Below the pieces are notes generated by a model, which worked only from the letters and a program-made list of their open reading frames with translations, was not told the origin of the DNA and searched no databases. Of a stretch of DNA of 64,000 nucleotides, positions 1 through 64,000 are shown one piece after another; position 1 is the first letter of the stretch, and the number at the start of each line of letters is the position of its first letter. Made by a program: the position numbers and the translations under genes. This DNA comes from Hoplostethus atlanticus (lineage: Eukaryota > Chordata > Actinopteri > Trachichthyiformes > Trachichthyidae): contig JAXDDX010000051.1 of the NCBI GenBank assembly GCA_034670405.1, positions 2,083,501 through 2,147,500 of the forward strand, read 5' to 3'.

Positions 1-302
1 GAGATAGGGAGTAACATTACTCAAAGTTTTTCATTGCCATTTTCTTTTGTCATCTTGTCACCACTTTTCCTCCCTCTTATCAAACTTTACTATGTACATG
101 TCATAAATTGGTGACAAAAGCCTTTGGATGAGTTTCCCTCCTCTTCCTCTGTAATCATTGTCTGTAATCCAACAGTGTTGAGGCTCTTGTCATGTCTTGA
201 CGGCGTATTTCACCACACACTCACAATGCAGTTCTCTTATGCTGAATAATGCAAGAGATGATCTTGAAGAGAATAGGTCTTCCATCTGGATTTAACCAAC
301 TA

Positions 303-398
303 TTATCTATCTAGCTATCTATCTAGCTATCTATCTATCTATCTATCTAGCTATCTATCTAGCTAGCTATCTAGCTAGCTATCTAGCTATCTAGCTAT
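303..398. repeat. Tetranucleotide microsatellite (ATCT/AGCT)n
   Basis: About 24 units of CTAT/CTAG type repeat, mixing ATCT and AGCT units, followed by a short GTCT run. Confidence 0.95.
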
Positions 399-405
399 GT
401 GTCTG

Positions 406-2190
406 TCTGTGTATAACCCTTCAGTCGATCTTTGAGGTAAATGTCTGTATAGATATATATAACAACATTAGAAAATAGAAAGAAAAATGTAAAAATGTAT
501 AAATGTGTTCAATGTGTGAGGCACTTCCTGTCTCTTCATAGATCAAATTCACCTTTACTGTACTGTGTGTGTATGCTGTGTATTTACAACCACAGAGTCC
601 ATGTCTTACTCTATGTGATAGAAGCGCGATCTGTCCCGCGTCACTCCCCAGCAGCCTCTGTGTTATTCTAAAGTTTGTCATTTACGAGCTGGTGCCCTAC
701 ATTCTCCATACGGAGTACGGCTTCATGTTTACATCCCTCGAGCTGTATGCGGATGGACGTTCAACATCAGAGGGTTGCATAGGAGTTCCCTTTGGTGCTA
801 CGTTTACCATGTATAAATAGGCAGTGATGGCAATCTGTCCAGGGTTAAACTTTCACTCAGTAGATGAGGTGGTTGGATTAATTCCCCCTTTCACATGCAT
901 GTGTTTATATGACTCAAATAAGGACAGACATCAAAGAGGAGGACGGTTATCTGTGTGTTAGATTAGCAGCACAACAACTCTTTGGAGTTGTAAGTTTCAA
1001 CCTTGTGTATCACCCCAAAGTCATCTTATGACCATTATGTTGTACTATAGTACTATATTATTCTGATTGTGACACAGAGCAGACTCTTGTACAGGTAATT
1101 GTATGGTACAGATTTCCATAAAGACTCGGCCTTACAATAGAAAAACATTGTGTGTGCAAAATGATACCACGGTGTCTATGCTCTTTTTCTACTTCCCATA
1201 GATGGGACACGTGGAAAGATGGGGCTTACTGAGAGAAACACTCAAACCCAGTGGGAGATTCCAATACAAAACATTTTTAGCATCTATCACAATATTAGCC
1301 ATGTCAACTTTTACATATTGTCGGTGCTATCAACAGACTGTAAAACCATGCAAAAACAACAGACATAACAAAACTCTAGTATCATTGATGGTACCTGCAT
1401 GGCCTGTGTACCCCTACTGTACTCCCATACCCATCCCATGCTGTATACTCTACACTGATTCCAGTGGCAGGATGACAACGTGCTTCTTGCGATTTTGAAA
1501 GCCTTTCATTATCTTTGCCTTTTTGGACCATCGCTTTGGAACTCACTTTTGATCTCTCGGGGCAGAGGTAATGGGATTGCTGACCTCTCGTTGCCATCTC
1601 ATTCCTAATGATTTGAGAGGCAGATCAGCACTCCCTTGATAAACACAGACACCAGCTGAACTGGATTACTATTAGCAACGGCACCCTTTAGTTCATATGA
1701 CTCTTCCCCTCCTTCATCTGTACCTTGTAACCCTAACCCTTACAGTAGGCTATCTCTTACCTTCCATATCCAGCTCACTTGATCTAACACTCTGGTATTC
1801 TACTCCCATACGTCTCTTAACCCGCCCCCCCCCCCCCCACTCCTCCTGGTATTTAGTCTCTCTATCTTTCCCTCCACGTTCCTCTCTCCTTCCATCCCTC
1901 CCCCCACGTTAGTCTACTTCTTTATCTCTCTCTTCCTCTCCTCCCTCCCTCCATCCCTCCGTTGCCCCCATCAGGTTTAATGAAGTCTGCTCTTGTGTAA
2001 TCTCCCCGCGATCGGGCCCTCTCACCTCCCCTCTCTGACTCAGGTGTGTCCTCCAACAGAGAGCCATTGTTCTCCGGATCCTCCGCTGAAGCCTGCCTTG
2101 CACAAGCACACACCTGCAACCAACAATGATACCTTTATTCACCTTGCACACACGTACGCTCACACATATACATGAGCATGCACCGACCTG
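406..2190. other. Gene-free stretch
   Basis: Nothing recognised. Open frames of up to 103 codons are present but carry no familiar motif, and codon choice is not gene-like. A pyrimidine-rich tract with C13 lies at 1820-1960. Confidence 0.5.
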
Positions 2191-2194
2191 TTCT

Positions 2195-2700
2195 CCTATC
2201 AAGTTCGTAGTTATGGTCACGAAAAAAGTAAGGCAGAGTCATTTCGTATGATATCGTACGAATCGAGTGAAACGGGAGAGGGAGGTCGCGTGAGACCGCC
2301 GAGACCACCTCCATCGTCGTCCACAGGCGCTATCTGCATCATTTCGTGAAATCGGGACCTCAACACATCAATAGCCCAACATCAGTTCAAAATAGTTTCC
2401 AAAGCTGTTTAAACATTAATTTTTTACCGTCCCATAATATCATATTGTGAAAAGCTTCGGCTGACGTTGCATGTCGCCGTCAGAGAAATGCATGTTGGGA
2501 AAGGCAGAAATAGTGCGGTGGCATGGAGGTCGAGATGGTGGATGGGCGTATACACTTGCGTCTGTACCAACTGATACAAAGAAGTTTTCAGCATTGAAGC
2601 ATTGAAGTTTTTTTTACTTAACCGTGACTTTACCCTAACCTTAACCAAACTGTGTTACTTCCCTAACCTTAACCCAAACTTCACCTCAGTCAAAGTAGTT
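2195..2700. repeat. Dispersed repeat, copy A
   Basis: Contains a near-perfect palindrome at 2243-2262 (TTCGTATGAT/ATCGTACGAA), then a segment at 2535-2560 (GATGGTGGATGGGCGTATAC) that recurs in copy B near 5090, then GAAGTTTT and CCCTAACCTTAACC stretches that also recur in copy B. This looks like a degraded interspersed element; the family is not identified. Confidence 0.5.
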
Positions 2701-3725
2701 TGATTTGTGACAGTTTATGTGGCTGGCCATGCGCAGCTATAGTACAAATCAAGGGTGCAGAACTTATAACTTATAAGATATGTATTTTATTCTAAAAACA
2801 CATTGCACACACACACACACACATCATGCGATCTCACGCATGTGAACTCGCACACAGTGCACAAGCAACACTAACACACAGAAGAAGGGGCTCTCAAGAG
2901 TTTGAAATCACCCCTCGTCTCCGTAGACGGAATGAAAAAGGAAAAGTGTTGGAGGACGGGAGGAGGGAAGGGGAGGAAAATGGTACAGATAACATGACCA
3001 AGGCGTTGTTTGCACAAGCTGGTGTCATATTTGATTACATCAGACAGGAGATCAGGTGGGTTGGGAGGATGGCAGACGAGAACAGTGGTGCACTCTGAGT
3101 CAACATAATAGCTTAGCGACGCATGGTTAATGTTTAGCACATATCAGTGACAAAGACATAACTCCATTTTCGTTCCTTGCATCCCCTGGCTCCGAGTTAG
3201 CTTTCACGTACGACCTAGACATGCTCTCAGGCGATGTGTCTCAAAAATCAAAGGTGACCTCCACCTCCTCACAAAAGCAGGATGGGGGGGATTTCCAATA
3301 CACCTGCTGCAGTTTATGTTTAGGGAAATGGACAACTAATCCTTTTTTTCCTGTGTCTACCACTGAAACCTGTCACTGTGTACCTTTGGGCAGAAAAGGG
3401 TGTAGGGGGGCAGGGAAGGGAAGGAAAGAAAGGAAAGGGCAGAAAGAAGAACTAGGAACAGGGGGGAACGGCATAAGGGGCAGTAGAAGAATAGAAAAGG
3501 AGAAGAGAAAGGGAAGGGGTTGTGTCTTTTTTAGCTGAGATGTGACATTGGCATCACCTGGAAACGGGTGCAGGCCTGCAGGCGGGCTATTTAAGGTCTC
3601 AGATGTCAGGGAGTGTGTGTGTGTGTGTGTGTCTGTGTGTGTGACACCTAGGCAGCTCTCTCCTTGCAGTTGTGATAGGGTTTCACCTCAGAGTGTACAG
3701 TAAACACAGTGTCTTGCCGGAGGAT

Positions 3726-3770
<45 letters not shown>

Positions 3771-4900
3771 CCTGACACTAGTTAGAATCTATCCACCCAT
3801 TCCTTAGGCGAAGGCTAACTTTACAACCTGCACTGATCCTTACATTTACCTTTGCTGCTGGATATGAAGCTAAACAGGTATGTCCACTAAGAATCCATTC
3901 TTCAAGGAGACGGAGGGTGACAAACACACACAAACAAACACTGTACAACCTTGTTGGGGATCAGTGAAGTAGAACAAGTTAACAAAAGGCACACTTGAAG
4001 AGTTTAAGCATACAAAGGATTTTAATCAAAGATTTGCGCAGGGAGAGTGGCGGTCTGCAACAGACGAAGGCATCTGAGTGAGCCGGTCTCAACAAGGTGA
4101 AGCATGAACATGCAATTTATAGTAGCGCTTCTAGCCAAAGTTCACAACCTCAAGCTTTCCAGTTCCAGTTCGTTCCCTGAACTCCAATCTGCAGCGGGAA
4201 CACTGTAAAGTTGTGAAGTATTTTGAGAATAATCTAAGTGGGTTATATGCCTCACTGACGTTGGAACATGGGGAAAAGGGGTGGGATATGAGGGAAGAGG
4301 AGGGGTATAGGGGGAGATAGGAGGCCTTTTGTAATTTTACATGTGACAGGAGCGAAGCGAGGGATGGAAATAGAACAATGGAAGAAATGCTGAGCTTCTG
4401 AGGAGGCCCTCAAAGACTTCCAACTCAGAGACTGATAAAAGCCCTCCTACTTCATATCCCAGCACCCCCACTTCTCTCTCAGACACACACACACATACAC
4501 ACACACACACACTCAGTTCTCTGAAGAGAATATCTTCAAGCTTTGTGCGCGTGCAGCGGAGCGACAGATCGCCAGGGTGTGACAACGATGATGGTTTCAA
4601 GCTGAGGAGACGTCTTGAAACAGATCGTCAGAACATCCTGATCGTGGCGTGATGAAAGTAAAGTAAACATGGTAAACATGCCAGGAAATTTTGGTCAAAA
4701 CTCTAAAAGTCAGCATACAATAGGAAGATATGGATGTCGGAAAAGTGAAACAGTGGTATGCTGACTTAAAATGCACATTTTATGAGAGAATTCCTTGAAA
4801 GGGAGTTTGATTCCAGTGGAATATTGAGAGCTGATTTAGTCCTAGGTTCCACAAGCAGAAACTGGTAACCTAGGAAAAGTGTTTCTATTCTCCACATAAA
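2701..4900. other. Gene-free stretch with CA/GT repeats
   Basis: Holds GT/CA microsatellites (3612-3643, 3727-3769, 4485-4512), a GA-rich run near 3400-3525 and a 12-bp inverted repeat at 4707-4767. No gene seen. Confidence 0.6.
4707..4767. repeat. Short perfect inverted repeat (12-bp arms)
   Basis: AAGTCAGCATAC (4707-4718) and its exact reverse complement GTATGCTGACTT (4756-4767) flank a 37-nt loop. It could be a tiny MITE relic or a chance hairpin. Confidence 0.6.
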
Positions 4901-4924
4901 TACACTAAGAATTCAAAAAGGTGA

Positions 4925-5260
4925 AGAAAAAAACAGCCTGGTCTCCCAAAATGTACGGGCTCTGTGCATGAAAAATGAGTGAAATACATTTTCCCACCAT
5001 GGAAGGATTACATGGAGGAGACACGGCTAGAAACGGGCAGTAGTTTGACATTAAAATAGTGCAGTGGAATGTAAGGCTGTGCAGGTTGGTGGTGGATGGG
5101 CGTATATATACCTGCCTGCAACTCTGACAAGCCGGCTTCAATTCCCAACTTGTGAAGAAGTTTTCTACTGTGAGTGACGTTTTATCACACGTTTTTCTTA
5201 TTTAACTGAAACCAAACCAAAGTTTTAGCTGCCTTAACCTAACCCTAACCGTAACTTACC
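4925..5260. repeat. Dispersed repeat, copy B
   Basis: Shares GGTGGATGGGCGTATA, the following pyrimidine-rich words, GAAGTTTT and the terminal CCTTAACCTAACCCTAACC with copy A at 2195-2700, in the same orientation. It abuts the A-rich tail of the L1 remnant. Confidence 0.45.
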
Positions 5261-5261
5261 T

Positions 5262-5640
5262 TTTCTTTTTTTTCTTTACACTTCGTTTTTATTGCATTTT
5301 TTAGTGATATAACAAGACATTTCAAAATAACATCACTGTTGGGGGTTACACATCTTATTCTAACAGTCACAATCATATCTTTATGTCAGTCCATTTCTAT
5401 TTTCACCATTGGTGTCGTTTCTTTGGGATCTGTACATTGTCCATTTTCCCCATTTTTGTTCGAATTGGGCTTCTTGTATTCTTAAAATATGTGTGAGTTT
5501 CTCCATTACAAACATCTCTTCTACTATATCCAGCCACTGTCTTTGTGTAGGGGAGTCTTTTCCATACCAATTTCTTGTAATTGCTTGCTTGCTAGCAGCC
5601 AATAGAACCATAACCAAATACTTATCCTCTTTTAGTACAG
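5262..5640 (-). mobile_element. L1-clade LINE, 3' fragment with C-terminus of ORF2
   Basis: The minus strand encodes LAASKQAITRNWYGKDSPTQ and then QRQWLDIVEEMFVMEKLTHI followed by EKWGKW-type residues (5617-5381). This matches the conserved C-terminus of fish L1-type ORF2 (AITR.W....PT...W.DIV.E...MEKLT..LR). An A-rich tail on the gene strand (5281-5262) ends it. The copy is 5'-truncated at about 5640 and lacks the endonuclease and reverse transcriptase, so it is dead. Confidence 0.7.
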
Positions 5641-6540
5641 TTTACTCTGTCAGATTCCCAAGGTAGCGAAACTGTACAACTCTTGATAGTTAGCTAACCT
5701 TTTCGCGTGACGGACAGGTGAAAATGGCGTATCCAATTCATGCTATTGTCACATAATCCTTTCGTGGTGGAGGAGCGTGATCTTTTCATTATTGGTGTCA
5801 ACAACACTTAATCTGTGTTTCAGAGTTTTTATGAGTTGTATGAGTTTTTAAGATTTTACTAGACTGCTGCAAAAAAAAAAACGCTTTTACAGTATTTACT
5901 TTGCCACGCTTGACCAAAAGTGCAGCAGTACAGAAGGTTCTCTATGAAGTTCAACAAACATTCAACATTGCATCAGTATTGCCCTGCGCTAATGCATGTA
6001 AGATACTGAGCGTGATGTAATATTAAAATGTTGAATTCCTCATGGTCATTATGGTCAAACCATTATTAATGCAATGAAAATGTTTTTCTGCTTCTTCCTT
6101 TAGGTCTAACTAGTTTGATGGGGTTTGTTTTTTGTGCGCACGGGTGTCAGCGTGACGCCTAGCGAGCATGTATTCGGTGTCTATACTTCATACTTCTTGC
6201 TGGAGAACTTTCTCTCTTCATCTCTTCCTTGGGTCCTCTGTCTGCTGAACCATGTTGAGCGAGAGAAGCTAATTAGGCTTGGAAGTTGAGGAGTAGGAGG
6301 GATAGCTAGCTGGCGGACTCATGGCGGCTTACTGTGACATGATTGATTTGGACTGTCACAGTGCTCAGCTGGGTGTCACTGCACGGCGACAAATAAAGGA
6401 TTACATCGTCTCACGGTAACAGCCCCCCCCCCCCCTTCCCTTCCACCACCACCACCACCACCACCCCCGCGCACCATCGCCGCCACCATTGTTAGTTCCA
6501 CATCAAAGCACAAAGGAGGCACATTAGCATTTTTAATCAG
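5641..6540. other. Gene-free stretch
   Basis: No gene recognised. A C12 run and a CAC triplet repeat lie at 6422-6465. Confidence 0.5.
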
Positions 6541-6640
6541 AGGCTAGGCCGGGCGCTGTGCAGACACCCGGTGTGGGATTGTTACTTTCATCTCAGGGCG
6601 CCACCACTTCCCCCCCCTTACCCCGATGCAGCCCAAATGG

Positions 6641-6641
6641 G

Positions 6642-6677
<36 letters not shown>
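6641..6677. repeat. (CA)n microsatellite
   Basis: GCGC followed by about 16 CA units. Confidence 0.95.
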
Positions 6678-6680
<3 letters not shown>

Positions 6681-7613
6681 CATCACTACATACACACATT
6701 TAGACAAACACACATTCATACAAAGGGCCATGCCGGGGGTTACAGTGTGACCCGATGGTGGAAAATTAACGAGACCCATGTGCAGTCAGACTTCAATTAG
6801 CACTTGAGAGTTTGCCCTCATTTCGCCCGACAAAAAGTCCATGCTTTTCTCTCTTTGTTTCGGCTCGGCAAACAAGGGCCAGCAGAAGGGCCAGAATACG
6901 ATTGTCCTCCTCTGCCTTGTGTATGGCCTCCCTTGGAACACGCAGATGGATAATTAGGGGTATATTCCTGGTGAGGGGACAAAGATGATGCTAATTCTAT
7001 TCATAAAGGGGTCTTCCGCTAATTACACACAGAGTTGCTCTCTCTACCGAGTGAACAATTGCACGGCCGAGTGGTTAAGGTTAAAGGGAGCAGCGTTCGA
7101 GTTTGGAATCAAACGAGATTAGCCCTGATTGGTGTGTCCCCTCAGCCCTCTCAGGAATAATTTGTCTAATAAAGTACCTGAACGAGCTCATATTTTGTCT
7201 AATTGTGGAGTTAGCATGAAAAAATAAAATGAAATTAAATTTTAACAGTTATTGCAAAATGAAGTTGACAATATAAATGTAAAGTATTTCATCCCAACCT
7301 AAATTTAGGCAGCACACCATTTTTTTTGTTGTTGCTGTGCACAAAGTGGGTGGCTTACAGCTTCTCTTTCCTCAGTGCGCAGGCCTAGTAAATAATGGCT
7401 GCTGTTGTTAGTGGCCCTCTTTAATCACAATTTGAGAGAGAATGAAAGGGAGAGCGAGAGAGACAGAGGAGGAAGTGAGGGGGCCAGAGGGAGGGAAACG
7501 AACTGAGGCCGTTTGAGCGATCTCTCTCTCTCCCTTACTATCACACATAAACCAGAAAGCTAATAATTATATCAGAATGTACTTTCTCACATAGCACATG
7601 AAAACATGAATGG

Positions 7614-7615
<2 letters not shown>

Positions 7616-7673
<58 letters not shown>

Positions 7674-7684
7674 ACACACACACA
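7616..7684. repeat. (CA)n microsatellite, long
   Basis: About 34 CA units, interrupted once by TA. Confidence 0.97.
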
Positions 7685-8480
7685 GGAGGTGGGCCAATCA
7701 CATTCACAGGATGCCTGAAAGGACAAAGGTATCTTGCGTATACATAGTTTTAACATCTATTGATTGTAATGACCTGCGATGTCAACTTCCCCTATGGAAA
7801 TACATCAGTTTTGAAAATCACCAGCTTGGCTCTTAACAAGACTTTGCAAGAGAGGCAAAAACAACGAGCCCAAAACAATAAAGGGAAAGGAGTTTAGCAG
7901 GGCGGCTGGAAGAAACAGGCCTAATCTGCATGATCATCAGTATGGCACGCGCTAGTGATCACATACAGAGGGGGCTAAATAATAGATCACAATGGGGCTG
8001 TCACCGCCTTTTGTTTTGATGTGTGCACTGTGATGAGGCAGAGAATGTGCCTTGCAGTTTAACTTGCAGCCTACTGCTCATCTACAGTAGTGCGGCACGT
8101 TTGCCCTGTCACCCACGGCACATGACTTGATTTGGAAAAGGGAGGAAGGGAGGGATAAGAGAGAGCTGCCACACTGAGCGATGATATGATCGCGACTAAA
8201 ATTAGACAGTGATAACATTTTCTAGAGAGAGAGAGAGCTGAATGAAAGTGTAAAAAAAACAAACTGTGGCAAAGGTTGTCTCACCCCGCCGCGACTGGAA
8301 TGAGACTTTGAAAGAGTGACTGTGATGTGTGCGTGCGCTCAAATGAAAGAGACAAAAATACAGGAGGGAGCAAACGGGTTCTGATTATGGTGACGAGGAA
8401 GAAAGCGAACGGGAGGGGAGGGGGAGAAAACACAAACTGGAGTCATCATCACTAATCGGGTTATCACACTTTCATGTGTC

Positions 8481-10480
8481 GGCCGGTGTACACAATGCAC
8501 TTCGATCATTTATGACTTTTAGTGAACACATGATGGCAGAGGATTGCATTCAGCAGTGGGGGGGGGGGGCGGGGGGCTTTGAAAGAGATATGCTAATTTG
8601 GCCAAGGAGCAAAAGAACAACATCAAATATGTGCCAGTGAATAGCCAAGGGGACTTTCAAGTCTTAATATCCCTCAGAAGTGCTTTATCTTTCGCACCAC
8701 AACCTGCATTTACAGCACAAACAGAAAGAGAGCCGGTCGCAGCTTCAAAGCGCCGGCGGTCCGCGGGTTTAATTTCAGATCAGGCTTAATAAAGGTTATC
8801 AGCCAGACCACTAATGAAACAAAGGCAAGTGCACATACACAAAGGGTGTTAGCATGTTTTGCATTGCTCCCTCTTTCTCCTCTCTTCTCCTTTACCTCCC
8901 TCATTCTTTCATGGGTAGATGTTTGATTTTTTTTGCCAGCGTTTTAAGTTCTGCATCAAAGTGACTGGAAACAATATGCGACCCGCCTGACTCTGACTCT
9001 CTTCTCGCTCTCCCGCTGTCAGTGTTCGGAATCATAGCAGGGTGGTGCTCGTTTGATAGCTTGATAGTCATTTGTTTTGATCTGCGACTCCTTTGTGTCT
9101 CTGTTTGGGTCTGAAACAATAAGAGATTAGAACCCTAGACTGAGGGTGCAGAGAAAGAACAAATGCTTTCTCTTTTTTCCTTTCAAGTTTGCTTCTTTTT
9201 CGCCACAAATCTTGCAATCTTTTTTTTTTTGCCTCAAAGTGACTTGCTGTGCTCTTAAAGCCCCCCAAAAGACTCTCAGAGCGTTGTTATGAAACCAAGT
9301 CATAATGATTTTGAGCTTTTGCATAGGCAAAAGGTTTCCTCGCTAACTTTCTAGCACACATTAAAAACAGGCAAAATTGGTTCCTGTGGTTCAGTGATGG
9401 TATCCCAATTATCACACCATGAACAGAGGGAGAAGGGATGGATGAGATGTGAAAATCACAGTGAGAAGAGTGGTAACAACTATTGAATGAGGGCCATAAA
9501 GATTTTTTTCTCTCTCTTCACCATCTCACATCAAGGCAAGAGACAAAGGAGAAGGGGGAGAGAGAAAGTGCAGTCTACCAGCGGAGGCCTTGACTGAAGA
9601 TGAAAGCTTTCTAGGAATCAAAGAAGCCCCACTACTCATTATACCTTGGTGGGATGCCTCCATCCCCATACCACACAGTCACAGCACAGGGTGCCACAGT
9701 AGGGGTGGACAGGGGTGTGCAGGGGTGAAGGTGAAAACTTATCACCATCCTTTCTTCGAATCAGACTGCAATAGGTAAACATCGGGCTTGCACATGGAAA
9801 TCAAACATGTTAATACTATGTCAGATAGTTGGTTATACCAATTAGTGTGTCAACGTGCATAGGCATACACATCTGTGACTCATGTACGTTTTTCCAAGTA
9901 AAAAAAAATAGCATGTCTCACTGTTGCAGATTTCCAAAGTGTGAATTTTGAGCTCGGAAAAGACTTGATGCACATATCAATGGACAGAAATGCTGAGAGT
10001 GCTCGCTGCACGGAGGCTGAAGCAGCACCTTGCCCTTCTATGAAAGAATTCAGACACAGACATCTCTGTGTCTTTACCCAGAAAAGCTAGATAAGATATC
10101 CGTGGAAAAGAAAGAGGGCTCCAGAGAGGAGAGGAGGAGTTAGGGGAGGGGTTGTGGCGAGGTCAGCAATTTTAATAAGCAGGACACACAATCTGATAAA
10201 GACATGCCCACGACACACATTACCTCATTGGCAATGTGAGGCTTGTCCAGGACACCACCCTCCCTCATTTCCTCCCATCATCTCCCCCCCCCACCCCCCC
10301 ACCTCCCCCTGTCCCCTCCCCTCCCTCTGTTGTTTCGTTTTATCTCTGTGAAAAATAATGAAAGCAAGCACTTGCGACCGCGTCTCCATTGATGTTCGAA
10401 TACACAACCAGCAGATTCAAAAACACATTCTGGGATCAAAGTACAAAGGGGGGGGCTTCTTCGTTCCAATGAAATTATGA
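8481..10480. other. Gene-free stretch
   Basis: Unique sequence with G10 and C-rich runs (8561-8576, 10287-10322). No gene or transposon recognised. Confidence 0.5.
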
Positions 10481-10870
10481 GCGCAGAGGAGTCTGGGGTG
10501 CAGAGCTCATTTGCTAAGACTGTGAGGCAAATAGTCGTTAAAGAATGGCCTGTAAGTAGGCATTAAATGGAAATGCCTGCGATTCCTCTGGATTAGCATA
10601 AGAACCTTTTCTTGCCAGGCCAGCTAATAATATTCATTTAAAATAAATACATGGGAAACGAATCTGTTTGAAAAGCGGGGCGATTGCACATATTTACTGA
10701 AGGGGCCGTCGGAATGAAAGAACGGGGAATCGTGGAAGCGCTTGGAGGGATGTGGACTTGCGATTCGTCAGTTCTTTGAAGTTCCAGAAACTAGAAAATT
10801 AAAGTCTTTACAAAAAATTAGAGGACGAGAAAGGTTTTCTGATTCAATAGGCTTGTGAGGGAGCACAAGG
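10481..10870. promoter_or_regulatory. Possible conserved noncoding block
   Basis: Unique sequence with TTAGCATAAG, AGCTAATAATATTCATTTAA and GCGATTGCACATATTTACTG type words and no coding frame. Enhancer-like by composition only. Confidence 0.3.
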
Positions 10871-12950
10871 CTGAAGATGTCAAGTACTCAGTGATAAATG
10901 ACTTGCTGTTCATAATTGTGCCACACAGCAGATAGTAACCTTTGATCTTTTACCTTAGGCAGCAATGACAACCATGATGGAAGAATTAAACCATATTGTC
11001 ATAAGTTTGTGTCCCTGTTTCAGCGTGTAACGTTCACAAGAGATGTGGAAGTTTTATTTTGTTACCAAAGTAAAATCTTACATCGGCAATATGAAAAAGT
11101 GACTTCTCAGTAGTCCAAACACATCAGGAATCTGTTTCTAAGTTCGTAGGTCAAGCCAATTAAAATGACCCCCCTACACCCCTAAAACACACACACACAC
11201 ACATATGCACATACACACTTCTCCAGGGCCTTGTTTATATACCCTGTGTCAGCAAATGTGTCAATGTGTGTCCTGTGTGCGTTGGCTTCTAATGACTCCA
11301 ACCCATCACGATGGCCCAGTCAGACACTGACAGCCAAGCGCTAAAGTGAAGGAACTCCAGCCGTTTCTGGAGCTACTGTAGAGTTCAAAGGCGGCCATCT
11401 TTTTCTGGGCATAACAAGAGAAGAAAGAGGCCATCACAGAGGGAGAGACCAAAGACGACCTCCGGGGTTGCACGTCAAACCTATTCCCCTCGACCCATAG
11501 ACCCTCCCATGGTGTGAAAGCATGGTCCCAGGATCTGTAGCTGGACTGTCTTCAGAAGCCTCAGACGGGGTCAACGGAGCCAGGTAAAGATCCTCCTATC
11601 AGTATTATATTATCACACTTTCTTAAAGTCAAGGCTTTGAAGTGACTCCAAAGTCAGTCGCAAGTATCTCTCATCTTGTGTCTTTTTTTTTCTAAAACAC
11701 CGGAGTGTCGACATTTCAAGCATCTTTCACCGTTTAATGTTGGGACTTTGATTTTTTTAAGACACTAATTTTAACATCTTCAAGGGGAAAGTGAAGCCTC
11801 TGCATTTGGGTTATTTTGTCTGCTGTCTTCTGCCCTTTCTGTCCCTTTATGATATGAAAAGATCTTAAAAGGGAAGTTGTTAAAAGGCGGATCTCCATCA
11901 ATAGTAATGCAGTAATGCTTTTTGGTGACATTTTTGCTACTTTGCCATTTTAATGTGATGCCTGTCATCATGGGGGCTACTTCTTTGCTCTCAAAAAGAA
12001 TTTGTACAAAGCACTGAAGAATGCATTTCAAGAGGCATCAGTTCAAACAAACATAGATTGTGAAACCTTTGATATATTATTACACAAAGTTGAATAGAAA
12101 CCAAGGCAGACAAAGCCCAAAAAAGTTTGAAACTCAGATGTCTTGTGAAATTGAGGTTTTTGAGCGTTAAGGTATCCACTACACAGCTGGTATAGAAATC
12201 AGCTCAGTATCTGCTGTTTGAAATTGAAGACATATGGAATTACAAATGGTTATTGAAGACCAAGAGGGATAGAGCAGTGGATGTTGAAAGATGGAAATGA
12301 TTTCTCATACAGACGTTTCCATCACACTGGCCAATCACAGTGTGAAGGCTCTGTGCGTGAACCTTGTTTGCGTTCTTTTCCTGGCTCAACCTCTCCGCCA
12401 AATCTGAAAAACGAGCGGCATTTCTCCAACAATTCAGTAGCAGGTGTGGCGGAGCTAATGTCAATCTTCGTGTCCCTTTTCCATCTTCCTGTCTCGTTCC
12501 CCTTCTCTCTCTCCTCTCCTTTCTCTAGATCCTTTCCAGCCAGGGCTACCAGTTTGTATCTATGTTTGGAATCATCAAACAAAAGTAAGCTTCACATCAC
12601 ATCAGGTAAAGAAGGCATGCCCGGGCACTTCTAACAGCTTCCCAAAGACGCCTGTTTCAAGTCCTCACAAGAAAGGCTGCCTCTTATTGAAGTTCAAATG
12701 GATAGCTCTTGGCACAAGCTTTCCAGGGGGGGAGGGAGGGAAGCTGCTCACCTCTGTACCAAACTCACACATCCTACCAGGGAGCTACGTGAGGGGGGGG
12801 GGGGAATTAAAAGTGCAGCTCATGGGCAAAGCATCTGATTTTTTTCCCTTCTTTCTCTCAAGTACCCCCCACCCCTGCCTTTTATCACCCCCTATCCCCT
12901 CAAGCCCCTATTGGAATGTCAACAAAATTGGGGATGGGAATGTGGCCCTC
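10871..12950. other. Gene-free stretch
   Basis: Short CA repeat at 11187-11203; otherwise unique sequence without recognisable genes. The 117-codon frame at 12281-12634 has no familiar motif. Confidence 0.5.
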
Positions 12951-13320
12951 CGATGAAAATCAGCTTGCTCAATGGGATTCTTACATGAAAAGAACAGCGC
13001 CGCAGGCACAGATTCCCTGAACTATCATTACGTGCCCCATCTATAGTGAAAAAGAACTAATCGTCTAGTTATTAGTGGCTTGTTACCCACAGTCTGCCCC
13101 AGCTGAATGGTCTTTCACCATGAGGACCTGTCACTGAATAAAGACAATTTAACTACAAAGGGCTCGATTACAACTCTGCTACTTTCATCAGGGAACAATA
13201 ATTCCACTAATACCAATCCTTATGAGTTCCTCAGGGTTAAACATTTGGGGAAAAACAGTGTTAAGCTGTATCAAATTAAGTCAGGGGAGAAGCTCATTTA
13301 ATAGCTTGGAACTCCCCATC
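12951..13320. promoter_or_regulatory. Possible conserved noncoding block
   Basis: Unique, repeat-free sequence of balanced composition, with GAACTAATCG, GTTATTAGTGG and ACTAATACCAAT words. It resembles vertebrate noncoding elements; not tested by alignment. Confidence 0.3.
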
Positions 13321-14956
13321 TCGGACTAAATATCTTCTCCCATGAGCCTTTGCCTGCTGTGCCCCTCCTCCCTCCCTGCAGTGAGGCCTAATTTTCCTGT
13401 TTTCACCGAGAAAATTTCACGGTTCACAAGATCAAAAGCTTGCATAAGCTCTGCGTTTGTTTACATCAGCCTACACCCCAGAAAATAAAGCTCTGTTGAT
13501 TATCCTTCTCGTTCAGTTTTCTGGCTTGCATCTCTCTCCGCCGTCACAACTGACCTCCCACCTTCGCTCGCCGTACATGCACTCCGCTGCTTTTCTTTCG
13601 TCTTCCAACGCTGCCGAGGTCAGGTGGATGACAAGATCGACAACCTGAGCCCAATTCCTTTCCTTAACACGGTCCGCGTTCAGGAAATGACTAACTACAG
13701 CTAAATCCACAGTCCGAGACGCTGAAACTGCCCTCTCTCGGTGGGAGCGACGGTGGCTTCTTTTTCCGACTCTGCATGGTACATTTTGACACAGCCCAAA
13801 TGAGGTCCTTCGACATTTGAAATGGGAGTGTGACAAGGGGGACAAAAACAACCACCAAAGCAACACATGAATAAATAATCTGTTTGCTTTTCCTGTGTCC
13901 CATTTCGACAAACCGCGGGGCTCCCTCCCTCCAGGAAACTGAAAGATGTCTGTGATTCAATTAGACTGTTTTAAATGAACATGAACATGACGTCTGGCTG
14001 AGTTTTGACGTGTCTTTATAGTTGCTGTCTTCTAATTTCCTTCTGATTGGAATCCCTTGTAATGAAAACATGTTTCATCTATAGAAATCTAATTGAGTAT
14101 TGGATAATAATTGGATTATTTTCGTTTGTGTGTTAAAGGAAAAAATCCAGCAACACTGTTAGAAATTGGCCTTGTACTTTTCTGGGCCTAATTTGTTGTT
14201 ATTGGTGGTATTTATCTTGTTCCTGCAGATAACTGGACAAACGTAGATGACAGTGTCGCATCGAGTTATTTCCAGTGCAGCTACAATGGAGTTTGATAAC
14301 AGAACATTTTTCCGCTATCTGAAACATCAATGGTAAACGGTAAATTCACTGTAGAAGAGGCAGAGATACCAATTTTTCCACAGGCAGTATAGCCTCAATA
14401 GACCATAATGGGAAAGCAACCACGTAAAATGTTGCATCAACGTTTTGATCCATCCAACTAAAGTAGAAGTAGAAGATGGAGAGTAAATGACAACACTTCA
14501 CAAAATAACTGCTGGAATGCATTGAACATCACAGTATCCAAGGCGAAATTTCTCCTTGACTTTTTCCTTTAAGGTAAAAACAAGGTAATAGGTGCAATAA
14601 ATTGACACAACCGTTACCTCCCACGATCTATGGCAATTACGAGGATCTTCGATGCAAATACTTCCCACGTGTATGTAAGGTCTAGTCTTGAGCAGATTAC
14701 AAGCCAAAGGTGTGCAAACGAGAATGGAATGCACACCCCCACCCCTACGAGGCATTTGGACAACCTCAGACTTATTGGGCTGGCACACCTCACAGCGACA
14801 AAAGAGGAAAACTGGGGAGCAATGTACCTGGCTCTGGTTCTCATGAACACTTTATAATGGCAAGCTCAGTGCCAGGAGTTGAGGTGCCCAGGGCATACAG
14901 AATGAATGAGTTACAGCAGGGGAGTGCCCACCACTGAGCCCTGGCTGTGAACAGGC

Positions 14957-15021
<65 letters not shown>

Positions 15022-16420
15022 TTCCCTGTAAGAAGCGAAGACGATCATTTTACAGAACCTCTGATTAAAGTGACACAACAATCAAATGAAGTGAATTTTC
15101 TTCAGAGAATCAAAACCAGGACTTGTCAAACAGGAGAACATAGGCCTTGTTTTTAGGTATTTGCGTACATCCCTGATTTCAAGGAAAAGTCTCATCACTG
15201 CTTGGGGAGGAGTCAAATTTGAAGACAATTATGAGAACGTATTTCCCTCTGCTCATCGCAGGAAACAAACAGCCCTGGCTCTGAATTTAACTCGCCAAAC
15301 AAGAACCATATGCCTGTCTTTCTTCTCCCATCATCCCCTTCCACCACCCTCTTTTCCATGAGAAACATGTAAATACAAAGACCCAGAAACACATGTGGTT
15401 AGTCATAAAGCTGCAAATGCAACCCCCTCCCTCATTTTTCTTTTTCTTTCTGTTCCACCCCCAGCCTCGACCTCCTCACCCGAGAAACAAACCCGCAAGA
15501 AAGAGAGAGAGAGAGGGAAAATGTAAGGAACAGGAAAACAACAAAAAAACAAGAACAAAGAATGTTGGAGGGGATCACAGCATTGGGAAACTGACTTAAT
15601 TGCCTGTGTGTGAAAAGCAAAGGAGAAGAGGGACAAGCTGACGACAGACAGGCAGTAGAAAAAAGAAGGAGCTGCTGTGAGCTCCTGCAGACTCCAAAGC
15701 CCTTTCCTCACAATGGTGGCCTCTTGCTGCACCAGGGGGGCATGTTGGCCTGTCAGTAAGTGGCGTGTGGGATGAAGAACACAAACAAGGAAAGACAATG
15801 GCACTTCAGTCCCCATTAAGAAAAGAATGTGTTCTTTGGTCATCCCTTCCCCTTGTTTGGAGATGGACAGATTTCCTTGGAGGCCGCCATTTTCCGCCTG
15901 CAACTTTCTACCTTCTCATCCAACTGAGTCCCTTCCCATCATCAAGGCCAACATTAGGCCTAATCGTTTATGCTCCAGGGGTAGTTATCTTCTTGGGTGT
16001 TAGCTGAAAATGGCTTGCAGCTGGGTTGTGTACAGCTCAATCTCTAACAGGTGCTGGGCTCTGTGGGTAAAGGGTAAACAATGGCGGCTAAGCCCCAAGC
16101 TTTGCCAGGCAGAGTGTCTACGATGGGAACCAGTCAGGCTCGAGGGCTCACACACACACAGCCCAGGTGGTTTGCAGAGGTTCATTTAGGCATGTGTAAA
16201 CTCATGGTCGGGTTTAACTTGGAGTGGTTTAGATGGTGAAAGTCAATGAAGAAAGTCAAGGAAGGTACAGGTCCTTTTAGCTTATAAATGATGTGGGAGT
16301 CTCAAGTGACAACTCAAAAGAACCTTTGTCAGGGTAGGAACCATGTGACAAACCCACATGATTGGAAAGTGGAATCCGGTTCCTAGCATCATGGGATCCC
16401 AACATAAGGCGTATGATGAG
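13321..16420. other. Gene-free stretch with GA repeat
   Basis: A GA microsatellite lies at 14959-15020. The 166-codon minus-strand frame at 15403-15903 is driven by a pyrimidine-rich tract and is not supported as a gene. Confidence 0.5.
14959..15020. repeat. (GA)n microsatellite
   Basis: About 30 GA units with two AAG interruptions. Confidence 0.96.
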
Positions 16421-16421
16421 T

Positions 16422-17139
16422 TCACAGATGATTATTGGCACTCTTGAACTTTATGCAGATAATGTATAATATCTTCTGACATTATTGGAAATTGAAACAA
16501 ACTTTTGTTCTTCACATATTCATCTGTTTTATTTATCAGCACATGATCAAACAATAAGAATAGAAATATAAAAAAAAAAAAAAATGTATAGCTTCAAAAT
16601 TGAAAAGTGGCTGTGACCATGATTATTGGCACCCTTTTCTAATAATTAGCTGCACAGTCTTTGGCTTCCAAGCGTTTCTTGTAACTATCAATAAGCTTCC
16701 TGCACCTTTCTACTGGCAGTTTCTCTCACTCTTCAAATTGCAACCCGCTCCAGTTCTAATGTTTGTAGGTTTCCTTTGACCAACTGCACATTTCAGGTCT
16801 CGCTATTGGTTCTCAATGGGTTTGAGATCAGGACTCATCACTGGCCACTCCAGAACAGTCCAACGTTTTCCTGGGTGCCTTTGGATATGTGTTTTGGGTC
16901 ATTGTCCTGCTGGAGGACCCATGTCTGTAAACAAAGTGCTGATCTGCATTGCCAAAGAGCTCTAATTTGGTTTCATTGGTCCACAGAACATTTTCCCAGA
17001 AGGATTTAGGCTTGTCCAGGTGGGTTTTGGCAAAGATCAATGAAGGCCTTCTCTTGTGTTTCTCTTTCATCAGTGAAACTGAAGATAGTATACATTATCT
17101 GCATAAAATGCAAGGGCCAAAATCTTGGCCAGAACTGTA
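16422..17139 (-). mobile_element. Decayed Tc1/mariner-type element
   Basis: A Tc1-like transposon of about 0.7 kb on the minus strand, flanked by terminal inverted repeats that share TTTATGCAGATAATGTATA and ATCTTC (about 16449-16476 and, inverted, 17077-17106). The transposase relic at 17070-16828 reads LIFAKTHLDKPKSFWENVLW then TNETKLELFGN. The family has WTDETK with a catalytic Asp; here it is WTNETK, so the first DDE residue is lost. An internal deletion then joins to the DNDPKH region, which is frameshifted, and PDLKPIEN-like sequence follows in another frame. The 3' end carries the family's GTGCCAATAAT words. TA lies outside the 17137 end. It cannot move on its own. Confidence 0.8.
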
Positions 17140-17850
17140 TTGATCGAGTTGAGTGTATATGTGTTGTACCACACTCCATGTGACCCCCCTTCTCCAGTCC
17201 TCCTAATATAACTCCAGTTCCACGAGAGTCTGAGTCACATGACAATGTCACATGATGGAGGTTAGTTTTTATCCCTGTGGTGTCTGGGAGGCCTCCAAAC
17301 CCAGAGTGGCCTCACCACATTTCCCACAGCCGTCTGGGGAATGGACTGTGGACCTGAAGGTATGTGTGGGGCACAACACTGAAGTGCTATGGCTGTCTTA
17401 AGATAAAAGCATGGAGAAATTCCCCAGTTCTAAAAATGAGCTCAGTTCAATATTGTCCATGGCAGCCACACCCAATAGGACAACATGTATGCATGACAAT
17501 GAAGTTATGGCCCTCTTGTGAAACCTCCAAGGCTAGGTGCTCGATATGCCGACTCTCCTGCATTGGCTAGAAGACGTGTAGAATTAACCTGGGTCTCCTG
17601 AGCTGAATCTAATTTGGGATTTTATATTTTTGTTCATCAAATATCAGTTTATGCTGTGCTAATCCATGATTGTTGCAATCATCTTAAAACACCTAAACCA
17701 ATCATGCTCAAGTTTGATGATTGATGTCCAAGGATTCTTTCTCCCCACAGAGACTCATTTACAGCACCAGACCATGTGCATATGTGTTCCTGATATTATA
17801 TTTTAGCATTGACTTGATACTGACACTGAATCGATTTCACTGCACTCTTG
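17140..17850. other. Gene-free stretch
   Basis: Nothing recognised. Confidence 0.5.
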
Positions 17851-17859
17851 TAAAGTGGA

Positions 17860-18030
17860 ATGACAAAAATATAAGATAAGATAAAATGGCTCTTTATTGT
17901 CTCCGAGGGGAAATTGCAGTTGCAGCTGAACTGATGAATTGGGTAGCCTGCTTCATTTTCTACCTCCTCACACAACAAAAGCAACCACAGCAACAGCAAA
18001 TACAACAGCAAACATTTAAAAACCCCTGGA
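17860..18030 (-). mobile_element. LINE 3' end stub (L2/Rex1-like)
   Basis: On the minus strand the sequence reads AATTTCCCCTCGGAGACAATAAAG followed by a TCTTATCTTAT tail (17868-17885 on plus: ATAAGATAAGATAAAA). An ending of the form TTTCCC...AATAAAG plus short tandem tail is typical of fish CR1/L2/Rex1 retroposons, which insert 5'-truncated. The upstream limit is uncertain. Confidence 0.45.
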
Positions 18031-21000
18031 GTCATAGAGCATCAACTTAAATCTAAGCATACAGACCATATCCTAATCTTACCTAGCTTACTAGTAATTA
18101 TATTTGCCAACTTTACCTTGACCGTTCACCAAACTAGCATTTGCACTTCCAACAGCAAAGTCATATTTTTACAAGGCAATACTTGAGGCAATCAGATTCA
18201 CAGAAGTGGCCTGCATCTGTAGTGGGTTCATTTTCCCACTTGTCTATGCCACCAACTCATGACCGGACTTCCAGGGCCAATGTGGTGCTGGTTTATTGGT
18301 CTCATCTGTCCCAGATATAACTTAATGACAGGAGTATGTTTAGCTTCAAAGCCTGTGCTGACCCCAAACTCCAAACCAGTTCTCTGTTTGCATACCAAGT
18401 TGCCCACAATGTAATGTGGGCCAAAGTGTTAACAAGACTCAAGGTTGCCATATCTTGACACATTAACATACTTTGTGTGTGTACAATGCCCTGAAGGGAG
18501 TTTGGTTCAAGCATTCAAGTGAAAAACCACAACGCCTTAATCATTGTATTTTTAGAAATGCCGCTCCCAATATCTAAGATTGTTCAAGAAAAGACAAGAG
18601 TTTGATGGATTCAAAATACACCACACACCCGTCAACTGAGGCCACAGGCGAAGCCTTTCAAGGAACTGCATTCCATTGGGTCACTGTGGAATGTGGACCC
18701 GCTTGCGTGCCATGACAAAGTTGTGTTATCGGATCATTTGGCCGTTCTGAAGTTCTAAACAATGGCGGTCCGATTGGCGGTCCACATAGACCAACTCTGG
18801 GCTGCATGGCATAATTCTATCTCTGTTTCTCCTCTCAAGATCTGAGAAAGACACAGTCCTGCGGTGTTTACTGACGAAAGAACACTGCTAAATACAGCTG
18901 TGGTTCACCAATCTGTAAATATGGCCCTTGCCAGCCAAATTGTTCCCCTTGTTGACAGTGGTTTGGGCCCAAAGCTCTATCTTGCCCAAGGAACACAGGC
19001 ATCCCTAGGGGTTGGTTTGAGACTCGACAGGGGGTAGTTAGACAAAATAAATAGACAATGTCTATCCGTCGCCGTCACAGAGTTGGCAGAGGTAGAGAGA
19101 AAGCAAAAGAGATGGATGGATGCTCCCAAAATAAATGAACAAAACTTGTCCAAAAAGAGTCCTCTGAAGTCAGGGCAGAAGCTATGAGGACTAGAAGCTC
19201 TCATATTGTCTTTTTTTGTTGAGATCTTGTGGGCAATTGTATAGTTTGTGGTTTGTGTAACTACAGAACTGCAAACCAGAGATGATCAGTGTATATCCAC
19301 ATTTTCTCTGGAAACCTGCTTATAACAGGGTATGCTGTTTTCTGGTTGCCTTTGCTCTAAGCAAATTAAAAGATGGTCAGAGGTTTAGATAGGGCTGTTG
19401 TTGTTTCCTGAGCATCAACAACAAACGTCTTTCACTTTTTGTTTTCATTGCCACTGACCAACCTAATCGATCTAATCTAATCGATTTAGAGCAGCATGTC
19501 ATTTATCACAAATGAACACACAACCCAACAACCCAGTGAAATTGAGTGGCAGGTGTTCACCTCAAAAGATACCTTGCTGTGGACCATCAATTTTTCAAAT
19601 GCATCTTTTCCTTGAACTTTGAAGTATTTCCAGTTATATAAAGGTTAATCAAAGGAATACTTGTTTCCAGCTTTCATTTGTTTATCAATTTATCATGCCT
19701 GCATATTCAGGAAAACCCCAGTGCAGCATAATTGTTTGATGTTTTTTATTGACACTGAAGACAAACCATTTTCTGTCTTTCTTCAATCCCAAACCTTGAT
19801 TTTTTTTCCATGGGAACAGGTACAGTTAACCAAAAAAAAAGAAACAGTGTCCATGTGCTTGGGCAACAGGATGCATTCTAGCCAAGGTTATGTTGAATCT
19901 AGATGTTCTCTCCAGATACCAGATACCAGATGCCCCCCACCCCCTCACATCCACACACACACACACACATCACTCTCAAAACAGAACGACAGATAAACAA
20001 GACGGTTAAGGGAAGCTGGGGGGGGGGAGTGGGTGAGACAGACAGACAGACTGACTGAAAGACACTGAGAGAGTGTGTAGCTCCAGCAGTGCCAGCCCTA
20101 AGAGGATCAAGGTGGTTTTGGATGAGTTTCAGAGGTAAGCTCCAGTTAAAGCCTCCAGCTTGGACCGTTCACACGCAAATGCAAAGCCCCACCGTAAACA
20201 TAATGAAACACAAGGCTACATTTAGTTTGGGGCCGAGGGTGTATAGTGACAGGAGACAGGACAGAGACCATAATATAAGTTCATTTCAAGAATGCAAGTG
20301 TAGTATTCTCCATCCTCTAGCCTGCGGACGGTGTATTCATCTGCTCTCCCTCCTACCTAATGATGCTGAAATCCACTCATGTTTGTGCACGTTAACAGAT
20401 GATTTTATGGTGACACAACCCTCCTATATGGAGGGTTGGGATATAGGGTATACTGTATATTGTACTGTAAATGTAGTCTTTATACTAATTGACTAGATTT
20501 CAGATGCTATAGTCTCAGGTATATACTTTAATGTACTGGTTCCATTTGAGATCCAGTCTAACTTAAATGGGTATCCATCCCATAGTGGGATCAGGGGAAG
20601 TTCAAATGGTGCTCAATGCTTCCTAGCTGAGGAGATTCACAGCATGGCTGAGGAATGGGGGCCTGCTAATAGTAGCAGTCGTGAGGGTTGAGCTATTAGT
20701 GTGACTATGATTTGTTGGTCTTTGGGAACCACGTGACTTCAGATGAGTAAATGGATATGCGTACGATTGTTCTGGTCTTCCAACCTGAAGAACTTAATGT
20801 GGTGATAGCTTCCTAATCATCACCAGCCTCCAATCAGCCCATTTGACCCATCTCCATTGCTCTCCCTTCGGTCATTATTGGAAATGAAAGTGAACAATCC
20901 AACCAGCTTCGCTCTCTCATTTTCCTTCTCTGTTCAACCTCTCTATCTGGCACAGGGTTCCAATGTTTATGCATTTACTGAGATTGCTGGCGGGATTGTC

Positions 21001-21540
21001 AGAGAAATTGGAGGGTTTATTTTTTTCTTTTCTCTCTTTTTTTCCCGTGCAATCTCTTGCCTTCAGAAACCATTAATGCCCATTCAACATCAACATCAAG
21101 GCACAGCTTTGATGTCTATTCTGGCAACAGACCTCTTTCTTTCTCTGCTGCCTGCTGCTCTCGCTCTCTCTCTCCTTCTCTCTATCCCTTTATCCCTTCC
21201 TCTTCCCTACGCTCACTCTTTACGGTTACTGTACAATCAAATAATTAAACGGATTGTCGACAAAATGATTTTACCTGGCAATTAAATATGCAAAGCGAGA
21301 CGCAGACGGTGTATGAGAAGACGATTAAAAAGGGGCCCACTGCAAATCTACAAAGGCTTCACCAGCACAATAGCCTGAATCCAGCAGCACTAGCTTAGCC
21401 TGGAGTGACTGGTGCCTCTTTATACCAGTCTCACATAGGCATGTTTACAATAGCCCCGACCATGCTGTGCCAATTATCACAATGCAGGGAGAAATTAATA
21501 CCACTGTTTAGAGAGAAGACAGGGATGAGGGTTTGGTGTA
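18031..21540. other. Gene-free stretch
   Basis: Mostly unique sequence. A short CA repeat lies at 19951-19968. Open frames at 20089-20496 and 20857-21285 have no recognised motif and the second is biased by a CT-rich tract. Confidence 0.5.
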
Positions 21541-21549
21541 GGGGGGATG

Positions 21550-21616
21550 CAGGGCGTCCGGGGTGTCCGGGGTGTCCGGGGTGTCCGGGGTGCCCGGGGC
21601 GTCCAGGGTGTCCGGC
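21550..21616. repeat. GC-rich 9-bp minisatellite
   Basis: About seven tandem copies of GGGGTGTCC with slight variants (GGGGCGTCC, GGGGTGCCC, AGGGTGTCC). The unit length divisible by three gives long open frames reading Gly-Cys-Pro on plus and Gly-His-Pro on minus, which are artefacts. Confidence 0.95.
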
Positions 21617-21619
21617 CAA

Positions 21620-22690
21620 TGAATTCAAAGTTCAAACCAAAGTTCATTTCTTTCTTCGTCTGCGATGAAAAGAAACAGAAACTGTGAAAACGTTGAGCGC
21701 TTCAAATTCAAATTTAAGCTAAATACAGGAGTCGAAAGCATCAAGTCATCTTTCCGTAAAAGCCCAAACTTCAGAACCTATGTCTGACCTGCAGTGCATC
21801 AAACAAAGCACCTATTAGGAATGGAATGCCATAGAAAGACTGAGAGAGATAGCAGGGGGTGGGGGAGAAAAAGTTGGAGCTCCTGATGTGCGGCAGAGGG
21901 AATGCGACAGTCAATGTCCATCTTTCAACACTTTCATGGGGAAAAATGCAAGCAATTTTCCTGGATAGGTTTCCCTTCAAAGCCAGAGCCCCAAGAGGCT
22001 GTAAAAATAGAGCTGGGAGAAGGGGGGAGAAGGGGGGAGCAGGGGGGGGTGAAGGGTGGAGGGTTACACCTGCGCTGTTCCAGACAGTTCAATAGAAACT
22101 AGCTGGTTCATCCTGGTTAGGTCCCGTTCATTGTAACAAATTGATCTTAAGGTTAGGAAAAGTCTTCGTGTGTTGACGTTGCATCGAAGTTTCATGCCTT
22201 TGATGAAAAGAGTCAGTGAGATTAATATGCTACTCGTGGTGTTAAAAAATTCAAAGTATTCAACAATGGTTGCAGTAAAATTGTTTTTTGAGGCGGTTAA
22301 AACAAGACGTTAGTCAATAGAGTGTGTGCATATTTTCAGAAAGAGAAACACCTACAATGTCTCATGAAAGATGTTACAAGCACTGGCAGCTTGTCTGTTT
22401 CTTCCTCTTTTCGCCTTATTGCCAGGAACAGCTACCAGGGGAGAAAGGAATGAGAAAATCATTTTGTGGGAAGTGAAAGCCTGTCAGTAATGACTGTTGT
22501 TATCTTTGTTATGTGGCTACCTCTGCTTTTTGGCAATTGCAAATCTCCTTTTATGTCAACAATTTGAATTGAGCTGTACAAGTGAGTGAGTCTGCATGCA
22601 GCGGACAGCGTCCCACTCTCCAACACTGAATTAATTTCTAGTATTAAACGATTTTTTCCCCCTGCTGAAATAAAGCCAGATAATTGAAGC
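21620..22690. other. Gene-free stretch
   Basis: Contains a GGGGGGAGAA-type G-rich run at 22010-22050. Nothing else recognised. Confidence 0.5.
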
Positions 22691-23240
22691 AAATATGGCT
22701 ATCCCTCTGATAGGGATGTGGGGTGCTTCATTAAATGCTTGTGTTGACTGTCGGAGAGTAGGGCTGGTCCTCATTGCTCTTTAATCGTCCAATTAGCCCA
22801 TGCTCCCATTTCCATGTCTAATGTCTTCCATTTAAGCGCTGAATACAGAACCCACACTTTTAACCATGGAGGGGCTAATCAAAAGGTTAAAGGCTTTTAG
22901 TATTTTCTATTTACTGTGTAAATTAACAATTTGCATTCATGAATTTGAAACTTGCTTATGTTTTCAGCAACGGCTAATGTTCTTCAGGTCTGCAGATGGC
23001 TGTGCTTTAAACCTGCATGGGCAATAATGATTAAACAAGAATAAATCCATTATTTGACTCTCGCAAATGACCCGTTTGAAGATTAATTCTCCCATCATCC
23101 CTCTGGAATGACAACTGTGCGATGTGCCCACTGCTCTATGCCATTACAAGGAATAAGAATTGACGTGCTTCATCACTGAGGAAGACATGAGGACTTATAC
23201 AGAGGGCTAGTTATTGCCAGGACAAATGCAACTTTGCTAG
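22690..23240. promoter_or_regulatory. Possible conserved noncoding block 3' of axin2
   Basis: A 550-bp repeat-free stretch about 0.7 kb beyond the likely axin2 poly(A) site, dense in homeodomain and TCF/SOX-like words (TTTAATCGTCCAATTAGCCC, GGGCTAATCAAAAGG, GTAAATTAACAATTTGC, GGGCAATAATGATTAAAC). No open frame. It is the most enhancer-like block in the window by eye; conservation is inferred, not shown. Confidence 0.4.
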
Positions 23241-23924
23241 TTATCCCATTAACCAACAATAGGTTCTATATGGGTTCTATATAGTTTCTATTTCCACAAC
23301 TATTGCATTGTGTAGTGAGTATTATTTATGTTCCAGAGTTTTCTTGACATCTGATACTGATGTCCTAGGCTGGCTTTAACTACTGTCATATGAGACTTAT
23401 GTCAGGACATTTGATTATGAGTTATTACTCCTTCTTCAAGGAATAACACACAATAACCAGCACATAAGCTTGACGATAAACACTTCATTGGTTGAATAAT
23501 ATCTGCTTTTCCAAAATGTATCAGCCCTGGAAAACACGATTACCATTTTTCCAGGTTTTCCATGACCGTAGGAACCCAGCAACAAAGGTACTGATTTGTT
23601 CCTACCCCACCAGTACTACACAGCAGTCCTCAATGTTAATTCAACTGAGTGTATAGTTTTCGCGCCAGAGCCCTATCTGCTCTGAGTGGATAAGCAACTG
23701 TCAACTGACAATTGTCACTGAAAAATCAGTGTAACACTGGAAATCTTTCTGTGTAGTACTGACTGGCAAATGACATATCATGTGACATGATGATATCATG
23801 TGGTAGCACAGCTTTAAAAACTGGATCTTTAAAAACTGGATATCTACGTAACTCTGAAAGTAGCATTTGCCTCAGGATACAACACACAAACCAACAGGAA
23901 CAAATCAAGGCCAGGCACAAGAGC
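23241..23924. other. Gene-free stretch
   Basis: Contains an ATATCATGTGACATGATGAT palindrome-like stretch near 23776-23800 and a 14-bp direct repeat (TTTAAAAACTGGAT twice, about 23813-23842). No gene. Confidence 0.5.
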
Positions 23925-25672
23925 TTTCATTTGAAAAATATAAAACTTTAATAAAGGCTACATCTCTCAATAATTACAATAATTATAGGTCCATGTAAAT
24001 CTTTAAATGAAACTCTTTATATAATGTATAATTTACAGTTTAGATAGAATGAAACAAAACAAAAAAGGCCATGGTGTAAAAACAAAACAAAAAACATGAT
24101 TACAGGATATTATTAAAAGCATAAAAATATCTTTTCAACATAAAACCCTTCTGAAAACCAAGGGATATATATTAAAACCCTGAAACAGGGTAGCACATGG
24201 TATGGCATCCATGTAGGCACAGGTGCTGTACTCATAAAACACCAGCGATAGTGTAGTTGTGTGTGTATGTTTTTGTGTGCCTGTAAGTGTGTGTGTGTGT
24301 GTGTGTGTGTACTCTATGTGTGCGTTGTTTGTGTCAGTATCCATACTTCAGAATGCATAATTACAATGTATACAGGAGCTCTGCTATATATGGTGTTACT
24401 GTAACAACATTCACAAGATATCGGAGCCACATTTCTTCAATGTTAAATTTTTTTTTGACACGCTAGCTGACTTCTTCAGGAAGTCATTCTCAGTGACCCA
24501 AACTGCTTCTTGTTAGCACAAGTTATTTTGGTGTGCGGGCTGTAAACACTGCCATTATTAGATGGTACAGCTTGTGCTCCAGGTCCCCTCTCTGTATGTA
24601 TTCTGCAACTGTTTCATTTTCCCCCCTGTGCAATGCCTGGTTTACAAACAAAGGCACAACAAAAAAGATTGAGCTCTGTTGCTGGACTGAGAGAGAGAGC
24701 GAGAGCGAGAGAAACACTAGTGTGGCAAACGTAACATTACAAACTATCAGCAGCATATAAGACTGGGGTTGACCATTACAATAGTGGAGGGAGTGCGCCT
24801 CACAGAAGACCACCGATAAGGTTGTTGGTATGGGTCATACAGGGCTATGGGCTATGGGGAGGTGCTAGGCTAGTGTCATGTCCTTTGTGTAAAGTAAAAA
24901 CAAAAAACAAACACAAAATATCACCATAGTATTCTCCCAACACTCAAAGCAGCTTGCCCATTGGCTGGAAATGGGAGGGGGGGTAGGGGGACACAGGTTT
25001 AATATGACTTGGGAAGGGTGGAGGGGATGGGGGTTTTCAATAAATACTCAATAAAAACTTTCAACTCGTGACAAAAAGCATCTATATATATAATACATGT
25101 ATATATACATATATGCATGTATGTATATGCACATGTACAGACGTTTTTGTAACAATGTTAAGAGCAGGTTGGTGGCACTGTGTTCTGCCACGCAGGCTTC
25201 TCCAGTGCCGATCAGTCCATTGCACTTGGCCAGGAAGCCGGCGTGAACGCACCGTCAATCTCTCACATCACAAAAACAGTCATCTGCATCTTCAGTGGTT
25301 ATATTCAAGAAGAGGCCGGGTCTCCCCCCACTGGCCTCCGATCATCATCAACATTGTCTTTTTTTTTTACGTCTCTCGTGTCATTCCCTTGTGTTTCTAA
25401 GGCTGATTGGTTGAGATAGTCAGGGAGGGGCGGCACCTCCTCTGGGTTCGGCATACTTCATTGGCTCGTCTTCCTTCAATCACTCCTCTTGTGCTGGATA
25501 TATTAACTCTGTTTAGCTTAATATTAAGAAATAGAAAAAAAAAAAAAAAAAAAAAGAGAGTCCAGAGTGTTTTTTGTTCATTTCATCGAGTCTCTTGCTC
25601 AAGTTTCTTAGCGACGGTTTGGCATTTGGTTGGGCAGGGTAGGGCATTGGGTTGGTTGGCAATAAAGTGGCA
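23925..25672 (-). other. axin2: Probable axin2 3'UTR
   Basis: This 1.7-kb stretch follows the stop codon and carries no coding signal. On the minus strand an ATTAAA polyadenylation signal lies at 23952-23947, giving a likely cleavage site about 15-25 nt further on. The region is AT-rich and contains an A/T-rich tract of alternating TGTATATA/CATATA at 25080-25142 that includes one Pumilio-like UGUAUAUA motif, a GT tract at 24256-24310 and a poly-T run on the minus strand... seen as AAAA at 25538-25555 on the plus strand. The 3' end is inferred from the signal only; no transcript evidence is visible. Confidence 0.5.
23947..23952 (-). terminator. axin2: Candidate poly(A) signal ATTAAA of axin2
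   Basis: The plus strand reads TTTAAT, which is ATTAAA on the gene strand. I saw no clear AATAAA on the gene strand between the stop codon and this point. It is the common variant signal; assignment is by position only. Confidence 0.4.
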
Positions 25673-25799
25673 CTAGTCCATCCTCTCCACCTTGCCCAGG
25701 ACCTTGGCCTCATACATGGGCAGCACGGTGGCATCCTCCCACACCTCCTCAAACACGGCACCACACTCAAACTCATCGCTGGCCTTCTTGAAGTAGTAC
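25673..25799 (-). CDS. axin2: axin2 coding exon 10: end of DIX domain and stop codon
   Basis: The last coding exon follows a 2.8-kb intron. It encodes [20 protein letters not shown] then [21 protein letters not shown] and stops at TAG (25675-25673). The C-terminal KVERMD corresponds to the Axin C-terminal KVE-containing tail (a SUMO-acceptor motif in Axin1). The acceptor is CCGCCTCAG. Confidence 0.96.
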
Positions 25800-28700
25800 C
25801 TGAGGCGGAAACACAGGAGAGAGGTCCGTGATTAGAAAATGTTGAGTGTAGGTGTAAGCAGCAACAAAAAAATGAACACAACAAAAAGCTGATAGAATGG
25901 CAGCAGGATTTTATCATCTTTGAACCGTTTTGAGGCACCTACACACTACTTCCATCTACACGCTCGCGCACAACTCCCTACAGTCCGAATCAAACACAAA
26001 CACACTCTGAGAGCCAGAAATGGATCCTGTTCAAAACAACTTAGTCATAGCCTTCAATGCTATCCCTCCACACTTCAAAGGCAAAACTTGACTCCACATC
26101 ACACCACTGCAAAACAAGGCTGAACCCTCCCTTTAAACACTCCCTGTGATAATTCAAGCTGCTAGAAACTGCCTGTGTGTGTGTGTGTGTGTCTCCTCAT
26201 CCACTTGTTCATCTTGACTGCTGGCCATTCTACAGATGCCTATCTGTCCTGGAAGGTCTTATTAAAGTTGAAGGGTTAATTAGAGGCTGTCTTAAGGCCC
26301 CCACCCCTCCCTCTCTTTAGCAGTGGGCTCTCCCCTGGCCCTCTCTGAGTCTCCATGGCTTCTAATTGGGCTAGCTGTCAAATGAAGGGCCTTTCTGTCA
26401 CACAGGTTGACATTTCAGGTGCCTGAGAGTCTGCCTGTCACTGCATGAGCACAATCCAGTTTACGCACATACACACACACACATATGCCTGCACGCACAC
26501 TCTCATCTCTTTCTCTCACACACACACACACACACTGATCATCACACAGTCAAGGACACACACACACACACACTTCGGGCAGCTTTCCGATCACCAACTG
26601 AGAACAGAGGAAAAGAGGGAGCAGGAAAGGAAGAAAGAAGGGGGAAACGGAGTGGAGGCCTTCTGTGGCTGGGTGAGTGGGTGTGATATATTGGATGCAG
26701 GCCGAGCCCGAGGGGCTATACCCCGGGAGGGGGGGAGGGCAGCGCCCACTCTCCTAGACAGTCTCCTAGAGGTCACGGGTCACCTAACTAGCCCGTTCTT
26801 CTTCTCTCAAACAGAGATAAGTCCCAGGGTTAGGTTGGTCTGTGGTTGACTGTGAAGTCTCCCGGAGCTCCTAATGATTTCTCCTCTCCACTTTAAACCC
26901 AGCAAAAGACCAGCAGGAGGGGATTTAATGATAAGCTTTGTAATGGAAAAATGCCTCATTTTGCCTGTGTGCCTGCGCCGAGGAATTCAACAAAAAAAAA
27001 AGAAAGAAGCTTTTCTGTGTTTTATGAGCAATCGCTGAGCTTGGAGTCGTACAAACAACACATGTAAGGGGGTGGGGTGGTAAAAAAAAACAAAAACATT
27101 TTTTCTGTGTTGATTGTAATTAAACGCAAGTGAATTGTTTGGCCAAGTTTAGAGAATGTTGAGGGTGCATTACACAGCTGCACGACTCTCTTTTGAGTAT
27201 GCAGTTGTAAAATATTCCATGGGATGAGGCGGAGGGGTGACAGCTTTGTTTTATGAAGGTGCATTTCAACAAGTGAAAACAATGTCACGCATAGAGGCCA
27301 CTTCTCTATTGTCTACGCTTTGGTGGACAGGACTGAGCCATCGCCATCTTCACAAATACATACAAAATAAAAGCATGAGCCTCCTTGATATGATTGCGAC
27401 TGATTTTATTTTATTTTTTTCAGAAGAAAATGCTACATCCTCACTGACAAATAGTTCAAAGGCATCATTTTGTTTCAGCGAGCGAGACAGAGAGACAGAG
27501 ACGGAGAATGAGAGAGAGAGAGAGAGAGGAGTCTTTCCATTGGAACATGTTTTATGTGGCAGGATTTTTCTCTCTTTGCAACATCTGGCACCAATATCGT
27601 CTGGCAGAGCCGCGCCGTACTGTTCTCCGCTGTACCGCTGCCATGTCCAAATTAACCAACTCCACACATTCTGCTGCCATTAAAGCCAGACGCTTCAAAT
27701 TGCCACCCAACACCCCCCCCTTTCTTTTTTTGCTTGCTGAAGACTTATGGGATAGCGGGGGTGCAATGACTTGTTTGCAGGCCTTCTTCTCTCTCTTGCC
27801 TAACAAGCAGATGTGGTTATAACCTAATGTTGATGTCATGGGCATACCAACTTTATGTCTTTACAATGGACCACAACCTACGCAGTACTGCAAAGGTTAC
27901 TTAAAGCAGTAAGCCTGGACTTAGCGGAAAGCCTCCTGGTGTGAGACTTCTTTCAACTGATTTGCCATTATAGCTCAAATTCACAAAGGAATCCCAGCGT
28001 TGTTTTGGAATGTCCCCTTACAACATCTGACACTTTAACAGTAGGTATTTCTGCTGTATTAAATACTAGTGGATCGCTATCAGTGACTAACAGAAGGTGT
28101 TTGCGGTTCTGATTCAGATGCCTGATGCAACAGTGTGGAGGAGGAATTTGAAGGTCTTGCAATCTTTGTGCACAAAATAAAAGGGCCCAAGCTTCAAAGC
28201 CATATTTATTAAGGCTGCCTTACCATGGAAATGAGTACCAGATGTGAGAAAAAAATTGCTCCACTAAAGAAAAAAATCCCCCCCTCTCTTCCTCTCTGTA
28301 AGCTCTGAGCACAGATCGGCCCACAGTTCCTCTTCCATCTTAAGACTATTGGGCTCCAATGTTTCTCATTCACAATCACACTCAGCAGATGAACAGACCA
28401 CACACATATATAGATATGCAATAACAAATACACATACATCCATAACTAACAAAATCACTATAGTATTAACCCTGATCTGGTCTGATATCTCCTTCAACTG
28501 AATACACCTCTTTGTAAGTGTGCATCGCTGTGGTGTGATCTATCTGTGTGTGTGTTAGTGGTGCATATTCACCTGTAGTTGCCTTTCTTGCTGAGCTGTT
28601 CTTTGAAGTGTCCCAGGGTGAGGCAGTGGGCCTTCATCATGCTGCGGTAAGGAATCTCCTCACCACAGAAGAAGTAGGTGACCACCAGCTCCTTGGACCT

Positions 28701-29162
28701 GGCAATGCAGAACGACAAGGATTTTAAACAGCTGGACTCATGGGAGAAAGGGTAAGGGATAGTGTGTGAGAGCAGTGTGGTCTGAATGGGGGGGAATGAC
28801 CCGTGTTTCATAACCCGTGTAAATCCTGGGATTTGTGTGTGAAAGGGGTATAAAAGAGGCAAACATCAAACACCCACCCCATTCAACAACAAATGGATGA
28901 AGGGATGCAATAAACTCTGAGTTACCAAGGGATACTAAACTCATCTTTTTTGGGCTGCAGTGGTGTATATGTGTGTGTGTGGGGGTTAGTTAGGGTACTG
29001 TATTAAAGCATGTTTAATCTTAAATGATTAAAAAGCGAGAGAAGATGAGTTCAAAGCCATCGCTATGCTGACTCACAACATCGCTCTTTGAAGGGAAGAG
29101 CAAGAAAATCTGTGAAGAAGTGGGTGAAAACACAAGTGGAGCGAAAGCAAGAAAGACAGTAA

Positions 29163-29211
<49 letters not shown>

Positions 29212-32200
29212 TGTGTATTTGGAAAGAAAGCAAGACAGCAAGTTAGAAAAGATTAAATGACAGATGCAGAGAAACCCCAGCATAGGAGGACAGGGAGAGA
29301 TAGAAGTGAGGGGAGGGATACGTACTCGTCTGTTTGAAGTCCAGGGCTGGCTAGAGGGCTGCCTCCAGTGGGGAAGGCAGCTGCAGGATGACTCCTGTCT
29401 CTCTGAAGGCTGCTGGCTGCTGCTGAATGCCTGTCAAAATCATGGAGAGATCAGTGACTAATCAGTACTCACCTCAATACAAAGAGAAAACACTGGACCC
29501 TATTTGCAAGGTACTTTTATGTGATCATTCACAAGTCAAACTTTTATGTGGAAGATATTTATTGAGGAATACTCATGATTGGGAGTGTGGGTTTTGTGTG
29601 TATACATGATTGTGTATCTGTGTGTGTGTGTGTGTTGTTCCGTACCTCTGTTTAGGGGGCTTGGAGACCTCCTCTAGTCTGCGGCAGGCCTCCTCCAGCT
29701 GTGCCAAGGTGTTGGGTGGGGGCAGGGGTGGCATGGCCGGGTCCTGGATGAAAGGGTGGCCGGGGTGGTGGGCGCGGAGGTGACCCCCGCTGCCAATGCC
29801 GCCTCCACCCCAGGGAGAGTGGGTCCGGCCGGGCGGGGTTTTGGAGGACGAATCCAAGGGGTGGGACTTCTTTAGGCCTTGAGTGCTGTTGGGGTGAAAA
29901 GGTCAATATATAATATGGGCAATGAAATCAATGCAATGGTGCCCTAATGGTGTCCAATATGTGGTTCAGGAGCCACGGCTGAGGTTTAGTGATTCTCGAG
30001 GGCCACCCACCTGTGGGGCTTGTGTTTGCCCTGCCTCTCACTCTCTAGGATCCACTGCCAAACATTCTGAGAGCGGTCGGTGGCGTCCAAGGGCAGGTGT
30101 GGTGGAGACTTGCCCTCCTCAATGGCCTTGACCGGACATCTGGACAAAGTGCTGCAGCGACTAAATAAAGCAAGAGAGGCAAGTTAGGACCAGAGACAGA
30201 GCAGCTTTACCAATGGCTGTTTCTCAGGTACTAGTTGCTACAGTATTATGCTGTTTGACAACTCAGCACAGCTCAGAAGTTCCACTCACGCAGGGGTAAA
30301 GTCGGAGTAATTGGCGCCCCCTGGAGGGCAGAGGCACTGCACGCGCTGAGCCGCCTCTGCTTCGATCTGCTCCTTAGTCTTGGGCCCAGCGTGATGATGG
30401 TGGATGTAGTGGTGGTGGATGTGCTTGGTGGACTGCCTGCCTGCGACGAGGACCTTGGAGGCCCCAGGATAGGCACCGAGGAAGGGACCATGACCAGAGG
30501 GCACCAAGGTGCCAGTTTGATCTGGGGAGCGTGAGCGCGGTGAGTGCCTAACCACGCCTGGCGACTGGCAGCCAGGCGTCTTCAGGACGCGGGATAGGTG
30601 CTCGTCTAGTATGGCCTGGGGGTCTTCCTCACATTGGCTGCCGGAGGAGAGCAGAGGGTGGTGGAGGGAGGCGCCGCAAGCAAGTTCGCCACTTTCCTCC
30701 CTTTCCTCCTCCTGGACACGCAAGCGCACACAAAGCAAAGAAAAAAGACAACTGATGAAATTACCAGACAACAGTCACATGTGGGAAACACTCCTTCAAC
30801 CAGCAAGCAGAGGAGTTTATGTCTCATCTAACACCAACTTATATCTGTCGTCTTCTGAAGTCAGTGAGAGCAAACGCTTGGATAACTTGATTTGAGTTTC
30901 CCTTTTGCCGCACTGTTATCCTCGCTAACAGGCTTTGGGTGCGCTTCATCTATAATGCAGAGTGTGCCTGTGCCTCACAAAGAGACTGGCACTTCACATA
31001 CTCAGCAAACGTGCCACTGGAGAGTAGCTAAGTGCTAACTATTTGAAGGAACTTCAAGTGTGTCAAGAAACATAAGTTTGAAACTTCCTCCAGATGAAAT
31101 AGTGGAGGACAGAGAGGAAGAGGGAAGAAGTAGCTAAACTGAGGCAGACTTCCAATTCCCTTAGTCTTTTCCCTGTTCTTCAGCATGCTAAAGCCTGCAT
31201 AAAGGATTCGTATTGCACAAACAGTTCGCCCAAGCTAACTTTTCACTTGGATACGAGTGTCCCATACCTCCTGGATCTGCTGCAGCCTCTCCTCCAGTGA
31301 GCTCATGGTGTCCTGCTCTCTCTTCAGCTTCTCCAACCGGGTGATGAGCTGGGCAGCGAAGGCCGAGGGCTCAACGGGGGTCATCTCCTTAGGCAGCCTG
31401 TGTGTCCTCTGTAGGGCACGCAACAAAGGAGGAAGGACACTTTAGAGTGTGTGTGTGACCACTTAGTGTTTATGACAGATGCAGTATGGTGCATTAATCC
31501 ACCGCCCTTGCCCTAATCCTCGCTTGTTCCAAAAAGCCTGCTACTATTCCAAAAGGCCTAATCCAGATGCCCTTGCCCTCGAGCTAACCTGAACCTTCTC
31601 AGTCCCCTGTCCCTCCCCAGATCTTCTCATGCCCAGTGCCCTTGGCAGTACCAGGCAAGCGGGAAAGAAGGGGGTAGTTGTGGTGGGGTAGCAGTTGGTC
31701 TCGCTCGGAGGGGAGGCCCCCTGCCTGCACCCTCTGTAGCCCGACCAAGCCATCAGCTAGGCAGCCTCTGAAGTCAACACACTTCAAAGGGCCCTTGTCA
31801 AACATCAAACGCACACTAGGGGTGGGAGGGACATGCGGCTTTAAATCTCCGAATAAAAGCCAGATATCGACAGAGAGGAGAGAAAGAGTGAGGAGAAGAG
31901 AGGGGAAGGGGAAAAAAAGGAAAGGGGGGACAAAATTAAAAGCAAGGAAAAAAGAGGAAGAGGATTGAGATGTGCATTTGTGGAATGGTGGTGGTGGCAG
32001 AGAGAGAGAGATAGAGAGGGGCTGGGAAGGAGGGAAAGAGGGAGGGAGAGGAGGATAGCAGAGTCAAATACCAGGGAGATCTGAGGGGAAGTAGTAATTT
32101 ATTTCCCGACTGCACGCGGGGCAGCTCAGAGGTACTCTAGTCACATTATCCTCCCTTTTCTTTAACTATATGCACAGGCTTCTCTCTCTCTCTTTCTCCC

Positions 32201-35200
32201 TCTCTTACTTTTTTTGTTATTTGGCACACTGGCTTTCTTGATTTTGACTCTTTTTTTGTTGTTCCTCTCATCTCTTTGTAGAGACGATGAAGGGAAGGAG
32301 AAGAAAGGCAAGCGGGGCTGCTGGCAAAGGAGCGCCAGCCCTGCACGGGGCCCCCGCTGCCTGGGGCTGGTGCATCATGGGAGACAGAGCCATCTCCAAA
32401 TCAGGAGGGAGACATTAAAGGAGTGCAAGTGGGAAAGGAAGAGAGAAAGAGACAGAGAGAGAGATAGAGATTGAGAGAGAAAAGAGAGAAAAGGAAGAAC
32501 AGACAACACACTCAAACTCATGCGCAATCGCACACGCACACACACAAACACGCCTGTGTTTGGGAAGAAAACACCAAAGATTTTCATATTTCTTTTCTTG
32601 CCTCAAAGAGACCCCCCCCCCAAAACAAAAAACACCCATCTGTGTCATTCTCTTCTAACCTGGCCCACAACAACTTGGGTCTACAAAACCTTGGATCCAA
32701 TGAACACATGACCCCAAACTGCTCTATGGAGTGGAGGGTTGTAACGGGACATGGTGCTGACTCATCTGCAACAACTGAAGTAGTAGTTTCAGTAGTCGGC
32801 TTGCTAACTTAAAGGGTAACTGAGGTGTTGCTCTCTCATCTTGACCTCAATGTCACCACCACTATCACCATGACAATCATTACTGACTTCATATCAAACA
32901 TAAAACATATGAAGCGACACTGCTACATATCATACTACAGTTATTGACATGTGACACAAAGAAGGCAACACAAGTTTATATTTGACAGCCCTACAGAAGA
33001 TACTGGGATGTGGGGGGTTTGGGGGGGGTGCTTGAGGTGGTGGAAGAAAAAGTGAAGTGGAATGCAAATCCTGCCTTTCATTTACCCCGGCTTTTATATG
33101 AAAACGAACAGGGGAATAGAATATAGTATTCTGTCACAACATGAGCTCTGAAAAAAATAAAATAAAACACAACTCCTCGAGGGAATCAGGACCCAGTTGT
33201 CTGTCAGCGTGCAAAAGTTTGAGTTTAACAGATAACAAAAAAAAGGAGACGTTGAGACAGGAAGTAGAACTTACAGGAAAGTGGGGTAGCGAAACCTGGC
33301 CATTGATCTTGACACTGCGATGCATCTCTCGCTGGAGCTTCTTCTTGGTGCCCAGCTTGTATGGAGGGATTCCATCTCTGTAAAAACAAAAAAGATATAC
33401 ACTTTAAAACTAAGTAAAAGTCAGTCACAGCTATTTAAAATGACCTCATCCACACTTAACTAGCAATACCTAATAGCTTCCTATCCAATAAATGTTATTT
33501 TTGTTCACCTACTGCTACTCATCATACAGGTCACAATACTCCCACACCAACACTGTCGGTGCTGTAGCACCAGTTGCCAATCTTTGTGTAGACAGAACCC
33601 TTGAAAGGCAGTCCACTGAAGTGACCGACACAAAACCACCCAGTAACCACCCACCAGGCACATTACAGCTGAATCAAAGGGCTGGGGAGCCCTTGAAGCC
33701 AAGGCAACAAAAACACACATAACAAAACACACCAGGACAATAGGAGAGATATGCTAAACATCCCAGTGTGGGCTTCAAAAGAAGAGCCCCACTGATAAGT
33801 TAACATCAGTCCTTGTCAACACAGAACGTGGCTGTTTTTAAAAGCATAAGAGTTCGCGCTAACTCCAGTAGCTAGCTGTAGTTTGACACTAAAACTGGCT
33901 AAAGCTGGCTAGGTAACGCTGCTCAAGCTTTGTAGCTCTGACATCATAATAATATTAGGAAAAAATGTAGCTAGGAATACTAGTCTCTGGACAATTAAAC
34001 ATTTATTGGGGGAATCTTATTCTCCTCTTTTCATTCTGTGTCTGCTAGCTTTTCCAGTCAGCTGCCATTTAAGCGGGGCCAATTATCTTGGCCGTTTTGG
34101 CTGCTCAGAAGTGTCCGACCTAGCCCAAACGCTAGTTCTTCCGCTGCCTCTTTGAAATCTCACACTCATGCACATATGCACCCGCTGCCATCTTCGTTTG
34201 GCAAGCGCTCTGCTGTGAGCCTCTGATCTCAGCAACATCAAAAGGCTGGTTTGTAAGATAAGGTAATGTTTGAAGTTGGTGCAGCAGCATTCCCCAGCGT
34301 CCAAGTAAATCCATAAATAAGATATAAGCAAAAAGAGAAAAAAAAAATCCCCCCAACCCTTCTTCCACCCCCCTCCCTTTCCCCCAAATCCTCCTCTTCT
34401 TCTTCTTTATCTGGGAAATTAGATTCAAATTTGCAGTGTGCCTTTTAACCACTATAAAAGGACACACTAATCAAATTGTTCCCTCGAATGAGCGAGGAAG
34501 AAGCTGTTTTTTTTTATTAAAAGTGGTTAGGGGTGAGGAGAGACGGGAGCAGGGGACGGAGGATGGGAGAACCGCCTGTGTCAAAGACCTTGGTGAGGAC
34601 TACTGCGAGAATATGACTTTGAGACATGGTGTTGTTTTAATGATGACAATGTGATATCACTCTAGTCAGTCTTTGTTCAAACGTTTTTTCCATCCTTTGC
34701 ACATCTAGTCAAGGTCTGCAAATCAAATTTTAGTGTTTGAGTGACATCATCAAGCCGTGCCAAGCTGCCGATATCAATCTCGTTGCAGCAAGCGTCTAAT
34801 AAGTGGGGGAGCGCTACCAAAATCGATGCTCCACGAACCCTTGAGACTACAAGCTGCCGTCCCTCGAGGCACAGGAAGAAACACAGAAAACTCTTCAAAA
34901 GTCAAACTCAACAGCCCAGAGGAACTTGTGTACTAACCAGAACCCCAAATTTAGCAGCAAACCATCACTGGCAACCAAATCTTGCCGTCTCCCGCTCGCT
35001 TACTGTGTTTTTATCAATCCAAACTGTCCCTACCCTGGCAAACCATGCGAAGGCTGGACTCTTTGTGCAGCTCGGGGGAAGAGAAAACAGCCGTGGACTC
35101 TTTCATGGTTTCATAGGCCCTTACTTTATGGGGATCTCCTATTCAGTTGTGCAAGTCATTTTCAAAGCAGCCAGCCACCCTCTTATCCCCCTAAGCTCCC

Positions 35201-38200
35201 CTTGCCTAACAATAGGCTGAAAGCGATTCAGTTAAGCCCTTTATACTCCGTGCACTTTATTTTCTCACTCCCTTGCACTCCGAGCCTCATCACTACCGCT
35301 ACTGGCTCCGGTGCAGGAGAGAAGCTGTGGAGGGTTGGGTTGGGTGGGGGGGTGATTTTTTTTGGGGGGTGCCCTGGTCTGGCCAGTGGGAGTTCCTCAT
35401 GCCTTGTCCCGAGGTCCAGAAATGAGTAACCCCTGTGAAAGCCTCGCAGACACATGATCTCAGCACGCCGCAGAGGCCAGTGGCAGGAAACCGACCCACC
35501 ATGTGAGTAAGCCTCCTTTCATTTGGTGCCAACATCTTTCAATGAGTTTGTCTTGAGGCCCGAATGGCTATTTCCCTCCCCCACCCCACCCCCCTCTCCT
35601 CCAGCTCTTCAAAGAGAAAAAGCGATTAGATAATATGAAGAAAAAAAAAAAAAAAACAAGTCTGTTGTGGCAGAAGGGTGGGTGGGATGGATACATTTCG
35701 ACTTTGAGGAAAATGAGGCAACGCCCCCACCCACATCAAGACGCTCTCGTTTTTTTTTTCTTCCTCTCTCCAGCCTGTAACGCATCAGAATAAACTTCAA
35801 AAGGTCTTTAGACATAATGACTTTCCCAGTGTTATCTCTCTGGAGGCCATAGCAACAACTACACATTAATAGAATTACCTGAAGTCAATCATGGAGGATA
35901 ATTAAAATACATTACAGACCTTTTTTTTTGCGACAAGAAAAGTCTTTTGAACTACTATTTTCCTTCTCACAACTCAGTCTTTTTCCCGGTGTTGACTGAA
36001 CTCTGATCCCAACAAGTTTAGACACTATGGAACTTCTCAAAACTCGCAGAGCTTTGGACAGTGTCAGCTGAATGGAAATGAGCCTTTTGAAGTCGGTATA
36101 TCATCTCTGGAGCAGGCCCGAGTCGAAATGAAACTGACCCCCCCCGCTTTTTGATTTGAAGAAGAAGTAAAAACCAGAGGGAGCACTTACACGCTACTGT
36201 CCGTCATGGACATGGAATCGTCCGTTGTGGCATCGCTGGAGATCTCGCTGTCGTTGGCACTGGTGGCGGGGGCAAAGATGTAGCCCGAGTTGACAAAGTA
36301 GGGGCTGGCGGGGTCTCCTCGCCGGTGGGACCTGTAGAAGACACGGGGGGAGATTGGCGGCTTTACATGCGGTGTCTTTCTAAGTCGTGGTGTGCAGCGA
36401 GTGGGTGTGATAGATTTGGGTTTATTTGTTGTGCGGCTCCTTTGCGGGTGTTCACTTGATCAGAATTGAAAAGTAAACGTGACAGCTGTGAGTGTGTTTT
36501 GTTGGAAGTTCTCTACAGATTACGGGTGAGCAGAGTCACTTTCGCGAGACTTTGGGGCCTAAGGAATGTGACAACGGTATCAGAGCTGGGGCTGTGGGTT
36601 CTCTTTTTTCTTTTCTTTCTTTCTCTCGCTCTCTCTTTCATGTCCCTTCCCCCAATATACGGGGATTGTGGGGGGGGGGGGGGGTGGAGGGGTGAAGGGG
36701 GGGGTGAGTGAAGTGAAGTGAGCAGCCTAGCTGTATGTGAATGAACAACAGCACTTCACTCTTCTCTCTCTAATGCTATCTCTCCACCCTTTTATTTGGG
36801 CAAGGCCCCTAGTCCCGCACTTTTCACTCTCTGAAACTCCACTCTCTCTTTTCTTGGAGTGGGCCAGTCTGGGGCCCCTCCTTTACCCCCCCCCCCCTCA
36901 CCCTCCAACAACCCCCCTTTCTTTCTCAAGTCTCTCTCTTTCTACTCTCTCCTGCTGTGTTGCATTCCTGTTCCAGTAGTGAAGGGGGTGGACAAGGAAG
37001 CGGGAGGGAAGAAGGGGAGGGGGGAACTTGAGCTTTAGACAGGGAGAGAGAGAGAGAGAGAGAGAGAGGGAAAGGGGAAAGGAGGGCCCCTTTCTTTATG
37101 AGAATGCCTACTGCCGGGAGTGCTGAGAGGAGAACCCCAGCATGACTAAAGCCGTAGGCCCCAAGCTCAAACCTGACCTTTGGAAGGTCCACGCAAAGAG
37201 TCAGGTATTTAGCACAGCTGGGCTCTCTGCACCCCCTGCTCTCGTTCTCCATCTCCTTTCTTTCTTTCATGATCCCCCCCTCCCTTCCTGTCTTTCCCCC
37301 TTCCCCTCCTCTTGTCTTTCTCTGTCTCCCTCCAAAGCATGCTTAGTCTCTGTCAGACAGATTTTTCAGAAAGGAGAGATAAAAGCACTGGATAGAAAGG
37401 AAAGAGGAAGAAAAACACTGAAACACACACATACACACACACACACACACAATCTAAGGCGAAGTGGGAATGGTGGTTGAAGCTGCTGAACTGAGCTAAG
37501 AATGTGTTGTTGTTGTGTTTTTCTATCAGTTTGGAGGAAAGTGCTGGAGGTTTTTAAAAGGAGGGGAAAAAAAGAATTTGTGCAGTGGCAAAATTAGTTC
37601 CACATGTTTGAGATGGAAATTGGTTGACCTAAAGAGATGGCGAGGGCCAGGGGGAAAAGGGGAGAGAGAGGGTGATGGAAGGGAGAAAGAGGGGACTCTC
37701 TCTCTCTCTCCCGCTTTTCCTTTAGTAAAAAAACAAGAATGTTGGGGATCACACAATGAAACTGAGGAGATGCCCTCATGTCAACAATCCCAGGTGCTAA
37801 CTCAACATGGCCACTTTCAAACATCCTGGAAACAAGTGACCATGTTCTGATGTTATCTGAAATCTGCTCGCATGAAGGTTAAAACTGTCGAACTTGACTT
37901 AGTCCATACACCAATAGATGTATTCAATTATTTTCTTGTGTACACTGGTAAGAAAAAGTGACACGCTGGACACAATTTTAAATCCCTAATCTCACAAAAA
38001 AGTTTTGGTAACTGGATAGGATGTGTGGATTATCTGTAAATTGCACTTTTCCTACCAACACCAAAGTAACAAGACATTGTCAAACCTCTCAGTAATAATT
38101 GTGTCCAGATGTGAGAAAAATACTCAAGCCTTTGAACGTGCTCTTTGATGCACGCTCATGCATAAAATCCAGTTTTTGAAAACGTTCCTGGCTTGAAGAG

Positions 38201-39757
38201 ATTTCAGCTGTTGGACAACATGTGGGACGAGCTCTTAAGAAAAAATGCTTTCCAGAAACACTTCCACTTTCATCTCTGACCAAGAGACCAATATCTCTGC
38301 TTGGCATAAGGCTGAGTGCGTGAGTTCCTTCAACTGTGTATCTGTATTAACATTTCTTTCTGTTGGGATATTTTGTGTTAGGCTACAATAAATATGTGGC
38401 TTAGTACGTAGAATAAGAGAGAAATAGTGCATAACTTCACTGTAGCATCATATAGTTTCATGTAGCTGCAGCAGTCGTGAGGCTTGGTGTCTGAATTCAT
38501 GCCTGAACCGGAGGAAGGGTTTCAAAGCACAGGAAACTTGAGCAAGCCAGCAGAGGGCTGCCTGCGAGACACCATTTACTTAAAAGGAAGGACCAGATCC
38601 ATTGATGTTTTGTACCCACCCCGCCCCTCCACCCTTCCACCCCCCTTTGACTAACTGCAAGGCAGAGGGCACAAATATACAGGCATGTTCCTCCTAGACC
38701 CTTTGATCAAGTGCCTTTATCTCTCACAGGCATTTGTGAAATAACTGCCAATTCCCATTTATGTGGTTTATGCCTTGTAGTTGGACTAACAAATGACTGG
38801 CGATGAGGAGAGTTACATGCTCAAAAAAAAACACGAAATTCAACACACATTAAAGTGTAATGCAACAAAAGCTGCCCCGCGGTGTGACACGGGGAGTGTT
38901 TAGCCCAGGTAGGCGCAGCTCTTACCTGCATCCATTCTCCAGCACTTCAGCTGCTGTCCGGATGGTAGCAGTAGCCCTCAGGGTTTTCACAGACAGCCCA
39001 ACCACAGACGCTAACGTTTTTGCCTTCAGGTCATTACAACTCCACTCCTCCTCCTCCATGAGAGGTGGAAGGTATCCGCACATCAACTTGAGGCTGCCGA
39101 GACCGCTGTGGTTCACATAAGCCGCGTTCTCGCAACCGGTGCGCACGTATTCGAGGTATATGTCAGAAGGTTAAAAACATCTGGTACGCGTTCTCTTCCA
39201 TGGTGGACTGGATTTCCGTCTGTGCCTGGTCAAACATCGCAGAGTCAATTTGCTGTTTCTTAATACTATCCCTTATAAAGGTTTTGGTGGCCGGGTTTCA
39301 TTTGCTTGGCGACAATGCTGTTGTTCTCAATGTACCGCTTGAAAATAACTTTGGCAACTCGCAGCGTTTTGGTATCCTTTAAGTCCATTTGCCTGAAGCC
39401 GTTGCAGGCGAACCAAAAGTCCAAAGTGTCCACGCATTTCTCCCGCTCCAGAAAGGTCCTGAAGAGGTGAGCGCCGTCTTGGTCGCCCAGGAGAAAATGC
39501 AGAGACTTGGTCCACCGGACTAGGGGCGAGTCCGGGGACGCGCTGCCCTCTGGCTCCCCGAGTCCATCCTCGTTCCTCCTCGGCGTGGAGCCGGGAGGCG
39601 CGGCGGCGGGGATTTCTTTAACCTTGCTCTGGCCTCTCATTTTGGCAGATTTGCTGGGGTTGTAGCATGACGCCTCTCCCTCCTCCCCCGGTACCGGAGG
39701 ACGAGGAGCATCTTCTCGGAAGCTACTGCTGATGTGCTCCGTAAGCGCCCTACTCAT
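25673..39757 (-). CDS. axin2: Axin2 scaffold protein, whole coding span (10 coding exons)
   Basis: Axin2 is a cytoplasmic scaffold of the beta-catenin destruction complex; it brings APC, GSK3, CK1 and beta-catenin together and is itself induced by Wnt signalling. The coding join, in transcript order, is 39757-38926, 36331-36191, 33377-33275, 31408-31268, 30711-30290, 30160-30011, 29885-29646, 29430-29326, 28698-28573, 25799-25673. Every intron is GT-AG and every junction keeps phase. With two apparent one-base insertions in the first exon set aside, the total is 2385 nt, or 794 residues plus stop, slightly shorter than the mammalian protein. Domain order: tankyrase-binding segments (about 12-28 and 59-71), RGS (about 81-205), GSK3-binding helix (about 370-385), beta-catenin-binding segment (about 430-455), His-rich stretch, DIX (about 712-794). 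The N-terminus [19 protein letters not shown] marks it as Axin2 rather than Axin1. Introns range from 125 bp to about 2.8 kb. Confidence 0.96.
25800..28572 (-). other. axin2: axin2 last intron, with possible conserved noncoding block
   Basis: A 2.8-kb intron just before the final exon. Parts (26265-26440 and 26860-26990) are unique, GC-balanced and contain TAATTAG, TAATTGGG, TAATGATAAG and CTTTGTAATGG type motifs, resembling enhancer sequence; this is inference. The rest includes CA repeats (26470-26575), a GA run at 27508-27529 and no coding signal. Confidence 0.5.
28573..28698 (-). CDS. axin2: axin2 coding exon 9: first half of the DIX domain
   Basis: This 126-nt exon encodes [20 protein letters not shown] then [21 protein letters not shown], the start of the DIX domain. 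DIX domains self-associate head to tail and pair with the Dishevelled DIX domain. The acceptor is ATTGCCAG and the donor TACAG|GTGAAT. Confidence 0.96.
29163..29216. repeat. Compound (GT)n(GA)n microsatellite in axin2 intron
   Basis: About nine GT units pass directly into about fourteen GA units, then GT again, within the 626-bp intron between coding exons 8 and 9. Confidence 0.95.
29326..29430 (-). CDS. axin2: axin2 coding exon 8: variable linker before DIX
   Basis: This 105-nt exon lies between TTTTGACAG and GTACGT, in and out in phase 2. It encodes [20 protein letters not shown] then [15 protein letters not shown]. It is weakly conserved; QRDRSH matches QRDRNH of human AXIN2. The exon length is divisible by three, so skipping it would keep the frame. 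Its identity rests on phase, position and that short match. Confidence 0.85.
29646..29885 (-). CDS. axin2: axin2 coding exon 7
   Basis: This 240-nt exon encodes a Gly/His/Pro-rich linker ([20 protein letters not shown]) and then the conserved [34 protein letters not shown] block of Axin2. The acceptor is CCCCAACAG and the donor AG|GTACGG; entry and exit are in phase 2. Confidence 0.94.
30011..30160 (-). CDS. axin2: axin2 coding exon 6
   Basis: This 150-nt exon runs from acceptor TTTATTTAG to donor GTGGGT, in and out in phase 2. It encodes [40 protein letters not shown] and ERQGKHKPH. The segment DRSQ.VWQW.LESERQ is strongly conserved in Axin2. The preceding intron is only 129 bp and the following one 125 bp, typical of compact fish genes. 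Confidence 0.93.
30290..30711 (-). CDS. axin2: axin2 coding exon 5: beta-catenin-binding segment, SP cluster, His-rich stretch
   Basis: This is the largest internal exon (422 nt). After an acidic start ([10 protein letters not shown]) comes the beta-catenin-binding helix [20 protein letters not shown], then [20 protein letters not shown], a cluster of Ser-Pro sites of the kind phosphorylated in Axin proteins. A His-rich stretch follows ([20 protein letters not shown]), then [19 protein letters not shown]. The donor is CTGC|GTGAGT with exit phase 2. Compared with the human protein the middle is diverged, but motif order is the same. Confidence 0.95.
31268..31408 (-). CDS. axin2: axin2 coding exon 4: GSK3-binding helix
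   Basis: This 141-nt, 47-codon exon in phase 0 lies between CCCTACAG and GTATGG. It encodes [20 protein letters not shown] then [20 protein letters not shown] and RLQQIQE. The amphipathic helix [18 protein letters not shown] corresponds to the GSK3-interacting helix of Axin proteins (known from Axin1, VEPQKFAEELIHRLE); the hydrophobic face is kept. Confidence 0.95.
31409..33274 (-). other. axin2: axin2 intron (coding exons 3-4)
   Basis: A 1.9-kb intron containing an unusually purine-rich stretch on the plus strand at about 31868-32070 and 32425-32500 (GA-rich), plus short CA repeats near 32530. No other feature is seen. Confidence 0.8.
33275..33377 (-). CDS. axin2: axin2 coding exon 3: basic linker
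   Basis: This 103-nt exon sits between a TTTTTACAG acceptor and a GTAAGT donor and ends in phase 0. It encodes [20 protein letters not shown] then [14 protein letters not shown]. The residues match the Axin family segment [31 protein letters not shown]. Both splice sites and phase agree with neighbouring exons. Confidence 0.95.
33378..36190 (-). other. axin2: axin2 intron (coding exons 2-3)
   Basis: A 2.8-kb intron. It is mostly unique sequence. The open frames of up to 167 codons at 34741-35429 have no recognisable homology, and overlap each other in different frames. I see no transposon. Confidence 0.8.
36191..36331 (-). CDS. axin2: axin2 coding exon 2: linker after RGS
   Basis: This 141-nt exon runs from acceptor CTACAG to donor GTAAGT, entering and leaving in phase 2. 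It encodes [19 protein letters not shown] followed by [19 protein letters not shown] and SMSMTDSSV. The Ser/Thr/Asp-rich motif [25 protein letters not shown] is a vertebrate Axin hallmark just after the RGS domain. Confidence 0.95.
36332..38925 (-). other. axin2: axin2 intron (coding exons 1-2)
   Basis: A 2.6-kb intron with donor GTAAGAG and acceptor CTTCTACAG. It contains long polypurine/polypyrimidine runs, a G13 run near 36670, GA and CA microsatellites (37045-37068, 37420-37452) and no recognisable coding or transposon sequence. Confidence 0.8.
38926..39757 (-). CDS. axin2: axin2 coding exon 1: tankyrase-binding N-terminus and RGS domain, with two frame breaks
   Basis: The start ATG at 39757-39755 opens [20 protein letters not shown]. 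It is chosen because this is where Axin2 homology begins; an in-frame ATG at 39826 upstream adds only non-homologous residues. Two tankyrase-binding segments follow ([10 protein letters not shown] at 19-28; [12 protein letters not shown] at 60-71). The RGS domain, which binds APC, starts near [19 protein letters not shown] and includes [20 protein letters not shown]. The open frame breaks after residue 155 (KP) by one extra G at 39291/39292. Coding then continues in the next frame ([17 protein letters not shown]) until one extra T at 39167/39168, after which [10 protein letters not shown] and onward read in the third frame. The exon ends in TGCAG before GTAAGAG. Literal translation stops at residue 163. 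Confidence 0.93.
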
Positions 39758-39829
39758 GGCTCCAGCTCCGGTTGCCGTGTGAGACTGCCGTCGTGCCTCC
39801 TCTGAGCTCCAACTAATCCTCCTCACTCT

Positions 39830-41366
39830 CTAAAAGCAGCGGGGGAGCTTCTCAGCTCCTCTTCACTCTGAAACACAAAGTATTGATCTAATCAAAGCCA
39901 GATCCTGCTGAACTTCAAAGACAGACATCAAGTAAACAGTCCCTTTCAAAAAACCCTCGCCGGTTTCGCAGAGAAAGAAAATATGAAAGGATTTTTTTCC
40001 ATTTCATTTATCTATTTATAATCTAAATGAGAGATCAACTGCAGCTTACATTCTCAATATGCATTGATCTGTCACATCAAAAACGATTTTACAAGAATAA
40101 TCATCCCACAGACCCTTACTGTTCACCAAGACCGTATTCTCATAACTATGGCTTACACGTGTTTTCCTAAGGAGTCCGTGTCACAGACTTCAACTCCAAT
40201 TAATTCCCAATGTGTTTCGGACGACCATACCCTAGCCCTGTCTGCATTACACACAGAGAGTCGTTTCCCACGTAGCCTACACTTGTCCTCATCAGCCCAG
40301 TGATGTAAAATGTAAAACGACGAGTGGAAACGCATCGGATCCGCAACACGATGACCTTAACGTTATAATGTACCGGGGGTAAAAAGCCCCGCGGGAAAAA
40401 GCCAGCCGCTCATGAGTAAATGTTCGCGATCAACTGCCTCAATATCAGCCCAAGAAGGATATTACAGCACATTATTGAAGCCACAGCAGTATCAGCACGA
40501 CAAAAAGACACGTTATAACAACAGCGAATAAACATCATCACAGAAGTGATTTTAACCTGTGCCATAAATAGCTTATACCACTCCGTGCCAAATCTTAAGC
40601 GACTGATTTTTTTTTTACCATGAATTATAAGTAGTGAAAAATGCCCAAAAAGTATATCTTTGGCTACACAATATCACTATAGTCTCAACAGGCGTGCAAC
40701 AATGTAACCACACAGCTACAGATACTGTAACCGATGCTAAAATCCTATGGATGCCTTGCGTAAAAAACATAAACTGAATCACATACCATTTCAGAGCAAA
40801 TTCAACCAGAATAAAACCCGTAAAAAAGTTGCACTTTTAGGCTACTCCATTTTCCGTCCGAAAGTCCGAAACTCTCCAAATGGTAATCCAACACAAAAAG
40901 CGACGACGGACTATTTATTTAAAGCCTATATGCCGTGCCACATGTGTCCCGTCTCGTTGCAAAAACAACCGATGTAGTTTAATGTACCCTGTCCCATTCA
41001 ACAACTGACCTCAGAGTAGGCAGGCACAGTCCCTATGTAGATCACTGGGGGTGTCAAAATCTGGAGGAGGTGAAGGAGGAGGAGGAGGAGGAGGAGGTGG
41101 AGGGGTGGGGGCTCTTACTGAAGAATACATCCCACTTTTTTCCCAGCTAAGAGACACAACACCCAACAAATATTCCTTTTTTTATCTAGGCTACACATTC
41201 ATACATTCAAATATACACACAATTGATAAGCTCCTTATCTATCTTACCGCATTTCTCGCCCACAAACAAGAAACATAGCCCACATTTCTCAACTTCAAAG
41301 CTCAGCAGCAGCACATCAAAGCGACCAAGAGAGGGGGCCTGTGGAACAGCTTTCTTACAACTTACC
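39830..41366 (-). other. axin2: Possible intron 1 of axin2 (between a noncoding first exon and coding exon 1)
   Basis: A good acceptor (CCCCGCTGCTTTTAG) ends at 39830, 73 bp before the start ATG. A strong candidate donor, GGATG|GTAAGT, lies at 41366/41365. Vertebrate AXIN2 genes have a noncoding first exon, so this pair is a plausible reading. The stretch has no coding signal. It holds two WWCAAAG motifs near the acceptor, two near the donor, and a GGA-triplet repeat at 41062-41103. The exact first exon cannot be fixed from sequence alone. Confidence 0.3.
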
Positions 41367-41825
41367 ATCCATGTACACGAGTATCCTCCCTTATTATAAC
41401 CCTGAAAGTAAAGTACTCCAACAGGCTATGCCAACAATCGTTGTTCTCCGTCCTAATGCTTATCACATAGGACAATTTTAATACAACCATGAAAAAAAGC
41501 AGAGCCGTTTCCCCAGGTAGTGTTTCAAAAAGTCATGGCAAGGCTGTAGATCTCCTCCGGGCTGTTTCTAAACCAACTGGGCTGAAGGTTTAACTGTGGA
41601 CTTCAAAGTGAAGAACCGCTGGCCTGGTCCCGGAAGATAGATAACAAAAACAACGACTCATCTTTGCAATAACAAAAAAAGATAGAAGCAACATAAAAAC
41701 GTTATCACATTCCCCGGCTCTCGACTCGTCAGCCACGCAATCTATAGGTCTAAATGTTTATAAATGTTTAATAAACTTTTGTAACATGAAAAAGTTTTTA
41801 CTCGGGTGTGAGGACCTTATCAAAG
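39891..41825 (-). promoter_or_regulatory. axin2: Cluster of TCF/LEF motifs in axin2 5' region
   Basis: Six WWCAAAG motifs (CTTTGWW on the gene strand) occur at 39891-39897, 39914-39920, 41294-41300, 41315-41321, 41602-41608 and 41819-41825. All point the same way, and I saw none in the opposite orientation in this interval. Mammalian Axin2 is a direct Wnt/beta-catenin target with several TCF sites spread over its promoter and first intron. Chance would give roughly one such 7-mer per 2 kb counting both strands, so six in under 2 kb is an excess. Two more (42607-42613 and, reversed, 42636-42642) lie further upstream. Confidence 0.55.
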
Positions 41826-44370
41826 ACATACAATCTAGAGCCAATTCCCCGAGGCTTTGGAGCGTCAGAAGTAAGTGATCTACCGCCCCAATAGCATTAT
41901 TCTTACGAGCCTTCTGTTACTACATAAAGTTTTAACAGGGACACAAAGGAGCTACTTTAGTTGCCTGTGCAAGCTTCGTCAAATGACAGCAGCAAGAAAT
42001 AACACACATTTACTAAATTCAACTGCATCTGTGGTACTCAATAGTGACTTTATCGCACTTAATGGGATCTCCCATGGTATCACTACGGTATTCCTATATT
42101 ATTCCTACATGGCCTACAGTGTGTCTGTAGTTTATGGTGGTCTAATCGCGTATTTTTGTCTTGTGTATGATCATTATGACATTCCTGTAATATCGCCACT
42201 TCTAGTTTTGCAGTAATATGCATATACTATACTTCTACCATTTATTATAGTATTACTAGTTCTGTTGGTAAGGACTGTGAAAGTCAAGAATTTAATATAA
42301 TTTAAAATAATTGCCACAATGATTAAAAAGGTATTCTAGGTGTAGCCCTGATTGAATAATCCTATAGAGAGTAAATGTCAAATAATTTATATATTAGCCA
42401 CACAGTTTTAGCCACAAAGACCTCAACGTAACACACATGCCAGCTCCACGTACAAGCAAAATGGCATAGCATGACATTTTGATTGAAATTGGACAGAGAG
42501 CAAAGGCAAGAACTGTTCTCTAGTCTTTTAATTCACATGACTTCCCTAATGTCATTGTGACAGAATCTTTAAGAGTGGGTTAGACAGTGATCCAATCCCA
42601 TGGTACTTCAAAGGCTATATTGTCCCTTTGATGTTGCAAATCAACTTTAAAAGAGAAATATAATTATATAAGTCAGATGATTCAAATTCACAAAACTCTC
42701 ATGATGACAAGACAAGGGGACTAATGAAATCCAACTATTCTGAGGTCTCCAAGTGGTGTTAGTTAGATTATGTTGAGCTATATGTAAAGAAAGAAGCGTG
42801 CTGTACAGATGTTCCCATGTGGATTTGTAGTCGTGTCAGCATCCAATACAGTGTTGTCCAAATATGTACTTAATGTCCAATTTTCAAGCACGTGAAGTGG
42901 GAGTAGATGTAATCTCATCCAGTATGGTTTAGCACTGGATGTGGTCACTATTGAATGCTGAGTAAGATCATCGTTGATAAGGAGTTTAGTGACAACAGAG
43001 CCTTATCACTATCATTTTCAATTTAGGTGCTCAATACATCCCCACTGCAACATAGCGCCTCATTGGAACAGCTATTAGTTGCCACAAGTTTCCACATAGT
43101 ACCTGAAGACATGGGACTTATTTTCACGTACTCCAATTTTGTACCACAATATGCTCTATGGAAAGCCAGTTCAGAGACAAAATGCATTCATCAAAAAAAA
43201 ATCGCGTTTTCCCGGTACAGCATAGGAGTCCGGTTGATTACATTGACTTCCTGCCAACCACTTCCTGGATAAGTGCTATGAGCTCGTCTGACAATTGTGT
43301 CCAGCTTATTTCAAACCTAATCTTTTAAGAATTTTTCTCTGCAAGGTGTTATCACAAAGCCGTAGGATAACAGACACATAGAATGATCTCTCTCTCTCTT
43401 GCTTTCTTTCTGTCTCTCTCACTCTGTGTGTGTGTGTGTGTGTGTGCGTGTGTGCGTGTGACAGTGTGTGAATATGTAGAGGTCATTCATAGCCACTGTT
43501 TATATGGGAGAGCTCTGTAAAATAAACATTGCTGCCACAAATCCAAACAACCGAGGACTCAAAATGCACAATAGCTCCCAACACTTCAGAATGGGAAGTT
43601 CCTGCTGTCTATGAGATGGAACACAAAATCACCAAATGGGTCAGTGTCACTGGCACTGTGCAGTTAAGGGGCACTTAACTGATCAGCGAGCCTTAACTTA
43701 AGACACGGAATATGTAGCCGTATTGTTATCTGTGCACTAACTTCTTTAAAGTCAGTCTTGAAAGGAGAATTGAGATATAGAGGCGTTTTTAAATGTCATT
43801 TTTGAAGTGGAGGACAATCTTAAAACTGGGATATTTCACATTCAGGATAAGATGTTAACTTCAATAAAATAAAATTAGGCTGCACATATCACTGCAAAAA
43901 AAAAAGCTAAATGAAAAAAAAAATGTCCAGAGATTGCAGTTTCATTTTTTCATTGATATGGAGGTTTTGCTATAGGACTAATGTTCATTCTAAGCCTGTT
44001 TTTGATGACATGTGAAGTTCAGCCTCTTTAAGAATTCATGATTTGTTTGTTTTTAATCAATTTCTTCAACCAAAACTTCTTAATCGAGAGCTTTGGAGAC
44101 ATAATGATGAACAAGTCACAGCCAAAATACAGCATGCTATATATTTTAAATTCATTCAGGAAATCTCTTGGGATGCTAAACCCATGTGACCACACCTGTT
44201 GACCCTTGAATTCCCACTCTTGTGTTTAGCAGTGACAAAGGAAAGAGGGTGCTGTAAAGTAGCTATGAGAAGCCCTTTTTGATGTTGACCCTACCCTGAC
44301 CCCCTTGTGGGGGCCCTAACCATTTCACAGGAAGATCCAAATGCTTTAAAAGCACAATACAGGATGAGAG
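41826..44370. other. axin2 upstream flank, no gene seen
   Basis: AT-rich unique sequence with a GT microsatellite at 43425-43460 and two more TCF-like motifs at 42607-42642. No coding sequence recognised. Confidence 0.5.
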
Positions 44371-45070
44371 CGCCACCACCGTCTTGCTATTAAGCCCCAA
44401 TAAAATGGGGTGACCTGGAGGCTAATTGAGGGCTCGTGCTTGGGAAGAAATTAAATGCATCTGCTGTATCAGGACAGACCGGAGATGGAGCTGCTCTTTA
44501 ATTAGACCCTGCATTAAAACAACACAGAGAAAGTATACATTTCACTGCTCTCGGTGTGTCAGAGGAAGATAACATAAAGTAAGATTCTCTATGTCTTTGA
44601 TGATGCGGCAGAAGTTGCATCAATCAAGTAGTAGGCCGATGTCCTTTCTTTTTGGGGGATTTGCATCATATTGCAGCCCACAGTATGTTTTCACACTGTC
44701 AACACTAAATTCTATATGGCCCATTTTATTATCCTTGCCTCTTCTCAAATCCTACACTTGTGCTAAAATAGCACAGAAAAACAGAGGAGAGGGTGGATAA
44801 TTGCAAATAACCCAATATTTGGGAGTTCAAAGGCTGTGGTGGGTTTGAGTGATAATTTTGGCTGAAGCATCACCATAAACACTAATAAAATTAAGTGCGT
44901 CGGAGGGGAGAGGGGGCGTGGCCAGGCGTCCCTTTGAACAGACCCTGTGATCAGTTCCCCCTCTCAATTAGCGTATTGTCCACTTCTCCTTTCAGCTGGG
45001 AGGGAGGGGGCAGTCTCCCCCCTAGCTTCCCTTTGAAGTGATTATCCCTTTATCTCAAGCCCGAGCGAGG
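44371..45070. promoter_or_regulatory. Possible conserved noncoding block upstream of axin2
   Basis: Repeat-poor sequence with GGAGGCTAATTGAGGGCTCG, CTTTAATTAGACCCTGCATT and CTCAATTAGCGTATTG words and TTTGAAGTGATTATCCC; no open frame of note. It looks like an enhancer block by composition only. Confidence 0.35.
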
Positions 45071-46420
45071 AATATCTTGGGGGACAATGGCAAATTAAAG
45101 CCCATATGGAGAGAAGCGTGAATGTCTGTTTGTAGGCTCAGAAAGAAATAGAAAAACAGGAATGATAGAGAAAGAAATAGAGTAGAGAGAGAGAGAGAGG
45201 GAAAGAGGGGGCAAATAGCATCATTCTGTTTGCATGAGCTGAGGGGTGTGGGGTAGATGTCAACACCCATCCAAAAAAAGTAATTTAAGGCTTGTGCCTG
45301 AGTTGACACTTGTAGCAGAGTGACTTTAACTTCTGAAGAAGAGCTAAAGGAAAGGGGGAGAGGGAGGGGGTGGGGGGGGGGTCTGTCACGATGGATGGAG
45401 AGAGACGGAGAAGGAGGAATGGAGAGATAGAAGGATGAGCATGAAGAAGAGAGAGGAGTGCAGTTGTCAGCAGAATCAGATGGCAGTCAGGCAGACAAGC
45501 TTGAAGAAGATACAATTAAACTGTGGAGTTAAGACGGGCTTTGAAGTCGGACATGGTGCATAACACCCTTAAAGTTTGAGAAGCCAGCCATTCATCCGCT
45601 TGTTATGGCTTGTTAAGACCATGCCATTTAAAAGGCCCAATATGAGAAAATAAACTTTAATTTCAACTTCAGAAAAAAGTCTAAATAAGTCAAGAGTGGG
45701 TGACAGGCGGGTAAAAGTGGCAGCAAGGCTGAAAAAAAACCTGATGGTCATCTTTTAAAACTTGTCCTGAGTGCGGATTTGCTAAAGGAGGGGTGGGGGG
45801 GTGCAGGCGAGCACTGAAGATGAATAATTACTTTTTCTTCCCACTCTCTCCCTCTTTTTTTGTTATAATCCTGTTTTGCGGTGGCTTAAAAGTTTAATAA
45901 TGTATAGGAAACAATGCCTGTGATGCTTGGCCTAATCCGTTTTGGCCAGGGAAACCTACTGTGGTAACCAAAACCCTATCTGATGTGAGCAAACGTTTGC
46001 CAAGCCAGCCAGCACAGCCAGACAGGCAGACGGACAGAGTGCGTCCTGGACCGGGTCACAGGCATCTCTCTCTCTCTCTCTCTCTCTCGCTCTCTTTATA
46101 CATATATATCTATCAATATACAGCAGAAATATGGATCAACAACTTGTTCGATATGATATGAATTGACGAGGACAGACAGACACTACCTATGGTTGTCTAA
46201 TACTCTTTGCTTTGTGAGAAGCTACTAAATGTAGTGTAATTGACAGGAACAACAAACCTTTCACATGTTTTCCTTTATGATTGGTAATCTACACTGACAC
46301 TGCCCGTAGGCCTGTAGCCCTAAAGCGTTTCCCTAGGCTTTCAACAGGAAGGAAATTATGGCTGTGACCTACTGCATAACAGTGCTTGAATGCACCTAGT
46401 GCTTTTTGTATACACAAAGT
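45071..46420. other. Gene-free stretch
   Basis: GA-rich runs (45140-45210, 45335-45460) and a CT microsatellite at 46064-46096. No gene. Confidence 0.5.
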
Positions 46421-46443
46421 GATATATATATATATATATATAT
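46421..46443. repeat. (AT)n microsatellite
   Basis: Eleven AT units. Confidence 0.95.
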
Positions 46444-46469
46444 GAGTACATGAGTGATATGTATAGTCT

Positions 46470-46620
46470 TCTGACTATTGTATGTCTTCTTGCACTGCGT
46501 ATATTGTTAGTCCCTGTACCATGTGGAGCAATAGGTATTGTGTTTCTGCAGCAATGTTACCAAAGCAAATTCCTGTATATGTATTGTGCTTGGCAAATAA
46601 AGTGATTCTTATTCTGGTTC
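46470..46620 (+). mobile_element. L2-like LINE 3' end
   Basis: GTCTTCTTGCACTG at the start and CAAAGCAAATTCCTGTATAT, then CTTGGCAAATAAAGTGATTC plus TTATTCTG at the end, match the typical 3' end of fish L2 retroposons (AAATTCCTTGTAT...TTGGCAATAAAGCTGATTCTGATTCTG). It is 5'-truncated, with no coding part left. Confidence 0.6.
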
Positions 46621-49600
46621 TTTATCCACAGAAAAGCTTGCAGTGTTTATTTTGAACTCAGTAACCCATCCTTAATGAGCATCAGACAAATGATGTAGAA
46701 AAGTGTTTGATATGAAACAGTAGTCAAGCCTATAATAGCCTGAACAAAACTTGTTACAGGCCAACGGTATGTTAAACTGACAAAGGGCCACGGCTAACAG
46801 GTTCTGGTACTTCTGAGGCTCAGCCTGACAGCAAATCCATGCAGTGATAAGGCAAATTAATTGGCTATATTGATCAAATGATGCAGTGTTTAACAACTGT
46901 TGACTTCTGGACGACAGCAGCGAAGCCTACAGAGACAACAGTGGAACAATGAAACCAACGGACTGACCTGGCAATGGGCCGTTGTTTAAAGTACAATATT
47001 TACAGCCAGCAGGTGTGGATATCGATTTAGCCACATTGTGCAGACACTCCAACAGAAAGGCGGGGATGTTGCAATGTCCACACACAGTATGGGAATCTAT
47101 GGCAATGCCAAACAGTTCAGCATGTTTATTATTAGAATAAACATGCCAATTGTCTTTGTCACCTGTGTGTGTGAAGTGACACTGTTTTCACTGTCACTGT
47201 TTTCACAACATGCAGCACTAAATGAGTTGTTTCTCACCAAATCAATTTAAATGGATTTTTTTTTACAAAGAACGTTTGTGCTAAAGTACAGAGCAAAACA
47301 AGGATCATAATCATAAGATCTAAAGTCAATGTGGGTGGACAAAATAACAGAAACCACCACTTGAAAAATGACTTTAATTTTGTAGTAACTGAATCACAAT
47401 TACAAGGCAGCTATACAGGCAAGTCATATTAAGTTGGACGCCAATTAGCAGTGTGTGTCAGGTCTGACAATCACTTGTCAGAAGTGGTCTGATAAACACT
47501 TTTATATGTGAATTTTCAAAGCAACATGAGGCAACTAACAGAGCGCCAAGGAGCCCAAATGCCCAAAAGGCAAGTGCAATTCAGGTGCAAATCACAAAAT
47601 AAAGTCACAAAAACAGTCAAATTATTTGCGACAAGGGGAACAATCTGGAAACTCATGACAAACTGCATTTGCAAAGAGGAATAGTGATCACAAGTTGAAG
47701 TTTACCGACAGCGACAGATGGACACCTAACAGGATAGCTATGAAACATCACAAACCTTTGGCCACAAAAATAACCACAGAATTAAATCAACACCTTGGTG
47801 CCACACATGAATGTGAACCGAGGTGTTTCTGAAAATGAGCATACATGCTAAGCAAAGTTTTTCTGAAAAAGAGGTTGGTATATGAAAGCTGAGAATGTTT
47901 CTGAGGAAGTGCCAGGGAACAGATACGTGGCTGTCAACTGGATGTTTCAGCATATGAGGTGATTAATTGCCAATCATGTTTGATCGGCAGGAGATTCGAT
48001 TTCTTTTTCTTTTTACCTCTGCCAGCTCTAAATCGACTAGATATGAGTTGAGAAAAGCTCTCCTATCGATGTTTGGGAACATGCTCATTCATACACTCTC
48101 ACCCTCTCTGCTGTTGCTTATGCTGAATGTGTGTATGTGTGTATAGGTGTGTGCATGTGTTGGGGATGAGGTGAGTGAGACGGCGAGTTTTGGCTGTGTT
48201 TTTAGTTATCTTATTTCCTCTGTTTCCTTGTTGTGAGACGTTTCATTATAGGACATCAAAAGTCAAAGTCTTTCTCTCTATATCTCTTGCTTGCACATTC
48301 ACACACACCGAATCACTGCTCACTGACCTTATTCTCACCGCGCCGTGACACCTTATTGTCATAGTTGAGGTGAGAAACTCTACCCGGAAGATTGCCACAT
48401 ATATATATATAAAACTAGCATTCCTTCAACACATAAGCAGTGGTCCATTTGTAAACTTGTAACAAGGTGGGTGGCGGGTGGTATATAGGGACAGGGATAC
48501 AGCAAACCTTCAGTCACAATTCAGAATTCACTCGACAGGATACATTTTTCCATATACACACTGATTTTTGAATTTTACCTTGTAGATCAAAAAACAATTT
48601 TCTTTTATTAATCATTATTGGTTAAAATATTTTTTTACTTATGTTTACAAACATTACGATGTAAATAGATTTTTTTTTACACAATCAGTGCACATTAAAA
48701 AGACAGACATGGTTTGCACATCCAGCCAGTCTGTGCATCAACAGCTCAGCCAATACATTTGGGAATGAAAAATCTCTTCTATGGTTTAGTTTTATGATAG
48801 GGTCGCTACCTATTTGTTTACATTTGGATTACAGAATGACAGAAAAAGTGCATTACCATTTTCAGATTGAGAGCAGGGAATGGGAAGCAGGCGTTATTTG
48901 ACAGCTTGTGCCGTATTAAATCTTTGTCTCTCTTCTGAGCAACAGGCGCCAAATCCAAATAGTAAACACACAACGTTATTCCAATTTATGCCTGTGTTTC
49001 CATGTGCAGCTATTGGGTTTCGATGTCATCAAAGTAGTCAGTTCACAAAGCAAATGCCAAGAAATCAGATTTTTACTGCCTGATTGCCTAGGAAGCTAGT
49101 CACAGTCTGGTTAGGACCAGGCAAAACATCCAACTGTACTGTAGATGAGGGAAAGGTGCTCCCTGAGCACGTAGCTAAACTGTTTACACCTGCTGTCTCA
49201 TCCACAAGAGGAAATAAGCATTGTTGTTAAGCAATGCAGAATGGAAATGAATCATGCAGCCACGTACTTCTTTTAAAGCCATTTTGTTTACTGCTGTCAG
49301 CTCTCTCTGTTGTCTGTGTAGCTTTCTTGATAAGCTAACCAATGAAAAGCATGTATTTAGTTATTTCTATCTATTTAGTTGGGTCTATTACCTTAACATG
49401 TGAAACTATATCCCTCTGGATTATTTGTTTCTAATACATTTTTCAGAGGGGAATCTGTAAAATGCTAAATGTTTGTATGATGTGCATCTTGGTACACAAC
49501 AGTAGGACATAGCTGGGTTGTACTTGCTATTCTGGTGTGTGATGTAACTTCAAAATGTCCACCGTGGGAACACAGCCCATGGTTGATGATTTTGTACTGT

Positions 49601-49983
49601 GAGGTTATCATGTTTTTACTTGAGGAAGAGTTAAAACCGCATACTGTAAATAAGGGGAATTCCTGATATAGGAAAGGAAACAAAACATTTAGGGCTTCAA
49701 TCCTGGCCAGCTGCATATTGTTAATATATTCCTGAGAGTTTCAGAGTCCAAAACTAAAACTGAGATAAAAGTGTTTTGACCCTATTGTGGGATGTTTCCC
49801 AGTGTCATGCAGCTACGCAGCAGGTGTGCAAAGGGAGGGTAAGCTTCAAAACACCGCACACCAGATAGGCAAAGAGGAACGTCAACAAAAGAGAACTTCT
49901 GCTATGCACCTCACTGACTGCACTGACAACCGATAGGGAAAACATTCCCACATAGGGAAAGAAAGAGAGACAGAAAGGTTCAG

Positions 49984-49999
49984 AGAAAGAGAGAGGGAG

Positions 50000-50033
<34 letters not shown>

Positions 50034-50055
50034 AAGTCAGAGAGAGAGAGAGAGA
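49984..50055. repeat. (GA)n microsatellite
   Basis: Long GA tract with a few interruptions; a second GA tract at 50230-50280 follows within 200 bp. Confidence 0.95.
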
Positions 50056-50231
50056 CACAGGGGGTAGAGAGATAGAGGGATAAGAGAAGTGAGGTGTTGA
50101 GACAGAGAGAAAGATGTTTCTCTTTCTTTTTCCTTTATATGCACTGTCAACACAGATGTATTCATACGCTGTGCCAATAACACACGTTGAAAAAGAGAAG
50201 GAGAAAGGAGGGAAGAGACCGGGCGAGACAC

Positions 50232-50262
<31 letters not shown>

Positions 50263-50774
50263 GAGCGAGAGAGAGAGAAGTACACAAAGAGAAAAGCAGA
50301 GAGAGAATAAACATCAAGTGGCTTGCTGTTCAAATCCCTACTTTTAGTCTCAAATAAGATTAAAACACCCCTTATGTTACTGTGAGCAAATAATAGCACA
50401 TTGGCCGAACGCAATTCGCAAAAAAGTGTGAACGTTTCAACTGGCAGCCAGGAAGACCTGACAGCAGGGAAAGGGAACAACTGAAAAATACCGTGCTGGA
50501 AAGGTCATCAGAGTTCACCAGGCCATGCGCAATAAGGTCTTGTATCAACGAGTGGCACCCCTTTGAGCGGAGCAGACCTCCCAAAGCAAAGACCGAGCCA
50601 ATCATCGCTACACCCCCAGCCCTGTTGAAATGTGTCAACAAAGCAGTGTGAAAAGAGCATGCTCCAGTGTTTGCCCTCCCACACCTGGGGATGATGTGAT
50701 AGGTGGAAGAAAGAAAAGTGTAGAGTGAAGAAAGAGAGGGGTGAGAGAAAGCATGGAGAGAATATGGGTAGAAC

Positions 50775-50782
50775 CCCCCCCC

Positions 50783-50813
<31 letters not shown>

Positions 50814-50853
50814 CACCTCTCACCCTCCTTCTCCTCCTCCTCCTCCTCCTCCT
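50775..50853. repeat. Compound C-run / (AC)n / (CTC)n repeat
   Basis: C11, then about 14 AC units, then about eight CTC triplets. Confidence 0.95.
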
Positions 50854-53723
50854 TCTCAGAATAAAATCCGGTGCCATAAAATGTAAGAGCGGGCAAACAG
50901 CTCCTCCCCAGCTTGTCGGGGAGTTTGTTTTAAAGTGGAAATGAGGCTGATGGCGCGCTTGGCGATTAGCCCCGCGGCTAACATGAAAGGAGAGGAAAAG
51001 ACAGCTGCTAATTTTCTCCTTTGACCTTTGGCTCCCGCTGGTATTTCATACAAACGCTGATTTATGGAGCAGCCTAACAGCTCAGTGCTACCGGAGGGAT
51101 TACCGTAAGAGAGAGAGAGAGAGAGGGAGGGAGAAAAAAAAAAAAAAAGCCAGAGAACCTGACCCCATTGGACTCACACTTTCTCCATCCATTTTCAGTC
51201 TCTGTCATTTGCTCTGTCTTTTTGTTTCTGTCTCTATCCTTTTTACTTTGCTTGTCCTTCTCCTTTACCCCACATTTCTTTGTCTACGTCTTTTTTTATG
51301 AGTCTGTCTGCCTTGATGCGCTTCTCTCTCTCCATCTCTTCATTATTTGTAGTAGCTGTTTCTATTTGTCCTTCATCCTGTCCATCCTTTCACTCTTTTG
51401 CGTTCTCTTTCTCTCTCTCTACCTACACAGTAAAATACACATGTTTAGGGATGAGTCTCTTTTCTGCTACGGCACTCTTTTCTGAGGTTCTCATTACCAA
51501 GCCAACAGCCCCTAACAAACTCAGACATCCCCAACGCCCGTGGAACAAAAATTGGAAAGATGACACCCGTTTCTGAGCGGAAGTTCTTTCTCATCCACCA
51601 TGCAATACCCAATTTGAATAGCAGGAGCTGTCCCAGCACTTCAGCTGCAGGGAGATTCCCATCAAAGTCAGTTTCATGCAAATACCATGTATGGAAGGGT
51701 AAGGAAAGAGGAGGCCCTGAAATGGCCTCTGGGGCAGCACAGACCCAGGAAGTGTAGATCCGGCTGCACATTCCCTCCTCCTGTAGCTGTCTTTATTATT
51801 GTCCTCTATTGTCCCTCCATTGTCCCCTTAGTTTGCCAAAGGGGGGAGTATGAGTGAGATTTGCAGAAAACAACTTCAAAAAGCCAATTATTATTATTAA
51901 GCTCCATTTCAAACATGAACGTTGGATATTAGCCTGTAAATCACAGGATGGTTGTTGTGGTTAAAGGTGGAGCTGTTATGCTATCAATGGAACAACTGAG
52001 TCCCTATGATGAACGGTGACATTAAAGTAAAATTGGTGATATGAAGTTGATATGAATGAACTGTGGCAGATCCAGATCCATATGTAGTAGTAGTAATAGT
52101 AGTACTGGGAGTAGTCCCATAGGAAAGAAAAGCTCATATTTATAGCTTTTATTTCTCCCAGACAAATGAGATCTTTTTAACACTAAGATGAGACTAAAGG
52201 CACTTTTTCCTATTTCTCAAATTCAACAGAGAAACGATCACATATGTGGTCATGTAGCTCATATTTCACTCTGAACAAAACAAGAGATGCAACTCTCCTG
52301 AATATGTCTCGATGCATGAGACCATGAGATCTCAAAGAAAACTCAATGTGATGTTCTATGACTCCTACGATGTGGATGCTTCTCCTCAAACATGCACAAT
52401 TCTCCACGTCGTAATGTACAGCTATTTAACAATAAATGCCTAAAAACGTATAACATTTTTAGTTTCTCATATCTCATATCAAAATCTCACTACTTTCACT
52501 TCCTGGAAAAACTGTGTGTTTTCAGTGGTTACTTCCTGTCGTACATGAAAATTTCACAGCTTTTTGAACCGCCCCGTATCCCCCACATTATGAAACCTAC
52601 AACTTCACACCTTTCAATGAGGCACGAGTGGTACATGGTATAGTGGTGCATTTTGGGGTGTTCACCCTACAAAACCCTGTTTCCTTTTCCTAAAACATGA
52701 AGGTTGTATCCCAGTGGCTGGAAATGATTCACAGTAGAATGCTTCACCAACTACACCAAGCATGCAATCGACTCTACTGCCATTGTTTGCTCTGGTCCAA
52801 CCTGCCCACTTTTTGAAGTTTCTCCCTGCATTATATTCTGCCCCCAAATCCTGTTTCAACTGGAAATACATCAAATTATAGAAGCAAGACACCATCAAAA
52901 TGCTGTTTCCTTGTGACTTAAACATTAAAACACCACAAGTGATACAATACACAGAACAAAGTTCAATCAGGACAGCCGTTCATCGAGACAGAACAGCACA
53001 CATCAGTAACATACAGAAACATAAGAGTAAGTGACAGAGTCACAACAAGGGTAGCCCCCAATGGACAGCCACAACACCCATGACAAAGGTGTGGAACCGG
53101 ATGCACAACACACTGAATGTATGTAACTTTTAAGCGTTTGTTAACTCAAAGTAGAGGTTTTAGTCAAAAGTTTAGGACTCAGCCTAAATTGACAAACATA
53201 GACAGGTCTTCCTCAAAACTGGAAACAAGAGAACCAAGACTCACTTGGTGATGTCATTAAAAGACATTAAAGACAAACCCGAGTTTGTAACTGTATGGGT
53301 ACATTTCCTGGTTCCTGCATGTAGAATTTCAGATAAACATTCTTTGAGTCCACAAAATCAATCTACAGTTAACCTGTTGATTTATCAGTTCCCTGTTTTG
53401 TCTCTTGATCATTGGTCCCCTGGTTTCCAGTGCTGAGAGATTGTTGTTGACGTTCACAAATATTAACTGTACTGTCTAAGATCATCGAAAAACATTGGGG
53501 GCAGCATGAATCCTTGAATCCCACAATCATGATCACTCAGTTCACCCGAAAAAAACTCAGCATGGTTTCAAGTCACACGGCATACACACTTTCTTCCTCA
53601 CTCACTCTCTCTTTCTCTTTCTCTCCACCTTTTGTTCTCACCCGCTGGGTTTCATTCAGAGTTCAAACAGATCATTAGCAGAGTGATTACAGTGGGCATC
53701 CATTAAGCAAACGTGAGTGTGAG

Positions 53724-53728
<5 letters not shown>

Positions 53729-53777
<49 letters not shown>
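53729..53777. repeat. (GT)n microsatellite
   Basis: About 24 uninterrupted GT units. Confidence 0.97.
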
Positions 53778-53778
<1 letters not shown>

Positions 53779-56639
53779 CAATCAATCCAGCATGGGTGAC
53801 GATGAGGAGTTGTTTGTCTTTCTCATAAAAGGGAGAGGGATCAAAAGGGCTGGCCTACCAGCTGGACCGTCAATCATACTGGTACAATGTGACTTTAGCG
53901 CCCTTGGGCAACTGGAGCTCTGGGGACTAATGGTAGCAGCACATAAACAAGTACTTACCCTCTGCTGCATGTAAGCTCTAACCTTCCTAGTATGATATTT
54001 CCTCCAAAACATTAGCCGACATCTGTAAAAAAATAAATAAATACAAAAACGAAACCATTTCCAGGTAAATGAATAACACTTGCAATTACAAATCTTCTAA
54101 CCTTCACAAATCCAGACCAAATCTTTTAGAAAATTCAGCTAGTTATGTTATCATCTACTTCACATTACTGTGAAGTGCAAATTGTTTTCACAGTAAAACT
54201 CATGCCTGGTTGGCTCTGTTACCCAATGAGATGGAAGATAATTTGTGACATGCTGCAGGCTTGAGCATTTAAAAAAAAAAAAAAATAGCCACATGTTGTC
54301 AAATGAACAGGAATGCACAAGCTATTGCAACCAGAGTTCAGCAGCTACACAGATGAGGTGAGAGTTCAAATCCTTGCACATTCTCGCCAAGACATTCCAC
54401 AGACATAGCTTATCATATTTCCTTTCAAAGCCCCTATCAAGCTCCAAAGTTCCAAAATGTCACCCTACTTGCTTTTCTGCCCGATATAAATCTCTTCTCT
54501 GCTTCTCTAAAGAGAGAGGATTTTAGTTTGTGTGTACGTGCATGTCTGTGCATGTGTATATGTGTGGGAGTTTATGAATGTGTGTGTGTGTGTGTGTATG
54601 TGTCAGGGCAACTAGATCAACACTGCAGCAGAAGGCATGAGTGCAGAGTTTTGAGATCTTAACACACCTGTCATAACTGCCATGTTGTTAGATGCAAAAT
54701 GATGTCTGGGAGACTTGTTTGGACTGTCTCTTGTTTTGAGGGACAAGAGCAGATTGGCCTCCGTGTATGACATTTCTCATATGCCTGTTTGTTGTACATA
54801 CTGATTTTCTTGTCAAGTGAGACCATATACTACATAAATACACCATTCTGTAAATATATGTATCCCTTTAGGCGCTGAGAAGACAAATGGTTTCCCCCGG
54901 TGCTGGAAGAATGCTGACCATTCATTTTGCAGTGTACATTTGTACACATTCAATCAGTCCAAACGTTTACTAAACAACAGAAAGGCATGTAAACCCTTTA
55001 GAAAGCTATAAGACGTAAATCATTTGTCTGATGTGCGTCAACAGTAGGGCAAAGCTGGGCTCCTCTGGGTAGAACAAAGGTACACCCATTGCCACCGGTC
55101 CTATGATTGTAACAGTCTTCAGTTTGTCTTTGATTCCCATGGCCTCGCTACCTGCCCTTGTGTTTTGGCACAACATACAGGTGAAACACTATCCTGGTGT
55201 CCCCCCACACCCCTTCCAGCTAAGGGATAAGGGAGGTCTGTGTGTAAGACTGGCCTCGCAATATAGAGCATGTGACCTGGACAGGATGCAAGAAGTGGGC
55301 ACATTAAGGTGTGTGTGTGTGACATGACATCACCAAGTCTTTTCCTGCTCTCTTAGTTGGCTTAGTAGGTAAACAGGTAGGATGAGGTTACAAAACCACA
55401 GATCAAAGGAGGAGGTGTGTTAGAATGAGGTGAATTACAGTGCTGGAAGGAGATAACCGGTGTGGCGACTATGCTCCTGCCAAAAGCCTTACTTATAAAC
55501 TCCCTCTAAGGTGGAAGAGAGGTTGACGCAACATCAAAATATGTTGTACTGTGTGTTTCTATAAACAGCGCTGCAGTAGAGCCCTGTTGTTAAGTGAAAA
55601 TCTAGTATGTCCAGTTCTGGTGATTTCCCCTTAAATTGAATGATTGTATTGTCCTCAGGAGCTCAGGACTCAGGAGACCCTTTCAAAAGTTGTTGTTAGA
55701 ATTTCAAAAATGCATAGTCATCAATCTAAAAATAAGGATGTTTTTCTTAATTTCTGAAAGGTTGACATGTTGGAAAAATGAAGTTTAGACCCGACAGCAG
55801 CGATAGTTAAATGCATGGAAGATGTTTGGGAATGGTTTCAGACACATTCTTTAGGAAGCCTCAAAAAAAGGTTTCCTTTTTTTAGTCCCGTAGGAATCTG
55901 AATGATACTTCAGGTCAAAATGCGAGAGCAAAAGCCTGCGGTTGTGTGGGTGAAATTCGGATACCATCCAATGTTCAAAACCTTGAAATACATATGCCAC
56001 ACAATGTTAAAGCATTCCTTTTCACAATTTACAATGCATAAACATGATGGTTTACAGAGGCCTAGGGTGATTATTTGGACAGAGGTCTAGTTTCAGCTAT
56101 TTCAGTTTTTTTTATGCTGCCCCGCAATGCCGTCCCAGAAAGTGTTTCTTGAAAGTGTTAAACCATGGGCCCCCCAGCCTTGGTGAACATAAAACACTGA
56201 CTGTTTAGACTTAAAATATCCAACACAGATTGTGCAGACAGCACAACCTACAAACTGGATTTGAATTGAAAAGAAAACCTTTGTACTTTTATGTGGTTTG
56301 ACGGCGTAATTGCCTTTGTCCATTCATAACTATATTGTGATGGTGTTTCATAGGAGTCTTGCAGTGCATAATGTGCCTTTGATTTTTATAAATGAGAGAA
56401 GTCTGCTTAATATATAAATGTAAGTGAATTTACGACGGCAAAATATTGTCTCTCTTATAAGAAAATCAAATGAGATATAAGATATAATCTGACAAGTTGC
56501 ATCTTTAGACTTGACTCGCTTCAGGTCATGTATTCATGGCATCATTGTCTTTCTGCACATACAGAACATTAACTTACTGTCAGCAGTTCCGATAACACAA
56601 GAGAGAATGCACCAATTTCTCATTTTTCAAAAGTTGTGA

Positions 56640-57311
56640 AAAACCTAAGCAGAGCAGCATCTCCACAAGGGCCCTACTGATGTATCTTGAAAGACTGTGA
56701 CTTCTCAGTTTGCATTTGATACGGTGTCTTTTTAGCAGCCACGCGAGAAAGCCAGTTATGGGAAAACTGCAAAGGGAGAGACAGGACGAGCTCCTGGGCC
56801 TTCAGAAGTCTTGTCAAAAGCCTTTCCTTTCTATGCTTTGTCCCACCGATATTCATCTTGCCAGTTGAAAAGTGAAGACCGCAAAAACTTCAGGCTTGAA
56901 AAGAACTTTGCAACTTCTAAGAGAAACCTAGCAACAGGATTGAGTACCTGAAAAAAAAACGAAACAGTAGGAATGGAAGCGACTTCCAGACTGAGAGGCA
57001 TGTTAAAGAATCAGATACCACATTTGGAAAATGGAGTAGAGATGAATATGGCATTGTCCTCTGGTGAAAGGGGGAACTAGACACATACAGTGTATGTTGA
57101 CTCTGGCATGCTATTGTCCACATCCCTGGACTCAATTTGACATATCCCACTAAACATATACTTAAGCTTTCTTTGTATGCACAGTGGTGTGCGTCTGTCT
57201 GTCTGTGCATATGTGTCTCTGTGTGTGTGTGTGTTTGTGCACAGTATGTATGTGCGCGGGTGACTGTGTGAGATAGATACAGTAGAAGGAGAGAGAGAGA
57301 GAGAGGGAGTA

Positions 57312-57342
<31 letters not shown>

Positions 57343-58690
57343 GTGTATGCGGTGGTGTGCATATGTATCACCTACAACCAACAACAACACCTTGTTAGAC
57401 AGAATTCTTCTCAGTACTGTCGTCCTGCAGCTTCCCGTCAAAGGAAAAGTTTAATAAAGTTTGAACACCACTTATTTTATCAAAAAGATCAGTGGGCCTT
57501 TCAAAATTTGCAGTGCAAAAACTTTCACTCCACATCTTTTTTCCTCAACTCTGCTCATCTCTCAAAAGAAAGCTGACTTCATCACTGCACCTCAAGAGTT
57601 TGACGAAAATGAACGCTAAGCTCCTGAATCCTCTCTGTCTTTCGCTCAATGGCAAGATGAATAAATGATATTCCTCTTTTTAATCGACGCACTCAGCGAT
57701 AACAAAGAGACTTTGAGACACTTTGAGGACACCTAACGATCAGAAGCATCCGAAGGTGCTCATCATTTTCGTTGATGGACAGGCAGATCAAAAAGCAAGC
57801 CCCTTAAATGCTTCTACCCACTTTAGAAAAATCTCACTTTTTCCCTCTTTCAACTGTAAAGTGGGAAGAGAGAATAATCGTTTCATCTTTACTCTCTCCT
57901 CCAGTTTCAAAGTTATTTTGCCTGTGATAAAGCGCTCTGTATTGACGACTTCGAAGGTGCCTTGTCTCTTGAAGGAAGTGACATTTTATCTATATATAGT
58001 GTTAGAGTGTGCTTCAATTTAACTTTGTCTGGCGTGGAGCGTGTCTCGTGTTGATGTGGCTGACAGCTGCTGGTTGAAAGACACCAGGAATTTACTGAAG
58101 ATTCAAATGAAGTTTTGCCATGACGACAGGGGCTTGATGTATGCTAATCAATCGATGGGGTAGAATATACTTGCTGGTGGAAAGAGAGAGAAAAAAAAGT
58201 GACAGAAACTTGTCAGATAGCACTCATAGCGATATCAAAAAGTCGCAAAGTTTGCATCACCACACAAGAGCCCAATTCGCAAGTGGTATACCCAACAAAA
58301 GGTTTGACTTGAAAAGCATTGCATTTGATATAAAGGAAAAGAAATTGGGACAATTCTCCATATGGTGTGGCAGCAAGCAAGAATCTTTTATTTTGACGAG
58401 GGAGGGAGGCATGCTTTGTCTCCGTGATAAATGTATGACACCTATGGTGAATGAGCAAATTCTCTGTCGACGTCTGTCTAAGCCTCTTCCCATTTCTTCA
58501 AAGGACATGGGCCATAGGATGTAGAAGGCTCTGATGAATTTACATCACAAAAAAACCCGAACTGTCTCAGCAAGCAAAGGTATAATAGATGATGAAGAGG
58601 ACAGATCAGACCTAATATAGGAAACATCAATATACAATATTATAACTGATTATGAAAGATGGACACGGTGTCTGCTTCAAACCATTCAGT
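56640..58690. other. Unique sequence, possibly with conserved noncoding parts
   Basis: A compound GT/GA repeat lies at 57205-57340. Outside it, 56690-56900 and 57600-58560 are repeat-free with mildly open frames (127 codons at 58141-58524, no known motif). No gene can be assigned. Confidence 0.35.
57281..57340. repeat. (GA)n microsatellite
   Basis: GA tract of about 27 units with two interruptions. Confidence 0.95.
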
Positions 58691-58923
58691 AGAGACTAAA
58701 GATATTCTTTTCACTATGTATTGTCAGACCTGTCAGACTATAATGTAAACTGGCTAGATAAAATTGATAAGAAAAAACTGAAAACAATTCTGTCAAAACA
58801 TAATCAAGAGCCCACAAGAATCACTCAAATGAGTAAAACCCTTATAGATCTGATTTTTACAAATAGGCCAGAAAAAGTGAAAAAGACGTATAAGGTATCG
58901 CTCCAATCATAATATGACTCTTA

Positions 58924-59184
58924 GGCCTCATCCACACTAATATGTTTTCACTTTTGCTACGTTCACACTCTCTGCTCTTACTTTTCACCATTGCTGTTCT
59001 TGGTAACAGTATTTTATGCAACTAAGCAACAGCAGAGCAGACAATCTGCTTCCTGTTTACACCGGCACGCGCATGCCCAGTGTAGGTTTTTCAGGCGTGT
59101 TAGTATGGACGGAGATAAGACGCTTGTGTTGACGGAGATCGTTTCAGTTTTAAAACTCGAAAACGTATTAGTGTGGATGTAGCC
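58924..59184. mobile_element. Harbinger-like MITE, copy 1, inserted in the LINE
   Basis: A 261-bp element bounded by inverted ends GGCCTCATCCACACTAATA (left) and GGCTACATCCACACTAATA (right, inverted), flanked on both sides by TTA (58921-58923, 59185-59187). Removing it and one TTA restores the LINE reading ATGACTCTTATTGTCAGAAA. A 3-bp TTA duplication is the signature of PIF/Harbinger transposition. No transposase. Confidence 0.75.
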
Positions 59185-60272
59185 TTATTGTCAGAAAATT
59201 AACAACAAAAAATGCTTACCCAATTTTTCCTATAACTAACCAGGAAGGGCAGGCATCCCCAGGAAAACAATTAGACAATTTTAAAAAATGAATTAAAGAA
59301 TATGGACTGGGATAATGTTCTGCAAGATAATGATTTGGATACCAGTTGATGAGAATGCTCAAAGAACCAATAGAAAGATACACTCAGGTGTTTAAAGGCA
59401 CAAAAACAACATCTTTTTGATGAAAAAAAGGGACCTTGCGCTGAAAACGTCTTTGCAAACAAAATCACACAGCTCTCTTCATATTTAAGGGCTTGAAAAA
59501 TAAGATAGTTAGAGAACTGCGCAAAGTCAAACCTACATATTTGATGCAAATAATAGATGAATAGGAAATATTTCACTCCTCTGGAAATACATTAATAGCC
59601 TAACTAGACGTAAAACCAAACAACAAAAAAGAATGCAGCTCAACATAAAAGGACTCACAATTACAGATGGTGTAGAAATAGCAAAGGAATTCAATACGTT
59701 TTTCATGAGATCAGTGGAAGAGCTTGCTGAATCAACAGGACTAGAAATTCCACAAGACACAATGAAAGATACACCAGCATCGTTTTACATCAAAGAGGCG
59801 GATCAAGGCAAAAATGGTAAAATCATTAATCAACCAAAGCAACTCAAAAGCTCTAAAGCTCAAAAGACATATTTGGTCTGGACATTGTGTTGATCAAAAA
59901 GAACAGCTCTGCCTTGATCATGCCAATAACACACCTGGTGAATCTATCCATTAGAGCTAGTTCCTTCCCACAAAGCTGGAAAACGGCCGTCATAACTCCA
60001 ATCTGGTGCATAGGATCAAACCTCAAACTACAGGCCAAACTCAATCCTACCAATTTCAAAGGTTTTAGAAAAAATAGTTACAGAACAGCTAATTGGTTAC
60101 CTTAAGTGGTAGTAATCAACTGCTCTGTCCTAAGCAGTTTGGATTCAACAGAATTGGACAATTGCTTACTTGCTGAAAATATAAAAAGCTCTCTAGACAA
60201 AGGTAATGTCGTGGGAGCAGTATTTCTAGACCTTAAAAAGGCTTTTGATACTGTGAATCACAGAGTACTTTT

Positions 60273-60634
60273 AGGCTACGTCCACATTAAGCCGGGTAAA
60301 TTTGGAAACGCATACTTATCTCTCCGTTTTGGCCTCCCGTCCACACTAGGGCGGCGTTTTTAACCTCCCAAAACGGAGCTTTTTGAAAACGCTCTCCTAA
60401 GTGGATAAGTTTGAAAACGCCGGCCCCCCGTTGTAGTGCGGGTAGCGAAAACGGAGACTTTCACTGACGTTACACTGATTGTCTGTCGCTTGATCCAGCT
60501 GTGAGTGAGCCAAGTGGTCTGCATATTCACATGGAAGGAGGTATGCGTTTTTGGTGTGGACGGCAAGCTTTTCAAAAACGCTAGACCCGAAAACGCTGTT
60601 TTCAAATTTACAAGGCTTAGTGTGGACGTACTCT
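60273..60634. mobile_element. Harbinger-like MITE, copy 2, inserted in the LINE
   Basis: About 362 bp, between the LINE words AGAGTACTTTTA and TTAAACAAAC. The left end is GGCTACGTCCACATTAAGCC and the inverted right end GAGTACGTCCACACTAAGCC; both are related to copy 1. TTA flanks each end. The interior is rich in GAAAACGC/GCGTTTT words, as in copy 1 (AAAACTCGAAAACG). No transposase. Confidence 0.75.
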
Positions 60635-60639
60635 TAAAC

Positions 60640-61134
60640 AAACGTATTCATTTTAAGTTCTCTAGGCAAGCAATAAACTGGTTTACATCATACCTGGAAG
60701 GCAGAGAGCAATGTGTTGGGATTGGTGCCATACGCTCTGCCCCCCTGAGATTCAGGACGGGCATTCCACAGGGCTCAATCTTGAGACCGTTGCTTTTTAG
60801 CTTGTACATAAATGATTTACTGGAAAGCTGTAGTGGTGCTCACAGCCAAATGTATGCGGATGATACTATTATAAATTTGGCTGCAAAAACTCCTCAGTTG
60901 GCAGCAGAGATCCTAACAAGTCAGCGGCTTAAAAATAACCATTTGACTTTGAATCTGAAAAAACTTTGTGTGCTTTTCTATAAGAAGAGTAAAAAGAAAC
61001 ATGTAATAAAGATTGACCAAGAGGAGATAGAGGAGGTACATTATTTTAAGTTTCTTGGTGTCATTTTGGACCCTCAACTACAATTTGATAAACATGTGAA
61101 AAAGCTAAGGAAGACACAGTTAAAACAAATCTAA
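60640..61134 (+). pseudogene. LINE reverse transcriptase fragment (catalytic YADD region)
   Basis: The longest remaining open piece of the LINE. The first about 44 codons of the open frame (60505-60637) come from the inserted MITE; the reverse transcriptase part starts at LNKRIHFKFSRQAINWF. It contains the GIPQGS motif (60760s), LLFSLYINDL, YADD and the thumb-proximal FKFLGVILD. The frame ends at 61134, earlier than the family normally does; downstream sequence still resembles the family after a frame change. Confidence 0.8.
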
Positions 61135-61759
61135 ACTGTTTTTGGATGATAAGCGGATGATATATACCTCTTAAGGCAGTACAGTACTGTTCATGCATGC
61201 AATGGTACTTTCACACTTATCATATTGTGTAAGTCCTCAGTCAAACCCATCATATCACTATACAAACAAGCATTGAAAATAATGGATAAGAAATCAATCA
61301 AATGGCATCATTGTATAAAATGATGTAGGATGTACGTAGCTTTGATTGCTTTATACATTTTCCTCTGTAAAACTGATTTTTTAAGTTTGTTAATAAAATT
61401 CAGAAGTAATCAGCCAACTAGTGGCACAGCGAAAGACGACTTTTGGTCAATCGTCTTTTTCAGTAAAATGTACCCAATATTGGAACTCTCTACCAGCTGA
61501 ATTAAAGACACAAACAAAGCTAAAGGTTTTTAATTAATGTGTAAAACAATGGCTTAATAAAACATTATTTTGAAACATTGGCCACCTTTATTGCCATGTA
61601 TGACAGATATGGAACGACTCTGAACTTTGTAATTTTTATTCTATAATTATATTTCTATTTTTATATGATTATATTTGATTAGATTATTTCTTACTTGCTT
61701 ACTTGTATTGTCCCTGTCCCACAAACAAAATAAATTAATAAAAAATAAACTAATAAAAT

Positions 61760-61830
61760 ACAGATGCTTACAAGTTTAACACCTTGAGTCGTCCAGGCTA
61801 CCTAACTTGGAGAGGTGCGTAAAACCACAA
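61760..61830 (-). repeat. Short diverged repeat, copy 1
   Basis: On the minus strand GTTGTGGTTTTACGCACCTC, TCCAAGTTAGGTAGCCTGGA and AAGGTGTTAAACTTGTAAGC resemble the segment at 63490-63560 in the same order and orientation. It overlaps a 62-codon minus-strand frame (61964-61776). Confidence 0.5.
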
Positions 61831-61965
61831 CATCTGAGACATTGCTTCATTTCAGCATTCAGCTCAGCAGCTGGGGCTTTCATAAGGCAGTAAAAATCCA
61901 TTCCAGATGTGGATCCCTGTGGAATTCCAGGAAACACGCTATCTCCACTGAGCTGTTCATCCACT

Positions 61966-63489
61966 AGATAGATTACGTATGTCTCATATGTGTCAAAAAC
62001 AACAGGTTAGGATGACTGAGTCTGCAAATTGAATCACCAGCAGAGTGGCATAGACTCAGAGCATTCTTGCAGACATTTTGACATTTCTGGTTTAATCTGT
62101 TACGTCTAGCATCATCAAAGCATTTCTGGGCTCTTTAAGGAAGGTCTTAATTGCATGCGGTTTGCTGAAGCTGCTGCATGTCAAGATCTAATCACGCACC
62201 TCTTCATTAACCAAAATAGACCTACATCATTAAGACAACACAAACGTGGTGGGAGTGTCATAAACATTTAGGGGCCTGCAGAAAAGATTGGGGAGACGGG
62301 GTTACCTTTCTGTTAGAAGCCCGGGGCCGCGCATACACTCCCACACTCACAAAGAGCAATGTTACAACGGATTAAACAGTCATGTGTACAGGGATACAAA
62401 ACTAATAATCTAAACAGGCTCATACTCACATGTACACAAGTATGATAGATGTAATCACATTGACGTAGACAGACAGGCACATACACACACATACCGAAGC
62501 CACGTTATCGCCAAATGCCATCAGTGCTGAAAAGGGATTAACATCAGGATAGTTATTCAAATCGAGACATCAAACGCATTCTTTCTCCGTTTTTTATCTC
62601 TACACATCACAGAAGTCACAAAAGGCGCCTTCCGATCAGCTAGGCGTCCGATGCGGTCGGCCAAACAAAGCCCACACTTTCAGCAAAACTCTCTCTTTCA
62701 TCATTTACAGAGGGAGCGTGCCACGCCAGCGTCATCCTCACGGAGAACAAGACAGCTCATTGAAGAGCACAGACAGTGCACAGTAGAGCTGGAGGTGGCA
62801 GTGGACTCATTGTGCTGGATGATGTCAGCAACATCAGAGCCTGACTCCACCAGACACCAACCAGCAGGTCAGCAGGCCAGGACTGGGGGTGGATGGCAAA
62901 TATGGAAACAGTGGCATGGGGCTGTGGGGTCGAGGGGCAGGGGGACATAAATGGAGTGTGTGTGTGTGTGTGTGTGTGTTTATGGGTATGAGGGAGTTAG
63001 TGGTCAGAGATCTACACACTCTTAGATAGGCAATGCGTGCACACACACACAAAGACAAAGAATCGAGGATATGCCGATCAGAGATAGAGAGAGTGGAGAG
63101 AGGATCGGCCTGTTGCTCTTGAACTCGGGTGGCGTGGTGAAGGCATCTGATAATCCGACCATGTGGGCTGGTCGGGAGCTCAGCATAATTCAGCGCACAG
63201 CCCTGAATGTAGGGCCACAATGCGGTCCGACTCTCACCACGGAGAAAGGCCACAGCTCCGGCGGCGACACTCAGGGTCAGGCAACATGAGCCCAGTCAAC
63301 CTCCCGTTCACCCTAAACCACGACACATGACAATTCAATGTGTGATATTAAAAACAGATGAGGGAAAAGACGGTCAAGGTTTCGGCTTCAAAGGATAAAC
63401 AGCCATTCAGTAAATACGACACTAAAAACTTTCTTTTGACTGTGTATCGTCTGACTTGTTAGTTGCAAAGGAGCGTCTGCAGCAACCTA
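61966..63489. other. Unidentified region with a possible exon
   Basis: Unique sequence with a GT repeat at 62957-62982. A candidate plus-strand exon at 62709-62868 lies between TCATTTACAG and CAG|GTCAGC and is open (RERATPASSSRRTRQLIEEH...); I do not recognise the product. Confidence 0.3.
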
Positions 63490-63560
63490 ACCAGACGGCT
63501 TACAACCTTACCACCTTAAGGCATGTCTCCAGGCTACCTGACTTGAAGGGGTGAAGCACC
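63490..63560 (-). repeat. Short diverged repeat, copy 2
   Basis: Matches copy 1 at 61760-61830: GTTGGTGGTGCTTCACCCCT, TTCAAGTCAGGTAGCCTGGA, AAGGTGGTAAGGTTGTAAGC. Origin unknown; may be part of a dispersed element. Confidence 0.5.
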
Positions 63561-63900
63561 ACCAACCCCCCCCGCTCACCCTGAACCGCAGTCCCTCCAT
63601 CCGACTCAACAGCCGCGTCTTCTGTGATAGATTGTAGTGACGTTGCCTTATATTTGCAGATGCAGCCTTCTTTGTTAGATATTAGCAGTGCTACCACAAC
63701 GGCAGGGGTATCAAAACGAATTGTGATTGTGGCTAATCCCGGACTAAGATTATTTCTAATGGGAAATCTTTAGTGAAGATGCTTCAACTCAATTTCCATC
63801 TGGGATTATTGAACTCTTTCATTCATAGGCTTATATGTCATTGTGGATAATCAGCCTTTGGAGTATTGGCTGGTCATGAAAAACAGCAACAGGGTATTCA

Positions 63901-63902
<2 letters not shown>

Positions 63903-63940
<38 letters not shown>
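63903..63940. repeat. (CA)n microsatellite
   Basis: About 18 CA units close to the end of the window. Confidence 0.95.
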
Positions 63941-63946
<6 letters not shown>

Positions 63947-64000
63947 TGTTTATCTGCTATAACATGGTGATACTGTAACCTTGCTAGATGTAACCTACTG

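Follow-up and report, generated by a model that had tools for sequence, protein, structure and literature searches.

The window, i.e., the whole 64,000-nt stretch of Hoplostethus atlanticus DNA analysed here, carries a gene taken here to be axin2, whose first coding exon cannot be read in a single frame. This locus raises the question of whether the gene is broken in the animal or only in its assembled sequence. All coordinates below are window positions unless a contig or locus label is given.

Two one-base insertions divide coding exon 1 into three frames

38926..39757 (-), axin2 coding exon 1 (832 nt), whose start codon lies at 39757 and which contains both one-base insertions
39266..39757 (-), frame A, 163 aa, opening at the start codon and closing at a premature stop
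39291..39292 (-), first frame shift (+1)
39163..39297 (-), frame B
39167..39168 (-), second frame shift (+1)
38926..39170 (-), frame C, which covers what remains of the exon and joins exon 2 in phase

Exon 1 consists of three successive, overlapping frames, with the breaks at doubled bases (39291/39292 and 39167/39168). The tail of frame A ends at 39266, frame B runs from 39297 to MFLT at 39163, and frame C starts at SDIYLEY and continues to the splice donor. The exon was aligned, with frame shifts tolerated, to the protein of a second axin2 gene located on contig C109. The alignment reached residue 268 of that protein at 80% identity and contained two frame events, both one-base insertions, which agrees exactly with the positions at which the first-pass annotation had placed two extra bases. 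Once the shifts were allowed, this alignment revealed no stop codons in exon 1.

The tankyrase-binding region lies in frame A (PF16646, E 2.1e-30, residues 5-79), and the solved sequences nearest to that frame are the Axin RGS chains 1dk8 and 1emu. The RGS domain (PF00615, 117 positions) is present in exon 1, yet interrupted by both shifts: positions 1-63 fall in frame A and positions 71-109 in frame B, while frame C alone gave no match to Pfam. Read literally, the exon gives a product of 163 residues, as had been proposed; the accompanying suggestion that most of the RGS domain would be lost has to be corrected, as 63 of the 117 profile positions are kept and the loss amounts to roughly half. 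The literal product thus retains the tankyrase-binding region and approximately half of the RGS domain.

The remainder of the gene is intact

36191..36331 (-), axin2 exon 2, intact
33275..33377 (-), axin2 exon 3, intact
31268..31408 (-), axin2 exon 4, intact
30290..30711 (-), axin2 exon 5, intact, containing the beta-catenin-binding motif (Pfam PF08833)
30011..30151 (-), axin2 exon 6, intact
29646..29885 (-), axin2 exon 7, intact
29326..29430 (-), axin2 exon 8, intact
28573..28698 (-), axin2 exon 9, intact, encoding the first half of the DIX domain
25673..25799 (-), axin2 exon 10, intact, encoding the second half of the DIX domain and the stop codon

The coding sequence is divided among ten exons and totals 2,378 nt. 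Each exon begins with the start codon or an AG acceptor and ends with a GT donor or the stop codon, and the exon phases are consistent when the two surplus bases of exon 1 are discounted; the earlier statement that the other nine exons and the splice sites are intact was therefore sound in every exon end and phase checked. Further lesions (stops, lost splice sites and deletions) were sought throughout the coding exons, and none was found. The tankyrase-binding, RGS, beta-catenin-binding and DIX regions (the last, PF00778, spread over exons 9 and 10) follow one another in the order usual for axin2, and in this the window copy resembles other axin2 genes.

A second axin2 gene is present in the assembly

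A second axin2 locus, for which the first-pass annotation had recommended a search, was found on C109. Searching the assembly with the DNA of the exon returned four places: the window itself (100%), matches of 77% and 64%, and a 47-nt match of 87%. The 77% match, spanning 717 nt of exon 1, is the C109 gene, whose RGS exon reads without a break and which has counterparts for all ten exons. By pairwise identity only, the window copy is nearer to this gene than to a relative on C78 (64%, 419 nt), which is presumably axin1. The same DNA search of the assembly turned up neither an alternative haplotype contig nor another near-identical copy of the window exon.

Conservation between the two axin2 loci was also seen in apparently non-coding DNA. 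A non-coding element in intron 2 (34189-34333, -) is strongly conserved with C109 axin2 (29 of 31 residues, in an arbitrary frame), and two apparently non-coding stretches upstream of the gene (41738-41916 and 45029-45584) are common to both loci and are possibly enhancers retained since the duplication.

As the genome holds two axin2 loci, the window gene might be an extra, decaying copy, with the intact copy elsewhere, as had been suggested. That suggestion was weakened considerably: exon 1 of the C109 gene is only 77% identical in DNA, and the gene has counterparts of all ten exons. Two axin2 genes, axin2a and axin2b, are also described for medaka in PMC5087619, and an entry named 'axin2 (1 of 2)' for the same fish appears in PMC3206014. 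With two axin2 genes in medaka, two loci would be expected in such a teleost, and neither of the present pair looks like a recent spare. The likeness to the medaka pair, which is known here by description, is that of two axin2 loci per teleost genome, and the only difference noted in the window copy is the pair of frame breaks in exon 1. The depth of the divergence, which is as expected of the medaka pair, largely refutes an extra decaying copy, and next to no probability was assigned to it.

Frame B has been conserved as coding sequence

Of the 42 codons between the two shifts that were compared with C109 axin2, 19 differ synonymously and 2 non-synonymously, 18 of the 22 base differences lie at third positions, and 40 of the 42 residues are identical. 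Judged by this comparison, frame B matches C109 axin2 more closely than chance would allow and was under purifying selection, and it was probably translated during most of the history that separates the two axin2 genes. If frame B was translated for so long, any real lesion should be young.

A recent, real loss would mean that one axin2 ohnologue took two frame-shifting insertions, either in the species or in the individual, and that the C109 copy carries the function. Such a loss could be tolerated because the genome has the C109 gene, whose RGS exon is uninterrupted, and both medaka paralogues were detected in the intestinal epithelium, according to PMC5087619, which makes redundancy plausible. 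No title on a lost axin2 in fish stood among the matches listed in the literature search. Against a recent loss, no additional lesion was seen in any of the ten coding exons. Deletions are expected to exceed insertions in decaying genes, and both axin2 breaks are insertions; breaks elsewhere in the assembly are also mostly insertional (see below). A recent loss is accordingly considered improbable.

Frame breaks are found in unrelated conserved genes of the assembly

By eye, the 31 open reading frames of at least 120 aa in the window included no conserved gene beyond the axin2 exons and a retrotransposon fragment, and the check on local errors was therefore moved to genes elsewhere. The fragment, a 209-aa open frame at 60505-61134 (+), resembles, by its motif, part of a non-LTR retrotransposon reverse transcriptase.

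The break rate was drawn from large protocadherin exons, found by their N-terminal domain (PF08266, 113 matches); as sampling was by the N-terminal domain, breaks further downstream would hardly influence which exons were sampled. All 20 matches outside contigs C150, C375 and C196 were included, together with 27 of the 93 matches on those three contigs, chosen as the best-scoring loci. One of the latter (L022, on C196, where there are two more matches) was counted as non-clustered, giving 21 non-clustered and 26 clustered loci. Coverage was limited to about the first 1.8 kb per exon in L022-L051, and L064, L065 and L069 aligned partially, probably owing to introns. A break was accepted only if two of three templates agreed. 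L037 was excluded as a template, as its own break produced false insertions in six loci. The first 1,410 nt of L028, L046 and L047 were trimmed because four events there, three deletions and one insertion, did not lie beyond the point at which the coding match begins, and L032 was dropped because it is the same gene as L054.

In total, 22 frame breaks (18 insertions and 4 deletions) were counted in 88,283 aligned nt of the 47 protocadherin loci, 15 of which had at least one break. Three of the insertions and a single deletion came from the 41,051 nt of the non-clustered loci, where 4 of 21 loci were affected, i.e., 0.097 breaks per kb (four events; 95% interval 0.027-0.249). The clustered loci, with 11 of 26 affected, had 15 insertions and three deletions over 47,232 nt, a rate of 0.38 per kb. 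Some of the clustered genes may be true pseudogenes; among the non-clustered ones, a pseudogene share of one fifth is unlikely. The excess of insertions (18 of 22) departs from an even split (p = 0.004). Events supported by a single template in L043, L056 and L063, all of them deletions, were left out of this count; when they were included, insertions made up 18 of 25 (p = 0.043). The breaks are clumped in places, with two about 160 nt apart in L025, four in L026 and three in L027. L026 and L027 are neighbours in the C150 protocadherin cluster and have one frame-breaking insertion in common, in the same context; gene conversion, a repeat of the same assembly error or a lesion truly shared by the two exons could account for it.

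If the rate of the non-clustered loci is applied to coding sequences 2,378 nt long, about 21% would have at least one break and about 2.3% would have at least two; the 95% interval of the rate translates into 0.2% to 12% with at least two. Two random breaks in the axin2 coding sequence would fall within 127 nt of each other in about 1 case in 10. A fish genome usually has some twenty thousand genes, and, if the rate holds, double breaks like that of axin2 would be expected many times genome-wide.

A single consensus would conceal the second allele of a heterozygous animal, and the breaks might then belong to a null allele, heterozygous or confined to this individual, which the assembler took into the consensus, the other haplotype being intact. 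The assembly, without a near-identical second copy of the exon, is consistent with this. Given the background of breaks, two insertions on one rare allele would be less likely than two errors in the consensus, and a null allele was judged very improbable.

Discussion

The frame breaks in axin2 exon 1 very probably reflect errors left in the assembly consensus, each a single inserted base. The nine intact exons, the splice sites and the stop codon, together with the selection on frame B, count for this reading, as do the comparable breaks seen in conserved loci unrelated to axin2 in this assembly. The excess of insertions over deletions (18 against 4) is the reverse of what decay would usually produce and favours error, and both axin2 breaks are insertions. 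The first-pass annotation had put assembly errors forward as its leading explanation, which gains support from the mostly insertional breaks that the large, conserved protocadherin exons show.

The assembly comprises 632.8 Mb in 1,161 contigs, one of them 17.3 Mb long, which suggests that it is based on long reads. Incomplete polishing of a long-read assembly could have left the two extra bases in exon 1, and these would then be missing from the animal's actual DNA. Residual indel errors in long-read assemblies can mimic gene frame shifts, although no paper on this topic was among the matches listed. The present case resembles such errors in that one-base insertions occur in well-conserved coding sequence, are clumped in places and are found in unrelated genes too; no difference was noted, the technology of the Hoplostethus atlanticus assembly being deduced from its contigs.

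Several observations speak against error. The non-clustered rate derives from four events, the single-template events left out of the count are all deletions, which weakens the insertion excess, and two breaks would lie this close together only rarely at random. The clustered loci may include true pseudogenes, to judge by the break common to L026 and L027, and the C109 gene would let a true loss be tolerated. The error rate is also not uniformly high, since stops were present in only 5 of the 149 rows of a table of 7tm_1 receptors, albeit one that favours intact genes (147 of 1,111 candidates were scored). Because of this bias no break rate was taken from that table; a BTB_2 table (71 rows) was not used either. 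The G+C content near both breaks is ordinary (0.46-0.51) and offers no obvious local reason for poor polishing; local G+C as its cause is thus unsupported.

The most likely conclusion is an ordinary one, i.e., an intact gene carrying assembly errors, and the locus would then be an ordinary and most likely functional teleost axin2 ohnologue. About one in five coding sequences of the length of axin2 may carry a spurious frame break in this assembly, an uncertain figure that derives from four events, and apparent gene losses in it need read support. There is only a slim chance, somewhat below that given to a recent loss by insertion as such, that one axin2 ohnologue has very recently lost its full-length product. 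If it has, the gene might now yield no more than a short protein that comprises the tankyrase-binding region and half an RGS domain; alternatively, a downstream start would yield an Axin2 lacking the RGS domain, which would keep the beta-catenin-binding motif and the DIX domain and would not bind APC through the RGS domain. A real lesion would represent a very young loss in a conserved Wnt-feedback gene pair, and would provide a useful test of ohnologue redundancy.
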